Source: Arthrobacter pullicola
GTDB taxonomy: Bacteria > Actinomycetota > Actinomycetes > Actinomycetales > Micrococcaceae
Direction: 5' to 3'
Assembly: GCF_014836875.1 (NCBI RefSeq)
Contig: NZ_JACSQC010000001.1
Span: 310,001-374,000, forward strand
DNA length: 64,000 bases
Shown: piece after piece, positions 1 to 64,000 of the stretch
How positions within the stretch are numbered: position 1 is the stretch's first letter
Layout of the letters: each line of letters opens with the position of its first letter
Made by a program: the position numbers and the translations under genes
The notes under the pieces: model-generated
Databases searched by the model: none
Seen by the model: the letters and a program-made list of their open reading frames with translations, nothing else
What the model was told of the DNA's origin: nothing

Positions 1-654
1 TACGGGCACATTGCCCGGAAGTGCAGCGGCGGACAGGGCCGCGCGCAACGGCTCGACCTGTTCCGCGGGTACCTGGGCGGTGATGCCGGTTTGGCCGCTG
101 AAACTAAGGCTATGGAACTCCGTCCCTGCCGCAGCTCCGGTGTCGTGGACAAGGCGCAGTGCTGCCTGCAGGTCCGCTGCGGAGAATGCTGCCTGCACCG
201 GGACGGCTCCCGCGGCTCGGATGGCCTCAAAGAAGGACGTGTCCGTGACCGCCACATGCAGTGTGCCGTCAGCAACCCACGCATCGGTGTACGCCGCGCC
301 GAGTGCCGCTTTGAGGGCCATGTTGGTTTCTGCCAGGTCAGCCATGCCGTCCTCCGGGGGTGATTCTGCAGCCTCAGGGAAGACAGTTCCGGGCTTCGAA
401 GCGGCCGGAACCGCGGGCCCAGCGACAGCTGCAAGTTGTTCTGAAGGGGCGGCGTCAGCTCCTGCCCCGGTGGAAGCCGGCTCCGGTGCAGGACCGCAGC
501 CGGCCAGCGGCAGCAGGAGGGCGCCAACGGCCAGTGCACGCGCCAGCGGTGCCGCGGTGGACAGGGGACGGACTGCGGAATTCGAACGGACCGCGGACTG
601 TGAACCGGCTGTGGACTGTGAACCGATTGTGGAACCGCACCGTACTGACTGCAT
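1..654 (-). CDS. Lipoprotein with protease-propeptide-like domain (3' end outside window)
   Basis: Open from an ATG at 654 to the window edge, 218 codons visible, with GGAAAGGATGAGG six bases upstream as ribosome site. About 40 polar residues precede a hydrophobic segment ending in a lipobox-like LPLAGC near residue 60, so a membrane-anchored lipoprotein is likely, although the segment before the signal is longer than usual. After an Ala/Pro-rich linker, the stretch ALGAAYTDAWVADGTLHVAV resembles propeptides of secreted S1 (streptogrisin/alpha-lytic) proteases; that similarity is by eye and weak. The catalytic part, if any, lies outside the window. The next gene upstream is a trypsin-like protease, so the pair may be related secreted proteins. 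Confidence 0.6.
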   Translation of the reverse strand, partial: MQSVRCGSTIGSQSTAGSQSAVRSNSAVRPLSTAAPLARALAVGALLLPLAGCGPAPEPASTGAGADAAPSEQLAAVAGPAVPAASKPGTVFPEAAESPPEDGMADLAETNMALKAALGAAYTDAWVADGTLHVAVTDTSFFEAIRAAGAVPVQAAFSAADLQAALRLVHDTGAAAGTEFHSLSFSGQTGITAQVPAEQVEPLRAALSAAALPGNVPV

Positions 655-728
655 TGAACCTCATCCTTTCCGTCCTGACCCGCAAGGCCTTCCCAGTATT
701 GGTCTCCGCCGGTCATCATGCCAGACCG

Positions 729-770
729 AAACGGTCCGGGTTCCGCGCGAAGGCGGATCCCGGACCGTTC
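729..770 (-). terminator. Hairpin terminator after the LPXTG protease gene
   Basis: Perfect 11-bp inverted repeat, AACGGTCCGGG at 730-740 and CCCGGACCGTT at 759-769, with an 18-base loop that can fold a further short stem. It sits directly downstream of the minus-strand gene ending at 789. No clear T-run follows, as is common in high-GC actinobacteria. Confidence 0.6.
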
Positions 771-788
771 TGTGAGCCGGCTGGCGGG

Positions 789-3365
789 CTAGCGGGTGCT
801 GCTGCGGCGGCGGCGGCTGATGCCTACGCCGGCCGCGCCGCCCAGGAGCAGGATGCCTGCGGCTGAGAGCAGTGCGGTGGTGCCGCTTACGCCAGTGCTG
901 GGAAGCTTGCCGGACGGCTTCGGGTTGGCTACGCCAGCCACCTGAAGTTCCGTGACCCGGATCGTGGCAGTCGCCGCTGCCGAGCCAATGCCATCCAGTT
1001 CCTGGGTGGCGGTGACAACGTATTCACCGGCAGCCCAGGTGCCCAGTTCCACGGTCCAGTTGCCATCAGCATCCACCACGGCAACGGGGTCTGCGTCGCC
1101 GACGGCCAGGGTGAGCGTTGCACCCGGAACGCCGGTGCCGGAGATGGTCTCCGGAGCCGTGGCTTCGGTGAAGACTTCGCCGTCCCGCAGCGACGTGATG
1201 GCCGGAGCCGGGTAGATCACGCTGAAGGAGGTGGTCACCACCGGCGAGGCGGTCTTGCCGGGAGCGCCGTCCTGGCTGGCGGACACCGAATACAGGCCGT
1301 AGGACAGCGCCTCTTCCAGTTGAACAGAGAACGATCCGTCCTTGTCCGGGGTAACCGTCAGGACCTGGGGATCGGTGGCTGCCAAGGCCTGTGCTTCGCC
1401 TGCGTCCTCCGTTGCAGCCGCGGGTGCGACCTCCAGGGTTACGGTCGCCGTGGGATCCGCGATCCCTTCGAGCGTCCGGAGCTCGTTCACAACGGCCGCT
1501 CCGTCAGCGAGGTTGGTCAGGACCGGAGCCGCCAGTGCAGAGTGCTTAACCGTCACGCTGTACGTGGTGGTCTTCGACTTGTTGTACTGCCCGATGGCAG
1601 CACTGGCTTCAATTTCCAGCTTTCCGCCGTCGGAAAGGGTGCGCGGTACCTGTACGCTCCACGATCCGTCCGGAGCGGTCTCCACCTTCGTGCTGGAACC
1701 GTTGAGGGTGACCTTGACGGCCGAGCCAGCCGGTGCGGTGCCGGTCAGCACCTGATCGGTTTCCACTGTGTCGCCGTTCTTGATGTTCAGCTCCGGTGCC
1801 TCGACATGCAGGGCCACGGTGTAGCCGCCGGTGACGGAGAGTGCCGACGTCAGATCAGCAGCGCCGACGGTGTTATAGAAGCCGTCCTTATCCGTTTGTC
1901 CCATGCCGCCGCTGACCAGCCCCAGAGCGGTGTTGCCGGCGATGACCGGTCCGCCGGAGTCGCCGCCCTTTGCCTTCAAAGTGGACTCGAAGCCCAGGAC
2001 AGCACGAACGTCGTTGGGATCGGTAGCCATCTTGTGGCCGCCGACAAAGAAGACCGCCAGCTTGTCGACCGTCCCGCACTCCCAGCCGGTGGTCAGCCCG
2101 GACCGGCAGACCGGCAGCCCGGCGACAGCTGAGCCGACGCCGGTGATCCGGGTTGTGGTCTCTGAAAGTCCGCCCGCGGCCCACCCGGTGACTTCAGCCA
2201 GCAGGTCCAGGTCAGTGTTGATGCCGTCAATAACGGCAACGTCGGTGCCAACGTTAGGATTTTCCACACTCGAGGGTGTGTTGCCCGGTCCGCCGAAGAC
2301 CGAGGTGCCGAAGGTACCCAGTTCCGTTGTGACAACGTTGGTGCCATCCGTCGGAGCCAGGTAGGTGTCCTTAAGAGAGCCGTCGCCGGTGCAGTGCCCC
2401 GCAGTAATAACTGCCGGCTCGCCTGCCGGGTTCCAGCCGTTGAAACCGATGGAGCACGAGCCGGCGAGCTGGCTGCCGTTTCCGCTGACATACCCTTGGC
2501 CGCCGTAGACGTTCTCCAGTGGGACGCCTGGCCCACCGTTGGACTTTACTGCCTGGACGTTGGTGTAGTCGTCGGCGAATTCCTTCGGCGTGGCGGGTGC
2601 AGCTGAATCCTGCAGCGTCCGCGCTGAGGCTGTGACGGGAGCTTCCGGGTTTTCGACATTAATCGTGAAGCCGTCAGAGTCGAGGCTGATGGACTGGAGT
2701 CCGTCCACTCCCACGTTGGCAATGTAGTCGCGTGCCAAGGAAGTCAGATCGGTCGCGGTGCGGGTCGCTGCCGCGTCGGCCTGGGTGCCTTCGGCAGCGG
2801 ACTCTTCCGGTGCGGGCTCGGACGAAGGGGCAGGTGCCGCCGTCTCGGTGGGAGCGGGAGCGGCAGGAGTGCTGCCGGCGTCCGTCGCCGTCTTGTCGTC
2901 AGATGACTCGTCATCGGCGGCGTCGGTTGCCTTGTCCGTGGCCGCCGGTGCCTCGAGCCGTGCGTCCAGCTCCTCGGCCAGGGCTTCCAGCGCGGTGCCC
3001 GATCCGTAAATCACAATTTCCGCGTCTTCCAGTGCCAGACCGGCGAAGCCTTCCGTGGCCTGAAGCCGCGGCAGGGCGGCGGCGGCGCGCTGGCCCAGCT
3101 CACCGGCGTCGCGGAATTCTGCCTCGGTCAGGCCGAGGTCGCGCTGCAGTGCCTCGGCGAGACCGGGCGGCAGAGCGCCGGCCAGGTCCGCGGTTCCGGC
3201 AGTCTCCGGGGCCGCAGCCGGCTGGGAAGCAGCCGACTCCTCGGGCTCGCCGGCGCCGGGTGCGGCCTGGGCCGGCACCCCGATCAGTGCGCCGCCGACC
3301 ACCAGGGCCGCCGTAACGGCCACAGCGCGCGCTGGACCGGACCGGACTAGTGACGTTCTCCTCAT
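789..3365 (-). CDS. LPXTG-anchored trypsin-like (S1) serine protease with bacterial Ig-like repeats
   Basis: 858 aa. An N-terminal signal peptide (about residues 1-34, ending AQAA) is followed by an Asp/Glu/Ala-rich propeptide and linker to about 255. The S1 peptidase domain (about 285-510) shows the triad in AGHC (H324), GTDVAVID (D375) and GGDSGGP (S470), with paired Cys at 304/325 and 420/430. Residues 520-805 hold about three repeated Ig-like modules, each opening with a short phrase on NGDTV or DGAAV and closing in YSVTV/YSVSA. The C-terminus is a sorting signal: LPSTG (821-825), a hydrophobic helix, then RRRRSSTR. It is therefore predicted to be exported and linked to the wall by a sortase. 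The ATG follows GGGGG. A hairpin terminator follows the gene. Confidence 0.88.
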   Translation of the reverse strand: MRRTSLVRSGPARAVAVTAALVVGGALIGVPAQAAPGAGEPEESAASQPAAAPETAGTADLAGALPPGLAEALQRDLGLTEAEFRDAGELGQRAAAALPRLQATEGFAGLALEDAEIVIYGSGTALEALAEELDARLEAPAATDKATDAADDESSDDKTATDAGSTPAAPAPTETAAPAPSSEPAPEESAAEGTQADAAATRTATDLTSLARDYIANVGVDGLQSISLDSDGFTINVENPEAPVTASARTLQDSAAPATPKEFADDYTNVQAVKSNGGPGVPLENVYGGQGYVSGNGSQLAGSCSIGFNGWNPAGEPAVITAGHCTGDGSLKDTYLAPTDGTNVVTTELGTFGTSVFGGPGNTPSSVENPNVGTDVAVIDGINTDLDLLAEVTGWAAGGLSETTTRITGVGSAVAGLPVCRSGLTTGWECGTVDKLAVFFVGGHKMATDPNDVRAVLGFESTLKAKGGDSGGPVIAGNTALGLVSGGMGQTDKDGFYNTVGAADLTSALSVTGGYTVALHVEAPELNIKNGDTVETDQVLTGTAPAGSAVKVTLNGSSTKVETAPDGSWSVQVPRTLSDGGKLEIEASAAIGQYNKSKTTTYSVTVKHSALAAPVLTNLADGAAVVNELRTLEGIADPTATVTLEVAPAAATEDAGEAQALAATDPQVLTVTPDKDGSFSVQLEEALSYGLYSVSASQDGAPGKTASPVVTTSFSVIYPAPAITSLRDGEVFTEATAPETISGTGVPGATLTLAVGDADPVAVVDADGNWTVELGTWAAGEYVVTATQELDGIGSAAATATIRVTELQVAGVANPKPSGKLPSTGVSGTTALLSAAGILLLGGAAGVGISRRRRSSTR

Positions 3366-3531
3366 TGAATACCCCCATCAGACGTGAGCCACGCTCATGC
3401 TGCCCGGGGCAAACCGCAGAGAGGGACGCGCGCCGGGAATCCGAGACTTAGTTGGCATTCCGGTGACATAGTGGTGTCCCGGAACTGCCCCGGAGCCTAG
3501 CGGGTAAAAGTGCGTCTGGCAATTCGTAAGG

Positions 3532-4089
3532 CTACTTTGTGCCTGTCATGGAGGCAGATTGCCGTCGGCGGTACGCCCGGACGTTCTCCCGGTTGCCGCA
3601 GTTCCCGGTTCCGCAGTATCTGCGGGAGCGGTTGCGGGAGAGGTCAATGAGAACATCGCTGCAGTCGGAAGCCGCACACACCCGGAGCCGGCCCAGCTCC
3701 CGGGCCCGGACGACGTCGGCAAGCGCCATGGCCGCCTCCGTCGCCATCCGGTCAGCCAGGGCAGCCTCCGGGGGAGTGCAGTGCAGATGCCAGTCCCACC
3801 CGTCATGCCGGACCAGCTGCGGCAGCGCGCGGGAAGTACGCAGGAGCTGGTTGATGCCCTCAACCAGCGGTTCTTCGCCGGCGGCCCAGAGGTTCCGGAG
3901 AGTTGCGCGCAGCCTCAGTACCGCCTGCCGCTCGGCGGCAGTATGGGTCCGGGATCCGGAGAAGCCCTCCTGGGCCAGGAACCGCGTGAGGCCGGTGTCG
4001 CCGGAGAGCGGATCGGGGTCTTCGGAGGCAGTGTTCACCAGAGCCGCGGCACTGGTCAGTGCCACTTCGGTGTCATAAGTGAAAAGCAT
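3532..4089 (-). CDS. CGNR zinc-finger transcriptional regulator (ABATE + CGNR)
   Basis: 185 aa from the ATG at 4089, chosen because TCAGGAG lies six bases upstream; a longer frame exists but would overlap the divergent transporter. The N-terminal two thirds match the ABATE-type stress-response domain. The C-terminus carries the zinc-binding pattern CAASDC plus CGTGNCGNRENVRAYRRRQ, which defines CGNR proteins and probably binds DNA. Family members are commonly annotated as one-component regulators; the ligand is unknown. It is divergent from an EamA exporter, so local control of that gene is a reasonable inference. Confidence 0.85.
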   Translation of the reverse strand: MLFTYDTEVALTSAAALVNTASEDPDPLSGDTGLTRFLAQEGFSGSRTHTAAERQAVLRLRATLRNLWAAGEEPLVEGINQLLRTSRALPQLVRHDGWDWHLHCTPPEAALADRMATEAAMALADVVRARELGRLRVCAASDCSDVLIDLSRNRSRRYCGTGNCGNRENVRAYRRRQSASMTGTK

Positions 4090-4115
4090 CTTGACTCCTG
4101 ACATCGGCCACCCTA

Positions 4116-4192
4116 GTGTCACTAGCATAGGCCCATTTAGCTCGTGACAAGCTTTGACACCAGCGACACCAGCATTGACCAGCCCGTGACAC
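4116..4192. promoter_or_regulatory. Repeated GTGACA half-sites between CGNR regulator and exporter
   Basis: GTGTCAC at 4116-4122, GTGACA at 4144-4149 and GTGACAC at 4186-4192, with a related TTTGACACC at 4153-4161, fall within the 142-bp divergent interval. Three copies of a short word in both orientations suit an operator region for the adjacent regulator. Assignment is inferred from position only. Confidence 0.35.
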
Positions 4193-4231
4193 TGTCCATG
4201 GGGGCGGGCCGTCTTCCTCGAAAGGTCCGGC

Positions 4232-5236
4232 ATGGAAAAGCCCACGTCCACGGCACGCCCGCTGCCGCCCGCCGGAGCGTCCGGAATCCTGATAGCCCTC
4301 CTTTCTTCCGCTGTCTTCGGCCTTTCCGGATCGTTCGCCAAGTCGCTGATGGAGGCCGGCTGGACGCCCGCAACCGCCGTCGGCTTCCGCATGGGCGGAG
4401 CCGCCCTGGTGCTGCTGGTCCCGGCGCTCATCGCGCTCCACGGCCGCTGGTACCAGGTGCGGCAGAACTGGAAAACCATCCTGCTGTTCGGCCTGGTGGG
4501 AGTGGCTGGATGCCAGTTCTTCTACTTCAATGCCGTGGAGCGGCTTTCCGTCGGCGTGGCCCTGCTGCTGGAGTTCCTGGCGCCGGTGCTGATGGTGCTG
4601 TGGATCTGGTTCCGCAGCCGCCGCCGCCCCGGGACCGCCACCATCTTCGGTGCAGCGGCCGCCGTCGTCGGCCTGGTCCTTGTTTTGGATTTGGGGGGTG
4701 ACCTGCGGGTTGATCCGCTGGGCATCGCCTGGGGCCTGGCTGCCGCCGTCTGCCTGGCGATGTACTTCTTCATTACCGCCAAGCAAAACGACACACTGCC
4801 GCCGCTTGTGCTGACCACCGGCGGGCTGCTGGTGGGCGCCGGGACCATGGTGCTGCTTGGCCTCACCGGACTGCTGCCCACCGGGTTCAGCACCGCCGAC
4901 GTTGAACTCGCCGGCTGGGTCACCCGCTGGTGGGTTCCGCTGATCGGCCTGGTGCTGCTCTCCACCGTGCTGGCCTACGTCACCGGCATCATTGCCGCAC
5001 GCGCCCTTGGACCCCGGATTGCCTCGTTCGTCTCCCTCACCGAAGTGCTCTTCGCCGTGCTGTGGGCCTGGCTGCTGCTCTCCGAACTTCCGCGCACCAT
5101 CCAGCTGGTGGGTGGGGCCCTGATTGTCACCGGACTGGTCCTGGTCCGGTCTGACAAGCACACGGACCTGCCGGACACCGGAGCGGAAGCCCAGGCGACT
5201 GGCGCGGACCAAGTAACCGGACAACGGCGCTCCTAG
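4232..5236 (+). CDS. EamA/DMT-family transporter
   Basis: 334 aa with about ten hydrophobic helices in two similar halves, as in the drug/metabolite transporter superfamily (RhaT/EamA). The first half opens with ALLSSAVFGLSGSFAKSLME and contains FYFNAVERLSVGVALLLEFL, a typical EamA phrase. The second half repeats the pattern at SFVSLTEVLFAVLWAWLLL. These proteins usually export amino acids or small metabolites across the membrane; the substrate is not visible here. The ATG is preceded by GAAAGG. It is divergent from the CGNR regulator gene. Confidence 0.87.
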   Translation: MEKPTSTARPLPPAGASGILIALLSSAVFGLSGSFAKSLMEAGWTPATAVGFRMGGAALVLLVPALIALHGRWYQVRQNWKTILLFGLVGVAGCQFFYFNAVERLSVGVALLLEFLAPVLMVLWIWFRSRRRPGTATIFGAAAAVVGLVLVLDLGGDLRVDPLGIAWGLAAAVCLAMYFFITAKQNDTLPPLVLTTGGLLVGAGTMVLLGLTGLLPTGFSTADVELAGWVTRWWVPLIGLVLLSTVLAYVTGIIAARALGPRIASFVSLTEVLFAVLWAWLLLSELPRTIQLVGGALIVTGLVLVRSDKHTDLPDTGAEAQATGADQVTGQRRS

Positions 5237-5292
5237 TGCCCATCTCCGGTAGGCTCACCGGCAACGAAGCGGCTCGACCAACGGGGGAAACC

Positions 5293-5388
5293 GTGAAGAC
5301 TGATCCTTGCGTGCTGCCGGAGGTCCGGCCGGAATTCGCCGGTTCCGGCAGCGGGGGAACCACGCAGCCGACGGCAGGCACCAAATGA
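5293..5388 (+). CDS. Possible 31-aa leader ORF coupled to the cytochrome b gene
   Basis: A GTG at 5293 follows GGGGGAAACC, a better ribosome site than the one before the downstream gene. The frame encodes 31 residues with one Cys and no helix or signal, and its TGA overlaps the next ATG as ATGA (5385-5388). This arrangement suggests translational coupling: ribosomes finishing the short ORF would restart on the membrane protein. It may be a regulatory leader rather than a functional peptide. No homology is claimed. Confidence 0.35.
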   Translation: MKTDPCVLPEVRPEFAGSGSGGTTQPTAGTK

Positions 5389-6311
5389 GTCCCAGTCCGC
5401 CGAGAACTGCCCCACGGTCCCGCTGGCTGAAACTGGCCTGGATGGTGCCCGCGGCGCTGCTGGTCCTCGCCGGTGTTGTGCTGGCTGCCCGCTGGCTCCG
5501 GGACACCCCTGCGCTGCAGGATTTCCTCACCGAGTACCCGGGGTTCTCCGAGCTGCCCGACGGCGCTCCGGTCGGAATTCCGGCGTGGGTCGGCTGGCAG
5601 CACTTCCTCAACTCGCTGCTGATCCTGCTGATTATCCGGTCCGGCTGGCTCATCCGGACCCGGCAGCGGCCGGTCGGTTCCTGGACCCGGAACAACAAGG
5701 GACTGATCCGCACCAGGAACCAGCCGAAGAAAATCAGCCTGGACCTGTGGTTCCACCTCAGCCTGGATGTGCTCTGGGTCCTGAACGGTCTCATTTTCTA
5801 TGTGCTGATCTTCGCCACCGGCCACTGGATGCGGCTGGTGCCCACCAGCTGGGATGTGTTCCCGAACGCCGCCTCCACGGCGCTGCAGTACGCCTCGCTG
5901 GAGTGGCCCCTGGAAAACGGCTGGGTGAACTACAACAGCCTGCAGCTGCTCTCCTACTTCGCGGTCGTGTTTATCGCCGCCCCGCTGGCAATCATCTCCG
6001 GCCTGCGGATGTCCCCGTCCTGGCCGGCGAAAGCGCGGATCAACCGTTTCCTCCGCATTGAAACGGCACGGGCGGTGCACTTTCCCGTGATGGCCTTCTT
6101 CGTTCTGTTCATCATCGTGCACGTCACCCTGGTGCTTACCACCGGCGCGCTGCGGAACCTGAACCACATGTACGCGGCCTCGGACGGCACCGGATGGACC
6201 GGGTTCTGGTTCTTTGCGGCCTCAGTGGTGGTGATGGTGGTGGCCTGGGTGGCGGCACGGCCGGTCTTCCTGCGTCCGGTCGCCGGGCTTATGGGCAAGG
6301 TGGGCCGCTGA
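5385..6311 (+). CDS. Cytochrome b/b6-domain integral membrane protein
   Basis: 308 aa with about five to six membrane helices and regularly placed histidines: WQHFLNSLL, LWFHLSLDVLW, ATGHWMR and RAVHFPVMAFFVLFIIVHV. These are plausible haem ligands, as in cytochrome b561-like subunits that anchor periplasmic molybdoenzymes. A 30-residue loop carries RTRNQPKKISLDLW. The ATG at 5385 is chosen over an upstream TTG because it overlaps the short ORF before it. No molybdopterin oxidoreductase gene lies nearby, so its redox partner is either encoded elsewhere or not of that type. Confidence 0.75.
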   Translation: MSPSPPRTAPRSRWLKLAWMVPAALLVLAGVVLAARWLRDTPALQDFLTEYPGFSELPDGAPVGIPAWVGWQHFLNSLLILLIIRSGWLIRTRQRPVGSWTRNNKGLIRTRNQPKKISLDLWFHLSLDVLWVLNGLIFYVLIFATGHWMRLVPTSWDVFPNAASTALQYASLEWPLENGWVNYNSLQLLSYFAVVFIAAPLAIISGLRMSPSWPAKARINRFLRIETARAVHFPVMAFFVLFIIVHVTLVLTTGALRNLNHMYAASDGTGWTGFWFFAASVVVMVVAWVAARPVFLRPVAGLMGKVGR

Positions 6312-6335
6312 GTCCTGCCGTACGGGGGTCCCGGT

Positions 6336-7931
6336 TCAGGCTCCGAGCGGGTCGGCCTGCGCTTCACTGGCGGCTGGCTGGGCTCCCTGCATTCCCTGGA
6401 CCGGCTGGGCTCCCTGGATCGGGTGGATCTGGATTTCGCGCTTGAGGATTTTGCCGGTGGGACCCTTGGGCAGTTCGTCGGTGAAGATCATCCTGCGCGG
6501 GTATTTGTACGCAGCCAGACGGTCCCTGGCGAACGCCAGGATTTCAGCGGCCAGCGCTTCCCGCGCGGCGCCATCGCCCGGCAGGGCCCCGGACTTGAGC
6601 CCGATCACGGCAGCTACTTCCTCGCCGTTGAGTTCATCGGGGACTCCGACGACGGCGGCTTCCGCGACGGCAGGGTGTTCGTACAGGACTTCCTCCACCT
6701 CGCGGGGATACACGTTGTAGCCGCCGCGCAGGATCATGTCCTTTTTCCGGTCCACGATGTAGATGTTGCCGGCCTCATCGAACCGGGCCAGGTCACCGGT
6801 GCGGAACCAGCCGTCGGGGATGGCTGCCGCGGTGGCCTCCGGGTTATTCCAGTACTCCTTCATCACGCCGAGGCCCCGGACGGACAGTTCACCGATCTCT
6901 CCGATCGGCACGTCGTGGCCCGCGTCGTCGAGCATCCGCACCTCCATCCCGTACACGGGTTTGCCGATGGATCCGGGACGGCGCTCCCCGCCGGGAACGT
7001 TGAAGGACACGATCGGGGAGGTCTCGGACAGGCCGTAGCCTTCCAGCAGCTCCGCGCCAAACACCTCTTCGAACTCCCGCAGGACTTCGAGCGGCATCGC
7101 TGCTCCGCCGGTAATCGCCTCGCGCAGGGAGGAGATGTTCCGGGTTGCCACATCCGGGTGGCGCAGCATGCCGATATACATGGTGGGCACCCCCTCGAAG
7201 AGAGTTACCCCGTCCCGCTCGATGATTTCCAGCGCCCGGCCGGCGTCGAACCGGGGGAGCAGGCTGATGGCGGCACCGGCCAGTACGGCCGCATTGAGGG
7301 CGGCGGTCTGTCCGAAGACGTGGAAGAAGGGCAGCCCGCCGAAGATCACGTCCGTTTCCGTGATGCCCAGCAGGTCCTTGGCAACCTCGGCGTTGCTGCG
7401 CAGGTTGTTATGGGTCAGCGCGGCTCCCTTGGGCCGGCCGGTGGTGCCGGAGGTGTAGAGGACGACGGCGATGTCCTCGCCGTCGACCTCCGCAACGGCG
7501 TCGTCCGCTTCGGTGTCGGCCAGCAGCTGCCGGAAGCTGTCCGCGTTGACCGGGATCACGTCCACGCCGCCGGCTTCCCCGGCACCTGCGGCCGCTTCGG
7601 GAAGCACCGGTTCGAAGGCGAAGAGCAGGCTGGCACCGGAATCCTGCAGCGTGTAGGCGGCCTCGCGGGCCTTCAGCAGGGGATTCATCGGCACCACCAC
7701 GGCCCCATAGCGCAGAACCCCGTAATAGACGGATGCCATGGGAGGAATGTTGGGCATCATCAGCGCCACGCGGTCGCCGCGCTGCACGCCGCGGGCGCGC
7801 AGCAGGCCGGCCATCTTGGCGCTCATGGCGTTCAGCACCTGGTAACTGATCACAGTGTCGTCCAGCTGGAGGGCGGTGTTCCCCGGAGCGCGGGCGGCAG
7901 TATCGGTCAGGATTCCGGCGAGGTTGGGCAT
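6336..7931 (-). CDS. AMP-forming acyl-CoA synthetase (fatty acid-CoA ligase family)
   Basis: 531 aa, full length for the ANL superfamily. The AMP-binding P-loop VVLYTSGTTGRPKG is at residues 157-169; then come GYGLSETSP, the hinge region GWFRTGDLARFDEAGNIYIVDRKKDMI, and the C-terminal lysine in PKGPTGKILKRE (about K494), which drives adenylation. It would activate a carboxylic acid, probably a fatty acid, to its CoA ester in the cytosol. The last 30 residues are an unusual Gln/Ala/Pro tail with PIQGAQP/VQGMQGAQP repeats. It lies on the strand opposite the cytochrome b gene, ending 25 bp away, and appears monocistronic. Confidence 0.87.
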   Translation of the reverse strand: MPNLAGILTDTAARAPGNTALQLDDTVISYQVLNAMSAKMAGLLRARGVQRGDRVALMMPNIPPMASVYYGVLRYGAVVVPMNPLLKAREAAYTLQDSGASLLFAFEPVLPEAAAGAGEAGGVDVIPVNADSFRQLLADTEADDAVAEVDGEDIAVVLYTSGTTGRPKGAALTHNNLRSNAEVAKDLLGITETDVIFGGLPFFHVFGQTAALNAAVLAGAAISLLPRFDAGRALEIIERDGVTLFEGVPTMYIGMLRHPDVATRNISSLREAITGGAAMPLEVLREFEEVFGAELLEGYGLSETSPIVSFNVPGGERRPGSIGKPVYGMEVRMLDDAGHDVPIGEIGELSVRGLGVMKEYWNNPEATAAAIPDGWFRTGDLARFDEAGNIYIVDRKKDMILRGGYNVYPREVEEVLYEHPAVAEAAVVGVPDELNGEEVAAVIGLKSGALPGDGAAREALAAEILAFARDRLAAYKYPRRMIFTDELPKGPTGKILKREIQIHPIQGAQPVQGMQGAQPAASEAQADPLGA

Positions 7932-8092
7932 GGACGATCTCCTTTGATCTCAGGCCAGCTGCGGCTGCAGTGCACCCGAGGCTACACAGCCCCGTCCCGG
8001 CTGGGAACGGTTCCCGTGGACGTCGGGGATGGAGTGGCAGGGAGCCGAAAGACAGCCGGACCTGCCGTCCGGCCACGGGAAGCGCAGGCGGG

Positions 8093-8767
8093 TCAGTCCG
8101 TGCTGGACGCCAGCACCTCAATGGCACGGCGTCCCAGGCTTCCCACAACGTGCCGGTGCATCGCGGCCCGGGCTGCCCCGGCATCCCCGGCAATGACAGC
8201 TGCCGCGATTTCCTTGTGCTCAGCCTGGACCCTGGCCCGATCCGTCCGGGAGTCCTTTTGGCTCTGCAGCCCAATCTGCCGGTAACGGTCCGCCTTGTCC
8301 CAGAGGCCCTCCAGAATGCCGGTGAGGAGCGGGTTATGGGACGCGGTGTAGATGCTGCGGTGGAACTCCCGGTGCGCCGTCATCGCCGCCAGGTCATTGG
8401 CGTCACTCAGCGGGACCAGCCGGCGGAGGGAATCCTTGATGGCGCTGATGTCCGCCTGGTTCCTGCTCTCTGCGGCCAGGCCGGCTGCCAGCGGATCGAG
8501 GTTTTCGCGGATGACGTAGAGGTTGCCGGCCTCCTCCGCCGTGAGGGCGGCTACCCGCGCATCCCGGTGGGATTCCAGCTGGACCAGGCCCTCAGCTTCC
8601 AGCCGCCGCAGGGCTTCCCGGAGCGGGGTGGTGCTGACGCCCAGATCGTGGGCCATCTGAGCCTGGCTCATCACCGAACCGTGCTGGATTTCCGCGGTGA
8701 GGATGCGCCGCCGAAGCTCTTCATAGGCGTAGGCGCTCTTGGTCAAAGCAACAGGAGGGGTTGGCAC
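8093..8767 (-). CDS. GntR-family regulator with FCD effector domain
   Basis: 224 aa. The N-terminal winged helix (about residues 10-75) shows YEELRRRILTAEI and STTPLREALRRLEAEGLV, standard for GntR proteins. The C-terminal all-helical FCD domain has the expected metal/ligand histidines in HREFHRSIY, AEHKEI and HRHVV. FCD regulators usually sense small organic acids. The gene lies just beyond the end of the tct operon on the same strand, which suggests that it controls the tricarboxylate locus; a TTCTTATAG-type motif lies about 73 bp upstream of its start. Confidence 0.87.
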   Translation of the reverse strand: MPTPPVALTKSAYAYEELRRRILTAEIQHGSVMSQAQMAHDLGVSTTPLREALRRLEAEGLVQLESHRDARVAALTAEEAGNLYVIRENLDPLAAGLAAESRNQADISAIKDSLRRLVPLSDANDLAAMTAHREFHRSIYTASHNPLLTGILEGLWDKADRYRQIGLQSQKDSRTDRARVQAEHKEIAAAVIAGDAGAARAAMHRHVVGSLGRRAIEVLASSTD

Positions 8768-8839
8768 GGCTGACTCCTTGTCCCTGGCGGGCCCCTCCTA
8801 CGGAACCGACGCAGGAACGACAGCCGAAATAGTCTGTTT

Positions 8840-8850
8840 CTTATAGCCTA
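8840..8850. promoter_or_regulatory. CTTATAGCCTA motif upstream of gntR (candidate operator)
   Basis: CTTATAGCC resembles the CTTATAACC and CTATAAG words in the divergent tctC/aconitase promoter region. Finding related words before both the regulator and its likely targets fits autoregulation by the GntR protein. Assignment is by similarity and position only. Confidence 0.3.
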
Positions 8851-8888
8851 CCGGCGCGCTGGGCACCGGGACCGGGCGGAATTGCGGC

Positions 8889-8929
8889 GGCGGACACCGC
8901 GGGGCCTGAGCAGCCACGCGGTGTCCGCC
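8889..8929 (-). terminator. Hairpin terminator after tctA
   Basis: Perfect 12-bp arms, GGCGGACACCGC at 8889-8900 and GCGGTGTCCGCC at 8918-8929, with a 17-base loop, begin 12 bp beyond the tctA stop. It separates the transporter operon from the regulator gene. No T-run follows. Confidence 0.6.
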
Positions 8930-8940
8930 CCGGAAAGGGC

Positions 8941-10446
8941 CTAGACGTCCGCCCGGGCGCGCGTGGTGATTCTCCGCCAGAGCGTGTAGATGATGACGAT
9001 GGCCAGGACCCCGTAGAGAGCCCAGGTGATGGGGCTGCTGACCAGTATCGAAACCTCGCCGCCACTGGACATCATTGCGTTCCGCAGGCTGGTTTCCGCC
9101 AGCGGGCCGAGCACCACCCCGATCATGATCGGGGCCAGCGGAAAACCATAGCGGCGCAGAATGAAGCCCAGGAAGCCAATGGCCAGGACAATCAGCAGGT
9201 CAGACACCGCGGCACTGGTCGCGTAGACGCCCAAGCCGCAAAAGACCGTGATGCCGGCAAACAGGTAGTGCTTGGGAATGAGCAGCAGCTTGGCCCAGAG
9301 CGGGGCGAACGGCAGGTTAAGGACCAGCAGCATCACCAGGCCCACGAAGAGGCTGGCCAGGAGTGCCCAGACCAGGTCCGGGTTGCGTTCAAAGAGCAGC
9401 GGCCCGGGCTGCAGGCCGTACTGCTGGAAGGCAGCCAGCATGATCGCAGCCGTGGCGGAGGTCGGCAGGCCCAGCGCCAGCAGGGCACCCATCGCGGTGC
9501 CGGAGGTGGCGTTGCCTGCGGCTTCCGGAGCGGCCACACCACGGATGGCTCCCTTGCCGAACTGCGGGTTGCGGCGTTTACGGTCCAGCCGCCGTTCCGT
9601 CCCGTACGCCATGAAGGTCGGCACTTCGGCGCCGCCCACGGGGATGACGCCGAAGGGCACGCCAAAGGCGGTTCCCCGGAGCCAAGCCGGCAGAGCCTCG
9701 CGGAACTCGCGCTTGGACAGGTAGGGGCGGCCGGAAACAGCGATCGCGGACAGGGCGGGATCCCGGTGGATCCGGGAGGCAACGTGCAGGACCTCACCCA
9801 GGGCCAGGACTCCGACCGTGATGACGATGATGCTGATGCCGTCAAAGAGCTGGGGCATATCCGCAGTGAACCGGGAGGCACCTGAAATGCCGTCGATGCC
9901 CACGACGGCGAGGGCCAAGCCGATGCCCAGAGCGGCCAGTCCCTTGATGACGGAATCGGACACGACCGATGCCGTCGCGATGAACGCGAATAACGCCAGG
10001 GCGAAATACTCGGCAGGACCAAACATCACGGCGAGGTCCGCGAGTTTCGGTGCGAAGAAAACCACCAGTGTGGTCGCGATCAGGCCGCCGATGAAGGCGC
10101 CAATGGCTGAGGTGGCTAGCGCCTGCGGAGCCCGCCCCAGCTTGGCCATGCGATGGCCTTCAAAAGTGGTGGCAATTGCCGTGGATCCGCCGGGCGTATT
10201 CATCAGGATGCCCATGGTGGAGTCGCCGAACAGGCCGCCAAAGTAGACGCCGGCGAACATGATGAAGGCTCCGACCGGATCCAGGCTGAAGGTCACCGGG
10301 AGCAGCAGTGCAACGGCCATCGAGGAACCCAGGCCGGGCAGGACGCCAACGGCGGTGCCGAGGAACGCCCCCACGAAAACCCAGAGCAGGTTCATGGGAG
10401 TCAGCGCCTGGGAGAAGCCCTCCATAAGCAGGGATAGGGATTCCAT
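8941..10446 (-). CDS. tctA: Tripartite tricarboxylate transporter, large permease TctA
   Basis: 501 aa, highly hydrophobic with about ten to twelve helices. The N-terminal family signature [20 protein letters not shown] and the conserved [18 protein letters not shown] and [11 protein letters not shown] segments identify TctA. It forms the transmembrane channel of a secondary transporter that takes up carboxylates delivered by a periplasmic-type binding protein. Its ATG overlaps the tctB stop (ATGA). It is the last gene of the operon tctC-usp-tctB-tctA. Confidence 0.93.
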
Positions 10447-10994
10447 CAGCCGTAGATTCCTTCCAGGATGCCGCCAGGCAGGTTGAGGCCCAGTCCGGCG
10501 CCGAAGGCCAGCTGGATGCAGGAGGAAAACACCAGGGCGAGCCCGATGTCGAATAGCGGGCGCTTACTGCCCAAGGCACGGGACACGCCCCAGAACAGCA
10601 GAGCTGCGGAGAGCAGCCAGCCAACGGGCACCAGCAGCAGCGCGAAAGCCAGGAAGGAGAAGAATACGAGTCCCAGCGACTTCCAGTCCGTGTAGAAACG
10701 GTGTTCTGCAGGCCCGGCCGGCTTCGGATCGGGGTTGCGCACCGTCTGGATTGCCAAAAGACCTGCCAGGACGAAGACGGCCGTGGCAATCAGGATCGGG
10801 AAGAAGGTGGGGCCCGGCGATTTGGCGCCTTCCGGCACATCCATGGTGATAATGCCGGCGACCAGGTAGGCGCCGATGGCAGCCAGGATGCCTGCCACTA
10901 CCAAACCGCTGCGTCCGGTCCAGAAACCGTCCGCGGTGGTGCCTTCCGGGGTGGGGTCCGCTGTTTCTGTGCCGTCCCGTGCCTCAGTCGTCAT
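10446..10994 (-). CDS. tctB: Tripartite tricarboxylate transporter, small permease TctB
   Basis: 182 aa with four predicted helices (for example SGLVVAGILAAIGAYLVAGI and two closely spaced helices near 105-160) preceded by a polar N-terminal stretch of about 25 residues; this matches the small TctB subunit. Sequence conservation in this family is low, so the call leans on its place between tctC and tctA. Its first 11 bases overlap the end of the universal stress protein gene, and its stop overlaps tctA. Confidence 0.87.
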   Translation of the reverse strand: MTTEARDGTETADPTPEGTTADGFWTGRSGLVVAGILAAIGAYLVAGIITMDVPEGAKSPGPTFFPILIATAVFVLAGLLAIQTVRNPDPKPAGPAEHRFYTDWKSLGLVFFSFLAFALLLVPVGWLLSAALLFWGVSRALGSKRPLFDIGLALVFSSCIQLAFGAGLGLNLPGGILEGIYG

Positions 10995-11361
10995 CGGACG
11001 CTGCCTTCACGGTCAGCACCGGAACCTGGGAACCCAGGATGATGGTCTGGGCGTCGGAACCAAGAATGATCTTGCTGACCCGGGAGCGGTTCCGGACGCC
11101 GATGATGATCAGGTGCGCCGCGATTTCCGCAGAGGTATCAAGCAGTTCCTCTGCCGCGTGCCGTCCCTGGGGATCGCGTTCAAGGAGCTTTGCGCCGGCG
11201 GTCAATGCAGTCTCAAGGGCGGCGTCGCTGCCTGCTGCCGGAGGATTCTCCGTCAGCGGGAAGATGGTCACCGGCATGCCGGTGGACTCTGCGGCACTAA
11301 GGCCGTGGCGGAGGGCAGCTTCTCCCTCAGTGGTGGTCGTGTATCCAACCAGGATTGTCAT
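10984..11361 (-). CDS. Universal stress protein (UspA family)
   Basis: 125 aa, one Usp domain. It starts MTILVGYTTTTEGEAALRHG and ends with the nucleotide-binding pattern GVRNRSRVSKIILGSDAQTIIL (the G-2x-G-9x-G[ST] type) and a closing VPVLTVK strand. Such proteins bind ATP and modulate stress or transporter activity. Its position inside a tct operon, 25 bp after tctC and overlapping tctB by 11 bp, implies co-translation with the transporter and possibly a dedicated accessory role. Confidence 0.87.
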   Translation of the reverse strand: MTILVGYTTTTEGEAALRHGLSAAESTGMPVTIFPLTENPPAAGSDAALETALTAGAKLLERDPQGRHAAEELLDTSAEIAAHLIIIGVRNRSRVSKIILGSDAQTIILGSQVPVLTVKAASDDD

Positions 11362-11385
11362 GGTGTCTCCAGCGCTAGGGGGGCT

Positions 11386-12402
11386 TTAGTAGCCCAGGTC
11401 ATTCCAGATGTCATTGACGGCCGAGGTCTCCTCGGCAATAAAACGTTCGAATTCCTCGCCGGCCAGGAACCTGTCGGTCCACTGGTTGCGCTCGATCGCA
11501 TCGCGCCACTGCGGCGTATCAACCACTTCAGCGAGGATGGCCTGAAGCTCCTGCTTCTGCTCGTCGCTGATGCCCGGCGGTCCGACAATTCCGCGCCAGT
11601 TGGTGAGCTCAATGTCGTAGCCCAGTTCCTTCAGGGTGGGAACGTCGATGGACCCCACCGGTTCCGGAGCCGAAACCGCAAGGGCCTTCAGCCGCCCGGC
11701 CTCGATCTGGTCCGCGAAGTCCACGTAGCCGCTCACCGACGCCTTGATGGTGCCGGACATGAGGGAGGTGGCCAGTTCGCCGCCGCCGGAGTAGGCAATG
11801 TAGTTCACCGCGGTGGGGTCGATCCCGCTGGCCTGCGCCAGCTGCGTGATGATCATTTGGTCCACGCTGCCAAGCGAGCCGCCGCCGAAGGCGAAGGATT
11901 TGGGATTCTGCTGCCAGTCAGAAACCAGTTCATCCACGGAGTTGTAGGGGGAATCCGCCGGGACCACCAGGACGTCGTAGTCCTCGGTGATGCGGGCCAG
12001 CGGGGTGACATCCTCCAGCGTGGTTTCGGAGCCGTTGATGTTGATGGCTCCGAGCATGGTGATGCCCATCATCATGACGGTGGTGTTCTCACCCTCCATG
12101 CCGGCGAACTTGGTCAGCCCGATGGTTCCTCCGGCTCCCGGGATATTCACCACCTGGGCATTGTTGACGATGCCTTGGGCACGCATGGCCTGCTGCGCCT
12201 CGCGGGCGGCTCCGTCCCAGCCGCCGCCGGCCCCGGCCGGAGCGATGATGGTCAACTGGCTGCGCGCATCGTCACCGCTTCCGCTGGCAGAGGCATCAAC
12301 CGACGCCATAACCACGGCGGCAGCGCCGAGGACGGCGAAAACAGCCATTGCTGTGCGTCTGGCTAGGCGTGGGCGCACTGTGGGCTCGACGCTGGGCTTC
12401 AC
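11386..12402 (-). CDS. tctC: Tripartite tricarboxylate transporter substrate-binding protein TctC
   Basis: 338 aa. It has a twin-Arg-rich N-region, a hydrophobic signal segment (residues about 18-42) and no clear lipobox. The mature part starts with LTIIAPAGAGGGWD, the TctC/Bug-family ligand loop, and continues with VVNIPGAGGTIGLTKF and YSGGGELATSLMSG. It captures the carboxylate outside the membrane for TctAB. It is the first gene of the operon and diverges from an aconitase-family gene, which points to a tricarboxylate such as citrate, methylcitrate, aconitate or tricarballylate as substrate. Confidence 0.9.
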   Translation of the reverse strand: MKPSVEPTVRPRLARRTAMAVFAVLGAAAVVMASVDASASGSGDDARSQLTIIAPAGAGGGWDGAAREAQQAMRAQGIVNNAQVVNIPGAGGTIGLTKFAGMEGENTTVMMMGITMLGAININGSETTLEDVTPLARITEDYDVLVVPADSPYNSVDELVSDWQQNPKSFAFGGGSLGSVDQMIITQLAQASGIDPTAVNYIAYSGGGELATSLMSGTIKASVSGYVDFADQIEAGRLKALAVSAPEPVGSIDVPTLKELGYDIELTNWRGIVGPPGISDEQKQELQAILAEVVDTPQWRDAIERNQWTDRFLAGEEFERFIAEETSAVNDIWNDLGY

Positions 12403-12472
12403 GGCCGATTCCTTCCGGTGGAACTATCGATGAGCAGGGTTTCAAACACTGTGACGCTGGCCACAAAAATAC

Positions 12473-12596
12473 CCTATAACGTGTGAACTATAAGTGTCGA
12501 CTTGGCACCTGGCCGTTGGGGCCGTGTTTGCCCCGCATATTTCGGCCGGGCCGGCCGATGATGGCGTAGATTCGGTATAGCTTATAACCTGTAACG
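12473..12596. promoter_or_regulatory. Divergent tctC/aconitase control region with CTATAA-type repeats
   Basis: Two direct repeats, CTATAAC (12474-12480) and CTATAAG (12488-12494), lie 14 bp apart, about one and a half helix turns. A second site, GGTATAGCTTATAACCTG (12575-12592), sits immediately before the aconitase start. The words are A+T-rich in otherwise G+C-rich DNA and resemble the motif before gntR. They may combine -10 elements with GntR operators. Confidence 0.4.
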
Positions 12597-12612
12597 GATG
12601 AAAGAGGGCGAA

Positions 12613-15258
12613 ATGGTGAGTGGTGCCGCAGCGAAGGACTGGACCACGGAGTTCCGGGTCAATGGACAGGACTTCCGCGCCGTTGACGCCCGCGCGGCCC
12701 TGGGCGGGGACTTTTACCGCCTGCCGGTAGTCCTGCGGCTGCTCGCTGAAAACACCCTGCGCAATTCCTCCGCCCGGGAGAGCGCGCGGACGGTGGAGAA
12801 CCTCCGGGGCTGGCTGGATGCACGGACATCCCTGGAAGAGCTGGAATTCTGGCCAGGGCGCATCCTGATGCATGACACCACCAGCACCCCGGCACTGGTG
12901 GACATCGCGGGAATGCGGAACTCCCTGGCCGAGGCCGGGCTCGACCCCTCCGTGCTGAACCCGGTGGTCCCGGTGGATGTATCGATTGACCATTCCCTGG
13001 CCGTGGAAGAGTACGGCCGTCCCGATGCCGCCGGGCGCAACCTGGTCCACGAGTACCGCCGGAACAAAGAGCGTTACAGCTTCCTAAAATGGGCTGCGCA
13101 GGGCATGGAAACGGTCCGCATTAATCCGCCGGGCACCGGCATCATGCACACGATCAATCTTGAACAGCTGGCCACCGTGGTCACCACGGTCGACGACGGC
13201 GCCGGCGGGCCGGCGTGGGCCGTGCCGGACATGATGATCGGCACGGACAGCCACACGCCCATGATCAACGGAGCGGGCGTGCTCGGCTGGGGTGTGGGCG
13301 GGCTGGAGGCCCAGACCGTTATGTTCGGGATGCCCACCACCCTCCGGATCCCCGACGTCGTGGGCGTCCGGCTGACAGGTGCCCTGCCCCGCGGAGCGAC
13401 GGCGACCGACCTGGCGCTGACGGTGACGCACCTGCTGCGCGCAATGGGTGTGTCGGGGGAGTTCATCGAGTTCTACGGGCCGGGAGTCTCCAGCCTGAGT
13501 GTCGGCCAGCGTGCGGTGGTGGCCAATATGGCCCCGGAGTACGGGGCGACAACGGGGTTCTTTCCGGTGGATCAGCAGGTGCTGGACTATCTGCGCCATA
13601 CCGGGCGCAGCGAGTCCCAGCGTGCGCTGGTGGAGCAGTACGCCAAGGCGTGCGGCTTCTGGTTTGATCCCGGGGCCAGCCCCGAGTACAGCCGCAGCAC
13701 CACCGTGGACCTCACCACCGTCCAGCTGCGCGCCGCCGGGCCGCGCCGCCCCCAGGACCTGCTGGCCCTGGGCAGTATCCCGGAGGCACTGGCTGCTGAG
13801 GGAGTGCTCACGGGCGAACCGGCGTCGGACATGCCCCGCTTCCCCGTCGCGCTCGCCGCCATTACCAGCTGCACCAACACCACGGACCCCAAGCTGTTGA
13901 TCGCTGCCGGCCTGGTGGCACGCAAAGCGCGGCAGCTGGGACTGCGGCCCGCGCCCTGGGTCAAAACCTCCCTGGCCCCCGGATCACCGGCCGCTTCGAG
14001 CTACCTTTCGCGTTCCGGTCTGCTGGAGGACCTGGGCGCCGTCGGGTTCGACATCGTCGGCTTCGGGTGCACCACCTGCATCGGCAACCCCGGCCCGCTC
14101 CAGGGCTCTGTTAAATCGAACGTTGATGCGGGGCGGGTTCGTGCGGTGGCGGTCCTTTCGGGGAACCGGAATTTCCCGGGCCGGGTGCATCCGGATCTTG
14201 ACCTGGGCTTCATTATGTCCCCGCCCCTGGTGGTTGCCTACGCACTGGCGGGCCGTGCGGACGTGGATCTCACGACCTACGACTTCCTGGCCGGGACGGG
14301 GCAGGCTCCGCTGAGGCTCGCGGACCTGCTGCCAGACCAGGCGGAAATCGATGCGGTGTGGGAACGCGGACAGGATCCCGCCGACTTCGCCCGGGACTTT
14401 TCCGTGGCCGTCCGGAACCCGATGTGGTCCCGTCTCGAGGCACCGGACGGACCGCTTTTCCCCTGGGCGGAAGACTCCACCATCCTGCGCCGGCCACCGT
14501 TTGCCTCGGTCTCGGAGGGCAGTCAGCTGGGCAGATACACGGCCCATCCGCTGCTGGTCCTGGGCGATGACATCACCACGGACCACATCTCACCGGCCAG
14601 TGCCATTCCCGCCACGGGGTTCGTGGCGGATTTCCTGGTCGAGCGGGGTGAGGACCGGCACGACCTGAATGTCTTCGCCTCCCGAAGGGGCAACTGGGAA
14701 GTGATGCTGCGTGGAGCGTTCCATAACAAAACCGTGGTGAACCAGCTGGCGGCGGGCATCCCGGACGGGCTGCCGGTGGGGCATACCGTGCACGCCCCCA
14801 GCGGGGAAATCCTGCCGCTCTTCGAAGCAGCTGAGAAATACCGCCTGGACGGGCACTCCGTGGTGGTTGTGGCCGGAGAACGCTTTGGCACCGGTTCCTC
14901 CCGGGACTGGGCGGCAAAGGTGCAGCGGTTGCTCGGTGTCCGGGCCGTCCTGGCCGGCAGTTTTGAGCGGATCCACCGCTCCAACCTCATTGGGATGGGC
15001 ATCCTGCCCCTGACCGTCACGGCGGAAGCCGGTGCCAAACTCAGGGCCATGCGCCCGGGTGACACCCTGGAGATCCAGGCCGGCGCGGAAGACCTTGCCC
15101 CGCGTGCCGGAATCCCCGTCATCCTCCACACCGCAGACGGGCACCGGGAAGAGTTCACCGCCACGGCAGCCGTGGAAACCGGGCTGGATGTGAGTCTCCT
15201 GCGTGCCGGCGGTGTCATCCCGTCGCTGCTGCGCCAGACCATGGCGGCCATGCCCTGA
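12613..15258 (+). CDS. Aconitase-family hydratase (AcnD/AcnA-like), [4Fe-4S] enzyme
   Basis: 881 aa from the ATG at 12613, chosen over the ATG at 12598 because GAGGG lies just before it. Substrate loop MIGTDSHTPMINGAGVLGWG, cluster cysteines in AAITSCTNTTDP and GFGCTTCIGNPG, and swivel-domain GTGSSRDWAAK are intact. Phrases such as LSGNRNFPGRVHP, SPPLVVAYALAG and the C-terminal LAPRAGIPVIL...LLRAGGVI recall AcnD, the Fe/S 2-methylcitrate dehydratase, more than housekeeping AcnA. No prpB/prpC partner is present. Divergence from a tct operon suggests hydration or dehydration of the imported tricarboxylate. A housekeeping aconitase would be expected elsewhere. Confidence 0.85.
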   Translation: MVSGAAAKDWTTEFRVNGQDFRAVDARAALGGDFYRLPVVLRLLAENTLRNSSARESARTVENLRGWLDARTSLEELEFWPGRILMHDTTSTPALVDIAGMRNSLAEAGLDPSVLNPVVPVDVSIDHSLAVEEYGRPDAAGRNLVHEYRRNKERYSFLKWAAQGMETVRINPPGTGIMHTINLEQLATVVTTVDDGAGGPAWAVPDMMIGTDSHTPMINGAGVLGWGVGGLEAQTVMFGMPTTLRIPDVVGVRLTGALPRGATATDLALTVTHLLRAMGVSGEFIEFYGPGVSSLSVGQRAVVANMAPEYGATTGFFPVDQQVLDYLRHTGRSESQRALVEQYAKACGFWFDPGASPEYSRSTTVDLTTVQLRAAGPRRPQDLLALGSIPEALAAEGVLTGEPASDMPRFPVALAAITSCTNTTDPKLLIAAGLVARKARQLGLRPAPWVKTSLAPGSPAASSYLSRSGLLEDLGAVGFDIVGFGCTTCIGNPGPLQGSVKSNVDAGRVRAVAVLSGNRNFPGRVHPDLDLGFIMSPPLVVAYALAGRADVDLTTYDFLAGTGQAPLRLADLLPDQAEIDAVWERGQDPADFARDFSVAVRNPMWSRLEAPDGPLFPWAEDSTILRRPPFASVSEGSQLGRYTAHPLLVLGDDITTDHISPASAIPATGFVADFLVERGEDRHDLNVFASRRGNWEVMLRGAFHNKTVVNQLAAGIPDGLPVGHTVHAPSGEILPLFEAAEKYRLDGHSVVVVAGERFGTGSSRDWAAKVQRLLGVRAVLAGSFERIHRSNLIGMGILPLTVTAEAGAKLRAMRPGDTLEIQAGAEDLAPRAGIPVILHTADGHREEFTATAAVETGLDVSLLRAGGVIPSLLRQTMAAMP

Positions 15259-15264
15259 TGCCCG

Positions 15265-15297
15265 GCGGGCCGGGCCGGGAGAGCCGGCCCGGCCCGC
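15265..15297. terminator. Strong bidirectional hairpin between aconitase and glycosyltransferase genes
   Basis: Perfect 14-bp arms (GCGGGCCGGGCCGG at 15265-15278 and its complement at 15284-15297) enclose a GAGAG loop. It lies between convergent genes and can serve both strands. Confidence 0.75.
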
Positions 15298-15316
15298 ACC
15301 GGGGGTACGCCGTGCG

Positions 15317-16276
15317 TTATTCCTTCCGCAGCCTGTCGGCGGTGACATCGCTGCCGTGCCGAAGGGCGGCGTTGTTAATCGCTGCCCGGGCGTCGATGCC
15401 TGTTGCCATGGACTGCTGCAGCGGAGAGGAAGGTTGGGCAGACTGAGGGGCCGGTTCGGCTAGCCTGCACGGCTCGGAGCCGGTACCGCCGCGGATCAGG
15501 CCGCGCCGGCGGAATCCCTCCAGCCAGCCGCCCATGGGCCAGGTGCCCCAGCGTTCGTGGAACAGGTTTGCGTTGCGGACAATGTCCGCAAGGTGCTGCA
15601 CCGGCGGATCCTGGGTGGGATGCCACTGATGGTAGGCGCGGGATCCGCCCACCCACGCCAGTCCCACGCCCTTCTGCCCGGCGAGCCGGGCGAAGTCGGT
15701 ATCTTCCCCGCCGTAGCCGGTGTAGTCCTCGCAGAAACCGCCGATCCGCTGCCAGGTTTCGGCCGTGACGGCGAAGGAGAGGGACCAGAACAGGTCCGGA
15801 TTGCTGTCCGGAACAATGCTGCCCGGTTCCGGCGCCGGCCGGGCAGGATGTGGTGCGTCCAGGTCCTGGAGCCGGAGCAGGTCGTAGCCGTCCGGGCCGG
15901 GCGGATCCAGATAGGTCACCGGTCCGCAGAGCAGGCGGCCGCCCGCCTGCTCTGCGGCGGCCGCATAGCCGGAAACCAGATCCGGGCCGGGGAGGCAGTC
16001 CACGTCGAGGAAGACCAGCAGGTCTGCGCCGCGCTCCAGTGCCGCCTGGGCACCGGCGTTGCGCGCGCTCGCCAGCGGAAGACTGCTGCCGGAGGCCGGG
16101 ACGTTCAGGACTGTCCCGGGCAGCCGGGGGTCCCGGACGCGGGCGCCGACGGCCGGATCGTTCATGGCCACCACCACATAGTCATCCACGGAACGTGAGG
16201 ACCGCAGCAGGGCCCGCTGCTGGGCGGCCAGGTGCCTGTGGCGGCCCTGCGCCAGGGTGATGACGGCGATCTTCAT
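15317..16276 (-). CDS. Glycosyltransferase family 2 protein
   Basis: 319 aa from the ATG at 16276 (its ATGA overlaps the previous stop; a longer frame would run deep into the upstream gene). A Rossmann-like start MKIAVITLAQGRHRHL is followed by the nucleotide-sugar metal motif FLDVDC (about residue 91) and the acceptor-side motif GYGGEDTDFARL near 195, both typical of GT-A fold family 2 enzymes with a galactosyltransferase-type C-domain. No membrane helix is seen. The last 60 residues are low-complexity. It is the fourth gene of a glycosyltransferase operon. Confidence 0.83.
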   Translation of the reverse strand: MKIAVITLAQGRHRHLAAQQRALLRSSRSVDDYVVVAMNDPAVGARVRDPRLPGTVLNVPASGSSLPLASARNAGAQAALERGADLLVFLDVDCLPGPDLVSGYAAAAEQAGGRLLCGPVTYLDPPGPDGYDLLRLQDLDAPHPARPAPEPGSIVPDSNPDLFWSLSFAVTAETWQRIGGFCEDYTGYGGEDTDFARLAGQKGVGLAWVGGSRAYHQWHPTQDPPVQHLADIVRNANLFHERWGTWPMGGWLEGFRRRGLIRGGTGSEPCRLAEPAPQSAQPSSPLQQSMATGIDARAAINNAALRHGSDVTADRLRKE

Positions 16277-17292
16277 GCGTCCACCTCTGCCGGTGCTCCG
16301 GCACGGTCTGCAACCGCGGTGAGGATCCGCGCGGCGCGGGCCGCTCCACGTCCGTCGTTCCAGGCGTGCCACTGTCTGCCGTCCAGCCCTCCGGCGGTTT
16401 CCAGAACCTCCCGCCAATCCGTCCGGGCGAAGGTTGAGGAGACGATGACCGGCAGATCCTGCAGTTTTGCCAGTGCCCGCGCCGTGGTGAACTGCTCCTG
16501 ATACGGACGTTCCTGCGGCACGATCAGCGCCGGGATGCCGGCAGCTGCTGCGTCGGCCACCGCCCCCTGCCCGGCATGGGTCACCACGAACGACGCCGCC
16601 CGCAGATGGGGGAGGGGATCGCCGGTCCGGTTGTCCGGTGTGGTTCCCACCGCCACCCAGTCCACGCCCGGCGTCTGGCGGCGCGCGTCCTGGATATCGT
16701 CGTCGCTCATCCCGCCGCCGCCGGCGCCCCCGAGGACCAGGACCTGCTCAATGCGGCGGGGCAGCCGGCCGGACTGCACCGGCACCCCGGAGATCGCGCC
16801 CAGCGGGTGCAGTTTCCCGGCCAGGCCGGCATCCGCCGTGCGGAGCATGTCCGGAGCAGCGGCCGGCCAGGCGGCAATCACGGCGTCGGAGATCCCGAAT
16901 CCCAGAGTGTGGGCCGGATCTGTCCGGACGCCCGGCAGTGCCACCGAAACCACGGGTACCCCGTGCAGGCGCGCGAGGACGGCAACTTCCACGGACACAT
17001 CCGCCACCAGCAGAGCCGGGGCGGCATCCCGGATCCAGGCCGAAAGCCGGGCCATGCGGCCGCGCAGCCCTGCGTCATCACGCGGAACCCAGTGCAGGAA
17101 ACCGTTGGCGTCAACGCTTTGCGGCTGGCTGGAGGCATCGTCGCGCTCCAGCTGGATCCAGGGACCGTGCCATTCAGGCGGGCAGGCCAGGGAGGATAAC
17201 CCGGTGACGCTGCCCGTGGGCAGCTCCGCGGCGATGGCCAGGGCGCGGCGGAGGTGTCCCCTGCCGTGATGGTGGATGTAGTAGCCGATCAC
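16273..17292 (-). CDS. MurG/GT28-like glycosyltransferase
   Basis: 339 aa, GT-B type. The N-terminus MIGYYIHHHGRGHLRRALAI carries the His/Gly-rich phosphate loop found in GT1/GT28 proteins. The C-terminal half has VLGGAGGGGMSDDDI, the donor site around FVVTHAGQGAVADAAAAGIP and the conserved VPQERPYQEQ. It is soluble by sequence, so it probably acts on a cytosolic or membrane-surface acceptor. It overlaps both neighbours by ATGA, so it is made in step with them. Confidence 0.78.
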   Translation of the reverse strand: MIGYYIHHHGRGHLRRALAIAAELPTGSVTGLSSLACPPEWHGPWIQLERDDASSQPQSVDANGFLHWVPRDDAGLRGRMARLSAWIRDAAPALLVADVSVEVAVLARLHGVPVVSVALPGVRTDPAHTLGFGISDAVIAAWPAAAPDMLRTADAGLAGKLHPLGAISGVPVQSGRLPRRIEQVLVLGGAGGGGMSDDDIQDARRQTPGVDWVAVGTTPDNRTGDPLPHLRAASFVVTHAGQGAVADAAAAGIPALIVPQERPYQEQFTTARALAKLQDLPVIVSSTFARTDWREVLETAGGLDGRQWHAWNDGRGAARAARILTAVADRAGAPAEVDA

Positions 17293-18353
17293 GCGGCCAC
17301 CACCTGTGCGGCCTCGAGCAGCAGCGCCTCATATTCGTCCACCATCCGCTCGTGCGAACAGAAGGTCTCCGCCCGCTGCCGGGCCGCATCGCGGGACAGT
17401 GCGGCAGCTTCGCGCAGGGCTGCGGCGAGGGCCTCGACGTCGTCAGCCGGCGCCAGGCGCCCGCAGTCCCTGGTGAGGATTTCCGGAAGGGCGCCCCGTT
17501 CAAAGGCTGCGACCGGTGTCCCGGCAGCCAGGGCCTCGGCGGCGACGAGGCCGTAGGGTTCATCCCACCGCGGGGACACGAGGGCGGCGCTGGCACCCTG
17601 TACGGCCCGGCGGAGCGCGGCGTGATCCAAGTGGCCCAGATAGCGGATGTCTTTCCCCAAGTGGGGGCGGACTTCGGCGTCAAAGTATGCGTGGTCATAG
17701 ATGGGACCGGCCAGGTCCAGGGCTGTCCCGGCGCGCTTCGCGGCGTGGATGGCCAGTGCCGTGCCCTTCTCCGGGACGATCCGGCCGAACCAGATGGCCG
17801 GGCCGCCGCCCGGTCCCTGCTGCCAGCGCCGGGTGTCGACTCCGTTGAGGATGGCGGTGCTGTCCACGAGCCCGGACCAGGCGTCGCGGGTATGCGCGCT
17901 GACCGCGATGAACCGGGTGCGCTCACCGCGGACCCGGATGGCTGATTCGATCCAGCCGACCGGGGGTGTGTGCAGGGTGGTCACTAGGGGGACCTGCAGC
18001 AGCCGGGACATGGCGATCGGCAGGTGGTGGATGCTGGTGTTCAGGACGGCGTCGTACTTCCGGTGGCCGGACTCGGCGAGGTCCAGCATCAGCGAAAGGT
18101 AGGCATGGTGTTCGGCCATCCACTGCTCGGGCGGCGAACCGACGTCGCGGCGGGCCGCGCCGCTCATTTCAAACACCGGCACGTCCAGGAACTCGACCCT
18201 CAGGTCCGGGTCGGAACCGGCGGCAGCGAAAAGCGTGATCTCGTGGCCGCGGGCGGTCAGCGCGGAGACCAGCGCATGGGTGTGGGCTTCCAGGCCGCCG
18301 GCGAACGGCTCGCTGATCGGAAACCGGGAGGGTCCGATGACGCAGAGCCTCAC
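17289..18353 (-). CDS. Glycosyltransferase family 4 protein
   Basis: 354 aa, GT-B fold. The acceptor-side glycine loop is FPISEPFAGGLEAHTHALVS; then VTTLHTPP, NGVDTRRWQ and, at the domain boundary, WFGRIVPEKGTALAIHAAK. The donor pocket shows ALVSPRWDEPYGLVAAEALAAGTPVAAF, equivalent to the EX7E signature of GT4 enzymes. No membrane helix. Second gene of the four-gene operon; the stop overlaps the next start. Confidence 0.87.
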   Translation of the reverse strand: MRLCVIGPSRFPISEPFAGGLEAHTHALVSALTARGHEITLFAAAGSDPDLRVEFLDVPVFEMSGAARRDVGSPPEQWMAEHHAYLSLMLDLAESGHRKYDAVLNTSIHHLPIAMSRLLQVPLVTTLHTPPVGWIESAIRVRGERTRFIAVSAHTRDAWSGLVDSTAILNGVDTRRWQQGPGGGPAIWFGRIVPEKGTALAIHAAKRAGTALDLAGPIYDHAYFDAEVRPHLGKDIRYLGHLDHAALRRAVQGASAALVSPRWDEPYGLVAAEALAAGTPVAAFERGALPEILTRDCGRLAPADDVEALAAALREAAALSRDAARQRAETFCSHERMVDEYEALLLEAAQVVAA

Positions 18354-19483
18354 TGCAGCACCCCGCTCCGGTCCAGGAGCGTGGCGTAGATTTCCGCGTG
18401 CTGGGCCGCGATCACCGTGCGCTGTTCGGCGCGCGCCAGGGTGGGCAGCGGCTCCGGCGGGCCGGCCAGCCGGGCGGCGCGGACGGCGGCCTTCAATGAT
18501 TCCGGATCGAGTCCTGCTTCGTCGTGGTGGTAGCCGAACACCGGTCCCTGGCCGGCATAGTAGCCGCAGTCGGGAGCGGCGACGGCGGTGCCCAGGTCCC
18601 GGCAGGCCTCCAGCCAGCCGGAGTGGGTGCCGAACCGGTAGGGCAGCACCGAGAGGTCCAGGCCGGCGAGGTACTCCCAGAGGTCATCATCAGGCAGGAA
18701 ATCGTGGACGTGGAGAACAAGTTCCCCGGCAGCGGCCTGGGCGGTGAGGAAGTGTGCCAGGCCGGCGTCGTACCGGGCCCCGCCGGATTCCAGGACATCC
18801 TTGTGCCCGTTAACCTGCACCACCATGCCGCCGTCCTGCCGGGCAACGTCCAGCAGTGCCTGGATCACGGGCAGCGGCTCCATGCTGGCCCGCAGGCTTT
18901 TGACGTGGACCCCGACGCGGAACTCCTGCCCCGGCGGGGTCTGCGCCGCCCGGCGGACGTACTGTTCCATCGTGTCGAGTTCGACGACGTGCGGGTGCGG
19001 AATCACGTGGGGAGTCCGTCCCCAGCGGCGTTCGATCTCCGCGGCAGCTCCGGCGGTAAGGGTTATCAACGCGTCGGCACCCGGGATCAGGACGTCCAGG
19101 TGCGCGTTGTGCGCTTCGGGGCTGTTGTGGTGGGGATTGCGCAGATCGTGCACCGTGTAGATGAGCGGCTTGCCGTGCCGGCGCAATGCGGTCACGGCGT
19201 CCTGCAGATCCTGCGGGTCCAGGGCATCGAATCCGAAGTGGATGTGGAAAACGTCGAAGGAAGCGGCATTGGCGTCGATCCAGTCCGCGTGCAGCATAAC
19301 CGGCGGCCACCACTTGCCGGTCGCGGGATTGTCCGGGGAATCGGGGTCCGGATCGGGGAGCCGGACCACTTTCGGAAGCTTCTCTGCCTGGCCGGCTGTG
19401 GCGCCAGGGACCGGGTCCAGATGGCGGATGTATACGTGTCCGGAGGGAACACTGGCGACCCGAATGGTGTTGCGCGGCTGCAA
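18350..19483 (-). CDS. Glycosyltransferase (GT-B, family 1/4-like)
   Basis: 377 aa. It opens with RVASVPSGHVYIRHLDP and has FDVFHIHFGFDAL and IYTVHDLRNPHH, phrases of GT4-like acceptor domains. The C-domain includes VGVHVKSLR, VNGHKDVLESGG and LDLSVLPYRFGTHSGWLEACRDL. The usual EX7E motif is replaced by a G-T-H-S-G-W-L-E variant, so the subfamily differs from the neighbouring gene. First gene of the operon; 95 bp upstream lacks other genes and carries an inverted repeat. The product of the pathway is not evident. Confidence 0.75.
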   Translation of the reverse strand: MQPRNTIRVASVPSGHVYIRHLDPVPGATAGQAEKLPKVVRLPDPDPDSPDNPATGKWWPPVMLHADWIDANAASFDVFHIHFGFDALDPQDLQDAVTALRRHGKPLIYTVHDLRNPHHNSPEAHNAHLDVLIPGADALITLTAGAAAEIERRWGRTPHVIPHPHVVELDTMEQYVRRAAQTPPGQEFRVGVHVKSLRASMEPLPVIQALLDVARQDGGMVVQVNGHKDVLESGGARYDAGLAHFLTAQAAAGELVLHVHDFLPDDDLWEYLAGLDLSVLPYRFGTHSGWLEACRDLGTAVAAPDCGYYAGQGPVFGYHHDEAGLDPESLKAAVRAARLAGPPEPLPTLARAEQRTVIAAQHAEIYATLLDRSGVLQ

Positions 19484-19551
19484 TCTGTGACCCCTTTTCC
19501 GTTATGCGGCGGCAGGTCTGAGCAACAACCGGTGCCGCGCGGGTGGTGAAA

Positions 19552-19569
19552 TAGTAAGTAGCGTTACTA
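19552..19569. promoter_or_regulatory. TAGTAA-N6-TTACTA inverted repeat between GT operon and cinA-like gene
   Basis: Perfect 6-bp arms at 19552-19557 and 19564-19569 in a locally A+T-rich stretch of the 128-bp divergent interval. It could be an operator or part of overlapping promoters. No nearby regulator gene suggests its partner. Confidence 0.35.
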
Positions 19570-19611
19570 ATCAATAGCATGCGGACCGGAAAGGGTGGGC
19601 AGCGGCTGAGT

Positions 19612-20091
19612 ATGAACGCCACAAACGGACAGTTGGAAGAGCTTCCACACCGCATCGCGGAGGAGGTGGAACGGGCCGGGCTGAAGGTGGCCCTGGCTGA
19701 GTCGCTGACCTGCGGAAACCTTACGGGAGCGCTGGGGAAGGGCGGCAATACCGGGCAGTGGCTGTGCGGCGGGATCGTGGCGTATCTGACGGAGGTCAAG
19801 CAGTCCGTGCTGGGCGTCAGTCCAGGTCCGGTGGTCAGTGCGCGGTGCGCCGAGGAGATGGCGGCTGGAGCGGCCCGGCTGTTCGGAGCCGACGTCGCCG
19901 TTTCCACCACCGGGGCTGGCGGTCCGGGCCCGCTGGAGGGACAGCCCGCCGGCACTGTGTTCATTGGCTGGAGCTGCAAGGGCGCCACGGGCAGCTCCAA
20001 ACATCAGTTCGACGGCGCTCCGGAGGAAGTCATCGAACAGACCGAAGCGGCGGCGCTGCAGCGGCTGCTTGAACTCGCCAGGCAGGCCTGA
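19612..20091 (+). CDS. CinA-family nicotinamide-nucleotide amidohydrolase (PncC-like)
   Basis: 159 aa using ATG at 19612; an in-frame ATG at 19579 lacks a ribosome site. It is a stand-alone CinA C-terminal domain: VALAESLTCGNLTGAL holds the catalytic Ser/Thr region, GGIVAYLTEVKQSVLGV and VAVSTTGAGGPGPLEGQPAGTVFIGW are conserved family blocks. Members deamidate nicotinamide mononucleotide in pyridine-nucleotide recycling. A hairpin terminator follows. Confidence 0.85.
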   Translation: MNATNGQLEELPHRIAEEVERAGLKVALAESLTCGNLTGALGKGGNTGQWLCGGIVAYLTEVKQSVLGVSPGPVVSARCAEEMAAGAARLFGADVAVSTTGAGGPGPLEGQPAGTVFIGWSCKGATGSSKHQFDGAPEEVIEQTEAAALQRLLELARQA

Positions 20092-20096
20092 GGCAT

Positions 20097-20133
20097 CATC
20101 CCGGCGGGTGACCTTCGTTCAGCCGCCGGGATG
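20097..20133. terminator. Hairpin between convergent cinA-like and recQ genes
   Basis: Perfect 11-bp arms CATCCCGGCGG (20097-20107) and CCGCCGGGATG (20123-20133), loop 15 bases, beginning six bases after the cinA-like stop. Confidence 0.65.
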
Positions 20134-20199
20134 GCGGAACCTGGCGGTCCTTGGCGACCGGTCCCGGAATAACCGCTGCCCGCTGGAGGGGCCGGGACG

Positions 20200-21843
20200 T
20201 CACTGTGCCCTGAGCAGCTCCTTCTCCAGCACCACGTCCACGGAGAGCGTTTTGTAGCCTTCGGAATCGAACAGGACGGTCACGGTGCCGTCGTCGTAGC
20301 TCATCACCATGCCGCGGCCCCACTCTGCGTGGGTCACCTCGGACTGCAGCGGGAAGGGCTGCTCCCCGGCGGGTTCCTGAGGACCCAGTTCCTCGCCCCG
20401 TTCCTCCGCGCGCTCGCAGTTGTCACAGTTCCCGCACATGTCGGGAGCGTCCTCACCGAAGTAGTTCAGCAGGAAGCGCCGGCGGCAGTCACCGGTTTCG
20501 GCGTACTGGCGCATCATCTCCAGCCGGGATGAGTCAATGTTCTCCCGCTTTTCGGCGAATTCGACGGCGGCCTGAACGGCTTTCGCCGCCGTCACAGGCA
20601 GCGCGGTATACCCGGCGCCGCTGGCCTGGACCGAACCGGATTGTTCCAGCAGGCTCAACTGCCCGGAGAGCCGCCGGGCGCTGATATCCAGGTCCTGCCG
20701 GAGCGTGTCCGCGGAGACTGGAGCATCATGGCGTTTCACCACCTTGAAGACCTGGCTCAGCGCCTCCTCGTTGGGGGATTTCGCGGCGAAGAACCGGCGC
20801 AGCCCGAGGTCTTCCGGCCGGTAGTGCAGGAAGATCCCACAGGGTTCCCCATCGCGCCCACCGCGGCCGATCTCCTGGTAATAGCTGTCCACGGAGTCGG
20901 GCACATCCGCGTGCACCACAAACCGCACGTTGGGTTTGTCGATGCCCATGCCGAACGCCGTCGTAGCCACCACCACGTCCAGTGCGTCGTTAAGGAACTG
21001 TTCATGGATCTGCTGCCGGTCCTCGTGGCGCCGCCCTGAGTGGTAGGCATCAGCGCGCAGCCCTTTTTCCTGCAGGGCCTGCGCATATTCCTCGGTTTCC
21101 CTGCGGGTGGCAACGTAGAGCAGTCCGGGGCCGGGCAGCTGCGCGGTCTGGGCCAGGATGGCGCGCCGCTTGTCCTCCGGATTTTCGTGCCGTGCCGCGG
21201 ACAGGCGCAGGTTGGGCCGGTCGAAGCCAAGGGAAACCTGCAGTTCATTCCGCATGCCGAGCTGCTCCACGATCTCGGCTCGAACCGGCGGGGAAGCCGT
21301 AGCCGTCAGGGCGACGACGGGCCGTTCCAGGGCCTTGACCAGAAGATCGAGCTGCAGGTAGTCGGGGCGGAAATCGTGCCCCCAGGCGGAGACGCAGTGT
21401 GCTTCATCGATAACCACTAAGGAGACGTCCAGGGCACGCAGCCGTTCCGCTACTTCCGCCCTGGCCACCTGCTCCGGACCGAGGAAAAGAAACTTTGCCT
21501 GACCGGCGCCGTCCCCCTCTGCCGCGGCCCACGCCTCGTCCCAGTAGGCCTGGGACTGCGCGGAATTGAGCACGTACGCAGCGGTACGGCCAACCGCCTC
21601 GTTAATGGCGTCCGCCTGGTCCTGCTGGAGGGCAATCAATGGTGAAATCACGACGGCGGTCCCCGGCATCGCCATGGCCGGCACCTGGTAGACGGCGGAC
21701 TTTCCGGCGCCGGTGGGCATGATGCAGAGCACGTCCCGGCCCGTGGACGCGGCCTCCATCGCTTCCAGCTGGCCGGGACGGAAATCCTCCCAGCCAAAAA
21801 CCCGGGCAGCTGTGCGCTGCAGATCGGCGCGGGACGGTGACAT
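20200..21843 (-). CDS. recQ: RecQ-family ATP-dependent DNA helicase
   Basis: 547 aa from the ATG at 21843, seven bases after AGGAGG; two earlier in-frame starts sit on or before that site. Motif I PTGAGKS (about 43-49), DEAHCVSAWGHDFRPDY (about 146), motif III ALTATAS and motif VI QEIGRGGRDGEP are present. A Zn-binding RQC-type patch CRRRFLLNYFGEDAPDMCGNCDNC sits near residue 460. No HRDC domain follows; instead the end is a small beta domain around AEWGRGMVMSYDDGTVTVLFDSEGYK. It unwinds DNA 3' to 5' in repair and recombination. Its length suits the short actinobacterial type. Confidence 0.9.
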   Translation of the reverse strand: MSPSRADLQRTAARVFGWEDFRPGQLEAMEAASTGRDVLCIMPTGAGKSAVYQVPAMAMPGTAVVISPLIALQQDQADAINEAVGRTAAYVLNSAQSQAYWDEAWAAAEGDGAGQAKFLFLGPEQVARAEVAERLRALDVSLVVIDEAHCVSAWGHDFRPDYLQLDLLVKALERPVVALTATASPPVRAEIVEQLGMRNELQVSLGFDRPNLRLSAARHENPEDKRRAILAQTAQLPGPGLLYVATRRETEEYAQALQEKGLRADAYHSGRRHEDRQQIHEQFLNDALDVVVATTAFGMGIDKPNVRFVVHADVPDSVDSYYQEIGRGGRDGEPCGIFLHYRPEDLGLRRFFAAKSPNEEALSQVFKVVKRHDAPVSADTLRQDLDISARRLSGQLSLLEQSGSVQASGAGYTALPVTAAKAVQAAVEFAEKRENIDSSRLEMMRQYAETGDCRRRFLLNYFGEDAPDMCGNCDNCERAEERGEELGPQEPAGEQPFPLQSEVTHAEWGRGMVMSYDDGTVTVLFDSEGYKTLSVDVVLEKELLRAQ

Positions 21844-21965
21844 GGGCATTCCTCCTGGCAACAATCAGCGAAACGGACAATTTCGCGGATCCTAAGCCTA
21901 CTGACTTCCGGTCGGAGTCACCGAATGCGGTGGCCGGGCTCACGTCAGGCCAAACCGGGCAGTTT

Positions 21966-22910
21966 TCAGGCCAGCCGGAGTTCTTCCAGGACACGGGCCA
22001 CCCGGGTACGTCCGTTGCTGTCCAGCCCGCGGAGGGGCAGGGGCAGGCTTGCGTGCGGCGCCAGCCCAAGCTGTTCGGCAATGGCGGCCGTAACCCGGAG
22101 GCTGCCGAACTCGGCGAAGAGCTGCCACAGGGGAGCCAGCCGCGCCGATTCGGCGGCGGCGGCGGCTGCTCTGTCCGTCTGGTGCGCCCGGTCCGCCTGG
22201 TCTGCCTCGTCCGCTGTGTTCGCACTGTCCGCCCGGGCGGCACGCAGGATCCGCAGCGCGGGGGCCGGCAGGGTTCCGGCGATTACCGAATACCAGACGT
22301 CGCACCCCGCGGCCAGGCCGTCCGCCGCCGTCGCATCCCCCGAGACGCCGATGGTGACATGCTCCGGAAGCACGGCCCGGATTCCTGCGACCCGATTGCG
22401 GGCCTCCGCTGCATCCCGCGGGACACCGGGGATCTTGATGGACGCGATCCCGGGCAGCTCCGCGATCCGCGCGTACAGCTCCGTGCTGAAGCTGAAATGG
22501 GTGGTGCCGGGGTTGTCGTACACGATCACAGGCAGGTCCGTGCCGGCGGTGACGGCCTGGAAGAGGCCGAGGACGTCGTCGTCGGTCAGCGGCTGATAGC
22601 TGATGGGGGCCAGCAGGACGCCGGCCGCGCCCGCAGCCTCCGCGGAGCGGACGTTGGCCAGGACATGCGAGGTCCGCAGCGCACCGACACCCACGAACAC
22701 CGGCACTCCGCCCGCGTGCTCCACCGCCAGCTGCGCCACCCGGGCACGCTCCGCGGCGGTCAGGTAGGCATAGGAACCGGTGGATCCCAGAGCGGTGATG
22801 GAGTCGACGCCGGAGTCCGCGAGCCGCTGGACGAGGCCGGTGAAGGCGGCCTCGTCAACGGAATCGTCTTTGAGCGGGGTCAGGGGAAATGCGCTGAGGC
22901 CGGTGAACAT
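21966..22910 (-). CDS. DapA-family (dihydrodipicolinate synthase/N-acetylneuraminate lyase) aldolase
   Basis: 314 aa TIM-barrel enzyme. Schiff-base lysine in IASIKIPG (K159), partner tyrosine in VIVYDNPGTT (Y131) and the substrate loop LGSTGSYAYL (residues 41-50) identify the family. The usual GTTGE is GSTGS, so it is unlikely to be the housekeeping lysine enzyme. An Asp/Ala-rich insert near 233-255 is a lineage-specific loop. It follows acdS by 41 bp on the same strand, so the two probably form an operon. The substrate is unknown; pyruvate or 2-oxobutyrate-type aldol chemistry is plausible. Confidence 0.8.
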   Translation of the reverse strand: MFTGLSAFPLTPLKDDSVDEAAFTGLVQRLADSGVDSITALGSTGSYAYLTAAERARVAQLAVEHAGGVPVFVGVGALRTSHVLANVRSAEAAGAAGVLLAPISYQPLTDDDVLGLFQAVTAGTDLPVIVYDNPGTTHFSFSTELYARIAELPGIASIKIPGVPRDAAEARNRVAGIRAVLPEHVTIGVSGDATAADGLAAGCDVWYSVIAGTLPAPALRILRAARADSANTADEADQADRAHQTDRAAAAAAESARLAPLWQLFAEFGSLRVTAAIAEQLGLAPHASLPLPLRGLDSNGRTRVARVLEELRLA

Positions 22911-22951
22911 GAGCTGACTGTAACCCTGCCTTCCGGCGGGTCCGGCAAGTG

Positions 22952-23965
22952 TTACGAGCGGAACAGTCCGCTGTAGGCGTTCAGTGCCAGCTGCCCGCCC
23001 AGATGGGCGTAGAGCACCCTGCTGCCGGCCGGGATCTCCCCGCTGTTCACCAGGGAGATCAGGCCCGCGAGGGACTTTCCCTCGTAGACCGGGTCGGTAA
23101 TCATCGCCTCGAGCGAGGCCCCGAGCCGGATCGCTTCCAGCGTGGAATCCACCGGAATGCCGTAGAGGTCCCCGGCCCAGCCCGCCAGCACGGTGATTTC
23201 GTCATCCCGAAGGTCCCGGCCCAGACCGATCAGCTCCGCCGTGTTCCGGGCGATGCGCTCCACTTGGTCCCGGGTCTTCTGCAGGGTCGCCGAGGCATCG
23301 ATGCCGATCACCCGCCGCGGCCGGTCCTGTCCGGCGAAGCCGGCGATCATGCCGGCGTGGGTGGAGCCGGTGACCGTACAGACAATGATGGTGTCGAAAA
23401 ATATGCCCAGCTCACGCTCCTGCTGCTGAACCTCGTACGCCCAGTTGGCGAAGCCCAGGCCGCCCAACGGATGGTCGGAAGCGCCGGCCGGAATCGCGTA
23501 GGGGGTGCCGCCGTCGGCCTTCACCTCTTCGATGGCGGCCTCCCAGCTGCTGCGGAAACCGATGTCGAACCCGGCACTGTCCAGCCGGACGTCCGCCCCC
23601 ATGATCCGGGAAAGCTGGATGTTCCCAACCCGGTCCGAGAGCGGGTCCGGCCAGTCCACCCAGTTCTCCTGCACCAGCCGTGCCTTCAGCCCCAGCTTTG
23701 CGGCAACCGCGGCAACCTGCCGGGTGTGGTTGGACTGGTAGCCGCCGATGGACACCAGCGTGTCCGCACCCTGCGCCAGCGCGTCCGGCACCAGGTATTC
23801 CAGTTTGCGGGTCTTGTTGCCGCCGAAGGCGAGGCCGCTGTTGACGTCCTCCCGCTTCGCCCAGATCTCGACGCCGCCGCCCAGGTGCTGGCTCAGGCGG
23901 GGGAGCGGGTGGACCGGGCTGGGTCCGAAGGTCAGGGGATAGCGCTCAAAGTCCGTGATGGCCAT
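22952..23965 (-). CDS. acdS: 1-Aminocyclopropane-1-carboxylate (ACC) deaminase
   Basis: 337 aa from the ATG at 23965. With this start the numbering equals that of classical ACC deaminases: PLP lysine in [10 protein letters not shown] is K51, [10 protein letters not shown] gives S78, and the two residues that separate true ACC deaminases from D-cysteine desulfhydrases, E295 (DPVYEGK) and L322 (YAHLGG), are both present together with Y294. The enzyme opens ACC, the ethylene precursor of plants, to 2-oxobutyrate and ammonia. This trait marks plant-associated bacteria. An upstream in-frame ATG at 23983 is possible. No Lrp-type acdR is adjacent. Confidence 0.9.
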
Positions 23966-24035
23966 GGGGCGAGTATGCCCCATGCCTCATGCCGGAGCGT
24001 GGAACCCAAGAGCGGGTGGGTCTTGGCGCAGGTCG

Positions 24036-24548
24036 TCAGAAATTCTCGACTGTGCGCCGGATGAGGTGAACCCGCTCGGCCGGGATCCAGCCGGCGACGC
24101 TCTGGTGCGACAAAGGCTCGTTGTCAGAGAAGGGACGGAAACCGTAAGAGCTGATGAGCCTGCGCTGGTCCGATTCCTCCCATTGGCTCGACTGTATGAC
24201 CGCGAGTCTTCCCTCAGCGTCTTCGGCAAGGATTCGGACCAGCCGCGCCCGGCCCAGGTCGCCTGTTACTTCGACCTCCTGAACACCTGAGACTTCGTCA
24301 AGGGGCACGCTGAGAAGGTGTTCAACCGGGGTTGCGGCGAAATTATTGGGATGCCGGCGGATCGTTTTCCATTCAGGGCCGGGAGCCAGGCCGGTCCTGC
24401 TGACCAGCGTCAGGGTTCCGCCCTGGCTCGGCCGGACAGCCCGAAGCTCGTATTCGCAGCCGCGCCAGGTTCCGAAGTTCCCGGTGAGCTTGCTGCCGTC
24501 CGCCCGCCACCTGCTGACGCCCGGCACGAATGATCGTTCCTCTTCCAA
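24036..24548 (-). CDS. Protein of unknown function, 170 aa
   Basis: Starts at a TTG (24548) with GCAGGA just upstream; a GTG seven codons later is an alternative. The predicted protein is soluble, mixed alpha/beta, with conserved-looking stretches WRGCEYELRAVRPSQGGTLT and SSQWEESDQRRLISSYGFRP and a terminal ERVHLIRRTVENF. I do not recognise a family. Its codon use matches the neighbours. It lies 70 bp upstream of acdS on the same strand, so it could head that transcript. Confidence 0.6.
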   Translation of the reverse strand: MEEERSFVPGVSRWRADGSKLTGNFGTWRGCEYELRAVRPSQGGTLTLVSRTGLAPGPEWKTIRRHPNNFAATPVEHLLSVPLDEVSGVQEVEVTGDLGRARLVRILAEDAEGRLAVIQSSQWEESDQRRLISSYGFRPFSDNEPLSHQSVAGWIPAERVHLIRRTVENF

Positions 24549-24648
24549 AATTCCTGCTTTCGGCGGATGCTGTTTCTGTTTTTCACCCTCTCATACGAGC
24601 GGTTCGGACTGTGTGGCGGCAGACCGTCCGTGTTTTGCTCCGTTTTGA
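24549..24648. other. Non-coding stretch upstream of the unknown gene and SulP leader
   Basis: Relatively T-rich on the plus strand (runs such as GTTTCTGTTTTTC). It sits between divergent genes and probably contains their promoters, but I cannot fix -35/-10 pairs. I see no gene here. The following 24649-24888 part is described separately. Confidence 0.3.
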
Positions 24649-24721
24649 GACAATCCTTCCGGTTTGGGACTTTCCTGCCGTGGCGCCGCGCAGGATTGTC
24701 CCCATCTGGCGGGGAAGTCCC
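24649..24721 (+). other. Interlocked inverted repeats in the SulP leader (possible structured RNA)
   Basis: Arm A GACAATCCT (24649-24657) pairs perfectly with A' AGGATTGTC (24692-24700). Arm B GGGACTTTCCT (24666-24676) pairs with B' GGGGAAGTCCC (24711-24721) over 11 positions with two G-U pairs. The order A-B-A'-B' is that of a pseudoknot. A third hairpin, TCCTGC (24673-24678) with GCAGGA (24690-24695), competes with both. This mutually exclusive pairing resembles an attenuator or riboswitch. It lies 170 bp before the transporter start; it could instead belong to the minus-strand transcript. Confidence 0.4.
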
Positions 24722-24888
24722 GAAACGCAGGGAAACTAGGCCATGCCGGACCGAACTACGCTCCGGACCGCGTCTCGGCCAGCGGCTGGACTTCCCTTGA
24801 GGGGACACCGCGCCGGTATTCTGGAACCGGATTCGTCGCACGGCCCCCGGCATTCCGCCCCGGCCGCCGAATGCCCCCGCACACCCGA

Positions 24889-26406
24889 ATGGAAACCGCC
24901 TTGTCCCTACCTGCCCCGACTCCCGTTCCAGCGCACTCCGCCCCGCAAACCGTTCTCTCCACCCTGCGCTCGCCGCGGCTGCTGAAAACCGAGGTGCTGG
25001 CCGGACTGGTGGTCGCGCTGGCCCTGATCCCGGAGGCCATCGCCTTCTCGGTGATCGCCGGCGTCGACCCGCGGATGGGCTTGTTCGCCTCCTTCACCAT
25101 GGCCGTGACCATTGCGTTCGTGGGCGGGCGGCCAGCTATGGTTTCCGCGGCCACCGGAGCCGTGGCGCTGGTCATTGCCCCGGTAGTTGCCAGCCACGGC
25201 GTGGAATACCTGGTGCCAACCGTGATCCTGGCTGGGATTTTCCAGATCCTGCTCGCGCTCGCCGGCGTCGCCAAGCTGATGCGGTTCATTCCGCGCTCCG
25301 TGATGGTTGGCTTCGTGAACGCCCTGGCCATCCTGGTGTTCTCCTCCCAGCTGCCCGAACTGATCGGGGTGCCGTGGCTGGTCTACCCGATCGTCGCCGT
25401 CGGGCTGCTGATTGTGTTCCTGCTGCCCCGGCTGACGACGGCGGTGCCCGCACCGCTGGTGGCGATCGTCCTGCTCACGGCTGCCGCCGTCGCCGCCGGC
25501 TGGAACGTCCCGACGGTGGGGGACAAGGGGGAACTGCCGGACAGCCTGCCGGCCCTGCTTTTCCCCGAGGTTCCGCTGACCCTGGAAACCCTGCAGATCA
25601 TTGCGCCCTTCGCCGTGGCGATGGCGTTCGTGGGCCTGCTCGAATCGCTGCTGACTGCCAAGCTGGTGGACGACATCACCGACACCCGCTCCTCCAAGCC
25701 TCGCGAGGCCGCCGGGCAGGGCATCGCCAACATCGTCACCGGGTTCTTCGGCGGGATGGGCGGCTGCGCCGTCGTCGGGCAGACCATGATGAATGTGAAG
25801 GCCTCCGGCGCCCGGACCCGGATCTCCACGTTCCTGGCCGGAGTTTTCCTGCTGATCCTGGTGGTGGTGCTGGGCGACATCGTGGCGCTGATTCCCATGG
25901 CGGCGCTGGTTGCGGTGATGATCTTCGTGGCCTGGGCCGCGTTCGACTGGCACAGCATCCGCCCGTCCACGCTGCGCCGGATGCCCCGGTCGGAAACCGT
26001 GGTGATGGTGACCACCGTCGTCGCCACCGTGCTCACGCACAACCTGGCAATCGGCGTCGGCATCGGTGTCCTGGTGGCGATGGTCCTGTTTGCCCGGCGC
26101 GTGGCGCACTTCGTCACCGTGCAGCGGACGGTGGCCGACGACGGCGCCGCGGTCACCTATGCGGTGCGGGGCGAGCTGTTCTTTGCCTCCTCGAACGACC
26201 TTTATACCCAGTTCGAGTACGCCCTGGACCCGGCAGACGTGGTGATCGACATGAGCGGCTCGCATGTCTGGGATGCCTCCACCGTCGCGGCGCTGGATTC
26301 CATCACCGAAAAGTACCGCAGCCGCGGCAAAACCGTCCGGATCATTGGCCTGAATGACTCTTCGCTGTCCCTGCAGGGCCGGCTTTCGGGGGAGCTCGGC
26401 GGCTGA
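24889..26406 (+). CDS. SulP-family inorganic anion transporter with STAS domain
   Basis: About 505 aa with the ATG at 24889 (24871 also possible; no strong ribosome site at either). The membrane part shows LVVALALIPEAIAFSVIAGV, GGRPAMVSAATGAVALV and MAFVGLLESLLTAKLVDDIT followed by FFGGMGGCAVVGQTMMNVK, all SulP hallmarks. The last about 95 residues form a STAS domain (VTYAVRGELFFASSNDLY, VIDMSGSHVWDASTVAALD). SulP proteins move sulfate, bicarbonate or other anions with Na+ or H+. The gene appears monocistronic with a long leader. Confidence 0.88.
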   Translation: METALSLPAPTPVPAHSAPQTVLSTLRSPRLLKTEVLAGLVVALALIPEAIAFSVIAGVDPRMGLFASFTMAVTIAFVGGRPAMVSAATGAVALVIAPVVASHGVEYLVPTVILAGIFQILLALAGVAKLMRFIPRSVMVGFVNALAILVFSSQLPELIGVPWLVYPIVAVGLLIVFLLPRLTTAVPAPLVAIVLLTAAAVAAGWNVPTVGDKGELPDSLPALLFPEVPLTLETLQIIAPFAVAMAFVGLLESLLTAKLVDDITDTRSSKPREAAGQGIANIVTGFFGGMGGCAVVGQTMMNVKASGARTRISTFLAGVFLLILVVVLGDIVALIPMAALVAVMIFVAWAAFDWHSIRPSTLRRMPRSETVVMVTTVVATVLTHNLAIGVGIGVLVAMVLFARRVAHFVTVQRTVADDGAAVTYAVRGELFFASSNDLYTQFEYALDPADVVIDMSGSHVWDASTVAALDSITEKYRSRGKTVRIIGLNDSSLSLQGRLSGELGG

Positions 26407-26524
26407 CCGGTGTCCTGGCTCTGGCGCGGGTACCCGCCTGCGCGTTAGAAATAGCCTGAACCCCCGCGTCCGGGCCTGAACTTCACGGCCAGGCCCGGGA
26501 AACTGCAAAGAGGCGGGCGGAACC

Positions 26525-27070
26525 ATGGGAAAAGTCCTGATTCACGCAACGGTGACCGTGGACGGTTTTATGGCGGACAGCGACGGCGGCGTCGACTGGA
26601 TGTTCGACGCCGAGTCGGTGGAGGCGGACACCGCGCTGGTGAACCGCGTGGTCCGGGAGATCGGTGCCGTGGTGGGCGGCGCGAATAAAACCCAGACGAT
26701 CGAACCGGGGGAAGAACCCTACGGGGGAATGCTGAAAGTCCCGGTGTTCCTGATGACCCACTCGCCCCGCGGCCCCATCGAAAAGGACGGCATCACCTAC
26801 GCCTTCCTGGACGATCTCCCGCAGGCCGTCGAGCGGGCCCGGACCGCGGCGGGGGCGAGGGCAGTGGCACTGCTGGGCGGCAGCATCTCCCGGCAGTGCC
26901 TCGAACTCGGGATCGTCGACGAAATCCAGCTGCATGTGGTGCCAATCCTGCTGGGCCGGGGCATCTCCCTGTTCAGCGGGCTCGAGCGTCCGGTCAATCT
27001 GGAGCGGCTGGAGACGGAGGCCTTTGCCGGTGGCATCCACCTGCGCTTCCGGGTGCTGCAGCCGGGATAG
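26525..27070 (+). CDS. RibD C-terminal/DHFR-like reductase family protein
   Basis: 181 aa. It starts MGKVLIHATVTVDGFMADSD (ATG preceded by GGCGGGCGGAACC) and has VPVFLMTHSPR, ALLGGSISRQCLELGIVDEI and HVVPILLGRGISLF, the usual blocks of the dihydrofolate reductase-like/RibD C-terminal family. Such proteins probably reduce a pteridine- or pyrimidine-like substrate with NADPH; members of this stand-alone type are mostly uncharacterised. The following serine hydrolase begins 24 bp downstream. Confidence 0.85.
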   Translation: MGKVLIHATVTVDGFMADSDGGVDWMFDAESVEADTALVNRVVREIGAVVGGANKTQTIEPGEEPYGGMLKVPVFLMTHSPRGPIEKDGITYAFLDDLPQAVERARTAAGARAVALLGGSISRQCLELGIVDEIQLHVVPILLGRGISLFSGLERPVNLERLETEAFAGGIHLRFRVLQPG

Positions 27071-27094
27071 GTGCTGCGCACTAGTGTTGGGGCC

Positions 27095-28210
27095 ATGTTC
27101 CAAGACATTGATGCCCAAGCCGTGGACCTGATCCTTCGGAACGCTGTGGCCCGGGAGGAGTTTTCCGGCACCATCCAGCTCTCGCGTGCGGGCAGCGTTC
27201 TTCACGAAGGGTCCTACGGCGTGGCTTCCCGCCGCTGGGGCGTGCCGGTTTCCCTGGGAACACGGTTCGACGTCGCGTCCGTTACCAAGCTGTTCACCTC
27301 TGTGGCCGTGCTGCAGCAGGTGGATGCCGGGACCCTTGACCTCGGCTCCCCGGTTGGAGAGTTCGTCGAACTAGGCGGCACCCGGGTAGACCCGGCGATA
27401 ACGATGCGCCAGCTCCTGACTCATACCTCGGGCATCGGGGACGATGCCGACGAGGAGGCCGGCGAGTCCTACGAAGACCTGTGGGTGGACCGTCCCACCT
27501 ATTCAGTCACCAAAACCGCAGACTTCCTGCCGCAGTTCGTGCACAAGGAGCCGAACTTTGCCCCGGGCACCGGGTGCCGCTACTGCAACTGCGGCTACGT
27601 CCTGGCCGGGCTGGCAGTGGAAAAGGTGACCGGCACGAACTACCGGGATTACGTCCGGGAACATGTGTTCGCAGCAGCGGGCATGCACGATTCGGGATTC
27701 TTCTCCATGCAGGAAGCTGTGCCGAACGTCGCCGAGGGCTGGGACCCGATCCGTGATGACAGTGGCCAGGTAACTTCCTGGCGGCAGAATATTTTCAGCT
27801 ATCCGCCGATCGGGTCCCCGGATGGCGGCGCCCATTCGACTTCCGCAGACCTGGTCCGTTTCCTGGACGCTGTCCGGGCCGGCAGGCTGCTCTCCGCCGA
27901 GTCCACTGCCGCGTTCCTGACTCCGCAGGTCAAGCACTCGGACCTCGATGCCGGAGAGCTCCACTACGGCTTTGGGCTGGTCTTCCGGCTGGATGCGGAA
28001 GGGCAGGCGGGTCTGATTTATAAAGACGGCATCAATGCCGGGGCCAGTGCCCTCCTGGGCTATTATCCCGGCGCGGATGTGACATTGGCGCTGGTTTCCA
28101 ACTCCGAGGAAGGGGCGTGGGGGCCATTGGCGGAGATCACAGCTCTGGTGCAGGCAGCAGATTCCGTAGAAGAGGAAGACAAGCGAACTGAGGCGCTGCG
28201 CCAGGGATAG
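27095..28210 (+). CDS. Beta-lactamase-family serine hydrolase
   Basis: 371 aa from ATG at 27095. The catalytic SxxK is SVTK in FDVASVTKLFTSVAVLQQ and the second motif is YCN in CRYCNCGYVLAGLA, where YSN is usual; three cysteines cluster there. GGAHSTSADLVRFL and YGFGLVFRL follow. No signal peptide is evident, so a cytosolic esterase or peptidase of the class C beta-lactamase/EstB type is more likely than resistance. It follows the reductase gene closely on the same strand. Confidence 0.85.
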   Translation: MFQDIDAQAVDLILRNAVAREEFSGTIQLSRAGSVLHEGSYGVASRRWGVPVSLGTRFDVASVTKLFTSVAVLQQVDAGTLDLGSPVGEFVELGGTRVDPAITMRQLLTHTSGIGDDADEEAGESYEDLWVDRPTYSVTKTADFLPQFVHKEPNFAPGTGCRYCNCGYVLAGLAVEKVTGTNYRDYVREHVFAAAGMHDSGFFSMQEAVPNVAEGWDPIRDDSGQVTSWRQNIFSYPPIGSPDGGAHSTSADLVRFLDAVRAGRLLSAESTAAFLTPQVKHSDLDAGELHYGFGLVFRLDAEGQAGLIYKDGINAGASALLGYYPGADVTLALVSNSEEGAWGPLAEITALVQAADSVEEEDKRTEALRQG

Positions 28211-28226
28211 GTGCACTCTTAAACCG

Positions 28227-28255
28227 TTGACTTTTTCAACCATTCCGGCAAGGAT
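28227..28255 (+). promoter_or_regulatory. Predicted promoter with GTTGA/TCAAC repeat before the SDR operon
   Basis: TTGACT at 28227-28232 and AAGGAT at 28250-28255 are separated by 17 bp. The -35 overlaps an inverted repeat GTTGA-N5-TCAAC (28226-28240), a likely regulator site. The operon start codon is at 28311. Confidence 0.4.
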
Positions 28256-28310
28256 GGAGCAAAAGAGCAGGTCAACGGCGCCCGGCACTGCCGGCAGAAA
28301 AGGAGCCACC

Positions 28311-29237
28311 ATGTCCTTGGACGGCAAAACCGCGATTGTTACCGGCAGCGGGCGGGGGCTGGGCCTGGCCTACGCCCGGGAGCTGGCCCGGCAGGGCGCA
28401 GCGGTAGTGGTGAACGACGTCGATTCGGCCGTTGCCGAGGAAGCGGTAGCGGTGATTAAGGCCGACGGCGGCCGCGCGGTTGCGGTGGTGGCTCCGGTCG
28501 GGTCGACCGAGACGGCCAAGGCCCTGGTGGCTGCTGCGGTGGAGAACTTCGGCGGCCTGGACATCCTGGTGACCAACGCCGGGGTGCTGCGGGATAAGTC
28601 GCTGCTGAAGATGACGGACGAGGACTTTGACCTGGTGATCAACGTGCACCTGCGCGGCACGTTCACCTGTGTCCGGGAGGCATACGCGTACTTCAAGGAA
28701 AACAATGTGGCGGGCCGGATCATCACGATCGGTTCCCCGACCGGGCAGCGCGGGAACTTCGGGCAGACCAACTACGCTGCGGCGAAGGCCGGGATCGTGG
28801 GCATGGTCCGCACCTGGGCGCTGGAGATGAAGAAGGCCGGCGTGACCGCGAACGCCGTGATTCCGGTCGCCGCGACGGCGATGACCAAGACCGTCCCGTA
28901 CTTCGCTGCCGCGGTTGAGGCCGAGGAGCGCGGTGAGGCGATGCCGGACTTCTTCCGCAAGGAGCTGGGCTTTGGCACGGCGGAGGATGTTGCCGGGCTG
29001 ATCGCGTTCCTGGCCTCGGAGGATGCTGCCGGGATCACCGGACAGGCCCTTGGTGTGGGCGGGGACCGGCTGCAGCTGTGGTCCCATCCCGAAGCTGTTG
29101 CCTCGGAGTACCGGGACGGCGGGTGGACCTATCAGGATCTCGCGGCCGCGTTCCCGTTCGCCGGCAGCCTGCAGGGTGTGGGGGAGAAGTTCCCGCCGCT
29201 GCCCGCCGAACTCCAGCCCGAAGCGGTGGCGAAGTAG
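28311..29237 (+). CDS. Short-chain dehydrogenase/reductase (FabG-like)
   Basis: 308 aa from ATG at 28311, with AGGAG seven bases upstream. Cofactor motif TGSGRGLGLAYA (residues 11-22), NAG (89-91) and catalytic S142, Y155, K159 in GSPTGQRGNFGQTNYAAAK are intact. A C-terminal extension of about 50 residues (SEYRDGGWTYQDLAAAFPFA) exceeds FabG length. It probably oxidises a hydroxyacyl or alicyclic alcohol intermediate with NAD(P). First of three tightly spaced genes with an amidohydrolase and an acyl-CoA dehydrogenase. Confidence 0.88.
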   Translation: MSLDGKTAIVTGSGRGLGLAYARELARQGAAVVVNDVDSAVAEEAVAVIKADGGRAVAVVAPVGSTETAKALVAAAVENFGGLDILVTNAGVLRDKSLLKMTDEDFDLVINVHLRGTFTCVREAYAYFKENNVAGRIITIGSPTGQRGNFGQTNYAAAKAGIVGMVRTWALEMKKAGVTANAVIPVAATAMTKTVPYFAAAVEAEERGEAMPDFFRKELGFGTAEDVAGLIAFLASEDAAGITGQALGVGGDRLQLWSHPEAVASEYRDGGWTYQDLAAAFPFAGSLQGVGEKFPPLPAELQPEAVAK

Positions 29238-29239
29238 CC

Positions 29240-30133
29240 ATGGCATCCACACGCTACGAGTTGGGCCTGGATGTTGCCTCGTTGACCGCGATCGACATGC
29301 ATGTGCATATCGAAATCGACGGGCACGGACACGTTTCGCTGCCGCAGGACCTGATGGACGCCTCGAGCAAGTACTTCAAGGCCGAGGAGCGGACGCCGTC
29401 GCTGGACGCGATCGCGGCGACCTATCGTGAACTGAACATGGCTGCCGTGGTATTCACTGTGGACGCCCGGACCCGGTTGAAGCACGAGCCGAACAGCATC
29501 GAGGAGATTGCCGAGGGCGCAGCCCGGAACAATGACGTGCTGATCCCGTTTGGGTCTGTGGATCCGCTTACCGGTGCCGACGCCATCGACCGGGCGAAAC
29601 AGCTGGTTGAGGACTACGGGGTCCGTGGGTTCAAGTTCCACCCAAGCCTGCAGGGATTCAATCCCTCGGACCAACGGTATTACCCGCTGTGGGAAGCCCT
29701 GCAGCAGCTCGGCCTGCCGGCGGTCTTCCATACCGGGCAGAACGGCATGGGTGCCGGTACGCCCGGCGGGTCCGGAATCAAGCTGGGCTACTCGAACCCG
29801 CTGCTGCTGGATGAGGTTGCCGCGGATTTCCCGCAGTTCCAGATCATCATGGCGCACCCGTCGGTGCCGTGGCAGGACGAAGCCAACTCGATCGCCACAC
29901 ACAAATCGAATGTCTTCATCGACCTGTCCGGCTGGTCGCCCAAGTACTTCCCGGAATCGCTGGTGAAGCTCTCCAACTCCGTCCTGCAGGACAAGGTGCT
30001 CTTCGGCACCGATTACCCCTTGATCACCCCGCAGAAGTGGATGAGTGCGTTCGCGGACCTGCCGTTGAAGGACGCGGTGCGGCCCAAGATCCTCAAGGAA
30101 AACGCCGTGCGTCTGCTGGGACTGGGCTCATGA
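29240..30133 (+). CDS. Amidohydrolase-2 family metal-dependent hydrolase/decarboxylase
   Basis: 297 aa, ATG two bases after the SDR stop. Metal ligands are visible in AIDMHVHIE (H21, H23), FHTGQNG, IIMAHPSVPW and FGTDYPLI, the layout of the ACMSD/2-hydroxy-muconate type TIM barrel. It probably decarboxylates or hydrolyses a ring-cleavage or dicarboxylic product. Its stop overlaps the next start as ATGA, so it works with the acyl-CoA dehydrogenase. Confidence 0.87.
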   Translation: MASTRYELGLDVASLTAIDMHVHIEIDGHGHVSLPQDLMDASSKYFKAEERTPSLDAIAATYRELNMAAVVFTVDARTRLKHEPNSIEEIAEGAARNNDVLIPFGSVDPLTGADAIDRAKQLVEDYGVRGFKFHPSLQGFNPSDQRYYPLWEALQQLGLPAVFHTGQNGMGAGTPGGSGIKLGYSNPLLLDEVAADFPQFQIIMAHPSVPWQDEANSIATHKSNVFIDLSGWSPKYFPESLVKLSNSVLQDKVLFGTDYPLITPQKWMSAFADLPLKDAVRPKILKENAVRLLGLGS

Positions 30134-31332
30134 GCGCCCGGGTGAGTGCCGGAGATGCAGCAGCGTTCTACCCCTCGGACCGCTACGGCTACTCCGAACT
30201 GCTCAGCGCCCCGGAACTGGCAGCGCTGGGCCAGCTGCGGACCGTGCTGGATAAGCAGGTCGCCCCGCTGCTGGGAGAGTACTGGGAAGCCGGGGAATTC
30301 CCGTACCAGATCCGCCAGCCGCTGGTGGACCTGAACCTCATGGCACCCGAGGGCGCCACCGACAGCCAGGGACGCACCTCCGGGCTGTACACCGGCTTCC
30401 GGAACTTTGAGCTGGCCCGCACCGATGCGTCTGTGGCCACGTTCTACAACGCCCAGTCCGGCCTGTTCCGCACCACCGTTCTGGAAGGCGGCAGCCCGGA
30501 ACAGGCGGTGGACCTGGATCCCAAGATCCGCTCCTTCGAGTACACCGGCGTCTTCGCCCTGACCGAACCGGACCACGGCTCGGACATAGCCGGCGGCCTG
30601 GAAACCTCCGCCCGGCGCGAGGGTGATAACTGGGTGATCAACGGCGCCAAGCGCTGGATCGGCGGGGCCTTCACCGCCGACGTGCTGGCGGTCTTCGCCC
30701 GGGATGAAGCCGACGGGCAGGTCAAAGCCTTCCTCGTTCCGCGCGAAACCCCCGGCGTCTCGATGAGTAAAATCCTGCGCAAGACCTCCCTGCGGATGAT
30801 GCAGAACGCCGACATCGAACTCCGGGCCGTCCGGGTGCCCGATACCGCCCGGCTCAGTAACATCAACTCGTTCAAGGACGTCGCCGCGCTGATGCGCCGG
30901 CTGCGTTCCGACGTCGCGTGGATCGCCTGCGGGCTGCAGGCCGGCGCCTACGAGGCGGCCCTGCGCTACACCCTGGAACGGCAGCAGTTCGGCCGGCCAC
31001 TGGCCTCCTTCCAGCTCACCCAGCAGAAACTCGCCACCATGGCAGCCAACGTCACGGCCTCACTGGGCATGGTGGTCCGGCTGACCCAGCGCCAGGAAGA
31101 GGGCATCTTCCGGGATGAGGACTCAGCCATGGCCAAGATGTTCACCTGCACCGCGATGCGGGAAACCGTGGCATTGGCCCGCGAAGTGGTGGGCGGCAAC
31201 GGCATCACCCTGGACACCGACGTCGCCCGTTTCCATGCGGACGCCGAGGCGGTCTACTCCTACGAGGGGACCCATGACATCAACGCCTTGATCCTGGGCC
31301 GCGCCCTCACCGGAACGGGCGCCTTCCGCTGA
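30130..31332 (+). CDS. Acyl-CoA dehydrogenase (glutaryl-CoA dehydrogenase-like)
   Basis: 400 aa. Domain blocks in order: FALTEPDHGSDIAGGLETSA (FAD/substrate loop), RWIGGAFTADVLAVFAR, the helix LERQQFGRPLASFQLTQQKLA, and REVVGGNGITLDTDVARFHADAEAVYSYEGTHDINALILGRALTG, where E in YEGTHD is the catalytic base. The ending GRALTGTGAF resembles glutaryl-CoA dehydrogenases. It oxidises an acyl-CoA, passing electrons to ETF. Third gene of the operon; no CoA ligase or hydratase is adjacent. Confidence 0.88.
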   Translation: MSARVSAGDAAAFYPSDRYGYSELLSAPELAALGQLRTVLDKQVAPLLGEYWEAGEFPYQIRQPLVDLNLMAPEGATDSQGRTSGLYTGFRNFELARTDASVATFYNAQSGLFRTTVLEGGSPEQAVDLDPKIRSFEYTGVFALTEPDHGSDIAGGLETSARREGDNWVINGAKRWIGGAFTADVLAVFARDEADGQVKAFLVPRETPGVSMSKILRKTSLRMMQNADIELRAVRVPDTARLSNINSFKDVAALMRRLRSDVAWIACGLQAGAYEAALRYTLERQQFGRPLASFQLTQQKLATMAANVTASLGMVVRLTQRQEEGIFRDEDSAMAKMFTCTAMRETVALAREVVGGNGITLDTDVARFHADAEAVYSYEGTHDINALILGRALTGTGAFR

Positions 31333-31346
31333 TAGGGTCGGCGCCC

Positions 31347-32825
31347 ATGGAGAAGAACCTCGCGGACTTCCTGGCCAGCTTCAGCGCCGCAATCGACCTC
31401 GCCCAGCAGCAGCGCTTCCAGTCCCCGGACCGGGAGCGGCTGCGGGATGCCATCAGCCGCCATTTGGGCTGCCCGGCCCAGGACGTGCCGATCGTGGCCG
31501 AGACAATCCCGTTCCACCGGTTCGCGGACCTGGACATCGCGCTGGAACGGCTGGCTGCGGCGGACCCGGACAATGAGCTGATTGGCATGGGCGGCGGCCA
31601 GCAGCGCCGGCACCTGACCCTCTCCGATGTAGTGCAGGAGGACGGTTACAGCAACGTTCCGGTGGGCCAGCCGGACTATGTGAACGTCCCCATCGGTCCC
31701 GGGGAGAGCCGCGAAGCCCTGGCCCTGGGTATCCGGCTCTTCCGCCACCGCGGGATTCCCGTTGCCGTAATGCAGCGCAACGGGGATCCGCAGACCGGCA
31801 GTCCGGACGCGAGCATCGCGGTGATGGCAGCGGACCGTTCCGCGGCAGCCGCCGTGCTGGCTGCCGTCCAGGAAGACCTGCGGACCAACAGCGTCCTGCG
31901 TGGCCAGGTGGTGTCGCTGGGGTTTGACCCCTATGGCCAAAACGGCGCCGGCGTCACGTTCCTCTCCAGGCCCTTACTTCCCATCAGCGAAGTGATCCTG
32001 CCCGACGGCGTGCTGGAGCGGGTCCGCAGCCACGTCATCGGCATCGCCGGGCACCGCAGCCAGTTGAAGGCAGCCGGCCAGCACCTCAAGCGCGGTGTCC
32101 TGCTCTACGGTCCGCCCGGCACCGGGAAGACCCATACCGTCAGACACCTGCTCAGTGAAACTCCCGGCACGACGGCGGTGCTCCTCTCCGGCGGTTCCCT
32201 CGGCGCTGTCTCCCATGCCGCGAAACTTGCCCGGGCCATGGCTCCGTCCCTGGTGGTGCTCGAGGACATTGACCTGATAGCCGAAGACCGCAGCATGGGC
32301 CACGGGCCTCAGCCGCTGCTGTTCGAAGTCCTCGATGCCCTGGACGGACTCGACGCCGATGCGGATGTCTCGTTCATCATGACCACCAACCGGGTGGACG
32401 TCCTGGAACGGGCCCTGGCGCAGCGGCCCGGCCGGGTGGACCTCGCCGTCGAAATTCCCCTGCCGGATGCCGCCGACCGCGCCCGATTGCTGGAACTGTA
32501 TGCACCGGCCGGCACGTTCTCCGCGGCCGCCCTGGCACAGGTGGCGGAACAAACAGAGGGGGCAACGGCGTCGTTCGCCAAGGAACTGGTGCGCCGCGCT
32601 GTCCTGGCGGCGGCGGAAGCGGGGGAGGACCCCGCCGACGCGCACCTGCTCGGTGCGGCGGAAAGCCTCTCGGGACAGCGTGAAGCCCTGACCCGCAGCC
32701 TGCTCGGCGCAGGTCCTGAGGCGGAGGGTCAGGAGCCTGCAGGGCCCGATGCCGCCGGAGGGTTCGTCACGGGACCGCGCGCCGGCTTCGGCTGGTCGCC
32801 ACTGCCGCACGCGGGCTTGGGCTAA
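31347..32825 (+). CDS. AAA-family ATPase with N-terminal unknown region
   Basis: 492 aa. An N-terminal part of about 240 residues has no motif I recognise. The AAA module follows: Walker A LLYGPPGTGKTHTVRHLL (about 254), Walker B SLVVLEDIDLIAEDRS (about 303), sensor 1 SFIMTTNRVDVLE and arginine-finger region AQRPGRVDLAVEIPLP. The arrangement is that of a single-ring AAA unfoldase or remodeller. The last 50 residues are Gly/Pro/Ala-rich. It begins 14 bp after the acyl-CoA dehydrogenase and 42 bp before the sigma-factor gene; whether it is part of either unit is unclear. Confidence 0.85.
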   Translation: MEKNLADFLASFSAAIDLAQQQRFQSPDRERLRDAISRHLGCPAQDVPIVAETIPFHRFADLDIALERLAAADPDNELIGMGGGQQRRHLTLSDVVQEDGYSNVPVGQPDYVNVPIGPGESREALALGIRLFRHRGIPVAVMQRNGDPQTGSPDASIAVMAADRSAAAAVLAAVQEDLRTNSVLRGQVVSLGFDPYGQNGAGVTFLSRPLLPISEVILPDGVLERVRSHVIGIAGHRSQLKAAGQHLKRGVLLYGPPGTGKTHTVRHLLSETPGTTAVLLSGGSLGAVSHAAKLARAMAPSLVVLEDIDLIAEDRSMGHGPQPLLFEVLDALDGLDADADVSFIMTTNRVDVLERALAQRPGRVDLAVEIPLPDAADRARLLELYAPAGTFSAAALAQVAEQTEGATASFAKELVRRAVLAAAEAGEDPADAHLLGAAESLSGQREALTRSLLGAGPEAEGQEPAGPDAAGGFVTGPRAGFGWSPLPHAGLG

Positions 32826-32867
32826 TCCGGAACCTCACAAAACCCTGCTGCCGCGCGTCTACAGTAT

Positions 32868-33362
32868 GTGGAAGTGAAACCGTTCGAAGCGATCGTCAGG
32901 GAACACGGAGCCGTGGTGCTGCGCGTGTGCCGGGCTGTCCTGGGACCCAACGACGCCGAGGACGCCTGGTCCGAGACGTTCCTCGCTGCCCTGCGCGCCT
33001 ACCCGGAGCTGCCGGCTGGAGCCAATGTCCAGGCCTGGCTGGTGACCATAGCCAAACGCAAGGCCATAGACGTCCACCGTGCCACGGCCCGCCGCCCGGT
33101 GCTGGTGCCTGAACTCCCCGAGCCCGGGAGCGACGACGGCAGGAGCACAGAGATGCCGGGTCCCGGTGAGCACGACGGACTGTGGGCCGCCCTGCGGACC
33201 CTGCCGCAGCGCCAGCGCGAAGCCCTTGCCTACCACCACCTTGCCGGGCTGCCCTTTGCCGAAGTGGCCGTGCTGCTGGGCGGTACCGAGGCAGCCGTCC
33301 GCCGCTCCGCCGCGGACGGCCTGAAGAAACTGAGAACCATGGATGGAGAGGAGCTCCGATGA
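32868..33362 (+). CDS. Sigma-70 family (ECF-like) RNA polymerase sigma factor
   Basis: 164 aa starting at GTG 32868 (GTG 32874 also possible). Region 2 is visible at 8-75: HGAVVLRVCRAVLG, DAEDAWSETFLAALRAY and NVQAWLVTIAKRKAIDVHR. Region 4 is at 105-155: WAALRTLPQRQREALAYHHLAGLPFAEVAVLLGGTEAAVRRSAADGLKKL. The linker is Pro/Glu-rich. It is the first gene of a unit with ogt, alkB and alkA, each joined by an ATGA overlap, so it probably drives the alkylation-damage response. No separate anti-sigma gene follows. Confidence 0.88.
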   Translation: MEVKPFEAIVREHGAVVLRVCRAVLGPNDAEDAWSETFLAALRAYPELPAGANVQAWLVTIAKRKAIDVHRATARRPVLVPELPEPGSDDGRSTEMPGPGEHDGLWAALRTLPQRQREALAYHHLAGLPFAEVAVLLGGTEAAVRRSAADGLKKLRTMDGEELR

Positions 33363-33982
33363 CCGCGCACACGGACACCGCACTGGACGCCGGGCTGGAA
33401 GCTGCCTTGGCCGCCGGTGAAGACGAAGCCCTGGCCCGGCTGCAGGCCCGGCTCGCGGCCGAAGCTGAACAGCAGGACCTGCTGGACGTCGCCTACACCG
33501 TGATCGGCTCACCCGTCGGCGACCTGCTGCTTGCCGCGACCCCGGCCGGACTGGTCCGGGTGGGGTTTGGCGTTGAAGGCCACGACGCCGTCCTGGAGCA
33601 GCTCGCCGCCCGGATCAGTCCACGCATCCTCGCCGCTCCGGAGCGCCTGGCCGAGCCGGTCCGCCAGCTGCAAGAGTATTTCGCGGGCACCCGGCAGCAG
33701 TTCGATCTGCCGCTGGATTTCCGCCTGGCCACCGGCTTCCGCCGCACCGTCGTCGAGCACCTCTCCGACATCGGCTACGGCGCCACCGCCAGCTACGCGG
33801 CCCTCGCTGCCCTGGCCGGGAACCCCGGCGCGGTCCGCGCCGCCGGTACAGCCTGCGCCCGGAATCCACTGCCCGTGGTGGTTCCCTGCCACCGGGTGGT
33901 GCGCTCGGACGGCAAAATCGGCAACTACCTCGGCGGCAGCGACGCCAAGCGCACCCTGCTGCAGATGGAAGCCGCCGCATGA
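33359..33982 (+). CDS. ogt: Methylated-DNA-[protein]-cysteine S-methyltransferase with N-terminal extension
   Basis: 207 aa from the ATG overlapping the sigma-factor stop. The methyl-acceptor motif is LPVVVPCHRVV (C177), with GYGATASYAALAALAGNPGAVRAAGTA before it and GGSDAKRTLL after it. It transfers O6-alkyl groups from guanine to itself irreversibly. Compared with ordinary Ogt, which begins at about YTVIGSPVG, there are 45 extra residues (ALDAGLEAALAAGEDEALAR and on) predicted as one or two amphipathic helices without Cys or His. No AdaA zinc domain is present. The extension sits where an anti-sigma factor would be encoded. Confidence 0.92.
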   Translation: MTAHTDTALDAGLEAALAAGEDEALARLQARLAAEAEQQDLLDVAYTVIGSPVGDLLLAATPAGLVRVGFGVEGHDAVLEQLAARISPRILAAPERLAEPVRQLQEYFAGTRQQFDLPLDFRLATGFRRTVVEHLSDIGYGATASYAALAALAGNPGAVRAAGTACARNPLPVVVPCHRVVRSDGKIGNYLGGSDAKRTLLQMEAAA

Positions 33983-34665
33983 CCGGGCAGCTTTTCCCGC
34001 GGGAACGTTCCGCTCCGTCCGCCGGTGCCGTCCATGTTCCCGGCTGGCTGGATACCGCCCAGCAGCGCAGCATCGTGGAGGCCTGCCGGGCCTGGGCGAT
34101 CGGCCCGGTGCCGATGCGCTCCGCCGTCCTCCCCGGCGGACACAAAATGTCGGTCCAGACGGTCTGCCTGGGCTGGCACTGGCAGCCGTACAAATACACC
34201 CGCACAGCGGACGACGCCGGCGGCGGCCGGGTGGCCGAGGTTCCGGACTGGCTCATCCACCTGGGACGCGACGCGCTCCGCACCGCCTACTTCGCCGAGG
34301 GACAGGCTGGCTACGCTCCGGAGATCTTTGACCCGGAGGACTACACCCCGGACACGGCCCTGATCAACTACTACGCCGACGGTGCCCACATGGGCATGCA
34401 TCAGGACAAGGATGAGAAGTCCAGTGCCCCGGTGGTCTCCCTCAGCATCGGTGACAGCTGTATATTCCGTTTCGGGAATACACAGACCCGCACCAAGCCT
34501 TACACCGATCTGGAGCTGGTCTCCGGGGACCTGTTCGTGTTTGGCGGCCCGTCACGCTTCGCCTATCACGGCGTGCCCAAGACGTTGCCCGGCACGGCGG
34601 ACCCGGAAACCGGCCTGCCCCACGGGCGGATCAACATCACCCTCCGCATGACCGGGTTGGAATGA
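33979..34665 (+). CDS. alkB: AlkB-family 2-oxoglutarate/Fe(II) dioxygenase
   Basis: 228 aa. Iron ligands are the HxD pair in GMHQDKDE and the distal His in RFAYHGVPK; the 2-oxoglutarate arginines are in GRINITLRMT, and LINYYADGAHMG is the family strand. It oxidatively removes methyl groups from 1-methyladenine and 3-methylcytosine. The ATG overlaps the ogt stop and its own stop overlaps alkA. Confidence 0.92.
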   Translation: MTGQLFPRERSAPSAGAVHVPGWLDTAQQRSIVEACRAWAIGPVPMRSAVLPGGHKMSVQTVCLGWHWQPYKYTRTADDAGGGRVAEVPDWLIHLGRDALRTAYFAEGQAGYAPEIFDPEDYTPDTALINYYADGAHMGMHQDKDEKSSAPVVSLSIGDSCIFRFGNTQTRTKPYTDLELVSGDLFVFGGPSRFAYHGVPKTLPGTADPETGLPHGRINITLRMTGLE

Positions 34666-35600
34666 GCGGTCCGGAAGTAAGCGTCCCCCGAATCCCGGCG
34701 GCGCAGGCAGTGCAGAAGGCCGGCCGGACCCACCTGCTGGAAGCCGGCGGGCCGTTCCCCTGGCAACCCCTGGTCCGCAGCTTGGCCGCACACGCAGTTC
34801 CTGGACTTGAATCCGTGGAAGGCACCGCGGCAGGTGCCGCCTTGACCCGGCTGCTGCCGTCCCCGGACGGACCGGTGCTGGCCACGGTGGAGTTCGGTTC
34901 CGCGGAGGGAGTGACCGTGCGGTTTGACGGCGGTACCCCCTCGGGTGATGCCGCGTGCGTAGCCCTGCTTCGCCGCTGGCTGGACCTGGATGCAGACACG
35001 TCCGCGGTGGACGGCTTCCTGGCGGGCTGTCCGCGCCTGGCCCCGCTGGTGGCCCGGCACCCCGGCCTGCGGATTCCCGGAGCCGTGAATCCGTTCGAAA
35101 CCGCTGTGCTGACCGTGCTGGGCCAGCAGGTCTCCCTCGCCGCTGCCAGGACCTTCGGCGCCCGGCTGGTTTCCGCGTACGGCACCCCTGGTCCCGGGGG
35201 GTTCCGGCTCTTCCCCTCCGCATCAGCCTTGGCGGAGGTTCCCGCCGGAGAGCTGCAGACCGCCGTCCGGATCACGGGAGCCAGGTCCCGGACCATCCAG
35301 GCCCTGGCTGCTGCCGCCGCTGGCGGACTCGACGTGGGGAGCGGTCCGCGGGCGGCGCTGCTGGCGCTGCCGGGCATCGGCCCTTGGACCGCGGACTACC
35401 TGGCTGTCCGGGCCGGCGGGGACAGGGATGCGTTTGTTCCCGGCGACCTGATCCTGCGGCGCGCCCTCGGCGTCGCCACGGCGCGGGAAGCGGAAGACCT
35501 GGCTGAACCATGGAGGCCCTGGCGCGCCTATGCCCTCTTCCATCTCTGGACGGACCACGCGTACGACGGCGCTCCGCTGCCCGCGCAGGCCGGCGCCTAG
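34662..35600 (+). CDS. alkA: AlkA-type DNA-3-methyladenine glycosylase
   Basis: 312 aa. An AlkA N-terminal beta domain (GPFPWQPLVRSLAAHAVPGLESV) precedes the helix-hairpin-helix module: NPFETAVLTVLGQQVSLAAA, then LLALPGIGPWTADYLAVRAGGDRDAFVPGDLILRRAL, where the Asp of PGDL is the catalytic residue. It excises alkylated purines. Last gene of the sigma-ogt-alkB-alkA unit. Its TAG shares the CTAG with the stop of the convergent DUF1304 gene. Confidence 0.9.
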   Translation: MSGPEVSVPRIPAAQAVQKAGRTHLLEAGGPFPWQPLVRSLAAHAVPGLESVEGTAAGAALTRLLPSPDGPVLATVEFGSAEGVTVRFDGGTPSGDAACVALLRRWLDLDADTSAVDGFLAGCPRLAPLVARHPGLRIPGAVNPFETAVLTVLGQQVSLAAARTFGARLVSAYGTPGPGGFRLFPSASALAEVPAGELQTAVRITGARSRTIQALAAAAAGGLDVGSGPRAALLALPGIGPWTADYLAVRAGGDRDAFVPGDLILRRALGVATAREAEDLAEPWRPWRAYALFHLWTDHAYDGAPLPAQAGA

Positions 35601-35980
35601 GACCCCAGCAAGGTCAGTAACAGGGCGAGCAGGGCGGGGATCCCGCGGATCAGGGCGATCCGGCCCAGGGGCCATTTCCCGGCCAGCAGCACCACCGCCG
35701 CCAGAGCCATGCAGGCAGTGGAAAAGCTCATGAGGGTCAGTCCCGCCACCGGATTGCTCACGCCGAGCAGCAGCACGCCCAGGACGGCACCCACGCCAAG
35801 GAATAAATTGTAGAAACCCTGGGTGTAGGCCAGCGGCTGCGTTGCCTCGGCGTCCTGCGGCGACGTGATTCCATACGCGTCCATGGTTTCGGGAGCAGTC
35901 CAGCGCAGTGACTCGAGCACAAAGAAGTAAAAGTGGACGGCGGCGGCAACCAAAGTGAACACGGCGGCGGCAATCAGCAC
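35597..35980 (-). CDS. DUF1304-family small membrane protein
   Basis: 127 aa using GTG at 35980, which follows GAGGGGG by five bases; an upstream start at 36028 adds a 16-residue tail without ribosome site. Four helices: VLIAAAVFTLVAAAVHFYFF, GFYNLFLGVGAVLGVLLLGV, LMSFSTACMALAAVVLLAG and IRGIPALLALLLTLLG. Conserved W-T-P-E-T-M near residue 35 and the GFYN phrase match DUF1304. The function is unknown. Confidence 0.83.
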   Translation of the reverse strand: MLIAAAVFTLVAAAVHFYFFVLESLRWTAPETMDAYGITSPQDAEATQPLAYTQGFYNLFLGVGAVLGVLLLGVSNPVAGLTLMSFSTACMALAAVVLLAGKWPLGRIALIRGIPALLALLLTLLGS

Positions 35981-36159
35981 TGCAACCCCCTCGGGGCTGG
36001 GACCCTGGCGGACCGGGCAGTGCCGCATGCGTTCTGCAGCTGTGGTCCGCGGTGCGGATCATCCTCCCACCCTGGAACCGGAGAGCCAAGGGCGGTGGAC
36101 GCTCCCAGTTGGCGGTGAAGACTAATCGGCGGCTAGCCTTGAAGTTGCGAAGGGGAAGC

Positions 36160-36178
36160 GCTGTGCACAATGCACAGC
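36160..36178. promoter_or_regulatory. Perfect palindrome upstream of pstS
   Basis: GCTGTGCA-CAA-TGCACAGC, 8-bp arms and a 3-base centre, 43 bp before the pstS start. Its symmetry suits a dimeric repressor or activator site. No regulator gene is adjacent. It does not resemble a direct-repeat PHO box that I know. Confidence 0.45.
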
Positions 36179-36221
36179 CACCCGGACGCCCGATGCCATT
36201 TCCCCAAAGGAGCCCACCAAC

Positions 36222-37337
36222 GTGCGCACTTCCCGTCCGCTTCGTACCCTGGCAGCCGCAGCCGCCGCAGTGCTTGCGCTCTCAGCCTGCGGCTCCGACT
36301 ATCCATTGGGTGAGGAACAGCGTGAGGCAGCGGAAAACAGCACATCCACTCTTTCCGGAATTATCTCCGGCTCCGGTTCGACGGCGCAGGGCCCGGCCAT
36401 GGATGCATGGATCGGCGGTTTCCGCGTACTGCACCCCAAGGTGCAGGTGCAGTACTCCCCGGACGGCTCGGGCGCCGGGCGCAACGCGCTGCTGGCCGGT
36501 GCCGTGAACTTCGCCGGCTCGGACGCATACCTGCAGGACGAGGAACTTGGTGAGGCACGTGAGACCTGCGGCCCCGACGGCGCGCTGGATATTCCTGCCT
36601 ACATTTCCCCCATTGCCGTGGCCTTCAACCTGCCGGGCATCGATTCGCTGAACATGGACGCCGCAACCATTGCCAAGTTGTTCCGCGGCGAGATCGAATT
36701 CTGGAATGATCCCGTCATCGCCGCCCAGAACCCGGGTGTGGAGCTGCCGCAGACGCGGATCACCGCCGTCAGCCGCGCGGATGATTCCGGCACCACCGAG
36801 AACTTCACTGAATACCTGCACGAGGCCGCCCCGGAGGAATGGCCCAATGATCCCTCCGGATCCTGGCCCGGCGGACTGGGCGGCGAAAATGCGCAGGGCA
36901 GCGCCGGTGTGATCAGCACCGTGACCCGGACAGAAGGTGCCGTTGCCTACTCGGACGACTCGGTCGTCGACGATTCCCTGGGAACGGTCAATCTCAAGGT
37001 TGGCGAAGAGTACGTGCCGATCAGCGCGGAAGCAGCCTCGATCGCCGTCGAGCAGGCTACCCGGGTCCAAGGCCGTGGCGAACATGACATTGCGCTGCAT
37101 CTGGACCGCACCACCACCGCGCCCGGAGCCTACCCGCTGGTGCTGATCTCCTATCAGATCTTCTGCAGCAGCTATGAAGATGCTGACACCGCTGAGCTGG
37201 TGAAGACGTTCGGGCAGTACGTGGTGAGTGAGGAAGGCCAGCAGGCCTCCGCCGAAGCCGCCAAGAGTGCACCGATTCCGGACAGCCTGGCCGTGCAGGC
37301 GCGCGCCGCCATCGAGAGCATCACCGTTCGCCCGTAG
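36222..37337 (+). CDS. pstS: Phosphate ABC transporter substrate-binding lipoprotein PstS
   Basis: 371 aa, GTG start with AAAGGAG 11 bases upstream. Lipobox LALSAC gives the mature cysteine near residue 23. The mature protein has the phosphate loop GSGSTAQGPAM, PDGSGAGRNALLAGAVNFAGSD and SRADDSGTTENFTEYL, characteristic PstS ligand loops. It binds phosphate at the cell surface. pstC, pstA and pstB do not follow, so the rest of the transporter must be elsewhere or this is an extra copy. Confidence 0.88.
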   Translation: MRTSRPLRTLAAAAAAVLALSACGSDYPLGEEQREAAENSTSTLSGIISGSGSTAQGPAMDAWIGGFRVLHPKVQVQYSPDGSGAGRNALLAGAVNFAGSDAYLQDEELGEARETCGPDGALDIPAYISPIAVAFNLPGIDSLNMDAATIAKLFRGEIEFWNDPVIAAQNPGVELPQTRITAVSRADDSGTTENFTEYLHEAAPEEWPNDPSGSWPGGLGGENAQGSAGVISTVTRTEGAVAYSDDSVVDDSLGTVNLKVGEEYVPISAEAASIAVEQATRVQGRGEHDIALHLDRTTTAPGAYPLVLISYQIFCSSYEDADTAELVKTFGQYVVSEEGQQASAEAAKSAPIPDSLAVQARAAIESITVRP

Positions 37338-37381
37338 GCCGAACCCCGCCTGTCCGGCACCGTCTTCAGTGCCCCCCTTGC

Positions 37382-37394
37382 GCCCCTGAGGGGC
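37382..37394 (+). terminator. Short hairpin after pstS
   Basis: GCCCC-TGA-GGGGC, 5-bp arms with 3-base loop, 45 bp after the pstS stop. It may end the pstS transcript, though the stem is short and no T-run follows. Confidence 0.35.
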
Positions 37395-37435
37395 CGGTGG
37401 CACGGTGGACCTACCGCGAAGGAAAGGGGGCTGCC

Positions 37436-37636
37436 GTGCAACCCATCAGGATCGAACGGTGGTGGCCGTATCTAGATACCACGGCCAAGCAATGGCTTCG
37501 GGAGAACCTCCGCCACGACGGAATTCCGTCCAAAATCCAGGACCGGATAGCCGAGGCTGGTGGGCCGGTCATCGACCCCATCCTCGGCGTCGGGGATTGG
37601 GACTTTATCGAAACCCAGTCGGAGCTGGTGGATTAG
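37436..37636 (+). CDS. Small protein of unknown function, 66 aa
   Basis: GTG at 37436 lies five bases after AAGGGGG, a strong site. The product is acidic to neutral and Trp-rich (IERWWPYLDTTAKQWLRENL), continuing DGIPSKIQDRIAEAGGPV and ending GDWDFIETQSELVD. There is no signal or membrane segment. It looks like a genuine small soluble protein of a type seen as conserved hypothetical in actinobacteria, but I cannot name it. Confidence 0.6.
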   Translation: MQPIRIERWWPYLDTTAKQWLRENLRHDGIPSKIQDRIAEAGGPVIDPILGVGDWDFIETQSELVD

Positions 37637-37704
37637 CGGCCGCATTCCGCTGTGTTTGCTCGTTTGAGGACAGTTGCGCGCTCAGATAGCGGGTTACAGA
37701 CGTC

Positions 37705-39117
37705 CTACGGCTGCCGCTCGAGGACAGCCTGGTCCTCCGCAGCAGCTGCCACGCCGGCCCGGCGGGGCAGCGACGCGGCGGCGGCAAAGACGATCACCAG
37801 GGCGGCTCCCCAGACAACGGCCGCGATGCTGCCGCCCACAAGAAGCGGGAAGTTCCAGATCGAGAGCGCCAGGACCAGCAGCAGGCCAATCCCGCCGGTC
37901 ACTGCGGAGGCGGTGACCAGCACGGATGGCGACTGGCCGGCGGATTTTCTGGTTTTCGACCCAAAAGCCACGACTGCGAAGCTGGTCAGGGCCATCATAA
38001 CGATGACGCCGATTGCACCCGCTCCCGAGTACCAGGTGTAGATCTGAAGCACCGGATCCAGTTGTGCGGCGGCCGAAACAACCACAACCGCCGATGTCAC
38101 CGCGCTTACCCACAGCGATGCCCGGGAAGGGGCATGGTGCCGGCGGTGCACCTGGGCCAGGCTTCCGGGCAGCACGCCCCGCTGGCCGAGGGTAAACAGG
38201 TACCGGGTCACGATGTTGTGGAACGCCAGCATGCAGGCGAACATGCTCGTGACCACCAGCGCCTGGACGATGTCGGCCATGATCGGAGCAACTACCTGCC
38301 CAGCCAAGCCGATCACCACCTGGTCCGGGTTTTCGCTGGAGGCAGTAACCGCGTTGTCTTCACCGAGTCCGCTGATAACCAGCCAGGACGAAAGCGCGTA
38401 CAGAGCTCCGATCGAGAGAACGGCAATGTAGGTTGCGCGCGGAATGGTGCGCTCCGGATCGCGGGCTTCGTTGCGGAACACGGCAGTGGCCTCGAAGCCG
38501 AAGAATCCCAGGAACACGAAAAGCACGCCCAGCCCCGGTGCTCCCGACATAGCTTCCACCGGGCTAAACGGGGTGGAAGTCAGTTCCCGTCCGGAAAAGA
38601 GCACGCCAAGATCAATAGCCAGTACGGCGACGACTTCCAGGACCAGGACAATACCGAGGACCTTCGCGGAAAGATTGATGTCGCGGTAACCAAGGAGTCC
38701 TACGATGATCAGCATTACGGCAGAGATCAACCACCATGGCAGCGCAATTCCGGTCCACAGATGGATCAGGTTGCCCGCCTGCACGCCGAGGTAACAGGTC
38801 ATGGAGACAGTCAGCAGCACATACGCGAACAGTGCTATTCCGGCGGTACCCAGGCCTGCCCGCCGGCCCAAGCCGCGGTCGACATAGGAGTAGAAGGCGC
38901 CTGCATCGGGCACATGGGGTGTCATCCAGGAGAATCCGACGGAGAAAAGCAGCAGAATCACCATTGCGGTGAGTGCCATGAGCGGAACCGCGATTGACCC
39001 CGAAACAGTAATGATGATGGGGAAATTTGCTGCGACTACGGTAATCGGTGCCGCGGCGGCGATGACCATCAAGACGATGCCAGGCACCCCGAGCCGGCGG
39101 TTCAGAGTGGTTTCCAA
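37705..39117 (-). CDS. APC-family amino acid permease
   Basis: 470 aa with twelve predicted helices. TTG at 39117 is preferred because GCAGGAAGTAAGGAC precedes it; GTG at 39153 has no such site. Helix 1 carries the APC signature GVPGIVLMVIAAAAPITVVA, then PDAGAFYSYVDRGLGRRAGL and FFGFEATAVFRNEARDPERTIPRATY, which are typical of the amino acid/polyamine superfamily. It imports or exchanges an amino acid or amine. Transcribed alone. Confidence 0.87.
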   Translation of the reverse strand: METTLNRRLGVPGIVLMVIAAAAPITVVAANFPIIITVSGSIAVPLMALTAMVILLLFSVGFSWMTPHVPDAGAFYSYVDRGLGRRAGLGTAGIALFAYVLLTVSMTCYLGVQAGNLIHLWTGIALPWWLISAVMLIIVGLLGYRDINLSAKVLGIVLVLEVVAVLAIDLGVLFSGRELTSTPFSPVEAMSGAPGLGVLFVFLGFFGFEATAVFRNEARDPERTIPRATYIAVLSIGALYALSSWLVISGLGEDNAVTASSENPDQVVIGLAGQVVAPIMADIVQALVVTSMFACMLAFHNIVTRYLFTLGQRGVLPGSLAQVHRRHHAPSRASLWVSAVTSAVVVVSAAAQLDPVLQIYTWYSGAGAIGVIVMMALTSFAVVAFGSKTRKSAGQSPSVLVTASAVTGGIGLLLVLALSIWNFPLLVGGSIAAVVWGAALVIVFAAAASLPRRAGVAAAAEDQAVLERQP

Positions 39118-39365
39118 AACTGTCCTTACTTCCTGCGGGGTGAATGGACGCACTTGTCAAGTGGAAGCGCACTCTTGCACCGCTGAATAGCCTTACTGGT
39201 GAGCAACAAAGAACCCATCAGTTCACCGCTGATAATAGTCAATGACGGATGCAGGCCCTTAATGCCTGTGTCATATCTCTTCGTTCGTGACTTCCTAATT
39301 CGGGGTGCTTTGCAGCCGCAGGCACGAGGGCGCTTCAGTGAGCCGGATCCGTTGGAGTTTTGGGC
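39118..39365. other. Intergenic stretch with no supported gene
   Basis: Upstream region of the APC permease gene, about 250 bp. A weak 63-codon GTG frame crosses it but lacks a ribosome site, has poor codon use and runs into the tRNA terminator, so I do not call it. No repeat stands out. Confidence 0.4.
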
Positions 39366-39406
39366 AAAAAAATGGTCCCGATCCGGCTAATGCCGGATCA
39401 GGACCA
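39366..39406 (-). terminator. Intrinsic terminator of the tRNA-fMet gene
   Basis: On the minus strand TGGTCC-T-GATCCGGCA loops back to GCCGGATC-G-GGACCA and is followed directly by a run of seven T (39372-39366). This is a classic rho-independent terminator ten bases beyond the tRNA 3' end. Confidence 0.88.
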
Positions 39407-39415
39407 CTTTCATAC

Positions 39416-39492
39416 TGGTTGCGGGGGCAAGATTTGAACTTGCGACCTCTGGGTTATGAGCCCAGCGAGCTACCGAACTGCTCCACCCCGCG
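39416..39492 (-). tRNA. Initiator tRNA-Met (CAT)
   Basis: The minus strand folds as a full cloverleaf. Acceptor stem GCGGGG/CCCCGC has an unpaired C1-A72, and the anticodon stem CTGGG/CCCAG has three G-C pairs around loop CTCATAA; both are initiator hallmarks. The D arm has AGCAGTTCGGTAGCT and the T arm GTTCAAATC. CCA is encoded (39418-39416). It is flanked by a promoter and a terminator and stands alone. Confidence 0.95.
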
Positions 39493-39503
39493 TCGTATTT
39501 AGA

Positions 39504-39533
39504 ACTCTACAGTACCCTTGCCGGAGCTGCTAA
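39504..39533 (-). promoter_or_regulatory. Predicted promoter of tRNA-fMet
   Basis: On the minus strand TTAGCA (39533-39528) and TAGAGT (39509-39504) are 18 bp apart, ending 12 bp before the tRNA 5' end, a fitting distance for a start just ahead of the mature RNA. Confidence 0.45.
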
Positions 39534-39605
39534 TCACGTGGTTCCCGTCACCTTTTTCGACGGTGCCGGCATTGGCCGCGTCCGGGAGATACCCGCGGGG
39601 TTGGC

Positions 39606-39611
39606 TATAAT
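39606..39611 (+). promoter_or_regulatory. TATAAT -10 element upstream of the cation antiporter
   Basis: A perfect TATAAT in GGCTATAATTGG, 135 bp before the antiporter start. No good -35 is at 16-19 bp. If used, the leader would be about 130 bases and include two similar hairpins. Confidence 0.4.
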
Positions 39612-39685
39612 TGGAAGCAGCCACGGGCTGTCCGGCCGCCACACCGGATACCGGTACCACTGGACAGCAGCCGCGAACTTGATGG

Positions 39686-39729
39686 GCGGGACGACCCGCT
39701 CATTTCCTTTGATACGGGGACGACCCCGT
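39686..39729 (+). other. Twin leader hairpins with identical ACGA loops before the antiporter gene
   Basis: Hairpin 1 is GCGGG-ACGA-CCCGC (39686-39699) and hairpin 2 is ACGGGG-ACGA-CCCCGT (39714-39729), spaced 14 bases. Both display the same GGGACGACCC top. The second ends five bases before the ribosome site AGGA (39734-39737). Such repeated stem-loops suit a protein or RNA ligand controlling translation of the downstream gene. I know no named motif matching it. Confidence 0.4.
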
Positions 39730-39745
39730 TGAACAGGACGCTGCT

Positions 39746-40909
39746 GTGAGCCACGCTCATCCCCGCTCCATCATCACCCCCGCCGCCCTCCTGCGCATTG
39801 TGCTTGGCTGGGGCACGTTCCTTGGCCTGATGATCGCCGGACCCCTGCTCGAACCGCCCGTTGCGGTCCCGGTGCTCATCATCGCCCTCGTCATCATTGT
39901 CGGTGTCATCCTGGTCTGCGCCTTCGGCGTCGTCCACGAGGCCGAGCACCTGGCCCGCCGCCTTGGCGACCCCTACGGTTCGCTGATCCTGACACTGTCG
40001 ATCGTGATGATCGAGGTCATCCTGATCGCGGCCGTGATGCTGGGCCCGGGTGAGCATGCCACCATTGCCCGCGACTCGGTGATGGCCGTGTCCATGATCA
40101 TCCTCAACGCCGTCATCGGCCTGTCCCTGCTTGTGGGAGGTCTCAGGCATGGCGGGATGCGGCACAACCGCACCGGCACCTCGGCCTACCTTTCCCTGCT
40201 GGTTGTTTTGTCCTCGCTGGCTCTGGCCCTGCCGGCGCTCATCGGCAACGACGGGTCCTACACCCCGGGGCAGGCGGTTCCGATCATCATCCTGACCCTT
40301 GCCCTCTATGTGTTCTTCCTGGTCCGGCAAATGGGCCGGCAGGCAGATGACTTCCGGGAAGTCACCAGGATCCCGGATCAGGCCGGGGCGGCCTGTGAAA
40401 CGGGCTCGGCTGACGGCAGTGCCCGCCCTGGAGTCATGCTGGTCATCGCCGGGCACCGGACCGAACTCCTGCTGCGCGTTGGGGTGCTGGTGGTGACCGT
40501 CCTGCCGATCGTGCTGCTTTCGCACGACATGGCCGCACTGCTGGATGACGGATTGGGACGGGTTGGCGCGCCGGCAGCGCTGGCCGGAATCCTGATCGCG
40601 ATGATTGTGTTCCTGCCCGAATCGATCACGTCCGTCCGGGCCGCGCTGAAGGGGGAAGTCCAGCGGGTCAGCAACCTGTGCCACGGCGCCCTCGTCTCAA
40701 CGGTCGGCCTGACCATTCCGGCGGTCCTGATCATCGGCGCCCTGACCGGCCAGACCGTAGTGCTTGGCGAATCACCCGCCAACCTGCTGCTGCTGGGCGT
40801 GAGCCTGCTGCTGTCCGTCACCACCTTCGCAGCGAAGAGGACCACGGCCATGCACGGGGCCGCCCACCTGGCGGTGTTCGGCGTCTACGCTTTGGTGGTT
40901 TTCGCCTAG
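39746..40909 (+). CDS. Calcium/proton antiporter (CaCA family, ChaA-like)
   Basis: 387 aa, GTG start after CAGGACGCTGCT. Eleven or so helices. The two alpha repeats are visible as HEAEHLARRLGDPYGSLILTLSIVMIEVILI and ALAGILIAMIVFLPESITSVRAALKGEVQRVSN, each with the conserved acidic residue used for Ca2+ binding. A His-rich start (SHAHPRS) is cytosolic. It exports Ca2+, possibly also Na+ or K+, in exchange for H+. Confidence 0.88.
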   Translation: MSHAHPRSIITPAALLRIVLGWGTFLGLMIAGPLLEPPVAVPVLIIALVIIVGVILVCAFGVVHEAEHLARRLGDPYGSLILTLSIVMIEVILIAAVMLGPGEHATIARDSVMAVSMIILNAVIGLSLLVGGLRHGGMRHNRTGTSAYLSLLVVLSSLALALPALIGNDGSYTPGQAVPIIILTLALYVFFLVRQMGRQADDFREVTRIPDQAGAACETGSADGSARPGVMLVIAGHRTELLLRVGVLVVTVLPIVLLSHDMAALLDDGLGRVGAPAALAGILIAMIVFLPESITSVRAALKGEVQRVSNLCHGALVSTVGLTIPAVLIIGALTGQTVVLGESPANLLLLGVSLLLSVTTFAAKRTTAMHGAAHLAVFGVYALVVFA

Positions 40910-40949
40910 CCGGGAGCGGGGCGCCAACGCCGCCCTCCCCGGGCCAGCC

Positions 40950-41519
40950 TCACTGCCCGTCGGTCAGGACTCCCAGGAAATCCTCGTCGACCCTGCGCAG
41001 CTGCGGCAGCGCAGGGCGCAGGGTCGCCTCCGGAGCGGTCAGCTGCCAGTCTTCGTCGACGTCGTCGTCAGTGATCACGGCCTCCACATGGCTTTGGAGC
41101 ACGGCCATGTGGAGACCGTGCAGGACGGTGATCAGCTGCTGGGCGCCCTTGTTTCCGCCGCGGGTCCCGTAGGTAAAGACGCTCGCCGGCTTGTCCCGCC
41201 ACTCCACATATAAGTAGTCCAGGGCGTTCTTCAGCACGGCCGGGTAGCCCCAGTTGTACTGGGGGAAGACAAACAGGAACCCGTTGAAGTCCGAGACCCG
41301 GCGGCTCCATTGCCGGGTGTGCTCGTGCCGGTAGTCCTGCAGCGCGGCTTTGAGCGGTTCATCGAGCAGCGGCAGGTCCACCTCCGCCAGGTCCAGCAGC
41401 TCGTAGTGAAGCGGGCTGCCTGCCTGCAGTTCGGCCTGCGCCCAGGCGGCCACCACGGGGCAGATCCGGGCGGGGCGGGTGCTGCCCACAACGACGGCGA
41501 TTCGATGGGGGATCGGCAT
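40950..41519 (-). CDS. NADPH-dependent FMN reductase family protein
   Basis: 189 aa flavodoxin-like fold. FMN phosphate loop VVVGSTRPARICP at residues 9-21, FPQYNWGYPAVLKNALDYLYVEW in the middle and TYGTRGGNKGAQQL after it are family blocks. It probably reduces quinones, azo dyes or FMN using NADPH. It is followed on the minus strand, after a 65-bp interval upstream, by a TetR regulator that may share its promoter region. Confidence 0.87.
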   Translation of the reverse strand: MPIPHRIAVVVGSTRPARICPVVAAWAQAELQAGSPLHYELLDLAEVDLPLLDEPLKAALQDYRHEHTRQWSRRVSDFNGFLFVFPQYNWGYPAVLKNALDYLYVEWRDKPASVFTYGTRGGNKGAQQLITVLHGLHMAVLQSHVEAVITDDDVDEDWQLTAPEATLRPALPQLRRVDEDFLGVLTDGQ

Positions 41520-41584
41520 GGGTCACCTCCCGGGTGGCGTTCAGAATCCCAGGACCTAAATTTTCCACCACCACGGCAGCAGGG

Positions 41585-42166
41585 CTAAGCGGTCTCGTAA
41601 ACCCCGACCGCTGCACGGGCTAGACGGCGGCCGGTTTCGATGGGTGAGGCCGGGGTGCCGCGGAGGAATGCAGCCAGGGTCCCGTTATAGGCCAGCACGA
41701 CGTCGTCCGCCAGTTCCGCGGCCCGGGGGCCGGCCAGGGGGCGGGCGAGGTGCCGGAGGCGCTCGCTGAGCAGGGCGGTTTCCGCGGTGACGACGTCGCC
41801 AATTTCCCCCGGGGCATCGGGAAGCTCGGTTGCCGTGGCCAGGAAGGCGCACCAGCGTGCAGCCGGGAGCCGGCGCCCGCGGTAGACCTCGAGGGCATCA
41901 AAAACAGCGAGCAGCCGCCCCTGATCGTCACCTGCGGAGATGATGCACTCGTCCCAGACGGACCGCCAATCGGCGAGGCGGAGACGCAGGGCCTCGGCCA
42001 GCAGGCCGTCCTTGCTGCCGAACTGTGCGTACAAGGTGGCAGTGGAGACTTCGGCCTGCCGCAGCAGGTCATCGACGGGTGTGGCCCGGATGCCGTTGGT
42101 GAACAGCACCCGGTCGGCTGCCTGGAGCAGCCGGGTGCGCGCCGATGGTCGCTGGACGGTGGTCAT
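41585..42166 (-). CDS. TetR-family transcriptional regulator
   Basis: 193 aa. The N-terminal HTH spans residues 10-55: RLLQAADRVLFTNGIRATPVDDLLRQAEVSTATLYAQFGSKDGLL. The helical ligand domain follows. It diverges from an MFS exporter gene; a perfect 16-bp palindrome lies between them. The FMN reductase gene is directly downstream, so a small regulon of efflux and reductase is likely. Confidence 0.88.
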   Translation of the reverse strand: MTTVQRPSARTRLLQAADRVLFTNGIRATPVDDLLRQAEVSTATLYAQFGSKDGLLAEALRLRLADWRSVWDECIISAGDDQGRLLAVFDALEVYRGRRLPAARWCAFLATATELPDAPGEIGDVVTAETALLSERLRHLARPLAGPRAAELADDVVLAYNGTLAAFLRGTPASPIETGRRLARAAVGVYETA

Positions 42167-42191
42167 GTCCTAACCCTAGTCACCCCTGTTC

Positions 42192-42207
42192 CAGAACGGT
42201 AGTTCTG
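42192..42207. promoter_or_regulatory. CAGAAC-GGTA-GTTCTG palindrome, candidate TetR operator
   Basis: Perfect 6-bp arms between the divergent TetR and MFS genes, 26 bp from the regulator start. GTTCTGTT recurs at 42224-42231 inside GCGTTCTGTTCGT, suggesting a second half-site. The spacing fits steric repression of both promoters. Confidence 0.55.
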
Positions 42208-42254
42208 TTGTACTGTAACGAGCGTTCTGTTCGTCGAAGTCTGGGAGGTCAGCC

Positions 42255-43424
42255 GTGCGAAACCTGGTGATCAGCGGGATGGCCCTGATCGCGGCCACAT
42301 ATGGGCTGGCGCGCTTTGGCTTCGGCTTCTTCCTGCCGCGGTTTACCGAGGCTTTTGACCTGTCGCCATCCCTCTCCGGGGCAATCCAAGCTGGCAGTTT
42401 CCTGTCCTACTGCGTCACTGCCGCTGCCGCAGCGCGCCTGGGCGCCTGCCCACGCCTCGTCGTCGCCTGCGCCGGTGCCACGGCGGCCCTCGGAGCAGCG
42501 GGAGTTGCTGCCGCACCGAATGCCGGGATCCTCGCCGCCGGCGTGGTGATTGCCGGGGGCGGAGCCGGGTTCGCGACACCAGGACTGGTCAGGCTGATCG
42601 AGCGGAACATCGCTGCCGCACGGCAGGAAAGCGCACAGACGGTCGTGAACGCCGGAACTGGGGCCGGAATCGTGGCCGCCGGTGTCCTATTGATCCTCAC
42701 AGCGGGACAGTGGCGGCTTGGCTGGGCAGGAATCGCCGTCCTCTCCGCCCTATCAGCCGCCGCCGTCCTCCGTTCCGACCGGTCTTCTCCCGGACCGGCC
42801 GAAGGAGAATCAGGAACAGCCGATCCGCCGCGGCTGCGGTTTGGGCGCCTGGCTGCGCTGGCCAAACCGCTGGGCAAGCCGCTGGCCGCGGCCCTCCTGG
42901 CCGGTGCCTCCAGCGCGGCCGTCTGGACTTTTGGCCGCACCGTCATCGCCGGAGCGGGCAGCGGCACACAGATGCACTCCGTCACGGCGTGGATGGTTTT
43001 GGGAGCATTCGGCGTACTGGGCGCCTTCGCGGGCAAGCTGGTCCAGGCCGCCAGCGTGCGAACAGCCTGGACCGGGACGGTGCTGGCCATGGCCGCCGCG
43101 ACCTTCCTCCTGGGCGTCGCGCCGGGGACCCCGGTGGCTGCTTTTGCCGCAGCCGCACTCTTCGGCGGAGGTTATACCGCGATGAGCGGTGTCCTCATCG
43201 TCTGGGCGGTCCGCGCGGTCCCGGACCAGGCCTCCGCCGGAACGGTGGTCCTGTTCATAGCCCTCGCCATCGGACAGGCAGCCGGCTCAGCGGTGCTGGG
43301 AGCCTTGTTCCGGGAAGATAGTCCGACGCCGGCCTTTACCGCCGCCGCTGTCGTCGGCATCCTGGCCGTACTGCCCGCCGTGTGGTCCCGGCAGAAGACG
43401 CCGCGGCGCTTGTACGCTGGCTGA
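42255..43424 (+). CDS. MFS transporter (YbfB/CynX-like)
   Basis: 389 aa, GTG start after GGGAGGTCAGCC. Twelve helices. The opening ALIAATYGLARFGFGFFLPRF and GGGAGFATPGLVRLIERN are characteristic of YbfB/YjiJ-like major facilitator proteins. The role is probably efflux of a small compound under control of the divergent TetR. A LysR gene follows immediately. Confidence 0.83.
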   Translation: MRNLVISGMALIAATYGLARFGFGFFLPRFTEAFDLSPSLSGAIQAGSFLSYCVTAAAAARLGACPRLVVACAGATAALGAAGVAAAPNAGILAAGVVIAGGGAGFATPGLVRLIERNIAAARQESAQTVVNAGTGAGIVAAGVLLILTAGQWRLGWAGIAVLSALSAAAVLRSDRSSPGPAEGESGTADPPRLRFGRLAALAKPLGKPLAAALLAGASSAAVWTFGRTVIAGAGSGTQMHSVTAWMVLGAFGVLGAFAGKLVQAASVRTAWTGTVLAMAAATFLLGVAPGTPVAAFAAAALFGGGYTAMSGVLIVWAVRAVPDQASAGTVVLFIALAIGQAAGSAVLGALFREDSPTPAFTAAAVVGILAVLPAVWSRQKTPRRLYAG

Positions 43425-44423
43425 GTGGTCAAATTCACCCTCAAACAGATCCAGTATTTCGTTGCTGTCGCCGATCACAGCTCAATTTCTGCCGCGGCAA
43501 CGGCCAGCCACATCTCCCAGGCGGCGATGTCGCAGGCACTGTCGGATCTGGAGCGGGTTGTCGGAGCCCAGCTAGTCGTCCGGCACCGCTCCCGCGGGGT
43601 GGTGCTAACCGGTGTAGGGCAGCAGTTCCTGGCCGACGTCCGGGGCCTGGTCCGCCATGCCGGTGAAGTGCAGAACAGTATTATCGAGCGCCAGCAGGGG
43701 CTGGTGGGTCCGCTGGCGATCGGCTGCTACAGCACGCTGGCGGCGTTCTGGGTTCCTGTGATCAGCGAACGGTTCATCAAACCCAATCCCCGGCTGGACG
43801 TCACCATGGAGGAGGGTGAAGCGGTGCAGCTGCAGCACCGCATGCAGGAAGGATCCCTGGATGCAGTACTGACCCACACCCGCCACCTCCTGCCCGGAGT
43901 GCAGGCGCGGACGGTGAAGGTCGGCCGGCCCTATGTGCTCCTCGCGGCAGGCCACCCGCTCGCCTCACGGAAGAGCATTCGGCTGGCGGAGCTTGCCACT
44001 GAGGACTTTGTCTCCCTGGACATTCCCTCGGTCCGGGATAACCAGTTGGTGAACCTCCGGCTGTCCGGGCTGGATCCGAAAATTGCCTGGAGGTCCTCCA
44101 GCTTTGAGGCAGTCCGCGGCATGGTGGCCCGCGGCCTTGGCTACACCGTGCTGGTGCAGCGGCCGCCGGTGAACACCAGCTACGACGGCCTGCCCCTGGC
44201 AACGGTGGAAATCGACGGGACGGTGGGTCACAGCGACATTTGCGTTGCCTATGCCAGCGTCACGCGGCCCAGCCTCCGCCTGCGGGCTTTCCTCGATTTC
44301 TGTGCGGAGGCGGGCACTGCCGGAGACAGTGCCGGCAGCCCCGTGGCCGGACCGGAAGCCGCTGCGGGTGATGCGGCAGCTGCCGGGCAGACACCCGGAA
44401 GGACTACAGGTCCTCCGCAGTGA
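43425..44423 (+). CDS. LysR-family transcriptional regulator
   Basis: 332 aa, GTG directly after the MFS stop. N-terminal winged HTH FTLKQIQYFVAVADHSSISAAATASHISQAAMSQALSDLERVVG, then a two-lobe substrate domain starting GPLAIGCYSTLAAFWVPVI. An Ala/Gly/Pro-rich tail of about 35 residues is unusual. Its 3' end overlaps the convergent MHS transporter gene by 20 bp. It may regulate that transporter and the linked MBL hydrolase. Confidence 0.88.
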   Translation: MVKFTLKQIQYFVAVADHSSISAAATASHISQAAMSQALSDLERVVGAQLVVRHRSRGVVLTGVGQQFLADVRGLVRHAGEVQNSIIERQQGLVGPLAIGCYSTLAAFWVPVISERFIKPNPRLDVTMEEGEAVQLQHRMQEGSLDAVLTHTRHLLPGVQARTVKVGRPYVLLAAGHPLASRKSIRLAELATEDFVSLDIPSVRDNQLVNLRLSGLDPKIAWRSSSFEAVRGMVARGLGYTVLVQRPPVNTSYDGLPLATVEIDGTVGHSDICVAYASVTRPSLRLRAFLDFCAEAGTAGDSAGSPVAGPEAAAGDAAAAGQTPGRTTGPPQ

Positions 44424-45762
44424 GGTCCTGGTCCTTGCCCTCTTTCACCCCGAGCAGGCACAGCCCGGCGAGGATGAACGCACCGCACCACGCCACGGCC
44501 ACCAGCCAGAGTTCGCCCCCGGCTACCAGCACCAGGCCCGTGGCGATCATGGGTGTGAAGCCGGCTCCGAGTGTGGAGGAGAGCTGGTACACCAGGGAAG
44601 CGCCGGTGTAGCGCACCCGGGTGGGGAACAGCTCGGCGGTGAACGCGCCAAATGGACCGAAGATCGTGCCCTGAATAACGCCATTGGCCAGGAACAATCC
44701 GATTGCGAACAGCCACAGCTCCCCGGCATCCAACATCCACATGATGGGGAAGGCCAGCAAAGCGCCGGCGGTGATGCCGATCAGCATCACCGGGCGGCGG
44801 CCAATCCTGTCGCAGTACCTGGCAGCGAACCAGATGGCCACGACTGTCAGAGCTGCACCCACGGCCTTGATGTTGAGCACGCTGGTGCGGTCCATGCCGG
44901 CGGTCTCAACGACATAGGAGACGGCCCACACCGTCATCAGCCCCTGCACCGTATAGGAGCTCATCCCAACCAGGGTGCCCATAATGACGTTCTTCGGGTA
45001 CTTGGTCAGGACCTCGAGAATGGGGATTTTCTTCTCCTCCGCCTTGTCCTCGAGGGCCAGGAACAGCGGGGATTCGGCGACCTTCAGCCGGATGATCAGG
45101 CCTATGCCGATGAGCACCACGCTGAGCAGGAACGGGACCCGCCATCCCCAGGCCAGGAACTGCTCGTCCGGCAGAACTGACACGGCGGACACCGCGAGGG
45201 TAGCCATCACAGCTCCGGCGGGCCCGCCCATGTTCGCGAAGCTGGCGGCGAAGCCGCGGCGTTCCTTGGGCGCATGTTCGAGTGCCATCAGCATGGCACC
45301 GCCCCATTCACCGCCGACGGCGAGTCCCTGGATGACGCGCAGGCAGATCAAAGCCACCGGGGCAGCCATCCCGATTTGGGCGGTGGTGGGCAGCAAGCCA
45401 ATCACGGTGGTGGCAACACCCATCAGCAGCATGGAGGTGATCAGCACACCCTTGCGGCCAAGCCGGTCACCGAAATGCCCGAAGATAATGCCGCCCAGCG
45501 GGCGGGCAACGTAGCCCACGGCCAGGGTCGCAAAAGATGCGAGAATGCCCACGGCCGGGTCCAGGTCCACGAAGAAAACGCTGTTGAAGACCAGGGCTGC
45601 CGCCGTGGCGTACAGGATGAAGTCGTAGAACTCGATGGCGCTGCCGATGAAACTTGAGGCCAGGATGCGCCGCATCTCCGGGGTGTTCAGACTGGGGATT
45701 TTCAACTGATCTTCCGGCTGGCCCCCGGCGGAAGTTCCGGGCGCCGCTGTGTCCTGGCTCAT
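44404..45762 (-). CDS. MHS-family (metabolite:H+ symporter) MFS transporter
   Basis: 452 aa, twelve helices. MHS signatures: SFIGSAIEFYDFILYATAAAL near residue 37, VGYVARPLGGIIFGHFGDRLGRK and QGLAVGGEWGGAMLMALEHAP. Such symporters (ProP, ShiA, KgtP) import organic acids or osmolytes. Its start overlaps the stop of the MBL hydrolase gene (ATGA), so the pair may import and process one carboxylate ester or lactone. Confidence 0.9.
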   Translation of the reverse strand: MSQDTAAPGTSAGGQPEDQLKIPSLNTPEMRRILASSFIGSAIEFYDFILYATAAALVFNSVFFVDLDPAVGILASFATLAVGYVARPLGGIIFGHFGDRLGRKGVLITSMLLMGVATTVIGLLPTTAQIGMAAPVALICLRVIQGLAVGGEWGGAMLMALEHAPKERRGFAASFANMGGPAGAVMATLAVSAVSVLPDEQFLAWGWRVPFLLSVVLIGIGLIIRLKVAESPLFLALEDKAEEKKIPILEVLTKYPKNVIMGTLVGMSSYTVQGLMTVWAVSYVVETAGMDRTSVLNIKAVGAALTVVAIWFAARYCDRIGRRPVMLIGITAGALLAFPIMWMLDAGELWLFAIGLFLANGVIQGTIFGPFGAFTAELFPTRVRYTGASLVYQLSSTLGAGFTPMIATGLVLVAGGELWLVAVAWCGAFILAGLCLLGVKEGKDQDLTAEDL

Positions 45763-46832
45763 CGGCTGACCGCCGTTTCGGCGCCAGTGGCGGATGTTCC
45801 TGTGGCCGTCCAGCCGGAGGAGGAGAAGGGGATCACTTCCAGGTCATTCGGAACCAGGAAGGTGCCCCTGAAGCTGCTGCCATGCGACCGCCAGACTTCG
45901 TCCGGCGTGGTTCCCGGCACCAGGTGGTGCAGTGCCAGTGTGCGCGCGCCGGCGCGGTGGCCTATCTCCACTGCTTGCGCTGGCGACGTGTGGGACTTGC
46001 GGTGATGGTCAATCGAGGCCTGGGCCTCCTCGGAAGCGGTGTCCCCGTAGGCTCGCTGCACCCAGTCGAAATCGATCGCCTCGTGCAGCAGCAGCTCAGT
46101 TCCCTGGGCAAGCCGGACCAGGTTTTCGCAGGGTGCCGTGTCGCCGGAGATAGTCACGGATCCCTCCGCCGTATCGAAGCGGAAAGCGAAGGCCGGTGCG
46201 ATCGGCGGATGCTGCACCAGAGTGGCGGTCACGGTGACCAGATCATCGCGGTAGATTTCGAACGGCTCCATCTGCGCCGGTGTCGGATTGTCGTTGGGGT
46301 GGTAGCCAGCCTCGGCCGGGATAACGATGTCCCCGGCGGTGAAGTAGTCCAGCGGCGACGGACGCAGGGCATCAATCACCCTGTCATTGAGATCCGTGGC
46401 GTAGGCCTGCATGAGGTGGTGGAACATCTGCGCGGTCCCCGGCGTCGGCAGGCCCGGAAAAACCGGCGACGGCGGCACCACGGCCCGCGGCGACGCGGGA
46501 GGAAGCGCCCCCCGGTTGCCCGGGCCCAGGATTCTGATCGGTTGCTGGTCCTTCGCGAGCGTGAAGAGGCCAAAGACCGCCAGCCCGGCCAGGTCAATGG
46601 TGTGGTCGGAGTGCAGGTGGGTCAGGAAAATGCCGCGGAGCGAGGAAATAGGCAGCCCGGCTCTGGCGAGCTGGCGTCCCACGCCGGTACCGGCATCGAC
46701 CAGGTACACCGCCTCACCAACAACAACGGCGGTGGCGATGCCGCTGCGGCGCCCGGCATTCTCGCCTGTCCACCAGCGCGGGCCGCCGGCGGTCCCCAGT
46801 GTGACCACGTGCGGATTGAGAGACGTAGACAT
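45759..46832 (-). CDS. MBL-fold metallo-hydrolase
   Basis: 357 aa from ATG at 46832, which has CAGGAG nine bases upstream. Zinc motif THLHSDHTIDL (HxHxDH) near residue 74, third His after GDTAPCENLV and the HHL near the end complete the site. Overall layout is like arylsulfatase AtsA/ribonuclease Z-type enzymes rather than lactamases. The substrate is unknown. First gene of a two-gene unit with the MHS transporter. Confidence 0.87.
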   Translation of the reverse strand: MSTSLNPHVVTLGTAGGPRWWTGENAGRRSGIATAVVVGEAVYLVDAGTGVGRQLARAGLPISSLRGIFLTHLHSDHTIDLAGLAVFGLFTLAKDQQPIRILGPGNRGALPPASPRAVVPPSPVFPGLPTPGTAQMFHHLMQAYATDLNDRVIDALRPSPLDYFTAGDIVIPAEAGYHPNDNPTPAQMEPFEIYRDDLVTVTATLVQHPPIAPAFAFRFDTAEGSVTISGDTAPCENLVRLAQGTELLLHEAIDFDWVQRAYGDTASEEAQASIDHHRKSHTSPAQAVEIGHRAGARTLALHHLVPGTTPDEVWRSHGSSFRGTFLVPNDLEVIPFSSSGWTATGTSATGAETAVSR

Positions 46833-46932
46833 GATTTCAACTCCTGAGAGTGCCAATCCGCAGGAAAGCCCGCGGAACCTCACTCCATGATGGAGATCAC
46901 ACTAACCACTGTAAAACTGTAATATCCGTCCA

Positions 46933-46959
46933 AGTTCATCGGTTTTGCTTATATGAACT
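46933..46959. promoter_or_regulatory. AGTTCAT-N13-ATGAACT inverted repeat in divergent interval
   Basis: Perfect 7-bp arms between the MBL-hydrolase and CynX-type genes. Nearby the direct repeat ACTGTAA occurs twice (about 46907-46921), A+T-rich against the background. It probably marks promoter and operator sequences for the minus-strand unit; the convergent LysR regulator is a candidate binder. Confidence 0.35.
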
Positions 46960-46995
46960 GACTTCTACCGGAGGGACCCCCGGGCACCTCCGTTT

Positions 46996-47008
46996 TGTCC
47001 ACTGGACA
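46996..47008. promoter_or_regulatory. TGTCC-ACT-GGACA palindrome before the CynX-type gene
   Basis: Perfect 5-bp arms 65 bp ahead of the transporter start, with a further GTCC right after it. The form resembles operators of GntR-type regulators, but no such gene is adjacent. Confidence 0.35.
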
Positions 47009-47072
47009 GTGTCCCCCTACCGTGGTCCCGTAGGTGCGCACCGTCGTCCTGCGGAAAGGACACCGGATCCAG

Positions 47073-48314
47073 ATGGGGAACAGTACTGCCGTGGCCGTGG
47101 CCGTGGCGGTGGCGGCGCCGGACCGGACACCGGGCCCGGGGGCGCCTGCGGGTAAGCGCGGGCTGCTCCTGCTCGGAATCTGCATCGTGCTGGTCGGGCT
47201 GAATCTCCGCACCGTCTTTTCCAGCTTTTCCGCGATCCTTCCGGAGATCACCGCGGCATCAGGGATTCCTCCCGGCCTGGTGACGGTGCTGACCACCGGG
47301 CCGGTGCTGCTGCTCGGGCTCGCAGCCCCGGCCGCCCCGCCGCTGGCCCGGCGGTTCGGAACCGAACGGACTATCCTGGCCGCGATGGCAGTTCTGACAG
47401 CGGGGCTCGCTGTCCGCGGAATCGGCGAATTCCCCTCGATGGTGGCCGGAACCATCGCGGCGGGCGCAGGAATCGGCGTTGTCAATGTCCTGCTGCCCAC
47501 GCTCGTCAAGCGGGACTTCCAGCACCGGCTGGGCCTGATGAGCGGGCTGTACACCGGTGCCATCTGCGCGGCTGCCGCGCTCGGCGCCGGTCTCACACAC
47601 CCGCTGCTGGAGGCGACCGGCTCCTGGCAGGCGGCGCTGGGTTTCTGGGCGCTGCCGGCCGCCGTCGTCGTCCTGCTCTTCGCGCCGCTGGCCCTGCGGC
47701 GCCGTCCCAGCCGCGTCGACCGGCAAGCGGCGGCCGGCCCCTCGGTCTGGGGTTCACCGCTGGCCTGGCAGATCACTGCTTTTATGGCCCTGCAGGCCAT
47801 GATGTCCTTCAGCGTTTTCGCCTGGCTGGCGCCGATCCTGCGCGACCGGGGGATCGACGGCGGAACGGCCGGCTATGTTGTGGCCGGCTCCATCGTGGTG
47901 CAGGTCCTGGGATCCTTCCTCGCACCGCCCCTGGCTGCGCGGCTGCGGAGCCAGGGCTGGCTGAATGCTGTGATCGCGCTGCTCACCGGCACCGGATTCG
48001 CCCTGGTGATCCTTGGTCCGCTGGAACTGGTGTGGCTCTGGGCGGTGATGCTCGGCGTCGGGCAGGGCAGCCTGACCGCACTCGCACTGACCATGATCGT
48101 GCTGCGCACCCGGAATTCAGGAACCGCGGCGCGGGTGTCCGGCATGATGCAGTGCGTAGGTTACGGCGTGGGATCCTCCGGGACCCTGCTGGTCGGCCTC
48201 CTGCATACGGCCACTGGATCCTTCACCCCGGCCGCGCTGATGTTCCTGGTTATCGGCGCCGCAGCCGCCGTCATGGGCGCCCTGGCCGGACGCCGGCGCT
48301 TTGTGGACGGTTAG
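47073..48314 (+). CDS. CynX/NimT-family MFS transporter
   Basis: 413 aa from ATG 47073; AAAGGA lies about 14 bases upstream. Helix 1 LLLLGICIVLVGLNLRTVFSSFSAILPEI is the typical CynX start, followed by LTTGPVLLLGLAAPAAPPLARRFG and a repeated second half. Relatives carry cyanate or nitroimidazole-type compounds, but the substrate cannot be predicted. An Ala/Val repeat (AVAVAVAVAA) precedes helix 1. Transcribed alone. Confidence 0.85.
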   Translation: MGNSTAVAVAVAVAAPDRTPGPGAPAGKRGLLLLGICIVLVGLNLRTVFSSFSAILPEITAASGIPPGLVTVLTTGPVLLLGLAAPAAPPLARRFGTERTILAAMAVLTAGLAVRGIGEFPSMVAGTIAAGAGIGVVNVLLPTLVKRDFQHRLGLMSGLYTGAICAAAALGAGLTHPLLEATGSWQAALGFWALPAAVVVLLFAPLALRRRPSRVDRQAAAGPSVWGSPLAWQITAFMALQAMMSFSVFAWLAPILRDRGIDGGTAGYVVAGSIVVQVLGSFLAPPLAARLRSQGWLNAVIALLTGTGFALVILGPLELVWLWAVMLGVGQGSLTALALTMIVLRTRNSGTAARVSGMMQCVGYGVGSSGTLLVGLLHTATGSFTPAALMFLVIGAAAAVMGALAGRRRFVDG

Positions 48315-48345
48315 CCGGTTCCACCTCAGGGGCAGCGCCGCGCCG

Positions 48346-49185
48346 TTAGTGCCCCAGGCCAGGCGCCACGCGTGAGAAAGGCGCAGCGATCGTGAAGCCG
48401 TCGAAGGGACCAGGATCGGAAAGTCCCGTTGCCGCGCTGGTGACCAGGACCCACGGATCCGGTTCGTCCGTGAGCAGCACGCTGGTTGGCTGCACCACGG
48501 GCAGGGGTATTCCTGCCAGGAGCGTGGCGTCCTGCGCGTATACGTCCAGGCGGGCTGCGCCCCATACTGCGTTCCAGACCCTGCTCCGGCCGTCAACGTA
48601 CATTCCGTCGGGGGAGCCGTCCGCTGTCTGGGCAAAGGCCCCCGTGTCCGCCGGATCCGCCAGCGTGGAGCGGAGGATCCGGCCCGCTGCCGAATCGGCA
48701 ATGAGCATGCCCCGCCCGTCAGGCAGGAAGACCGGGCCATTGGGGATATCGATGCCGCCCAGCATTTTATCGAGACCGGTGCCCGTGGCATCCCAGCGCC
48801 AGACCGCGCCGTCCGGTTCGGAGCCGTTGTGCACCATCGTGCCGAACCAGAAAGAACCGTCAGGTGCCAGCGCGCCGTCGTTGACGCGGTAGCGTGCCGG
48901 ATCGAGCCCGGTGTCCGCCAGCGGAACGTCCGTACCGTCATCGAGAAGCTGGACGACGCCGGTTCCGGCGATGGCCAGGAGACGGCCGGCGGCGTCCTCC
49001 TGGGCCATGCCGAGGGGCTTTCCGAGCTTGTGCGTGCAGAGGGGCGACGCCTGGGTGCCAGGAGTCCAGACGTACATTTCGCCCTTCAGCAGATCAACCC
49101 ACCGGACCCCGTCCGGGGTTCGGCGCAGTCCTTCTCCCAGCTCGTGGGCGTGGGAACTGATAGGTGTCCATAATTCCGTGCTCAT
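48346..49185 (-). CDS. SMP-30/gluconolactonase family protein
   Basis: 279 aa six-bladed propeller. It starts SSHAHELGEGLRRTPDGVRWVDLLKGEMYVW, with metal ligands expected in GEGL, in RVNDGALAPDGSFWFGTM (Asn/Asp) and in SPDGMYVDGRSRVWNAVWGAAR. It probably hydrolyses a sugar lactone in the cytosol. No partner sugar dehydrogenase is nearby. Confidence 0.87.
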   Translation of the reverse strand: MSTELWTPISSHAHELGEGLRRTPDGVRWVDLLKGEMYVWTPGTQASPLCTHKLGKPLGMAQEDAAGRLLAIAGTGVVQLLDDGTDVPLADTGLDPARYRVNDGALAPDGSFWFGTMVHNGSEPDGAVWRWDATGTGLDKMLGGIDIPNGPVFLPDGRGMLIADSAAGRILRSTLADPADTGAFAQTADGSPDGMYVDGRSRVWNAVWGAARLDVYAQDATLLAGIPLPVVQPTSVLLTDEPDPWVLVTSAATGLSDPGPFDGFTIAAPFSRVAPGLGH

Positions 49186-49345
49186 GCGGTGCCTTCCTGC
49201 GGGTAGCCCCTAGGCTAGCCGCTCCCTTCGAATGGCAGTGGATGTTAGTCTCATCACTGCGAAGGCGGGCACGATCGTTGCTATCAACCTGGCATTTTCC
49301 CGTGGCGGAAAGACCGCCGGGATTCTGATCGAGGGGGAAGTTCCC

Positions 49346-49816
49346 ATGACCACAGATGCCGCTTACCTGGAACGGGCCATTGAACTGGCCACCAGCAACG
49401 TCGCCGGTAACGGCGGACCGTTCGGAGCCGTGATCGTCGCCGCGGACGGGCAGGCCTTTGACGGCGTCAACCGGGTTACTGCCAATAACGATCCGACCGC
49501 CCACGCCGAGGTCACCGCGATCCGCAACGCCTGCGCCGCGCTGGAAACGTTCGACCTGACCGGAGCCGTGCTGTACACCAGCTGCGAGCCTTGCCCCATG
49601 TGCCTGGCATCGGCGCTGTGGGCCCGTGTGGACCGGGTGGTGTTCGCTGCGGACCGGCACGACGCCGCCAGGGCCGGGTTCGACGACGCCGTCTTCTATG
49701 AGTACTTCGAAACCCCGCTGGAAGAGCGCTCCATGCCGGTGACCCAGATTTCCGGGCCGACCCGCAACGATCCCTTCGATGCCTGGAACACAGCCAGTAA
49801 CCGGATCGAGTATTAG
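49346..49816 (+). CDS. guaD: Guanine deaminase (cytidine-deaminase-like fold)
   Basis: 156 aa from ATG 49346 after GGGGGAAGTTCCC; an earlier in-frame start would add 38 unlikely residues. Zinc motifs are PTAHAEVTAIR (HAE, catalytic Glu) and TSCEPCPMCLASA (PCxxC). The C-terminal segment with ERSMPV and PFDAWN, ending in E-Y, resembles the swapped tail of the Bacillus guanine deaminase, supporting guanine over tRNA adenosine as substrate. It converts guanine to xanthine in purine salvage. Confidence 0.85.
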   Translation: MTTDAAYLERAIELATSNVAGNGGPFGAVIVAADGQAFDGVNRVTANNDPTAHAEVTAIRNACAALETFDLTGAVLYTSCEPCPMCLASALWARVDRVVFAADRHDAARAGFDDAVFYEYFETPLEERSMPVTQISGPTRNDPFDAWNTASNRIEY

Positions 49817-49860
49817 GCCCCTGCGGCCCGGTTTTCCGCTGTGCGAGAACCGGCGGGGGC
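49817..49860 (+). terminator. Hairpin after guanine deaminase gene
   Basis: GCCCC (49817-49821) with GGGGC (49856-49860), and within it CCGGTT with AACCGG, form a long imperfect stem right after the stop. It is followed by AAAAAA rather than T residues, so it is not a classical terminator on this strand. Confidence 0.45.
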
Positions 49861-49878
49861 AAAAAACACGTCAGGCGG

Positions 49879-51126
49879 ATGCATGTCAAAATGGAAGGGA
49901 TGACTTCCCCTAACATTCCCCCAGCTGCCCTGCGCGTGCCCGGCACCAAGCCGCAGGTGCGCCCCGCAACCGAAGGCTGGGAGCAGGCCAAGGAGCCCGA
50001 TGGCCGCCCCCTGCTGCAGTTCAAGTCCCCGCGTGTGTCACAGCCGCCGGAACACCTGGCTGACCTGACGCTTGCCGAACGCCAGGAGAAGCTCAAGTCC
50101 CTGGGCCTGCCCGCGTTCCGCGCCAAGCAGCTCTCGGTGCACTACTTCCAGCACTACACGACCGATCCCGAGAAGATGAGCGACCTCCCCAAGGAGCGCC
50201 GCGACGAGCTGGTCAAGGAGATGTTCCCGACCCTGCTCACCGAGGTGAAGCGCCTGACCACGGACAGGGGGGACACCATCAAGTTCCTCTGGCGGCTGTT
50301 CGACGGCTCGCTCGTGGAATCCGTGCTGATGCGCTATCCCGGCCGGATCACGCTCTGCGTTTCCAGCCAGTGCGGCTGCGGCATGAACTGCCCGTTCTGC
50401 GCCACCGGCCAGGCCGGGCTGACCCGCAACATGTCTGCCGCGGAAATCCTGGACCAGATTGTCCAGGCCAACCGGGTCATCGCTGAGGGCGGGCTGGGTG
50501 GCAAGCGCCGCGACGGCGGCCACGACGCCGAGCGGGTCACCAACATCGTCTTTATGGGCATGGGCGAACCGCTGGCGAACTACAAGCGCGTCATGAACGC
50601 CGTGCACCGCATGGCCGCCGAAGCCCCCGAGGGCCTGGGCATGAGCGCCCGCAACATCACGGTCTCCACCGTGGGCCTGGTCCCGGCGATCAAGAAGCTG
50701 GCCGAGGAGAACATCCCCGTCACCTTCGCGCTGAGCCTGCACGCTCCGGATGACGAACTCCGCGATGAGCTGATCCCGGTCAACAGCCGGTGGAAGGTGG
50801 ACGAGGCGCTCGACGCCGCGTACAACTACTACCGCGTGACCGGGCGGCGGGTGTCCATTGAGTACGCCCTGATCAAGGACATGAACGACCACGCCTGGCG
50901 GGCTGCGCTCCTGGCCAAGAAGCTCAACTCCCGCGGCCGCGGCTGGGTGCATGTGAACCCGATTCCGCTCAACCCCACTCCGGGTTCCATCTGGACCTCT
51001 CCCGAGCCCGAGGTCATCCAGGAGTTCATCGACACCCTGCTCGACGCCGGTATTCCCACCACGGTGCGCGACACCCGAGGCAAGGAAATCGACGGCGCCT
51101 GCGGCCAGCTGGCGGCAGCGGACTAA
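49879..51126 (+). CDS. rlmN: 23S rRNA (adenine(2503)-C(2))-methyltransferase RlmN
   Basis: Up to 415 aa; ATG codons at 49879, 49891 and 49900 are all possible and AGGCGG precedes the first. The radical-SAM cluster motif is CGCGMNCPFCATG (CxxxCxxC). VFMGMGEPLANYKRVMNAVHRM and the C-terminal VRDTRGKEIDGACGQLA with the second catalytic Cys are conserved. It methylates A2503 of 23S rRNA and A37 of some tRNAs. A strong terminator follows. Confidence 0.94.
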   Translation: MHVKMEGMTSPNIPPAALRVPGTKPQVRPATEGWEQAKEPDGRPLLQFKSPRVSQPPEHLADLTLAERQEKLKSLGLPAFRAKQLSVHYFQHYTTDPEKMSDLPKERRDELVKEMFPTLLTEVKRLTTDRGDTIKFLWRLFDGSLVESVLMRYPGRITLCVSSQCGCGMNCPFCATGQAGLTRNMSAAEILDQIVQANRVIAEGGLGGKRRDGGHDAERVTNIVFMGMGEPLANYKRVMNAVHRMAAEAPEGLGMSARNITVSTVGLVPAIKKLAEENIPVTFALSLHAPDDELRDELIPVNSRWKVDEALDAAYNYYRVTGRRVSIEYALIKDMNDHAWRAALLAKKLNSRGRGWVHVNPIPLNPTPGSIWTSPEPEVIQEFIDTLLDAGIPTTVRDTRGKEIDGACGQLAAAD

Positions 51127-51154
51127 GTTTCGGCCCGGAGCGGCCTAAAGAGCG

Positions 51155-51204
51155 CGACGGCGGGGGGCCGGGTTTCAGACCCGGCCTCCCGCCGTCGTTG
51201 TTTC
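51155..51204. terminator. Strong bidirectional terminator between rlmN and purB
   Basis: CGACGGCGGG (51155-51164) and its complement (51188-51197) flank a second stem GGCCGGGT/ACCCGGCC around loop TTCAG, with TTGTTT after it. It serves the convergent genes. Confidence 0.85.
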
Positions 51205-51212
51205 GTGCGGAC

Positions 51213-52637
51213 CTACTTCTGCAGGTGGTCCACCAGGTTCTCGGCGATGCCGGTGTACTTCGCCGGGGTCAGCGCGAGCAGGCGTGCCTCGGCCTCGGCC
51301 GGCAGGCCCAGCCCGGAGACGAATTCCTTCATGCGCTCGGCGTCCACACGGTTGCCGCGGGTGAGCTCCTTGAGGCGCTCGTAAGGGTTCTCCATGCCCG
51401 GAGCGCCGGCGATGGCCTCCGCGCGCATCACCATCTGGATGGCTTCGCCGAGCACCTCCCAGTTGGTGTCCAGATCGGCGGCGAGCACATCTTCGGCGAC
51501 GTTCAGCCGTTCCAGGCCCTTGGCCACATTGGAGATGGCCAGCAGGGAGTGGCCGAAGGCCACACCGATGTTCCGCTGCGAGGAGGAATCCGTGAGGTCG
51601 CGCTGCCAGCGTGAGGTGACCAGGGTGGACGCCAGGGTATCCAGCAGGCCGTTGGAGATCTCCAGGTTCGCTTCGGCGTTCTCGAAGCGGATCGGGTTCA
51701 CCTTGTGCGGCATGGTGGAGGAACCGGTGGCGCCGGCCACGGGGACCTGCGCGAAGTAGCCGATGGAGATGTAGCTCCAGACATCGGTGCAGAAGTTGTG
51801 CAGGATCCGGTTGAAACGGGCCATGTCAGCGTAGAGCTCGGCCTGCCAGTCGTGGGATTCGATCTGCGTGGTGAGCGGGTTCCAGGTCAGGCCGAGTCCT
51901 TCGATGAAGGACTTCGCGACCTGCTGCCAGTCGGCGCCGGGAACCGAGGCGTAGTGCGCGGCGTACGTGCCGGTGGCACCGTTGATCTTGCCCAGGAATT
52001 CGGTGCCGGCCACGCGGTCCAGCTGGCGGGTCAGGCGGTGCACCGTAACGGCCAGTTCCTTGCCCAGGGTGGTGGGGGTGGCGGGCTGTCCGTGGGTGCG
52101 GGAGAGCATCGGAACCGACCGCGTTTCCTCGGCCATGGCAGCGATCTGTGCAACCATCTTCCGGGCGGCTGGCAGCCAGACGTTCTCCACCGCGCCCTTG
52201 ATGCCCAGGGCGTAGGAGAGGTTGTTGATGTCCTCGGACGTGCAGCCGAAGTGCACCAGGGGCGTGAGATTCTCGATGCCGATGGCGGCCAGACGGCGGC
52301 CGATGAAGTACTCCACAGCCTTCACATCGTGGACGGTCACCTGCTCGATCTCAGCCAGTTCATTGACGGAGTTTCCGTCGAAGCCGGAGACGATGTCCCG
52401 CAGCGCGGCCTGCTGGTCCGCGGTGAGCGGTGCGGTGCCCGGGAGGACCGAGTTTGAGGTGAGGTGGATCAGCCACTCGACCTCAACGTGGGTGCGGTCC
52501 CGGTTCAGGGCCGCCTCGGAGAGGTAATCGACCAGCGGGGCGGTAGCGGAACGGTAGCGTCCGTCCAGCGGGCCCAGCGCAATGGCGGGGGTCACGGAGG
52601 CAAGGGGGACGCGGGATGTGGAAGCAGAATCGGCCAT
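51213..52637 (-). CDS. purB: Adenylosuccinate lyase PurB
   Basis: 474 aa from ATG 52637 (GGAAG upstream; the frame stays open further up but overlaps another gene and has no site). Signature loop GSSTMPHKVNPIRFENAE with the catalytic Ser, plus LSRTHGQPATPTTLGKE and TSEDINNLSYAL, identify the fumarase/aspartase-superfamily enzyme of the long PurB type. It releases fumarate from SAICAR and adenylosuccinate in purine synthesis. Confidence 0.95.
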   Translation of the reverse strand: MADSASTSRVPLASVTPAIALGPLDGRYRSATAPLVDYLSEAALNRDRTHVEVEWLIHLTSNSVLPGTAPLTADQQAALRDIVSGFDGNSVNELAEIEQVTVHDVKAVEYFIGRRLAAIGIENLTPLVHFGCTSEDINNLSYALGIKGAVENVWLPAARKMVAQIAAMAEETRSVPMLSRTHGQPATPTTLGKELAVTVHRLTRQLDRVAGTEFLGKINGATGTYAAHYASVPGADWQQVAKSFIEGLGLTWNPLTTQIESHDWQAELYADMARFNRILHNFCTDVWSYISIGYFAQVPVAGATGSSTMPHKVNPIRFENAEANLEISNGLLDTLASTLVTSRWQRDLTDSSSQRNIGVAFGHSLLAISNVAKGLERLNVAEDVLAADLDTNWEVLGEAIQMVMRAEAIAGAPGMENPYERLKELTRGNRVDAERMKEFVSGLGLPAEAEARLLALTPAKYTGIAENLVDHLQK

Positions 52638-52823
52638 GGGGCAATTCTTCCACGTCCTCCAGCGGCGCCCGGCTCTGTGACATTTCGGCACTGCTCCTGC
52701 ACAGCGGGGGCTGCCGCCGGGGGATGTCCCCAACCCTTGGGACGCGGACGCCGCAGCCGGATCCAAGCCGTACGTTGTCCGCGAAGGCCCATAACAAGCA
52801 GCTGATGAAAGGTGGAACAGCCG

Positions 52824-53102
52824 GTGACTCTGCCACTTGAGGAGGGGTACGTGCGGGACCTGGCGGAGAACGCCGGACGATCGGCGCAGGTACTCGAGAT
52901 GCATGGGGAGGAGATCCGCAGGCTGCAGGATGAATACAGCCAGTTCGACCCTCAGCGCTGGCGCTCCGGGGCCGGAAAGCGGTTCCTGGAGCGTCTGCAG
53001 GACATTGTCCGGGACCTGTCTGCATGCGGCGAGGCGCTGGCAGCGGCCGCAGCCGCCCGCCGGGAGCTGGCCCGCACGCCTCAGGACAAGGCCTGGGGCT
53101 AG
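52824..53102 (+). CDS. Small helical WXG100-like protein
   Basis: 92 aa from GTG 52824, eight bases after AAAGGTGG; GTG at 52812 would overlap that site. Two long helices with a turn at DPQRWRSGAGKRF, whose W-x-S-G resembles the WXG bend of ESX-type substrates. The helices are rich in E, R, L and A. It stops two bases before the next gene, an alpha/beta hydrolase with its own helical N-terminus, so a two-gene secreted or complex-forming cassette is likely. Confidence 0.6.
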   Translation: MTLPLEEGYVRDLAENAGRSAQVLEMHGEEIRRLQDEYSQFDPQRWRSGAGKRFLERLQDIVRDLSACGEALAAAAAARRELARTPQDKAWG

Positions 53103-53104
53103 GC

Positions 53105-54727
53105 ATGTCACCAGTCTGTCCGGTACCTGGTCCCGGGTTTACGGTCACCGGCGGGGCGGGCAGCATTCTCGTGGAATACGACGCTTTGGAGGAACAGGCC
53201 GCCCGGCTGGAACACGCCGCCGGGCAGATGGGCGCTGTGGCGGATGACCTCCGGCGTATCCAGATGGAGGAATATGGGCTGATGTGGCTGCAGCCGCCCG
53301 CAGCTGCCACTACAGCCCTGGACGAACTTGCTCAGGCCGTATTCCTGCTGTCCCGGTGCCGGGACGCTGCCAGGGACAGTGCTTCCGACCTGCGTACAGC
53401 CGCGGGCAGGTACCGCGATGCAGAGGGCAGGTCAGAGCGGATGGCCGGGGCATCCGGCCTCATTCCGTTTCTGTCCCTGCTGTTTACCGGCCGCGGAGCC
53501 GGTGGTTTTCCGGAACGGGCAGTCGTGGAGCGGCTTCCGCTGCGTTTCGTCGATGAAGGAATCCTGAAACTTGTGATGGCCGGCGCTTCGCCGGGGAGCC
53601 ACGGGCTTCGCCCGATCACGGTGGAGAAGTCCCCGCGCTCAGGAGCCAGGATTCCGGTGGAGGGCAGCGCGGCAGGGCTCCTGAACCGCAGCGCCGTGCT
53701 GCTGGAGGAGAACGATCCCGGGGTTATTGAAGTCCTGCGGATTGACCGCGACGGCGGCCCGGTGTTTGTGGTCACCCTGCCTGGGACACAGCCCGGGGGA
53801 CGCACGGCAGGCTCCAACCCCTTCGACAATTACGGCAACGCCGAAGGCCGGGCACATCAGAGCAGATACATCGCGGCGGCAGTCGCGGAAGCGCTGAGGC
53901 AGGCGCAGGCCGAGGCGGGGGACGCCGTCATTCTGGTCGGGTACAGCCAGGGCGGTATTCATGCCGCCAACGCCGCCGGCCAGATTGAAGCCGAGCTGGG
54001 GGTCGAAGTCCGCCACGTTCTGACCGCCGGCGCCCCGGCGGGCGACGCCGACATACCGTCCAGCACACAGGTACTGCACCTGGAGCACCAGCAGGACTGG
54101 GTGGCCGGGGTCGACGGGACCTCGAATCCGGATGCGCCAAACCGGACCACAATGACGCTCACCGACCCTGCAATGAATGTCCCGGGAGAAACAGGCGGGC
54201 TGGGACCGGCCCACAAACTCCCGGTCTATCTGGAAGGCGCAGCTGCCGCCGATGCGAGCACCGATCCGTCCCTGCGGACAACCTTGGCGGAAGTGAGCGC
54301 GGTCGTGGGCCCCGGGAGCATCGCAACCCGGGAACTGTACCGGTTCACCCGGACACCTGCCCGGTCTGCGCCGAAGGTCGTCCCCAAAGGGCTTCCGCCT
54401 ATCCCCGCCCCGCGGGGCCCGCGGTATCTGCCGCGGACGCCCCGTCCGGCCGGGCCTCGGAACCTGCCGGACCTTCCGGTCAAACCGAACGTGCCGGTCC
54501 TGCCTGCCAAACCGGCCCCACGAGTGCTTCCGGTCAAGCCGGGCGTGCCTGTCCTTCCGGTCAAGCCGGGCGTGCCTGTCCTGCCGGCCCCGCCGGTGCC
54601 GTTCGCGTCACGGCCCCTGGCCGGAACTGCATCCCCTGCGCCGCAGGCGCCGGCTCAGCAACAAGAGCAGATCGGGCTTCGTGCTACTTCCGGGCACCCG
54701 TCAGGGAGCCTGCGACCATCGAAATGA
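53105..54727 (+). CDS. Alpha/beta-hydrolase with helical ESX-like N-terminus and proline-rich tail
   Basis: 540 aa. Residues 20-115 are two helices around EYDALEEQAARLEHAAGQMG and MWLQPPAAATTALDELAQAV, similar in plan to WXG100/LXG proteins. The hydrolase domain (about 200-380) has nucleophile VGYSQGG (S281), Asp in HQQDWVAG (D331) and His in GPAHKLPVYL (H370). The tail (about 415-510) repeats LPVKPGVPVLP. No Sec signal is seen, so type VII-like export as an esterase or lipase effector is possible but unproved. Its 3' end overlaps the convergent holin-like gene by 44 bp. Confidence 0.7.
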   Translation: MSPVCPVPGPGFTVTGGAGSILVEYDALEEQAARLEHAAGQMGAVADDLRRIQMEEYGLMWLQPPAAATTALDELAQAVFLLSRCRDAARDSASDLRTAAGRYRDAEGRSERMAGASGLIPFLSLLFTGRGAGGFPERAVVERLPLRFVDEGILKLVMAGASPGSHGLRPITVEKSPRSGARIPVEGSAAGLLNRSAVLLEENDPGVIEVLRIDRDGGPVFVVTLPGTQPGGRTAGSNPFDNYGNAEGRAHQSRYIAAAVAEALRQAQAEAGDAVILVGYSQGGIHAANAAGQIEAELGVEVRHVLTAGAPAGDADIPSSTQVLHLEHQQDWVAGVDGTSNPDAPNRTTMTLTDPAMNVPGETGGLGPAHKLPVYLEGAAAADASTDPSLRTTLAEVSAVVGPGSIATRELYRFTRTPARSAPKVVPKGLPPIPAPRGPRYLPRTPRPAGPRNLPDLPVKPNVPVLPAKPAPRVLPVKPGVPVLPVKPGVPVLPAPPVPFASRPLAGTASPAPQAPAQQQEQIGLRATSGHPSGSLRPSK

Positions 54728-55082
54728 GGCTGATGATGATCGAGCCAAGGATCGCCGTCCAGAAGAACGAATCCACCTCAAACCGGACCGGGGTGAAGCT
54801 GCTCAGCCAGGCGGTCAGCATCAGCATCCCCGCATTGATAATGATCGTGAACAGGCCCAGGGTCAGGATGGTCAAAGGCAGAGCCAGCAGGCGCACGATG
54901 GGGCGCACGAAAGCGTTGACCACGCCGAAGATCAGGCCGACAAAGAGATACGCCAGCACCACGTCCAGCGTCGGGTTTCCGGTCGCCGAGGTCCCGTCCT
55001 CGCCCAGGGTGATGCCGGGAAGGATCCAGCTGGCCACCCAGAGGGCCAGGGCATTGATGATGATACGGAGCAGCAGGCGCAT
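54684..55082 (-). CDS. Phage-holin-family (DUF360) small membrane protein
   Basis: 132 aa, four helices: LLLRIIINALALWVASWILPG, VLAYLFVGLIFGVVNAFVRPI, LALPLTILTLGLFTIIINAGML and FFWTAILGSIIISLISMVAGS. The NAFVRPI and LPLTILTLGLF blocks define the phage holin family 4/YvlD group. Despite the name these are chromosomal envelope proteins of unknown role. Confidence 0.87.
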   Translation of the reverse strand: MRLLLRIIINALALWVASWILPGITLGEDGTSATGNPTLDVVLAYLFVGLIFGVVNAFVRPIVRLLALPLTILTLGLFTIIINAGMLMLTAWLSSFTPVRFEVDSFFWTAILGSIIISLISMVAGSLTGARK

Positions 55083-55185
55083 GGCCCAATGCTGGCACAG
55101 GGCGGCCCGGTTCCCAAGATGCTTCCGTTCCGGGACTGTGGATCACGTCACACGGGGGTGCTGGAATCAGGATTAGTGTTAAGCC

Positions 55186-56325
55186 ATGACCACTACCGAG
55201 AATGACATCAACGCTGCTGGAGTTCCGGCACCTGGAATCCGTCCGCGCCCGGTCGTCGACCGGCTTCCGCGGTACGCAGCCGGCAAACCGCCGGCCCCTA
55301 TTGAAGGACTCCAGAGCTACAAGCTCTCGTCCAACGAAAACCCGTTTCCGCCGCTCCCGTCCGTGCTGGAGGCCATCAGTGCCCACCCGAACGTGAACCG
55401 GTATCCGGACCCGCTGTCCACGGCGCTACGGACGGAGCTCGCAGCGTTCCTTGATGTTCCCGCTGAGGATATTGTCACCGGCGGCGGAAGTCTTGGAGCC
55501 CTGAATCAGCTGCTCGCCACCTTCGCCGGCCAGAACGAAGACGGTGTGCCTGATGAAGTGATCTACCCCTGGCGTTCCTTCGAGGCGTATCCCATCAGCG
55601 TCGGGCTTTCCGGTGCCCGCGATGTCCAGGTCCCGCTCCGGGCAGACGGACGTCACGACCTCGATGCCATGGCGGCTGCCGTCACCGGCCGCACCAAAAT
55701 GGTGCTCCTCTGCACGCCGAACAACCCGACCGGGCCGGTGCTGGCCCGGGATGAGGTGGAGGCCTTCCTGGCCAAGGTTCCCGAAGACGTGATCGTTGTG
55801 ATCGACGAGGCCTACGAAGACTTCGTCCGGGACCCCGACGCAGTCGACGGCGTCGACGTCTACCGCCGCCACCCGAACGTTGTGGTTCTGCGGACCTTCT
55901 CCAAGGGTGCGGGACTGGCCGGGCTCCGGGTCGGCTACTCGATCTCGCATCCGCACCTGACCCAGTACCTTCGGGTGGCGGCGGTGCCGTTCGCGGTCTC
56001 GCAGATCGCCGAACAAGCCGCAATCGCGTCCCTTCGCCATCACGGCGAAATTGTGGAAAGAATACAAGAACTGGTTGATGAGCGGACGCGCGTTGTTGCG
56101 GGTCTCAAAGATCTTGGCTGGGAGATTCCGCAGGCTGAAGGCAACTTCGTCTGGCTCAGCCTGGGGGAGAATACCCCTGAGTTTGCGGCGCTGGCGGAGC
56201 AGCAGGCGCTCTCGGTGCGGGCCTTCGGCACTGAGGGCATCCGGGTCTCCATCGGAGAAGCGGAAGCAAACAGCCGTTTTCTCGCTCTATGTGCGACCTA
56301 TACAAAAGGTCCACGGCTTTCCTAG
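55186..56325 (+). CDS. hisC: Histidinol-phosphate/aromatic aminotransferase (HisC-like)
   Basis: 379 aa, fold type I. YKLSSNENPFPPLPSVLEAI, CTPNNPTGPV, VVIDEAYEDFVR and the PLP lysine in TFSKGAGLAGLRVGY match HisC/Pat enzymes. It transaminates histidinol phosphate or aromatic amino acids. Alone here, not in a his operon and followed by the 2-oxoacid dehydrogenase genes, so the aromatic/branched type (pat) is a real alternative. Confidence 0.87.
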   Translation: MTTTENDINAAGVPAPGIRPRPVVDRLPRYAAGKPPAPIEGLQSYKLSSNENPFPPLPSVLEAISAHPNVNRYPDPLSTALRTELAAFLDVPAEDIVTGGGSLGALNQLLATFAGQNEDGVPDEVIYPWRSFEAYPISVGLSGARDVQVPLRADGRHDLDAMAAAVTGRTKMVLLCTPNNPTGPVLARDEVEAFLAKVPEDVIVVIDEAYEDFVRDPDAVDGVDVYRRHPNVVVLRTFSKGAGLAGLRVGYSISHPHLTQYLRVAAVPFAVSQIAEQAAIASLRHHGEIVERIQELVDERTRVVAGLKDLGWEIPQAEGNFVWLSLGENTPEFAALAEQQALSVRAFGTEGIRVSIGEAEANSRFLALCATYTKGPRLS

Positions 56326-56396
56326 CGTGTCTTAAGTGCTTTTGTGATCCCTGCTCTCGTTAGGCTGTGTGGAGTAACTTCCACGTATATGTCTTG

Positions 56397-56414
56397 TCAG
56401 GAACTTATTCCTGA
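56397..56414. promoter_or_regulatory. TCAGGAA-CTTA-TTCCTGA palindrome before the E1-E1-E2 operon
   Basis: Perfect 7-bp arms with a 4-base centre, 54 bp before the E1 alpha start and next to a possible TTGTCA -35 (56394-56399). An additional weaker repeat GTGGA-N6-TCCAC lies 15 to 30 bp upstream. It is probably the operator of the operon. Confidence 0.45.
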
Positions 56415-56467
56415 AGAGGCATATTTCTAGCGGGGCAGGGTTTCAAGCCCGCCCGGCGAGGAGAGGT

Positions 56468-57676
56468 ATGGCCTTGGAGCAACTGCCCGCCAGCGAATTC
56501 GATTCGGCGGAGCTCGACGATTCCCTCATGCGCGCTGCCGGCAGCCCGCCCGACGGCATGGTCCAGCTGCTGACACCGGACGGAGAGCGGACCGGTCATG
56601 AGCTCTACGGGCGCTACGCGGAGGACGTTGACGGCGATGCGCTGCGTTCCTTCTACCGCGACATGTTCCTGATCCGCCGCTTTGACACTGAAGCCACCGC
56701 GCTCCAGCGCCAGGGTGAACTGGTGATGTGGGTTCCGCTCACAGGCCAGGAAGGAGCCCAGATCGGCTCAGGCCGCGCCCTCGCCCCGCAGGACTACGTG
56801 TTCCCGACCTACCGGGAACACGGCGTCGCCCTGACCCGCGGTCTTGAGCTCTCCCACCTCCTGCGTCGGTTCCGCGGTATCTCCCACGGCGGATGGGATC
56901 CGCGGGAAGCCAATTTCCATCTGTACACCCTTGTGCTGGCGGCGCAGGTGCCGCACGCCGTGGGTTATGCCATGGGTATGGCCAGGGACCAGCGCCTGGA
57001 TCCGTCGCAGCCAGCCGGAGCAACCGTTGCCTACTTCGGCGACGGTGCCAGCTCCGAGGGAGATGTCCACGAGTCGATGGTTTTTGCAGCGTCCTATGAC
57101 GCTCCAGTCGTCTTCTTCTGCCAGAACAACCACTGGGCGATTTCCGTGCCCACAGAGGTGCAGTCCCGCATCCCCCTGGCCAACCGGGCCCAGGGGTATG
57201 GTTTCCCCGGTATCCGGGTGGACGGCAACGATGTCCTGGCCGTGCATGCTGTCACGCGGTGGGCCCTGGAGCACGCACGCGCCGGCAAGGGCCCGGTGCT
57301 CATCGAAGCCTTCACTTACCGAATGAGCGCCCACACCACCGCGGACGACCCCACCAAGTACCGTGTGTCCGCCGATGAGGAAGCCTGGATCGGCCGCGAT
57401 CCGCTCAGCCGGCTGGAAAAGCACCTGCGGGCCACGGGAGCGGCGGATGACGCCTTCTTCGCTTCCCTGGCTGCCGAGGGTGATGAGCTGGCCGCCAAGC
57501 TGCGCGCCGATGTGCAGGCCATGGAGCCGCCGACGTTTGAGGAGTCCTTCGCGGGCGTCTATGCGGGACCCCATGCGCTGATCAGCGAAGAACGCGCTTT
57601 CCACAGGTCCTACGAAGCCGGCTTTGCCGATACGGAACACATCACCGAAGACAACGCGAAGGAGGCCGGCGCATGA
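56468..57676 (+). CDS. bkdA: 2-Oxoacid dehydrogenase E1 alpha (branched-chain type)
   Basis: 402 aa, ATG six bases after GAGGAGAG. The thiamine diphosphate motif is AYFGDGASSEGDVHESMVFA ending in CQNNHWAIS; phosphorylation-loop-like TYRMSAHTTADDPTKYR follows. The heterotetrameric E1 decarboxylates branched-chain 2-oxoacids, though pyruvate cannot be excluded from sequence. The stop overlaps the E1 beta start (ATGA). Confidence 0.87.
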   Translation: MALEQLPASEFDSAELDDSLMRAAGSPPDGMVQLLTPDGERTGHELYGRYAEDVDGDALRSFYRDMFLIRRFDTEATALQRQGELVMWVPLTGQEGAQIGSGRALAPQDYVFPTYREHGVALTRGLELSHLLRRFRGISHGGWDPREANFHLYTLVLAAQVPHAVGYAMGMARDQRLDPSQPAGATVAYFGDGASSEGDVHESMVFAASYDAPVVFFCQNNHWAISVPTEVQSRIPLANRAQGYGFPGIRVDGNDVLAVHAVTRWALEHARAGKGPVLIEAFTYRMSAHTTADDPTKYRVSADEEAWIGRDPLSRLEKHLRATGAADDAFFASLAAEGDELAAKLRADVQAMEPPTFEESFAGVYAGPHALISEERAFHRSYEAGFADTEHITEDNAKEAGA

Positions 57677-58647
57677 GCACCATGACCATGGCCAAGGCCA
57701 TCAACGCGGGCCTGCGGGCAGGCCTGGCAAACGATCCCAAGGCACTGCTGATGGGTGAGGACATCGGTTCCCTGGGTGGGGTGTACCGGGTAACCGAAGG
57801 GCTCAAGGCTGAATTCGGCGCCGACCGGGTGGTGGACACGCCGCTGGCGGAGTCCGGCATCATCGGCACAGCGATCGGCCTGGCGCTGCGCGGCTACCGT
57901 CCCGTCTGCGAAATCCAGTTCGACGGATTCGTGTTCCCCGGTTTCAACCAGATCACCACCCAGCTGGCCAAAATGTACTCCCGCAGCGACGGAGCCCTCA
58001 GTGCTCCGGTCGTCATCCGCATTCCGTATGGAGGCGGGATCGGCTCGATTGAGCACCACTCCGAATCGCCGGAGGCTCTGTTCGCGCATACGGCCGGACT
58101 GCGCATCATCACGCCCTCCAGCCCCCAGGACGGCTACTGGATGATCCAGCAGGCCATGCAGGGCAAGGACCCGGTCATCGTCTTCGAGCCCAAGCGCCGC
58201 TACTGGCTCAAGGGTGAGGTGGACACCACGGCGCCGTCAGGCGACCCGTACACGGCCCAGGTCCTGCGGGAGGGCACGGACGCCACCATCGTCGCCTACG
58301 GACCCTTGGTGCCGGTTGCCCTGGCTGCCGCCAACGCTGCCGCGGAAGACGGGCGGAGCATCGAGGTCATCGACCTGCGGTCCATCTCGCCCATCGACTT
58401 CGACACGGTTACCGAATCCGTCCGCCGGACCGGGCGCTTGATCGTGACGCACGAAGCCCCCACCTTCGGCGGAATCGGCGGAGAAATCGCCGCCCGCATC
58501 ACGGAGCGCGCCTTCCTGCACCTGGAGGCCCCGGTTATCCGGGTGGGCGGTTTCCATATGCCCTATCCGGTGGCAGCCGTCGAGGAGCACTACCTGCCGA
58601 ACATCGACCGGCTGATGGACGCCCTCGACACCTCGTTCTCCTACTAA
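57673..58647 (+). CDS. bkdB: 2-Oxoacid dehydrogenase E1 beta
   Basis: 324 aa. [41 protein letters not shown] is the usual start; [29 protein letters not shown] and [13 protein letters not shown] mark the transketolase-like beta subunit. It pairs with E1 alpha and binds E2. E2 follows after 59 bp. Confidence 0.9.
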
Positions 58648-58706
58648 CTGCGCCCCTGACATCCTTCATCCCGCCGGTGCGCCGGCCAACGCCAGATCGA
58701 GATTCC

Positions 58707-60224
58707 ATGACTGAGAAAACGTTCAACCTGCCCGACGTCGGCGAAGGACTCACCGAAGCCGAGATCGTCCAGTGGAAGGTCAAGGAAGGCGACACTGTCG
58801 CGATCAATGACGTGATCGTGGAAATTGAAACGGCCAAGTCCCTGGTCGAACTGCCTTCCCCGTTTGCCGGAACTGTCACCGGCATCCTCGTTCAGGAGGG
58901 GCAGACCGTGGACGTTGGAACCCCGATCTTCCAGGTTTCAGCCGGTGCCCCGGCCCCGGCAGCCCCGGCGCCTGAAGCCGCGGCCCCCACGCCTGAAGCT
59001 GCACCCGCAGCGCCGCAGGCCGCGCCCGCCGGCAACGACGGGCCGCCGTCGGCCTCCCTCACCGGCAGCGGGCCCAAGGCGGACGCTGTCCGGCGCCGTC
59101 CGAGGCGTGCGGGCGTCAGTCCCGCGGCTCCGGTTCAGGACTCGACCGGCACGCCCGCGGCTCCGGTGCCCCCGGCGCCCCCGGCGCCCGCATCCCCGGC
59201 CCCCGCATCCCCGGCGGCCTCCAGTGCGGCCAGCACCGCGCCATTAGAAACACCGCAGCCGGCCAGCCCGGCCCGCCAGGATCCCCGCAGCCAGACTGTC
59301 GCCACCGCCGGAGCAGCCGTTCAGGACCGCTTCAATCAGCTGCTCCAGCGCGTCCTTGCGAAGCCCCCGGTCCGCAAGGCGGCGAAGGACCTGGGCATTA
59401 ACCTGGCTGATGTTCCGGCCACCGGCGCCGGGGGAGAGGTCACCAAGCAGGACCTGATCAGCTACCAGGCCCAGCGCGAGTCGGAACAGGACTCGGCGGA
59501 TACCTTCTGGTCTTCCTCGGCGAAGCCGCAGGAGCGCAGGATTGAACGGATTCCGGTCAAGGGCGTGCGAAAAGCCACGGCCAAGGCGATGGTGGACAGC
59601 GCCTTTACCGCCCCGCACGTCAGTATCTTCGTGGACGTGGACGCCTCCCGGACCATGGAGTTCGTCAAACGGCTGAAGGTGTCGCGGGACTTTGAGGGCA
59701 TCAAGGTGTCTCCGCTGCTGATCCTGGCGAAAGCCGTGATCTGGGCAGCCGCCAGGAACCCGTCCGTCAACGCCACATGGGCGGAGGACGAGATCCACAT
59801 CAAGCACTTCATGAACCTCGGAATCGCGGCGGCTACCCCGCGCGGCCTGATGGTCCCGAACATTAAGGATGCCCAGGACCTCTCCCTGAAGGAACTGGCC
59901 ATCGCACTCAACAACCTCGCGACCACGGCCCGGGCAGGCAAGACTCCGCCGGCCGACATGCGCGGCGGAACGTTGACCATCACCAACATCGGTGCCCTGG
60001 GAATCGACACCGGTACCCCGATCATCAATCCCGGCGAAGTCGCGATCGTCGCGTTCGGCACGATCAAGCAGAAGCCGTGGGTGCTCGACGGCGAGGTGAT
60101 CCCGCGCTGGATCACCACTCTTGGCGGTTCATTCGATCACCGAGTGGTGGACGGGGACCTTTCCGCCCGCTTTATGGCCGACGTCGCTGCCATCCTGGAG
60201 GAACCGGCACTGCTGCTGGACTAG
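58707..60224 (+). CDS. bkdC: 2-Oxoacid dehydrogenase E2 (dihydrolipoyl acyltransferase)
   Basis: 505 aa from ATG 58707. One lipoyl domain with lysine in [13 protein letters not shown] (K44); a long Ala/Pro linker (about 85-200) partly built of APASPA repeats; a peripheral-subunit-binding domain [29 protein letters not shown] near 225; and a catalytic core ending [17 protein letters not shown] with His and Asp of HxxxDG. It forms the complex core and transfers the acyl group to CoA. E3 is not encoded nearby. Confidence 0.92.
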
Positions 60225-60254
60225 GCTCGAAGGCAAGGCAACGATCGGAGAAGC

Positions 60255-60461
60255 ATGGCAATGAATCCCGGACCCGGCAGCAGCGGCGGCGGGCCCAAGA
60301 TCGACTGGAAACGGACGCTTTGGATCCTCGCTGGGGCTTTTATCGTCTCCAGCCTGCTGATTATCCTCTTCCCCGGCCTCGGCACGCTCTGGCGCCTGGC
60401 GATCATGGCGCTGCTCTTCGTGATCGTGGTGCCCATGGTGGACAAGCGGCGCCGGAAATAG
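60255..60461 (+). CDS. Small two-helix membrane protein
   Basis: 68 aa, ATG after CGGAGAAGC. Gly/Ser/Pro-rich start, then TLWILAGAFIVSSLLIILF and LAIMALLFVIVVPMV helices and a KRRRK end. It lies 30 bp after E2 and may ride on the same transcript. No function known. Confidence 0.65.
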   Translation: MAMNPGPGSSGGGPKIDWKRTLWILAGAFIVSSLLIILFPGLGTLWRLAIMALLFVIVVPMVDKRRRK

Positions 60462-60489
60462 CAGGCCCGCTCCGGGCAGGAGCTCCGAG

Positions 60490-61782
60490 CTAGGAGGCGC
60501 GGCCCTCAACGGCCCGGCGGATCACCGGGGTGAGCCGGCGGATGCCCTCGGCAATCTCGTCCGGCGAAACAGCGCTGAACGCCAGCCGCAGCTGGGCGCT
60601 CGGGGCGTCTCCCGGGGTAAACGCGGCGCCGGGGATGAAGACCACCCCGGCATCGATGGCTTCGGTCAGCAGCGGATACGTGTCGATGCCGTCGGGCAGG
60701 CTTACCCAGATGAAGAAACCGCCGTCCGGCACCGTCCAGGTAACGCCGTCGGGCATGTGCTCGCCGAGTGCGCGGAGCATTGCGGTGCAGCGTTCGGCGT
60801 AGAAGGTGCGTGAGGCCTCGACACGGCCCATCCAGTCGAAGTCACGAAGGTACGCCGCGGTGATCATTTGTGTCAGGGGTGAGGGGCAAAGCACCACGGC
60901 CTCACACGCCAGGTAGAAACGCCGGAAGAGATGCTTGGGCACCAGGGCCCAGCCCAGGCGGAGGCCCGGCGCGAAGATCTTGGAGAAGGAACCGAGATAC
61001 AGCACATCTTCCGGGTGGTTGGCACGAAGCGGGACCAGCGGTTCCCCGTCGAAGCGCAGCATCCCGTAAGGGTTGTCCTCCAGCACCAGGATGTTGTTCT
61101 CCCGGCAGATGCGGACGACGGCGTCCCGGCGCTCCGCGGAGAGGGTGATTCCGCTCGGGTTGTTGAAGCTGGGAATGGTGTAGAGGAACTTGATCCGTTT
61201 GCCGGCAGCCCGGAGGGAATGGATCCGCTCCTCGAGGGCTGCTGGGACCAGTCCGTCGGAGTCCATGGGGACCGGCTGCAGGTCCACCTCGTAGGCCTCG
61301 AAGGCATTCAGTGCGCCCACGTAGGTGGGATCCTCACAGAGCACCACGTCACCGGGATTGCAGAACACTTTGGCGGCCACGTCCTGGGCGGACTGGGAGC
61401 CGGTGGTGATGATGATGTCCGCGGGGTCGGCGTCCAGGATGCCTTCGGCCGCCATCACCTCACAGGCCAGCTCCCGGAGCTCCTGCAGGCCCTGGCCGGG
61501 GCCGTACTGAAGCGCGGCCAGGCCGTGGTTGCGGATGATGTCCGCAGAGACGTCGGCCAGCTCGTCCAGGGGCAGCGACTGGAGGTAGGGACTGCCTCCC
61601 GCCAGGGAAATCAGGCCCGGCTGGATGGAAATGTCGAAAACGTCCCGGACAGCCGACTGCTTGATGTGAAAAGCACGGTCCGAGAGCAGGTCATGGTGCC
61701 GGTGGGCGGAGTCGGTGGCCCGGTCAAGCGCCACCTGTGCTTCCGGGGTCAGCGTTGATCCCGTGGTTTCCTCGAAAGTCAT
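60490..61782 (-). CDS. PLP-dependent aminotransferase (2-aminoadipate/MocR-type catalytic domain)
   Basis: 430 aa fold type I enzyme. GLISLAGGSPYLQSLPLDEL, TGSQSAQDVAAKVFCNPGD, PSFNNPSGITLSAERR, EDNPYGMLRF and the PLP lysine in LGSFSKIFAPGLRLGW are blocks of the LysN/aminoadipate aminotransferase group; no DNA-binding domain is fused. The amino donor and acceptor are not predictable. It lies 45 bp downstream of the TrmB/LuxR-type regulator on the same strand. Confidence 0.87.
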   Translation of the reverse strand: MTFEETTGSTLTPEAQVALDRATDSAHRHHDLLSDRAFHIKQSAVRDVFDISIQPGLISLAGGSPYLQSLPLDELADVSADIIRNHGLAALQYGPGQGLQELRELACEVMAAEGILDADPADIIITTGSQSAQDVAAKVFCNPGDVVLCEDPTYVGALNAFEAYEVDLQPVPMDSDGLVPAALEERIHSLRAAGKRIKFLYTIPSFNNPSGITLSAERRDAVVRICRENNILVLEDNPYGMLRFDGEPLVPLRANHPEDVLYLGSFSKIFAPGLRLGWALVPKHLFRRFYLACEAVVLCPSPLTQMITAAYLRDFDWMGRVEASRTFYAERCTAMLRALGEHMPDGVTWTVPDGGFFIWVSLPDGIDTYPLLTEAIDAGVVFIPGAAFTPGDAPSAQLRLAFSAVSPDEIAEGIRRLTPVIRRAVEGRAS

Positions 61783-61827
61783 GCCACATCATGGCATCCG
61801 AGTTGACCGGGAAGCAACATGCGTTTC

Positions 61828-62796
61828 CTAAATCCAGCCTGCTTTTTGCGCCTTCACTCCGGCCTGAAACCGGCTTTCGGCCTTCAGCTCTTCGAGCATC
61901 CACGCAATGTGGCGGCGGCAGGTCCGTACGCTGATTCCCACCCGGCGGGCGATGATCTCGTCCGAGTGGCCCGCCGCCAGCCCTGCCAGGACTGACCGCT
62001 GTGTGCTGTTGAGCCCTGCTTTCCCCGGGTCCTCATCCAGGAAGGGTTCAGCCAGGCTCCATGCGAACTCAAAGAGCATGGCGAATAATCCGATCAGATT
62101 CGGGTCCCGGATCACCAAGCCCGCGCGGTCATAGCTGTGCAGCTGCCGGGCCACAACGGCCACTTTGTCATCGAAGATCAGCGTGCGGAGCGGAACGTAG
62201 GGCAGGGTCCGGAACTCGCCGCCGGCACCGCTGATCATCTCCACGGCCTTGCGGGTGGGTACATGGTCGCGGGTGCTGGCGTGGTAGAGCGTCTGCCGCC
62301 GAACCCCGGCGCGAAGCAGATCCAGGTCTTTCTGCACGCTTTCCTCCTGGAAATCCGCATTGGAACCGTGTCCTGGCCGGGCGATCAGAACCCGGTCGGA
62401 TGCTGAACGGCCGTATTCGATGAGGACCCGCTGCACCTGCTCGGGATCTTCCAGTACCTCCACCGAGGCATCTGCTGCAGCTTGCCGGCGCGCTTCGGCG
62501 AAAGTTGGCACCAGGCCTGCCAGCTCCCTGCGCTTGGCACCAATCCGTGAGCGCAGTTCCAGCATCGCCCTTTCATCCGGGTCCACCAGCTCCGCGAGTG
62601 CGACGTCGGGGGACACCGCCGTGTAGACCGGCACATCGGTTCCTTCCGCGAAGAGCAGGCACCGGGACCGCAGCTCCTCCACGGCCTGGTCGATGGCACG
62701 CGTGGTGTACCCCAGGGCGTCCGAGGCCTCGGCGGGGGTCCAGCCAGGATGGGCGACCGCATAGCGGTAGACCTCAACCGACACCTGATCAAGCAC
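61828..62796 (-). CDS. TrmB/LuxR-type transcriptional regulator
   Basis: 322 aa from GTG 62796, seven bases after AGGAGG; ATG at 62802 lies directly on that site. The N-terminus is a TrmB-like winged helix (VEVYRYAVAHPGWTPAEASDALGYTTRAIDQAVEELRSR). The middle is a PLD-like/sensor region with IARPGHGSNADFQ and LIFDDKVAVVARQ. The C-terminus is a LuxR-type HTH: GLNSTQRSVLAGLAAGHSDEIIARRVGISVRTCRRHIAWMLEEL. No receiver domain, so not a two-component protein. It diverges from a 17-codon peptide gene and a lantibiotic-dehydratase-domain gene, so it likely controls them. Confidence 0.83.
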   Translation of the reverse strand: MLDQVSVEVYRYAVAHPGWTPAEASDALGYTTRAIDQAVEELRSRCLLFAEGTDVPVYTAVSPDVALAELVDPDERAMLELRSRIGAKRRELAGLVPTFAEARRQAAADASVEVLEDPEQVQRVLIEYGRSASDRVLIARPGHGSNADFQEESVQKDLDLLRAGVRRQTLYHASTRDHVPTRKAVEMISGAGGEFRTLPYVPLRTLIFDDKVAVVARQLHSYDRAGLVIRDPNLIGLFAMLFEFAWSLAEPFLDEDPGKAGLNSTQRSVLAGLAAGHSDEIIARRVGISVRTCRRHIAWMLEELKAESRFQAGVKAQKAGWI

Positions 62797-62890
62797 GTGC
62801 ATCCTCCTCAAAACCGCGTCGTAAGGCCGTCGCGGGGCCGGTTCGTTTATCAGCGCGGGCGTGTTGTCATCCCGGCGGGGGCAAAGCGTT

Positions 62891-62940
62891 CCGGGTCGAA
62901 ATTGGAACCCGGAGACAATGACATGGCAAGTTAATGCCAT
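62891..62940. promoter_or_regulatory. Two inverted repeats between the regulator and the peptide gene
   Basis: CCGGGT-N10-ACCCGG at 62891-62912 and ATGGCA-AGTTAA-TGCCAT at 62923-62940, both with perfect 6-bp arms, lie about midway in the 371-bp divergent interval. The second, with an A+T centre, is a good candidate operator for the LuxR-type regulator. The rest of 62797-63167 shows no gene. Confidence 0.5.
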
Positions 62941-63167
62941 TCTCCATGGAAACTCTCAGTTTGGGCACCTAAGCCTGCGAATTCCGTGCCCTCTAGCGTG
63001 TCACCGCACGCCTCCCGGCACCTGGCGGGGGTGGTCCGGGCATCAACCGGCCATGACAGGAAGCTGAAATTCGGAACTGTGGACACGCCCTCTCGGGGCG
63101 GGGGAAGCTTTCGGAGTCAAACACGGCCGGCTGTGCAACCAGCCGAACTAAAAGAGGGGATACGACC

Positions 63168-63221
63168 ATGGAGAAAGCTACAGGATCAACGGTTTCCATC
63201 AAGAGCTGGGAATGGTTCTGA
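63168..63221 (+). CDS. 17-codon peptide gene, candidate RiPP precursor
   Basis: Encodes MEKATGSTVSIKSWEWF. AAAGAGGGG is placed eight bases before the ATG, a near-ideal ribosome site, which is the main support for such a short ORF. The peptide has five Ser/Thr, no Cys, and an aromatic W-E-W-F end. A hairpin follows, then a gene for a lantibiotic-dehydratase C-terminal domain, and a LuxR-type regulator is divergent. Precursor of a modified peptide or a signal is inferred from context. It is too short for a conventional leader plus core. Confidence 0.6.
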   Translation: MEKATGSTVSIKSWEWF

Positions 63222-63226
63222 TTTAG

Positions 63227-63244
63227 TCCCCTCGCTTTGGGGGA
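63227..63244 (+). terminator. Small hairpin after the peptide gene (attenuator-like)
   Basis: TCCCC-N8-GGGGA directly after the TGA. With no T-run it would not fully stop transcription, but could raise precursor mRNA relative to the downstream enzyme gene by protecting its 3' end. Confidence 0.35.
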
Positions 63245-63318
63245 AGAACCAACCAGCAACACACATATAGACCCGCCCCAGCGGTGGTAACCAGCTTTGA
63301 ACCCGGAGGAAGATCGCC

Positions 63319-64000
63319 ATGAGCCAGCTAACAGCAGTTCGAAACGCCTCGCGAACTAATGCAAGCACTCACTGGTGGACGCTTTCGATCTATACCGGCG
63401 GCTTCGATGTAGCGGACGGCATCATTGGAGAACTGGTTACCCCGCTGGCGGCGCAGGCTCAGCTATGGGGAGCGCAGCGGTGGTTTTATACCCGCTGCTC
63501 TGAGCCAACAAACGCACACGTGAGGATCAAGATCCTTGCTCCGCAGGAGACCCTGGACCGGCTGCAGTCGCTTCTTGTCGCGCTGCAGGAGCAGGCAAGC
63601 GGGGTCATTGGGCACCTGAGCGTAACGCACGCCTTTGGGGATCCCGCCTCCGACCGGCTCGGTCCCGGCGGGGCCGAACAGCAGGACCCCCGGGTGGAGG
63701 CCGATCTCGCCAAGTACGGTGGCGTGGAAGGCCTGGCCCTGGCGGAAGAAGTCTTCGAACTTTCCTCTGACCTGGGTACCTGGGCCACAGCACGCTTCCC
63801 CAAGGTCCAGAACAGGTGGGCGCTGGGATCCCTGCTGCTCTTCGATTCGGCGCGCAGCATGATGAAGGGTCCACGCGCTTCCAGCTGGCCCGACCGGCGC
63901 CGGCTTTCCTGGGAGTATTACTGGGATAGCCATCTGCGCAGCTGCACAGCGGGTTTTGGTCCCCGTGCCGCGAGTGTCCGCCAGGCGATGACAGTCCAGG
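63319..64000 (+). CDS. Lantibiotic-dehydratase C-terminal (SpaB_C / thiopeptide-type) domain protein, 3' end outside window
   Basis: 227 codons visible; ATG eight bases after CCGGAGGA. The start WWTLSIYTGGFDVADGIIGE and RWFYTRCSEPTNAHVRIKIL match the start of SpaB_C, which in LanB enzymes removes glutamate from glutamylated Ser/Thr. DLAKYGGVEGLALAEEVFELSSD corresponds to the conserved RYGG...E block. It begins as a stand-alone domain without the large N-terminal LanB part, like split LanB or PEARL-type systems; the partner may lie beyond the window. Located 97 bp after the 17-codon peptide gene. Confidence 0.75.
   Translation, partial: MSQLTAVRNASRTNASTHWWTLSIYTGGFDVADGIIGELVTPLAAQAQLWGAQRWFYTRCSEPTNAHVRIKILAPQETLDRLQSLLVALQEQASGVIGHLSVTHAFGDPASDRLGPGGAEQQDPRVEADLAKYGGVEGLALAEEVFELSSDLGTWATARFPKVQNRWALGSLLLFDSARSMMKGPRASSWPDRRRLSWEYYWDSHLRSCTAGFGPRAASVRQAMTVQ

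Follow-up and report, generated by a model that had tools for sequence, protein, structure and literature searches.

A conserved W-[DE]-W peptide beside a lone SpaB_C protein in Arthrobacter and the possibility of a very small RiPP

Stand-alone LanB elimination-domain proteins occur in class I lanthipeptide clusters together with a full-length LanB, and the authors who discuss them suspect a modification other than elimination (PMC7268733, in the part available to us). In biarylitides, a precursor of five residues is encoded next to its partner gene, aromatic residues are central, and the system uses a P450 (PMC13417212, likewise in part). Here we describe a cassette in a 64,000-nucleotide stretch of Arthrobacter DNA (the window) that resembles both: a SpaB_C protein stands alone beside an adjacent, aromatic peptide that is only seven residues long in 11 cassette loci. 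Unlike those systems, no full-length LanB was found at the cassette, the window's peptide lacks Cys, and no P450 was seen among the neighbours scanned or read by eye. Literature searches found no earlier report of the W-[DE]-W peptide/SpaB_C cassette, which is apparently new to the literature for Arthrobacter and related bacteria.

The peptide gene and its neighbours

The cassette has the following features, in window coordinates.

61828-62796, minus strand: divergent regulator with a TrmB-like wHTH, a coiled coil, a PLD-like alpha/beta domain and a C-terminal LuxR HTH; the longest ORF reaches 62940
62919-62939, no strand assigned: predicted operator-like palindrome TGACATGGCAAGTTAATGCCA (site 1), 0 mismatches
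63038-63058, no strand assigned: predicted second operator-like site, inverted, 3 mismatches
63100-63120, plus strand: GGGGGAAGCTTTCGGAGTCAA, a conserved box ahead of the peptide gene, with almost no changes in 13 of 14 aligned loci and missing from the other, L020
63153-63159, plus strand: ribosome-binding site AGAGGGG, preceding the peptide ORF
63168-63221, plus strand: gene of the W-[DE]-W peptide, MEKATGSTVSIKSWEWF, an ORF with homologues at all 82 cassette loci, which come from seven genera
63228-63243, plus strand: short, weak hairpin after the peptide stop codon, with 3 consensus pairs
63319-64000, plus strand: lone SpaB_C (Lant_dehydr_C) protein of 319 aa, running on to the equivalent of 64278 beyond the window

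The first-pass annotation of the window had reported a 17-codon ORF with a ribosome site, followed by a SpaB_C-domain gene, and both are confirmed. The peptide read from 63168 has 17 residues before its stop. The gene from 63319 matches PF14028 above the cut-off (4.4e-19, 70.1 bits) and NCBIfam TIGR03891 slightly below it (45.1 against 48.45). Its AF2 model (pLDDT 89.9, pTM 0.88) finds structural matches in LanB dehydratases and in TbtD and PbtD, two pyridine synthases, with E values of 1e-07 to 3e-04 and TM scores of about 0.44-0.59 by query. The stand-alone nature of the protein and the kinship of the cassette with RiPP machinery, both proposed earlier, are likewise supported: a conserved, gene-encoded peptide lies beside a member of a peptide-modifying protein family.

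The short ORF is a conserved gene, as the first reading had supposed, because a homologous peptide lies directly upstream of SpaB_C at all 82 related loci searched, although these loci are not independent of each other. They are the 85 loci collected minus three of thiopeptide type (L071, L072 and L073); of the 87 genomes with a SpaB_C match, 85 are represented among them, the G323 hit coinciding in position with L021. The G058 hit coincides with L022, where the peptide was seen, and the hit in G253 was not located. A strict W[DE]W ORF precedes SpaB_C at 78 of the 85 loci. The reverse strand gave 0 of 85, a set of 1700 dinucleotide shuffles 0.06%, and 26 orphan SpaB_C genes, which are a part of the paralogues, none. 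A looser pattern gave 80 of 85, 0 of 85, 1.5% and 1 of 26, respectively. We reject a chance ORF on this enrichment. Scans at the order and class levels matched 20 of 396 and 28 of 394 genomes. We read 37 of the resulting loci, and L108 alone offered a candidate close to the motif, FLWGWPQTVAD, which precedes another SpaB_C. We dropped it for want of a clear start codon and because its SpaB_C belongs to a different subfamily, and we judged L120 and L132 from the same scans to be unrelated.

The motif is W-D-W in 67 of the 82 peptides, W-E-W in 12, and W-G-W, W-A-W or Y-D-W in one each, giving W-[DE]-W in 79; the peptide of L164 (...GTGSWDWPKSQPQAGSPVVPG) was found by reading the locus by hand. 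In Arthrobacter the peptides are leaderless, and the seven-residue peptides mentioned above are MKSWDWF in full. By a hydrophobicity rule alone, 51 of the 82 loci encode a signal-like N-terminus followed by 1-6 copies of the motif, whereas 31 do not (28 in g1 and one each in g9, g14 and g32); later start codons were chosen for L067 and L145 in this count, leaving L145 without the signal-like stretch. The scaffold role first assigned to the peptide was not established, and a repeated core or signal fits the relatives better. Separately, RiPP leaders do not usually resemble signal sequences, and the signal-like N-terminus counts against a RiPP reading.

Two Trp codons and the short hairpin after the stop would suit a leader-peptide attenuator, in which the Trp codons of the short ORF adjust SpaB_C expression at the level of transcription or translation. 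One of the three consensus pairs of the hairpin switches from C-G to G-C in 5 of 14 loci, which is weak; no U tract was seen after it, and no Rfam family reached the gathering threshold over 61000-64000. The signal-like N-terminus and up to six repeats in other genera, together with the Asp or Glu between two Trp residues in 79 of 82 peptides, also argue against attenuation, which we regard as the most improbable of the explanations considered.

A second protein of about 63 aa follows SpaB_C in 79 of the 82 cassettes (it was not found in L164, L182 and L093) and usually ends in RDAAWA...Wx. The distance from RDAAWA to the stop is fixed in 75 of 75 exact-motif copies, and the tail holds two Trp residues. 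Its conservation could mean that this protein is the effector, either DNA-binding or a second peptide substrate, and that the W-[DE]-W peptide has no more than a tuning role. A weak HTH_17 match in 2 of 13 proteins (best E 0.0064) would suit DNA binding, but the g8 relatives have lost the HTH-like part and keep only the C-terminal tail, which weakens that reading. Given also the three cassettes in which the protein was not found, we consider this explanation improbable.

Gene order within the cassette is similar across genera; this is unlike most RiPP clusters and counts against a RiPP reading. The Pfam matches of ten neighbour-gene proteins were to catalase, GAF-ANTAR, oxidoreductase, alanine dehydrogenase, transketolase-type, 2-oxoacid dehydrogenase and aminotransferase families, with one protein matching none. 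The first-pass annotation had suggested looking beyond 64000 for a LanB, cyclodehydratase, P450, methyltransferase or exporter; we saw no second modifying enzyme, exporter, protease or immunity gene among the genes of the cassette or next to them. Azole-forming or dehydrogenase genes with a Cys/Ser/Thr-rich precursor were also not seen at the cassette, its farther neighbours being read by eye.

Elimination residues and the putative peptide site

We followed five residues that we take to act in elimination: the two Arg of HxRxR, the acid and the K/R of YxPE...[KR]YGG, and the His of HMxxNR. The set is complete in 8 of 8 thiopeptide-type proteins, in 8 of 78 cassette proteins (all g1) and in 3 of 26 orphan proteins; the 78 cassette rows omit L021, L159, L166 and L169, whose SpaB_C is incomplete. 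In the window's protein, Lys replaces the second Arg of HxRxR, leaving the set incomplete. Both Arg residues are retained in 11 of the 78 cassette proteins, and the Y-x-P of Y-x-P-E is almost gone (Tyr in 1 of 78, Pro in none), compared with 8 of 8 thiopeptide-type relatives in each case. By contrast, His284 of HMxxNR is present in 75 of 78 cassette proteins but only 6 of 26 orphans, and Glu127 and K/R132 are retained in 77 and 70 of 78. We therefore reject a full loss of the elimination motifs, which are partly eroded; with three residues mostly kept and the full set in eight g1 proteins, SpaB_C may still be an enzyme. W20, W55 and F146 are retained in 78, 78 and 77 of 78 cassette proteins and in 8 of 8 thiopeptide-type proteins, compared with 10, 7 and 5 of the 26 orphans, which lack a W-x-W peptide. 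The retention of these residues and of His284 is what a functional peptide site would lead one to expect.

The LanB glutamylation domain PF04738 was not found in the window's genome or in 12 of 13 cassette genomes, the exception being G256, which has a PF04738 protein on a contig other than that of the cassette. Of the control genomes, G005 scored above the cut-off and G022 only below it, so a divergent LanB could be missed. Moreover, 8 of the 82 peptides have no Ser/Thr near the motif. Ser/Thr dehydration, one of the chemistries raised initially, is thus unlikely, and we reject it as the common reaction. C-terminal amino-acid addition of the PEARL type fares no better: aminoacyl-tRNA ligation by PEARLs needs the LanB N-domain, which was not found in the genome. 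SpaB_C might instead act in trans as half of a split LanB, still eliminating glutamate from Ser/Thr residues glutamylated by a LanB elsewhere. In its favour are the domain family, which is that of the split thiopeptide-type LanBs, the G256 protein and the eight complete g1 sets; nevertheless, the near-absence of PF04738 hits in the 13 cassette genomes searched and the peptides without Ser/Thr near the motif make it very improbable.

Regulation and a tentative function

The regulator had been described as TrmB/LuxR-like, and this holds: its LuxR HTH scores above the cut-off, and structural comparison of its model (pTM 0.51) brings up archaeal TrmBL2 (1.5e-12) and TrmB (1.0e-07), albeit with a low whole-chain TM of about 0.3. 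The Pfam TrmB family gives a weak match (best 0.0036) to 5 of 16 homologues but none to the window's protein. Translation more likely starts at GTG 62796 than at ATG 62940: the former is the start of several homologues and has AGGAGG 6 nt upstream, whereas an ORF from 62940 would extend across the operator-like site. At 77 of 82 cassette loci a regulator homologue stands divergently next to the peptide; the remaining 5 genomes have it at a distance of 8.4-11.3 kb from the operator-like site. That site has 0-3 mismatches to its general form in 80 of 82 loci, compared with 4-7 for the reversed control, although the form was derived from the same loci and the match there is partly circular. L182 and L183 have 4 mismatches, no better than the control. 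Rarity elsewhere is not circular: sites 1 and 2 are the only matches, allowing up to 3 mismatches, in the 3.6 Mb of the window's own genome, and strong matches in the genomes searched are located at the peptide operon.

We tentatively favour, with just under even confidence, a small, separately regulated operon in which binding and modification of the W-[DE]-W motif by SpaB_C would yield a very small RiPP. The regulator, probably acting through its dedicated palindrome, would control the peptide, SpaB_C and usually the ~63-aa protein. SpaB_C would recognise the Trp/Asp(Glu)/Trp motif directly in the cytosol, leader-free, and install a change on Trp or on Asp/Glu. In other genera the signal-like N-terminus would export multi-core precursors, and in Arthrobacter the product would be retained in the cell or released through a general exporter. 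The universal peptide, the peptide-modifying fold family and the multi-core-like repeats support this proposal, as do the retained His284, W20, W55 and F146 and the fixed-length tail of the ~63-aa protein with its two Trp residues. Strong palindrome matches at the operon are likewise as expected if it makes its own product. Against it are the missing accessory genes listed above, the scarcity of complete elimination sets (a replacement active site is only hypothetical) and a SpaB_C that is incomplete or in two pieces in five genomes (G058, G323, G145, G335 and G351), through either decay or sequencing error.

The main rival to this RiPP reading is a signalling circuit built on a pseudo-enzyme: the peptide would serve, unmodified, as a ligand that leaves and re-enters the cell in most other genera and acts intracellularly in Arthrobacter, SpaB_C would be its binding partner or co-receptor, and the TrmB/LuxR protein would read the resulting state and feed back on the operon. 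The eroded HxRxR and Y-x-P motifs, the LanB partner that was not found and the palindrome at the operon all suit such a circuit, as do the 31 loci without a signal-like N-terminus, since export then looks dispensable. There is also precedent in the 17-residue ComS and 7-residue XIP, which can work without export (PMC6211226, in part). However, His284, Glu127 and K/R132 are mostly kept, the eight g1 proteins have the whole set, strong palindromes at its own operon only reveal no separate target genes, the PLD/TrmB-like sensor domain is not a known peptide receptor, and no peptide importer was seen nearby. We regard the circuit as rather unlikely.

Origin and comparison with known systems

Sequence comparison gives SpaB_C a shared ancestry with thiopeptide-type clusters, and its nearest relative outside the cassettes lies in a thiocillin-like cluster in which a member of the regulator family is present as well; this suggests recruitment from thiopeptide machinery. 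It is a guarded proposal, held somewhat short of an even chance, that regulator and SpaB_C were taken from such a cluster, that SpaB_C drifted from elimination, and that both now serve a W-[DE]-W peptide of down to seven residues. This peptide would be either an intracellular or extracellular signal sensed by a pseudo-enzyme or a RiPP without a leader whose Trp/Asp chemistry is undescribed, and the second peptide-like protein with its Trp-containing tail would belong to the unit. The loci would then line up as evolutionary stages that lead from an antibiotic-type cluster to a small peptide unit with regulation of its own. Lone SpaB_C proteins bear names such as 'thiopeptide-type bacteriocin biosynthesis' though no thiopeptide need be made; our comparison supplies a partner peptide (signal-bearing repeat precursors in some genera, the 7-mer alone in some species) and opens the function of a stand-alone SpaB_C to direct tests that use two small genes together with synthetic peptides.

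Streptococcal ComRS is similar in having a 17-residue peptide gene, a 7-residue active C-terminus, possible export-free action and a dedicated regulator, but its receptor is Rgg-like and activates comX (PMC6211226, in part), whereas the cassette pairs SpaB_C with a protein matching TrmB, PLD and LuxR folds rather than Rgg/RNPP-type receptors, and its strong sites lie at its own operon only. CA_C0082 is likewise a RiPP-enzyme relative attached to a peptide system, a LanM-like protein without catalytic residues in a Clostridium Agr system; the cassette instead uses a LanB C-terminal domain (PMC10301443, in part). A further close parallel is the split LanB of the thiocillin-like clusters L190 and L191, presumably of the TbtB/TbtC type, where the homologous SpaB_C is also a separate protein and, in L191, a regulator of the cassette's family is present. 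Those clusters have a PF04738 protein, a thiocillin-family precursor above the NCBIfam cut-off and SagB-like dehydrogenases below it. None of the three was seen at the cassette, whose elimination residues, unlike theirs, are partly eroded.

Conservation and forms of the W-[DE]-W peptide

In the 3.62 Mb genome of A. pullicola (G000), of which the window covers contig C7 from 310001 to 374000, the peptide gene lies between a divergent regulator gene and a gene for a lone SpaB_C domain (PF14028, the LanB elimination domain), in the following order.

60490-61782, minus strand: class I/II aminotransferase, at the left end of the region described
61828-62796, minus strand: regulator
Between regulator and peptide genes: intergenic region holding two operator-like sites
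63168-63221, plus strand: W-[DE]-W peptide gene
63319 onward: SpaB_C gene, 319 aa
Locus L002, 3328-3519, just beyond the window end and after SpaB_C: small ORF, protein ending RDAAWADGLWD
Beyond the window end, after this small ORF: catalase

The first-pass annotation had proposed the 17-residue peptide as a possible RiPP scaffold for a stand-alone dehydratase domain, and we found that the peptide is conserved. Among relatives found on genome contigs, a W[DE]W ORF lay 5' of SpaB_C in 16 of 21; the remaining five (L016-L019 and L023) form a paralogue group without one. A family-wide survey gave SpaB_C matches in 87 of 395 genomes and 10 of 32 genera, and 85 loci, one per genome, were examined. 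The peptide was flagged automatically in 81 of these. At a further locus, L164, it was present when the sequence was read directly, and the other three misses (L071, L072 and L073) are thiopeptide-type clusters, which we left out. All 82 cassette loci, from seven genera, encode the peptide, with the motif W-D-W in 67, W-E-W in 12, and W-G-W, W-A-W and Y-D-W in one each. A strict pattern matched 78/85 loci, compared with 0/85 on the reverse strand, 0.06% of dinucleotide shuffles (n = 1700) and 0/26 orphans (further SpaB_C paralogues); a looser pattern matched 80/85, 0/85, 1.5% and 1/26, respectively, and these loci are related, so that the counts are not independent. Across 80 peptides, the codons vary synonymously (GAC 54, GAT 13, GAA 6, GAG 6; CCG 19, CCC 19, CCA 3), all three stop codons are used, and Trp is constant at its two positions (79/80 and 80/80). 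We found no earlier report of W-[DE]-W peptides in a literature search that covered open-access papers, few subscription papers and no bioRxiv preprints.

Several SpaB_C paralogues, up to five matches and partly in tandem, occur per genome at L074, L083, L086, L092 and other loci of the window's genus (g1); none of the 26 examined is preceded by the strict W[DE]W pattern. One candidate peptide, FLWGWPQTVAD at L108, was dropped as probably a chance match, being an open frame without a clear start codon 5' of a different SpaB_C subfamily.

The 28 g1 peptides lack a hydrophobic N terminus and take forms such as MEKATGSTVSIKSWEWF, MKKATAPVSIKSWEWF and MTKVWDWI, with the MKSWDWF form at 11 loci. 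In genera g32, g26, g5 and g8, a hydrophobic, signal-like N terminus usually precedes one to six motif copies (for example, ...GAASWDWPKTVTASWDWPK and ...GVWDWPQQAVAGVWDWPQQ...). Of the 82 peptides, 51 have such an N terminus when judged by a simple hydrophobicity rule; it is absent from 28/28 g1 loci, from the one locus each of g9 and g14, and from 1/38 g32 loci. Because g5 and g8 are the earliest branches of the SpaB_C tree, in which g9 and g14 sit on long branches of unsure placement, the signal-like form looks ancestral and appears to have been lost more than once.

Regulator, operator-like site and neighbouring genes

The regulator model (pLDDT 80.5, pTM 0.51) combines a wHTH, a long helix and an alpha/beta domain with a LuxR HTH, and Foldseek matched it to TrmBL2 and PLD-family domains. 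A palindrome, TGnCATGnCnnnTTAATGnCA, was derived from the cassette loci themselves, and the 420 nt preceding the peptide hold a match to it with 0-2 mismatches at 75 of the 82 loci, with three at five and with four at two; the reversed control gave 4-7 mismatches. In the window's own genome, a specific form of the palindrome (up to three mismatches) matched twice, both times at the cassette (control, 0). Across 12 other genomes (up to two mismatches), it was found at the cassette in 10, with none there in G035 and G008, and four further matches lay elsewhere (control, 2). In five g1 genomes the regulator is 8.4-11.3 kb away and a palindrome with no mismatch still lies beside the peptide; two further matches had 1-2 mismatches (control, 11). 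Therefore, the operator-like site travels with the peptide operon. We infer that the regulator binds this putative operator. Another box, GGGGGAAGCTTTCGGAGTCAA (63100-63120, 5' of the peptide), is nearly invariant in 13 of 14 aligned loci and absent in L020.

The nearest named relatives of the window's SpaB_C are from Arthrobacter, with 96-98% identity in A. gallicola, A. luteolus, A. citreus and A. koreensis. In the window's genome the cassette is close to 2-oxoacid dehydrogenase, aminotransferase and alanine dehydrogenase genes, some of which recur near it in other genera (several assigned by eye), suggesting a possible link to amino-acid catabolism. Such recurring neighbours were seen at L179-L183, L005, L008 and L002. 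The cassette looks inherited in place and not like a mobile cluster.

The SpaB_C protein and its candidate substrates

The predicted structure of the window's SpaB_C has the SpaB_C fold, with Foldseek matches to MadB, MibB, TbtD, a [4+2] aza-cyclase, TsrL, PbtD and NisB. We take the glutamate elimination residues to be the two Arg of HxRxR, the acid and K/R before YGG, and the His of HMxxNR. The complete set occurs in 8/8 thiopeptide-type proteins, 8/78 cassette proteins (all g1) and 3/26 orphans. Taken singly, Glu127 is kept in 77, His284 in 75, K/R132 in 70 and both HxRxR Arg in 11 of the 78 cassette proteins, the window's having Arg69 and Lys71; from these per-residue counts, the elimination site appears partly eroded, not abolished. 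The Tyr and Pro of Y-x-P-E are present in 8/8 thiopeptide-type proteins, whereas 1/78 cassette proteins has the Tyr and 0/78 the Pro. W20, W55 and F146 are retained in both classes and mostly replaced in orphans. At cassette loci L021, L022, L159, L166 and L169, SpaB_C is in two pieces or lacks one end, through either decay or sequencing error.

SpaB_C would recognise W-[DE]-W directly. That it modifies the motif is the reading we favour, at close to even confidence; that it only binds the motif, as part of a signalling circuit, seems to us rather unlikely. In eight of the 82 peptides, Ser and Thr are both absent from the stretch that starts three residues before the first Trp and runs to the C terminus. 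PF04738, the LanB glutamylation domain, was looked for in the window's genome, where it was not found, and in 13 cassette genomes, 12 of which likewise gave no match (of two control genomes, one scored over the cut-off and one under); one cassette genome, G256, encodes a PF04738 (LanB N-domain) protein on another contig (L211, G256:C27). We consider it very improbable that a trans-acting LanB elsewhere in the genome partners SpaB_C.

A second substrate may be the ~63-aa protein whose ORF lies behind the SpaB_C gene, in the same orientation, in 79 of the 82 cassettes; this ORF was not found in the six orphan and five thiopeptide-type loci searched alongside. RDAAWA is present in 75 of the 79 proteins; counted from its R, the tail is always 11 residues long up to the stop codon, and its tenth residue is Trp. 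The other four proteins have one change within RDAAWA. Across all 79, the tail resembles the RDAAWADGLWD of the window's cassette and is of fixed length. In g8, the N-terminal part differs and the tail alone is retained.

Relation to thiocillin-like clusters

Cassette SpaB_C proteins and Arthrobacter orphans form a single clade (support 100/99). The closest sequence outside it, on a long branch with moderate support (91/86), is the SpaB_C of L191. Both L191 and L190 are Micrococcaceae loci with a split LanB, in thiocillin-like clusters that encode an M50 protease, a PF04738 protein and a PF14028 protein, with a thiocillin-family precursor over the NCBIfam cut-off and a SagB-like dehydrogenase under it. 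The L190 protease matches the daptide metalloprotease model below cut-off. Similar split-LanB RiPP clusters, judged by eye, occur at L184, L186 and L188 (genomes of group f35) and L192 (Micrococcaceae). The L191 cluster also contains, on the same strand, a regulator of the cassette regulator family. The simplest history would be recruitment from a thiocillin-like cluster.
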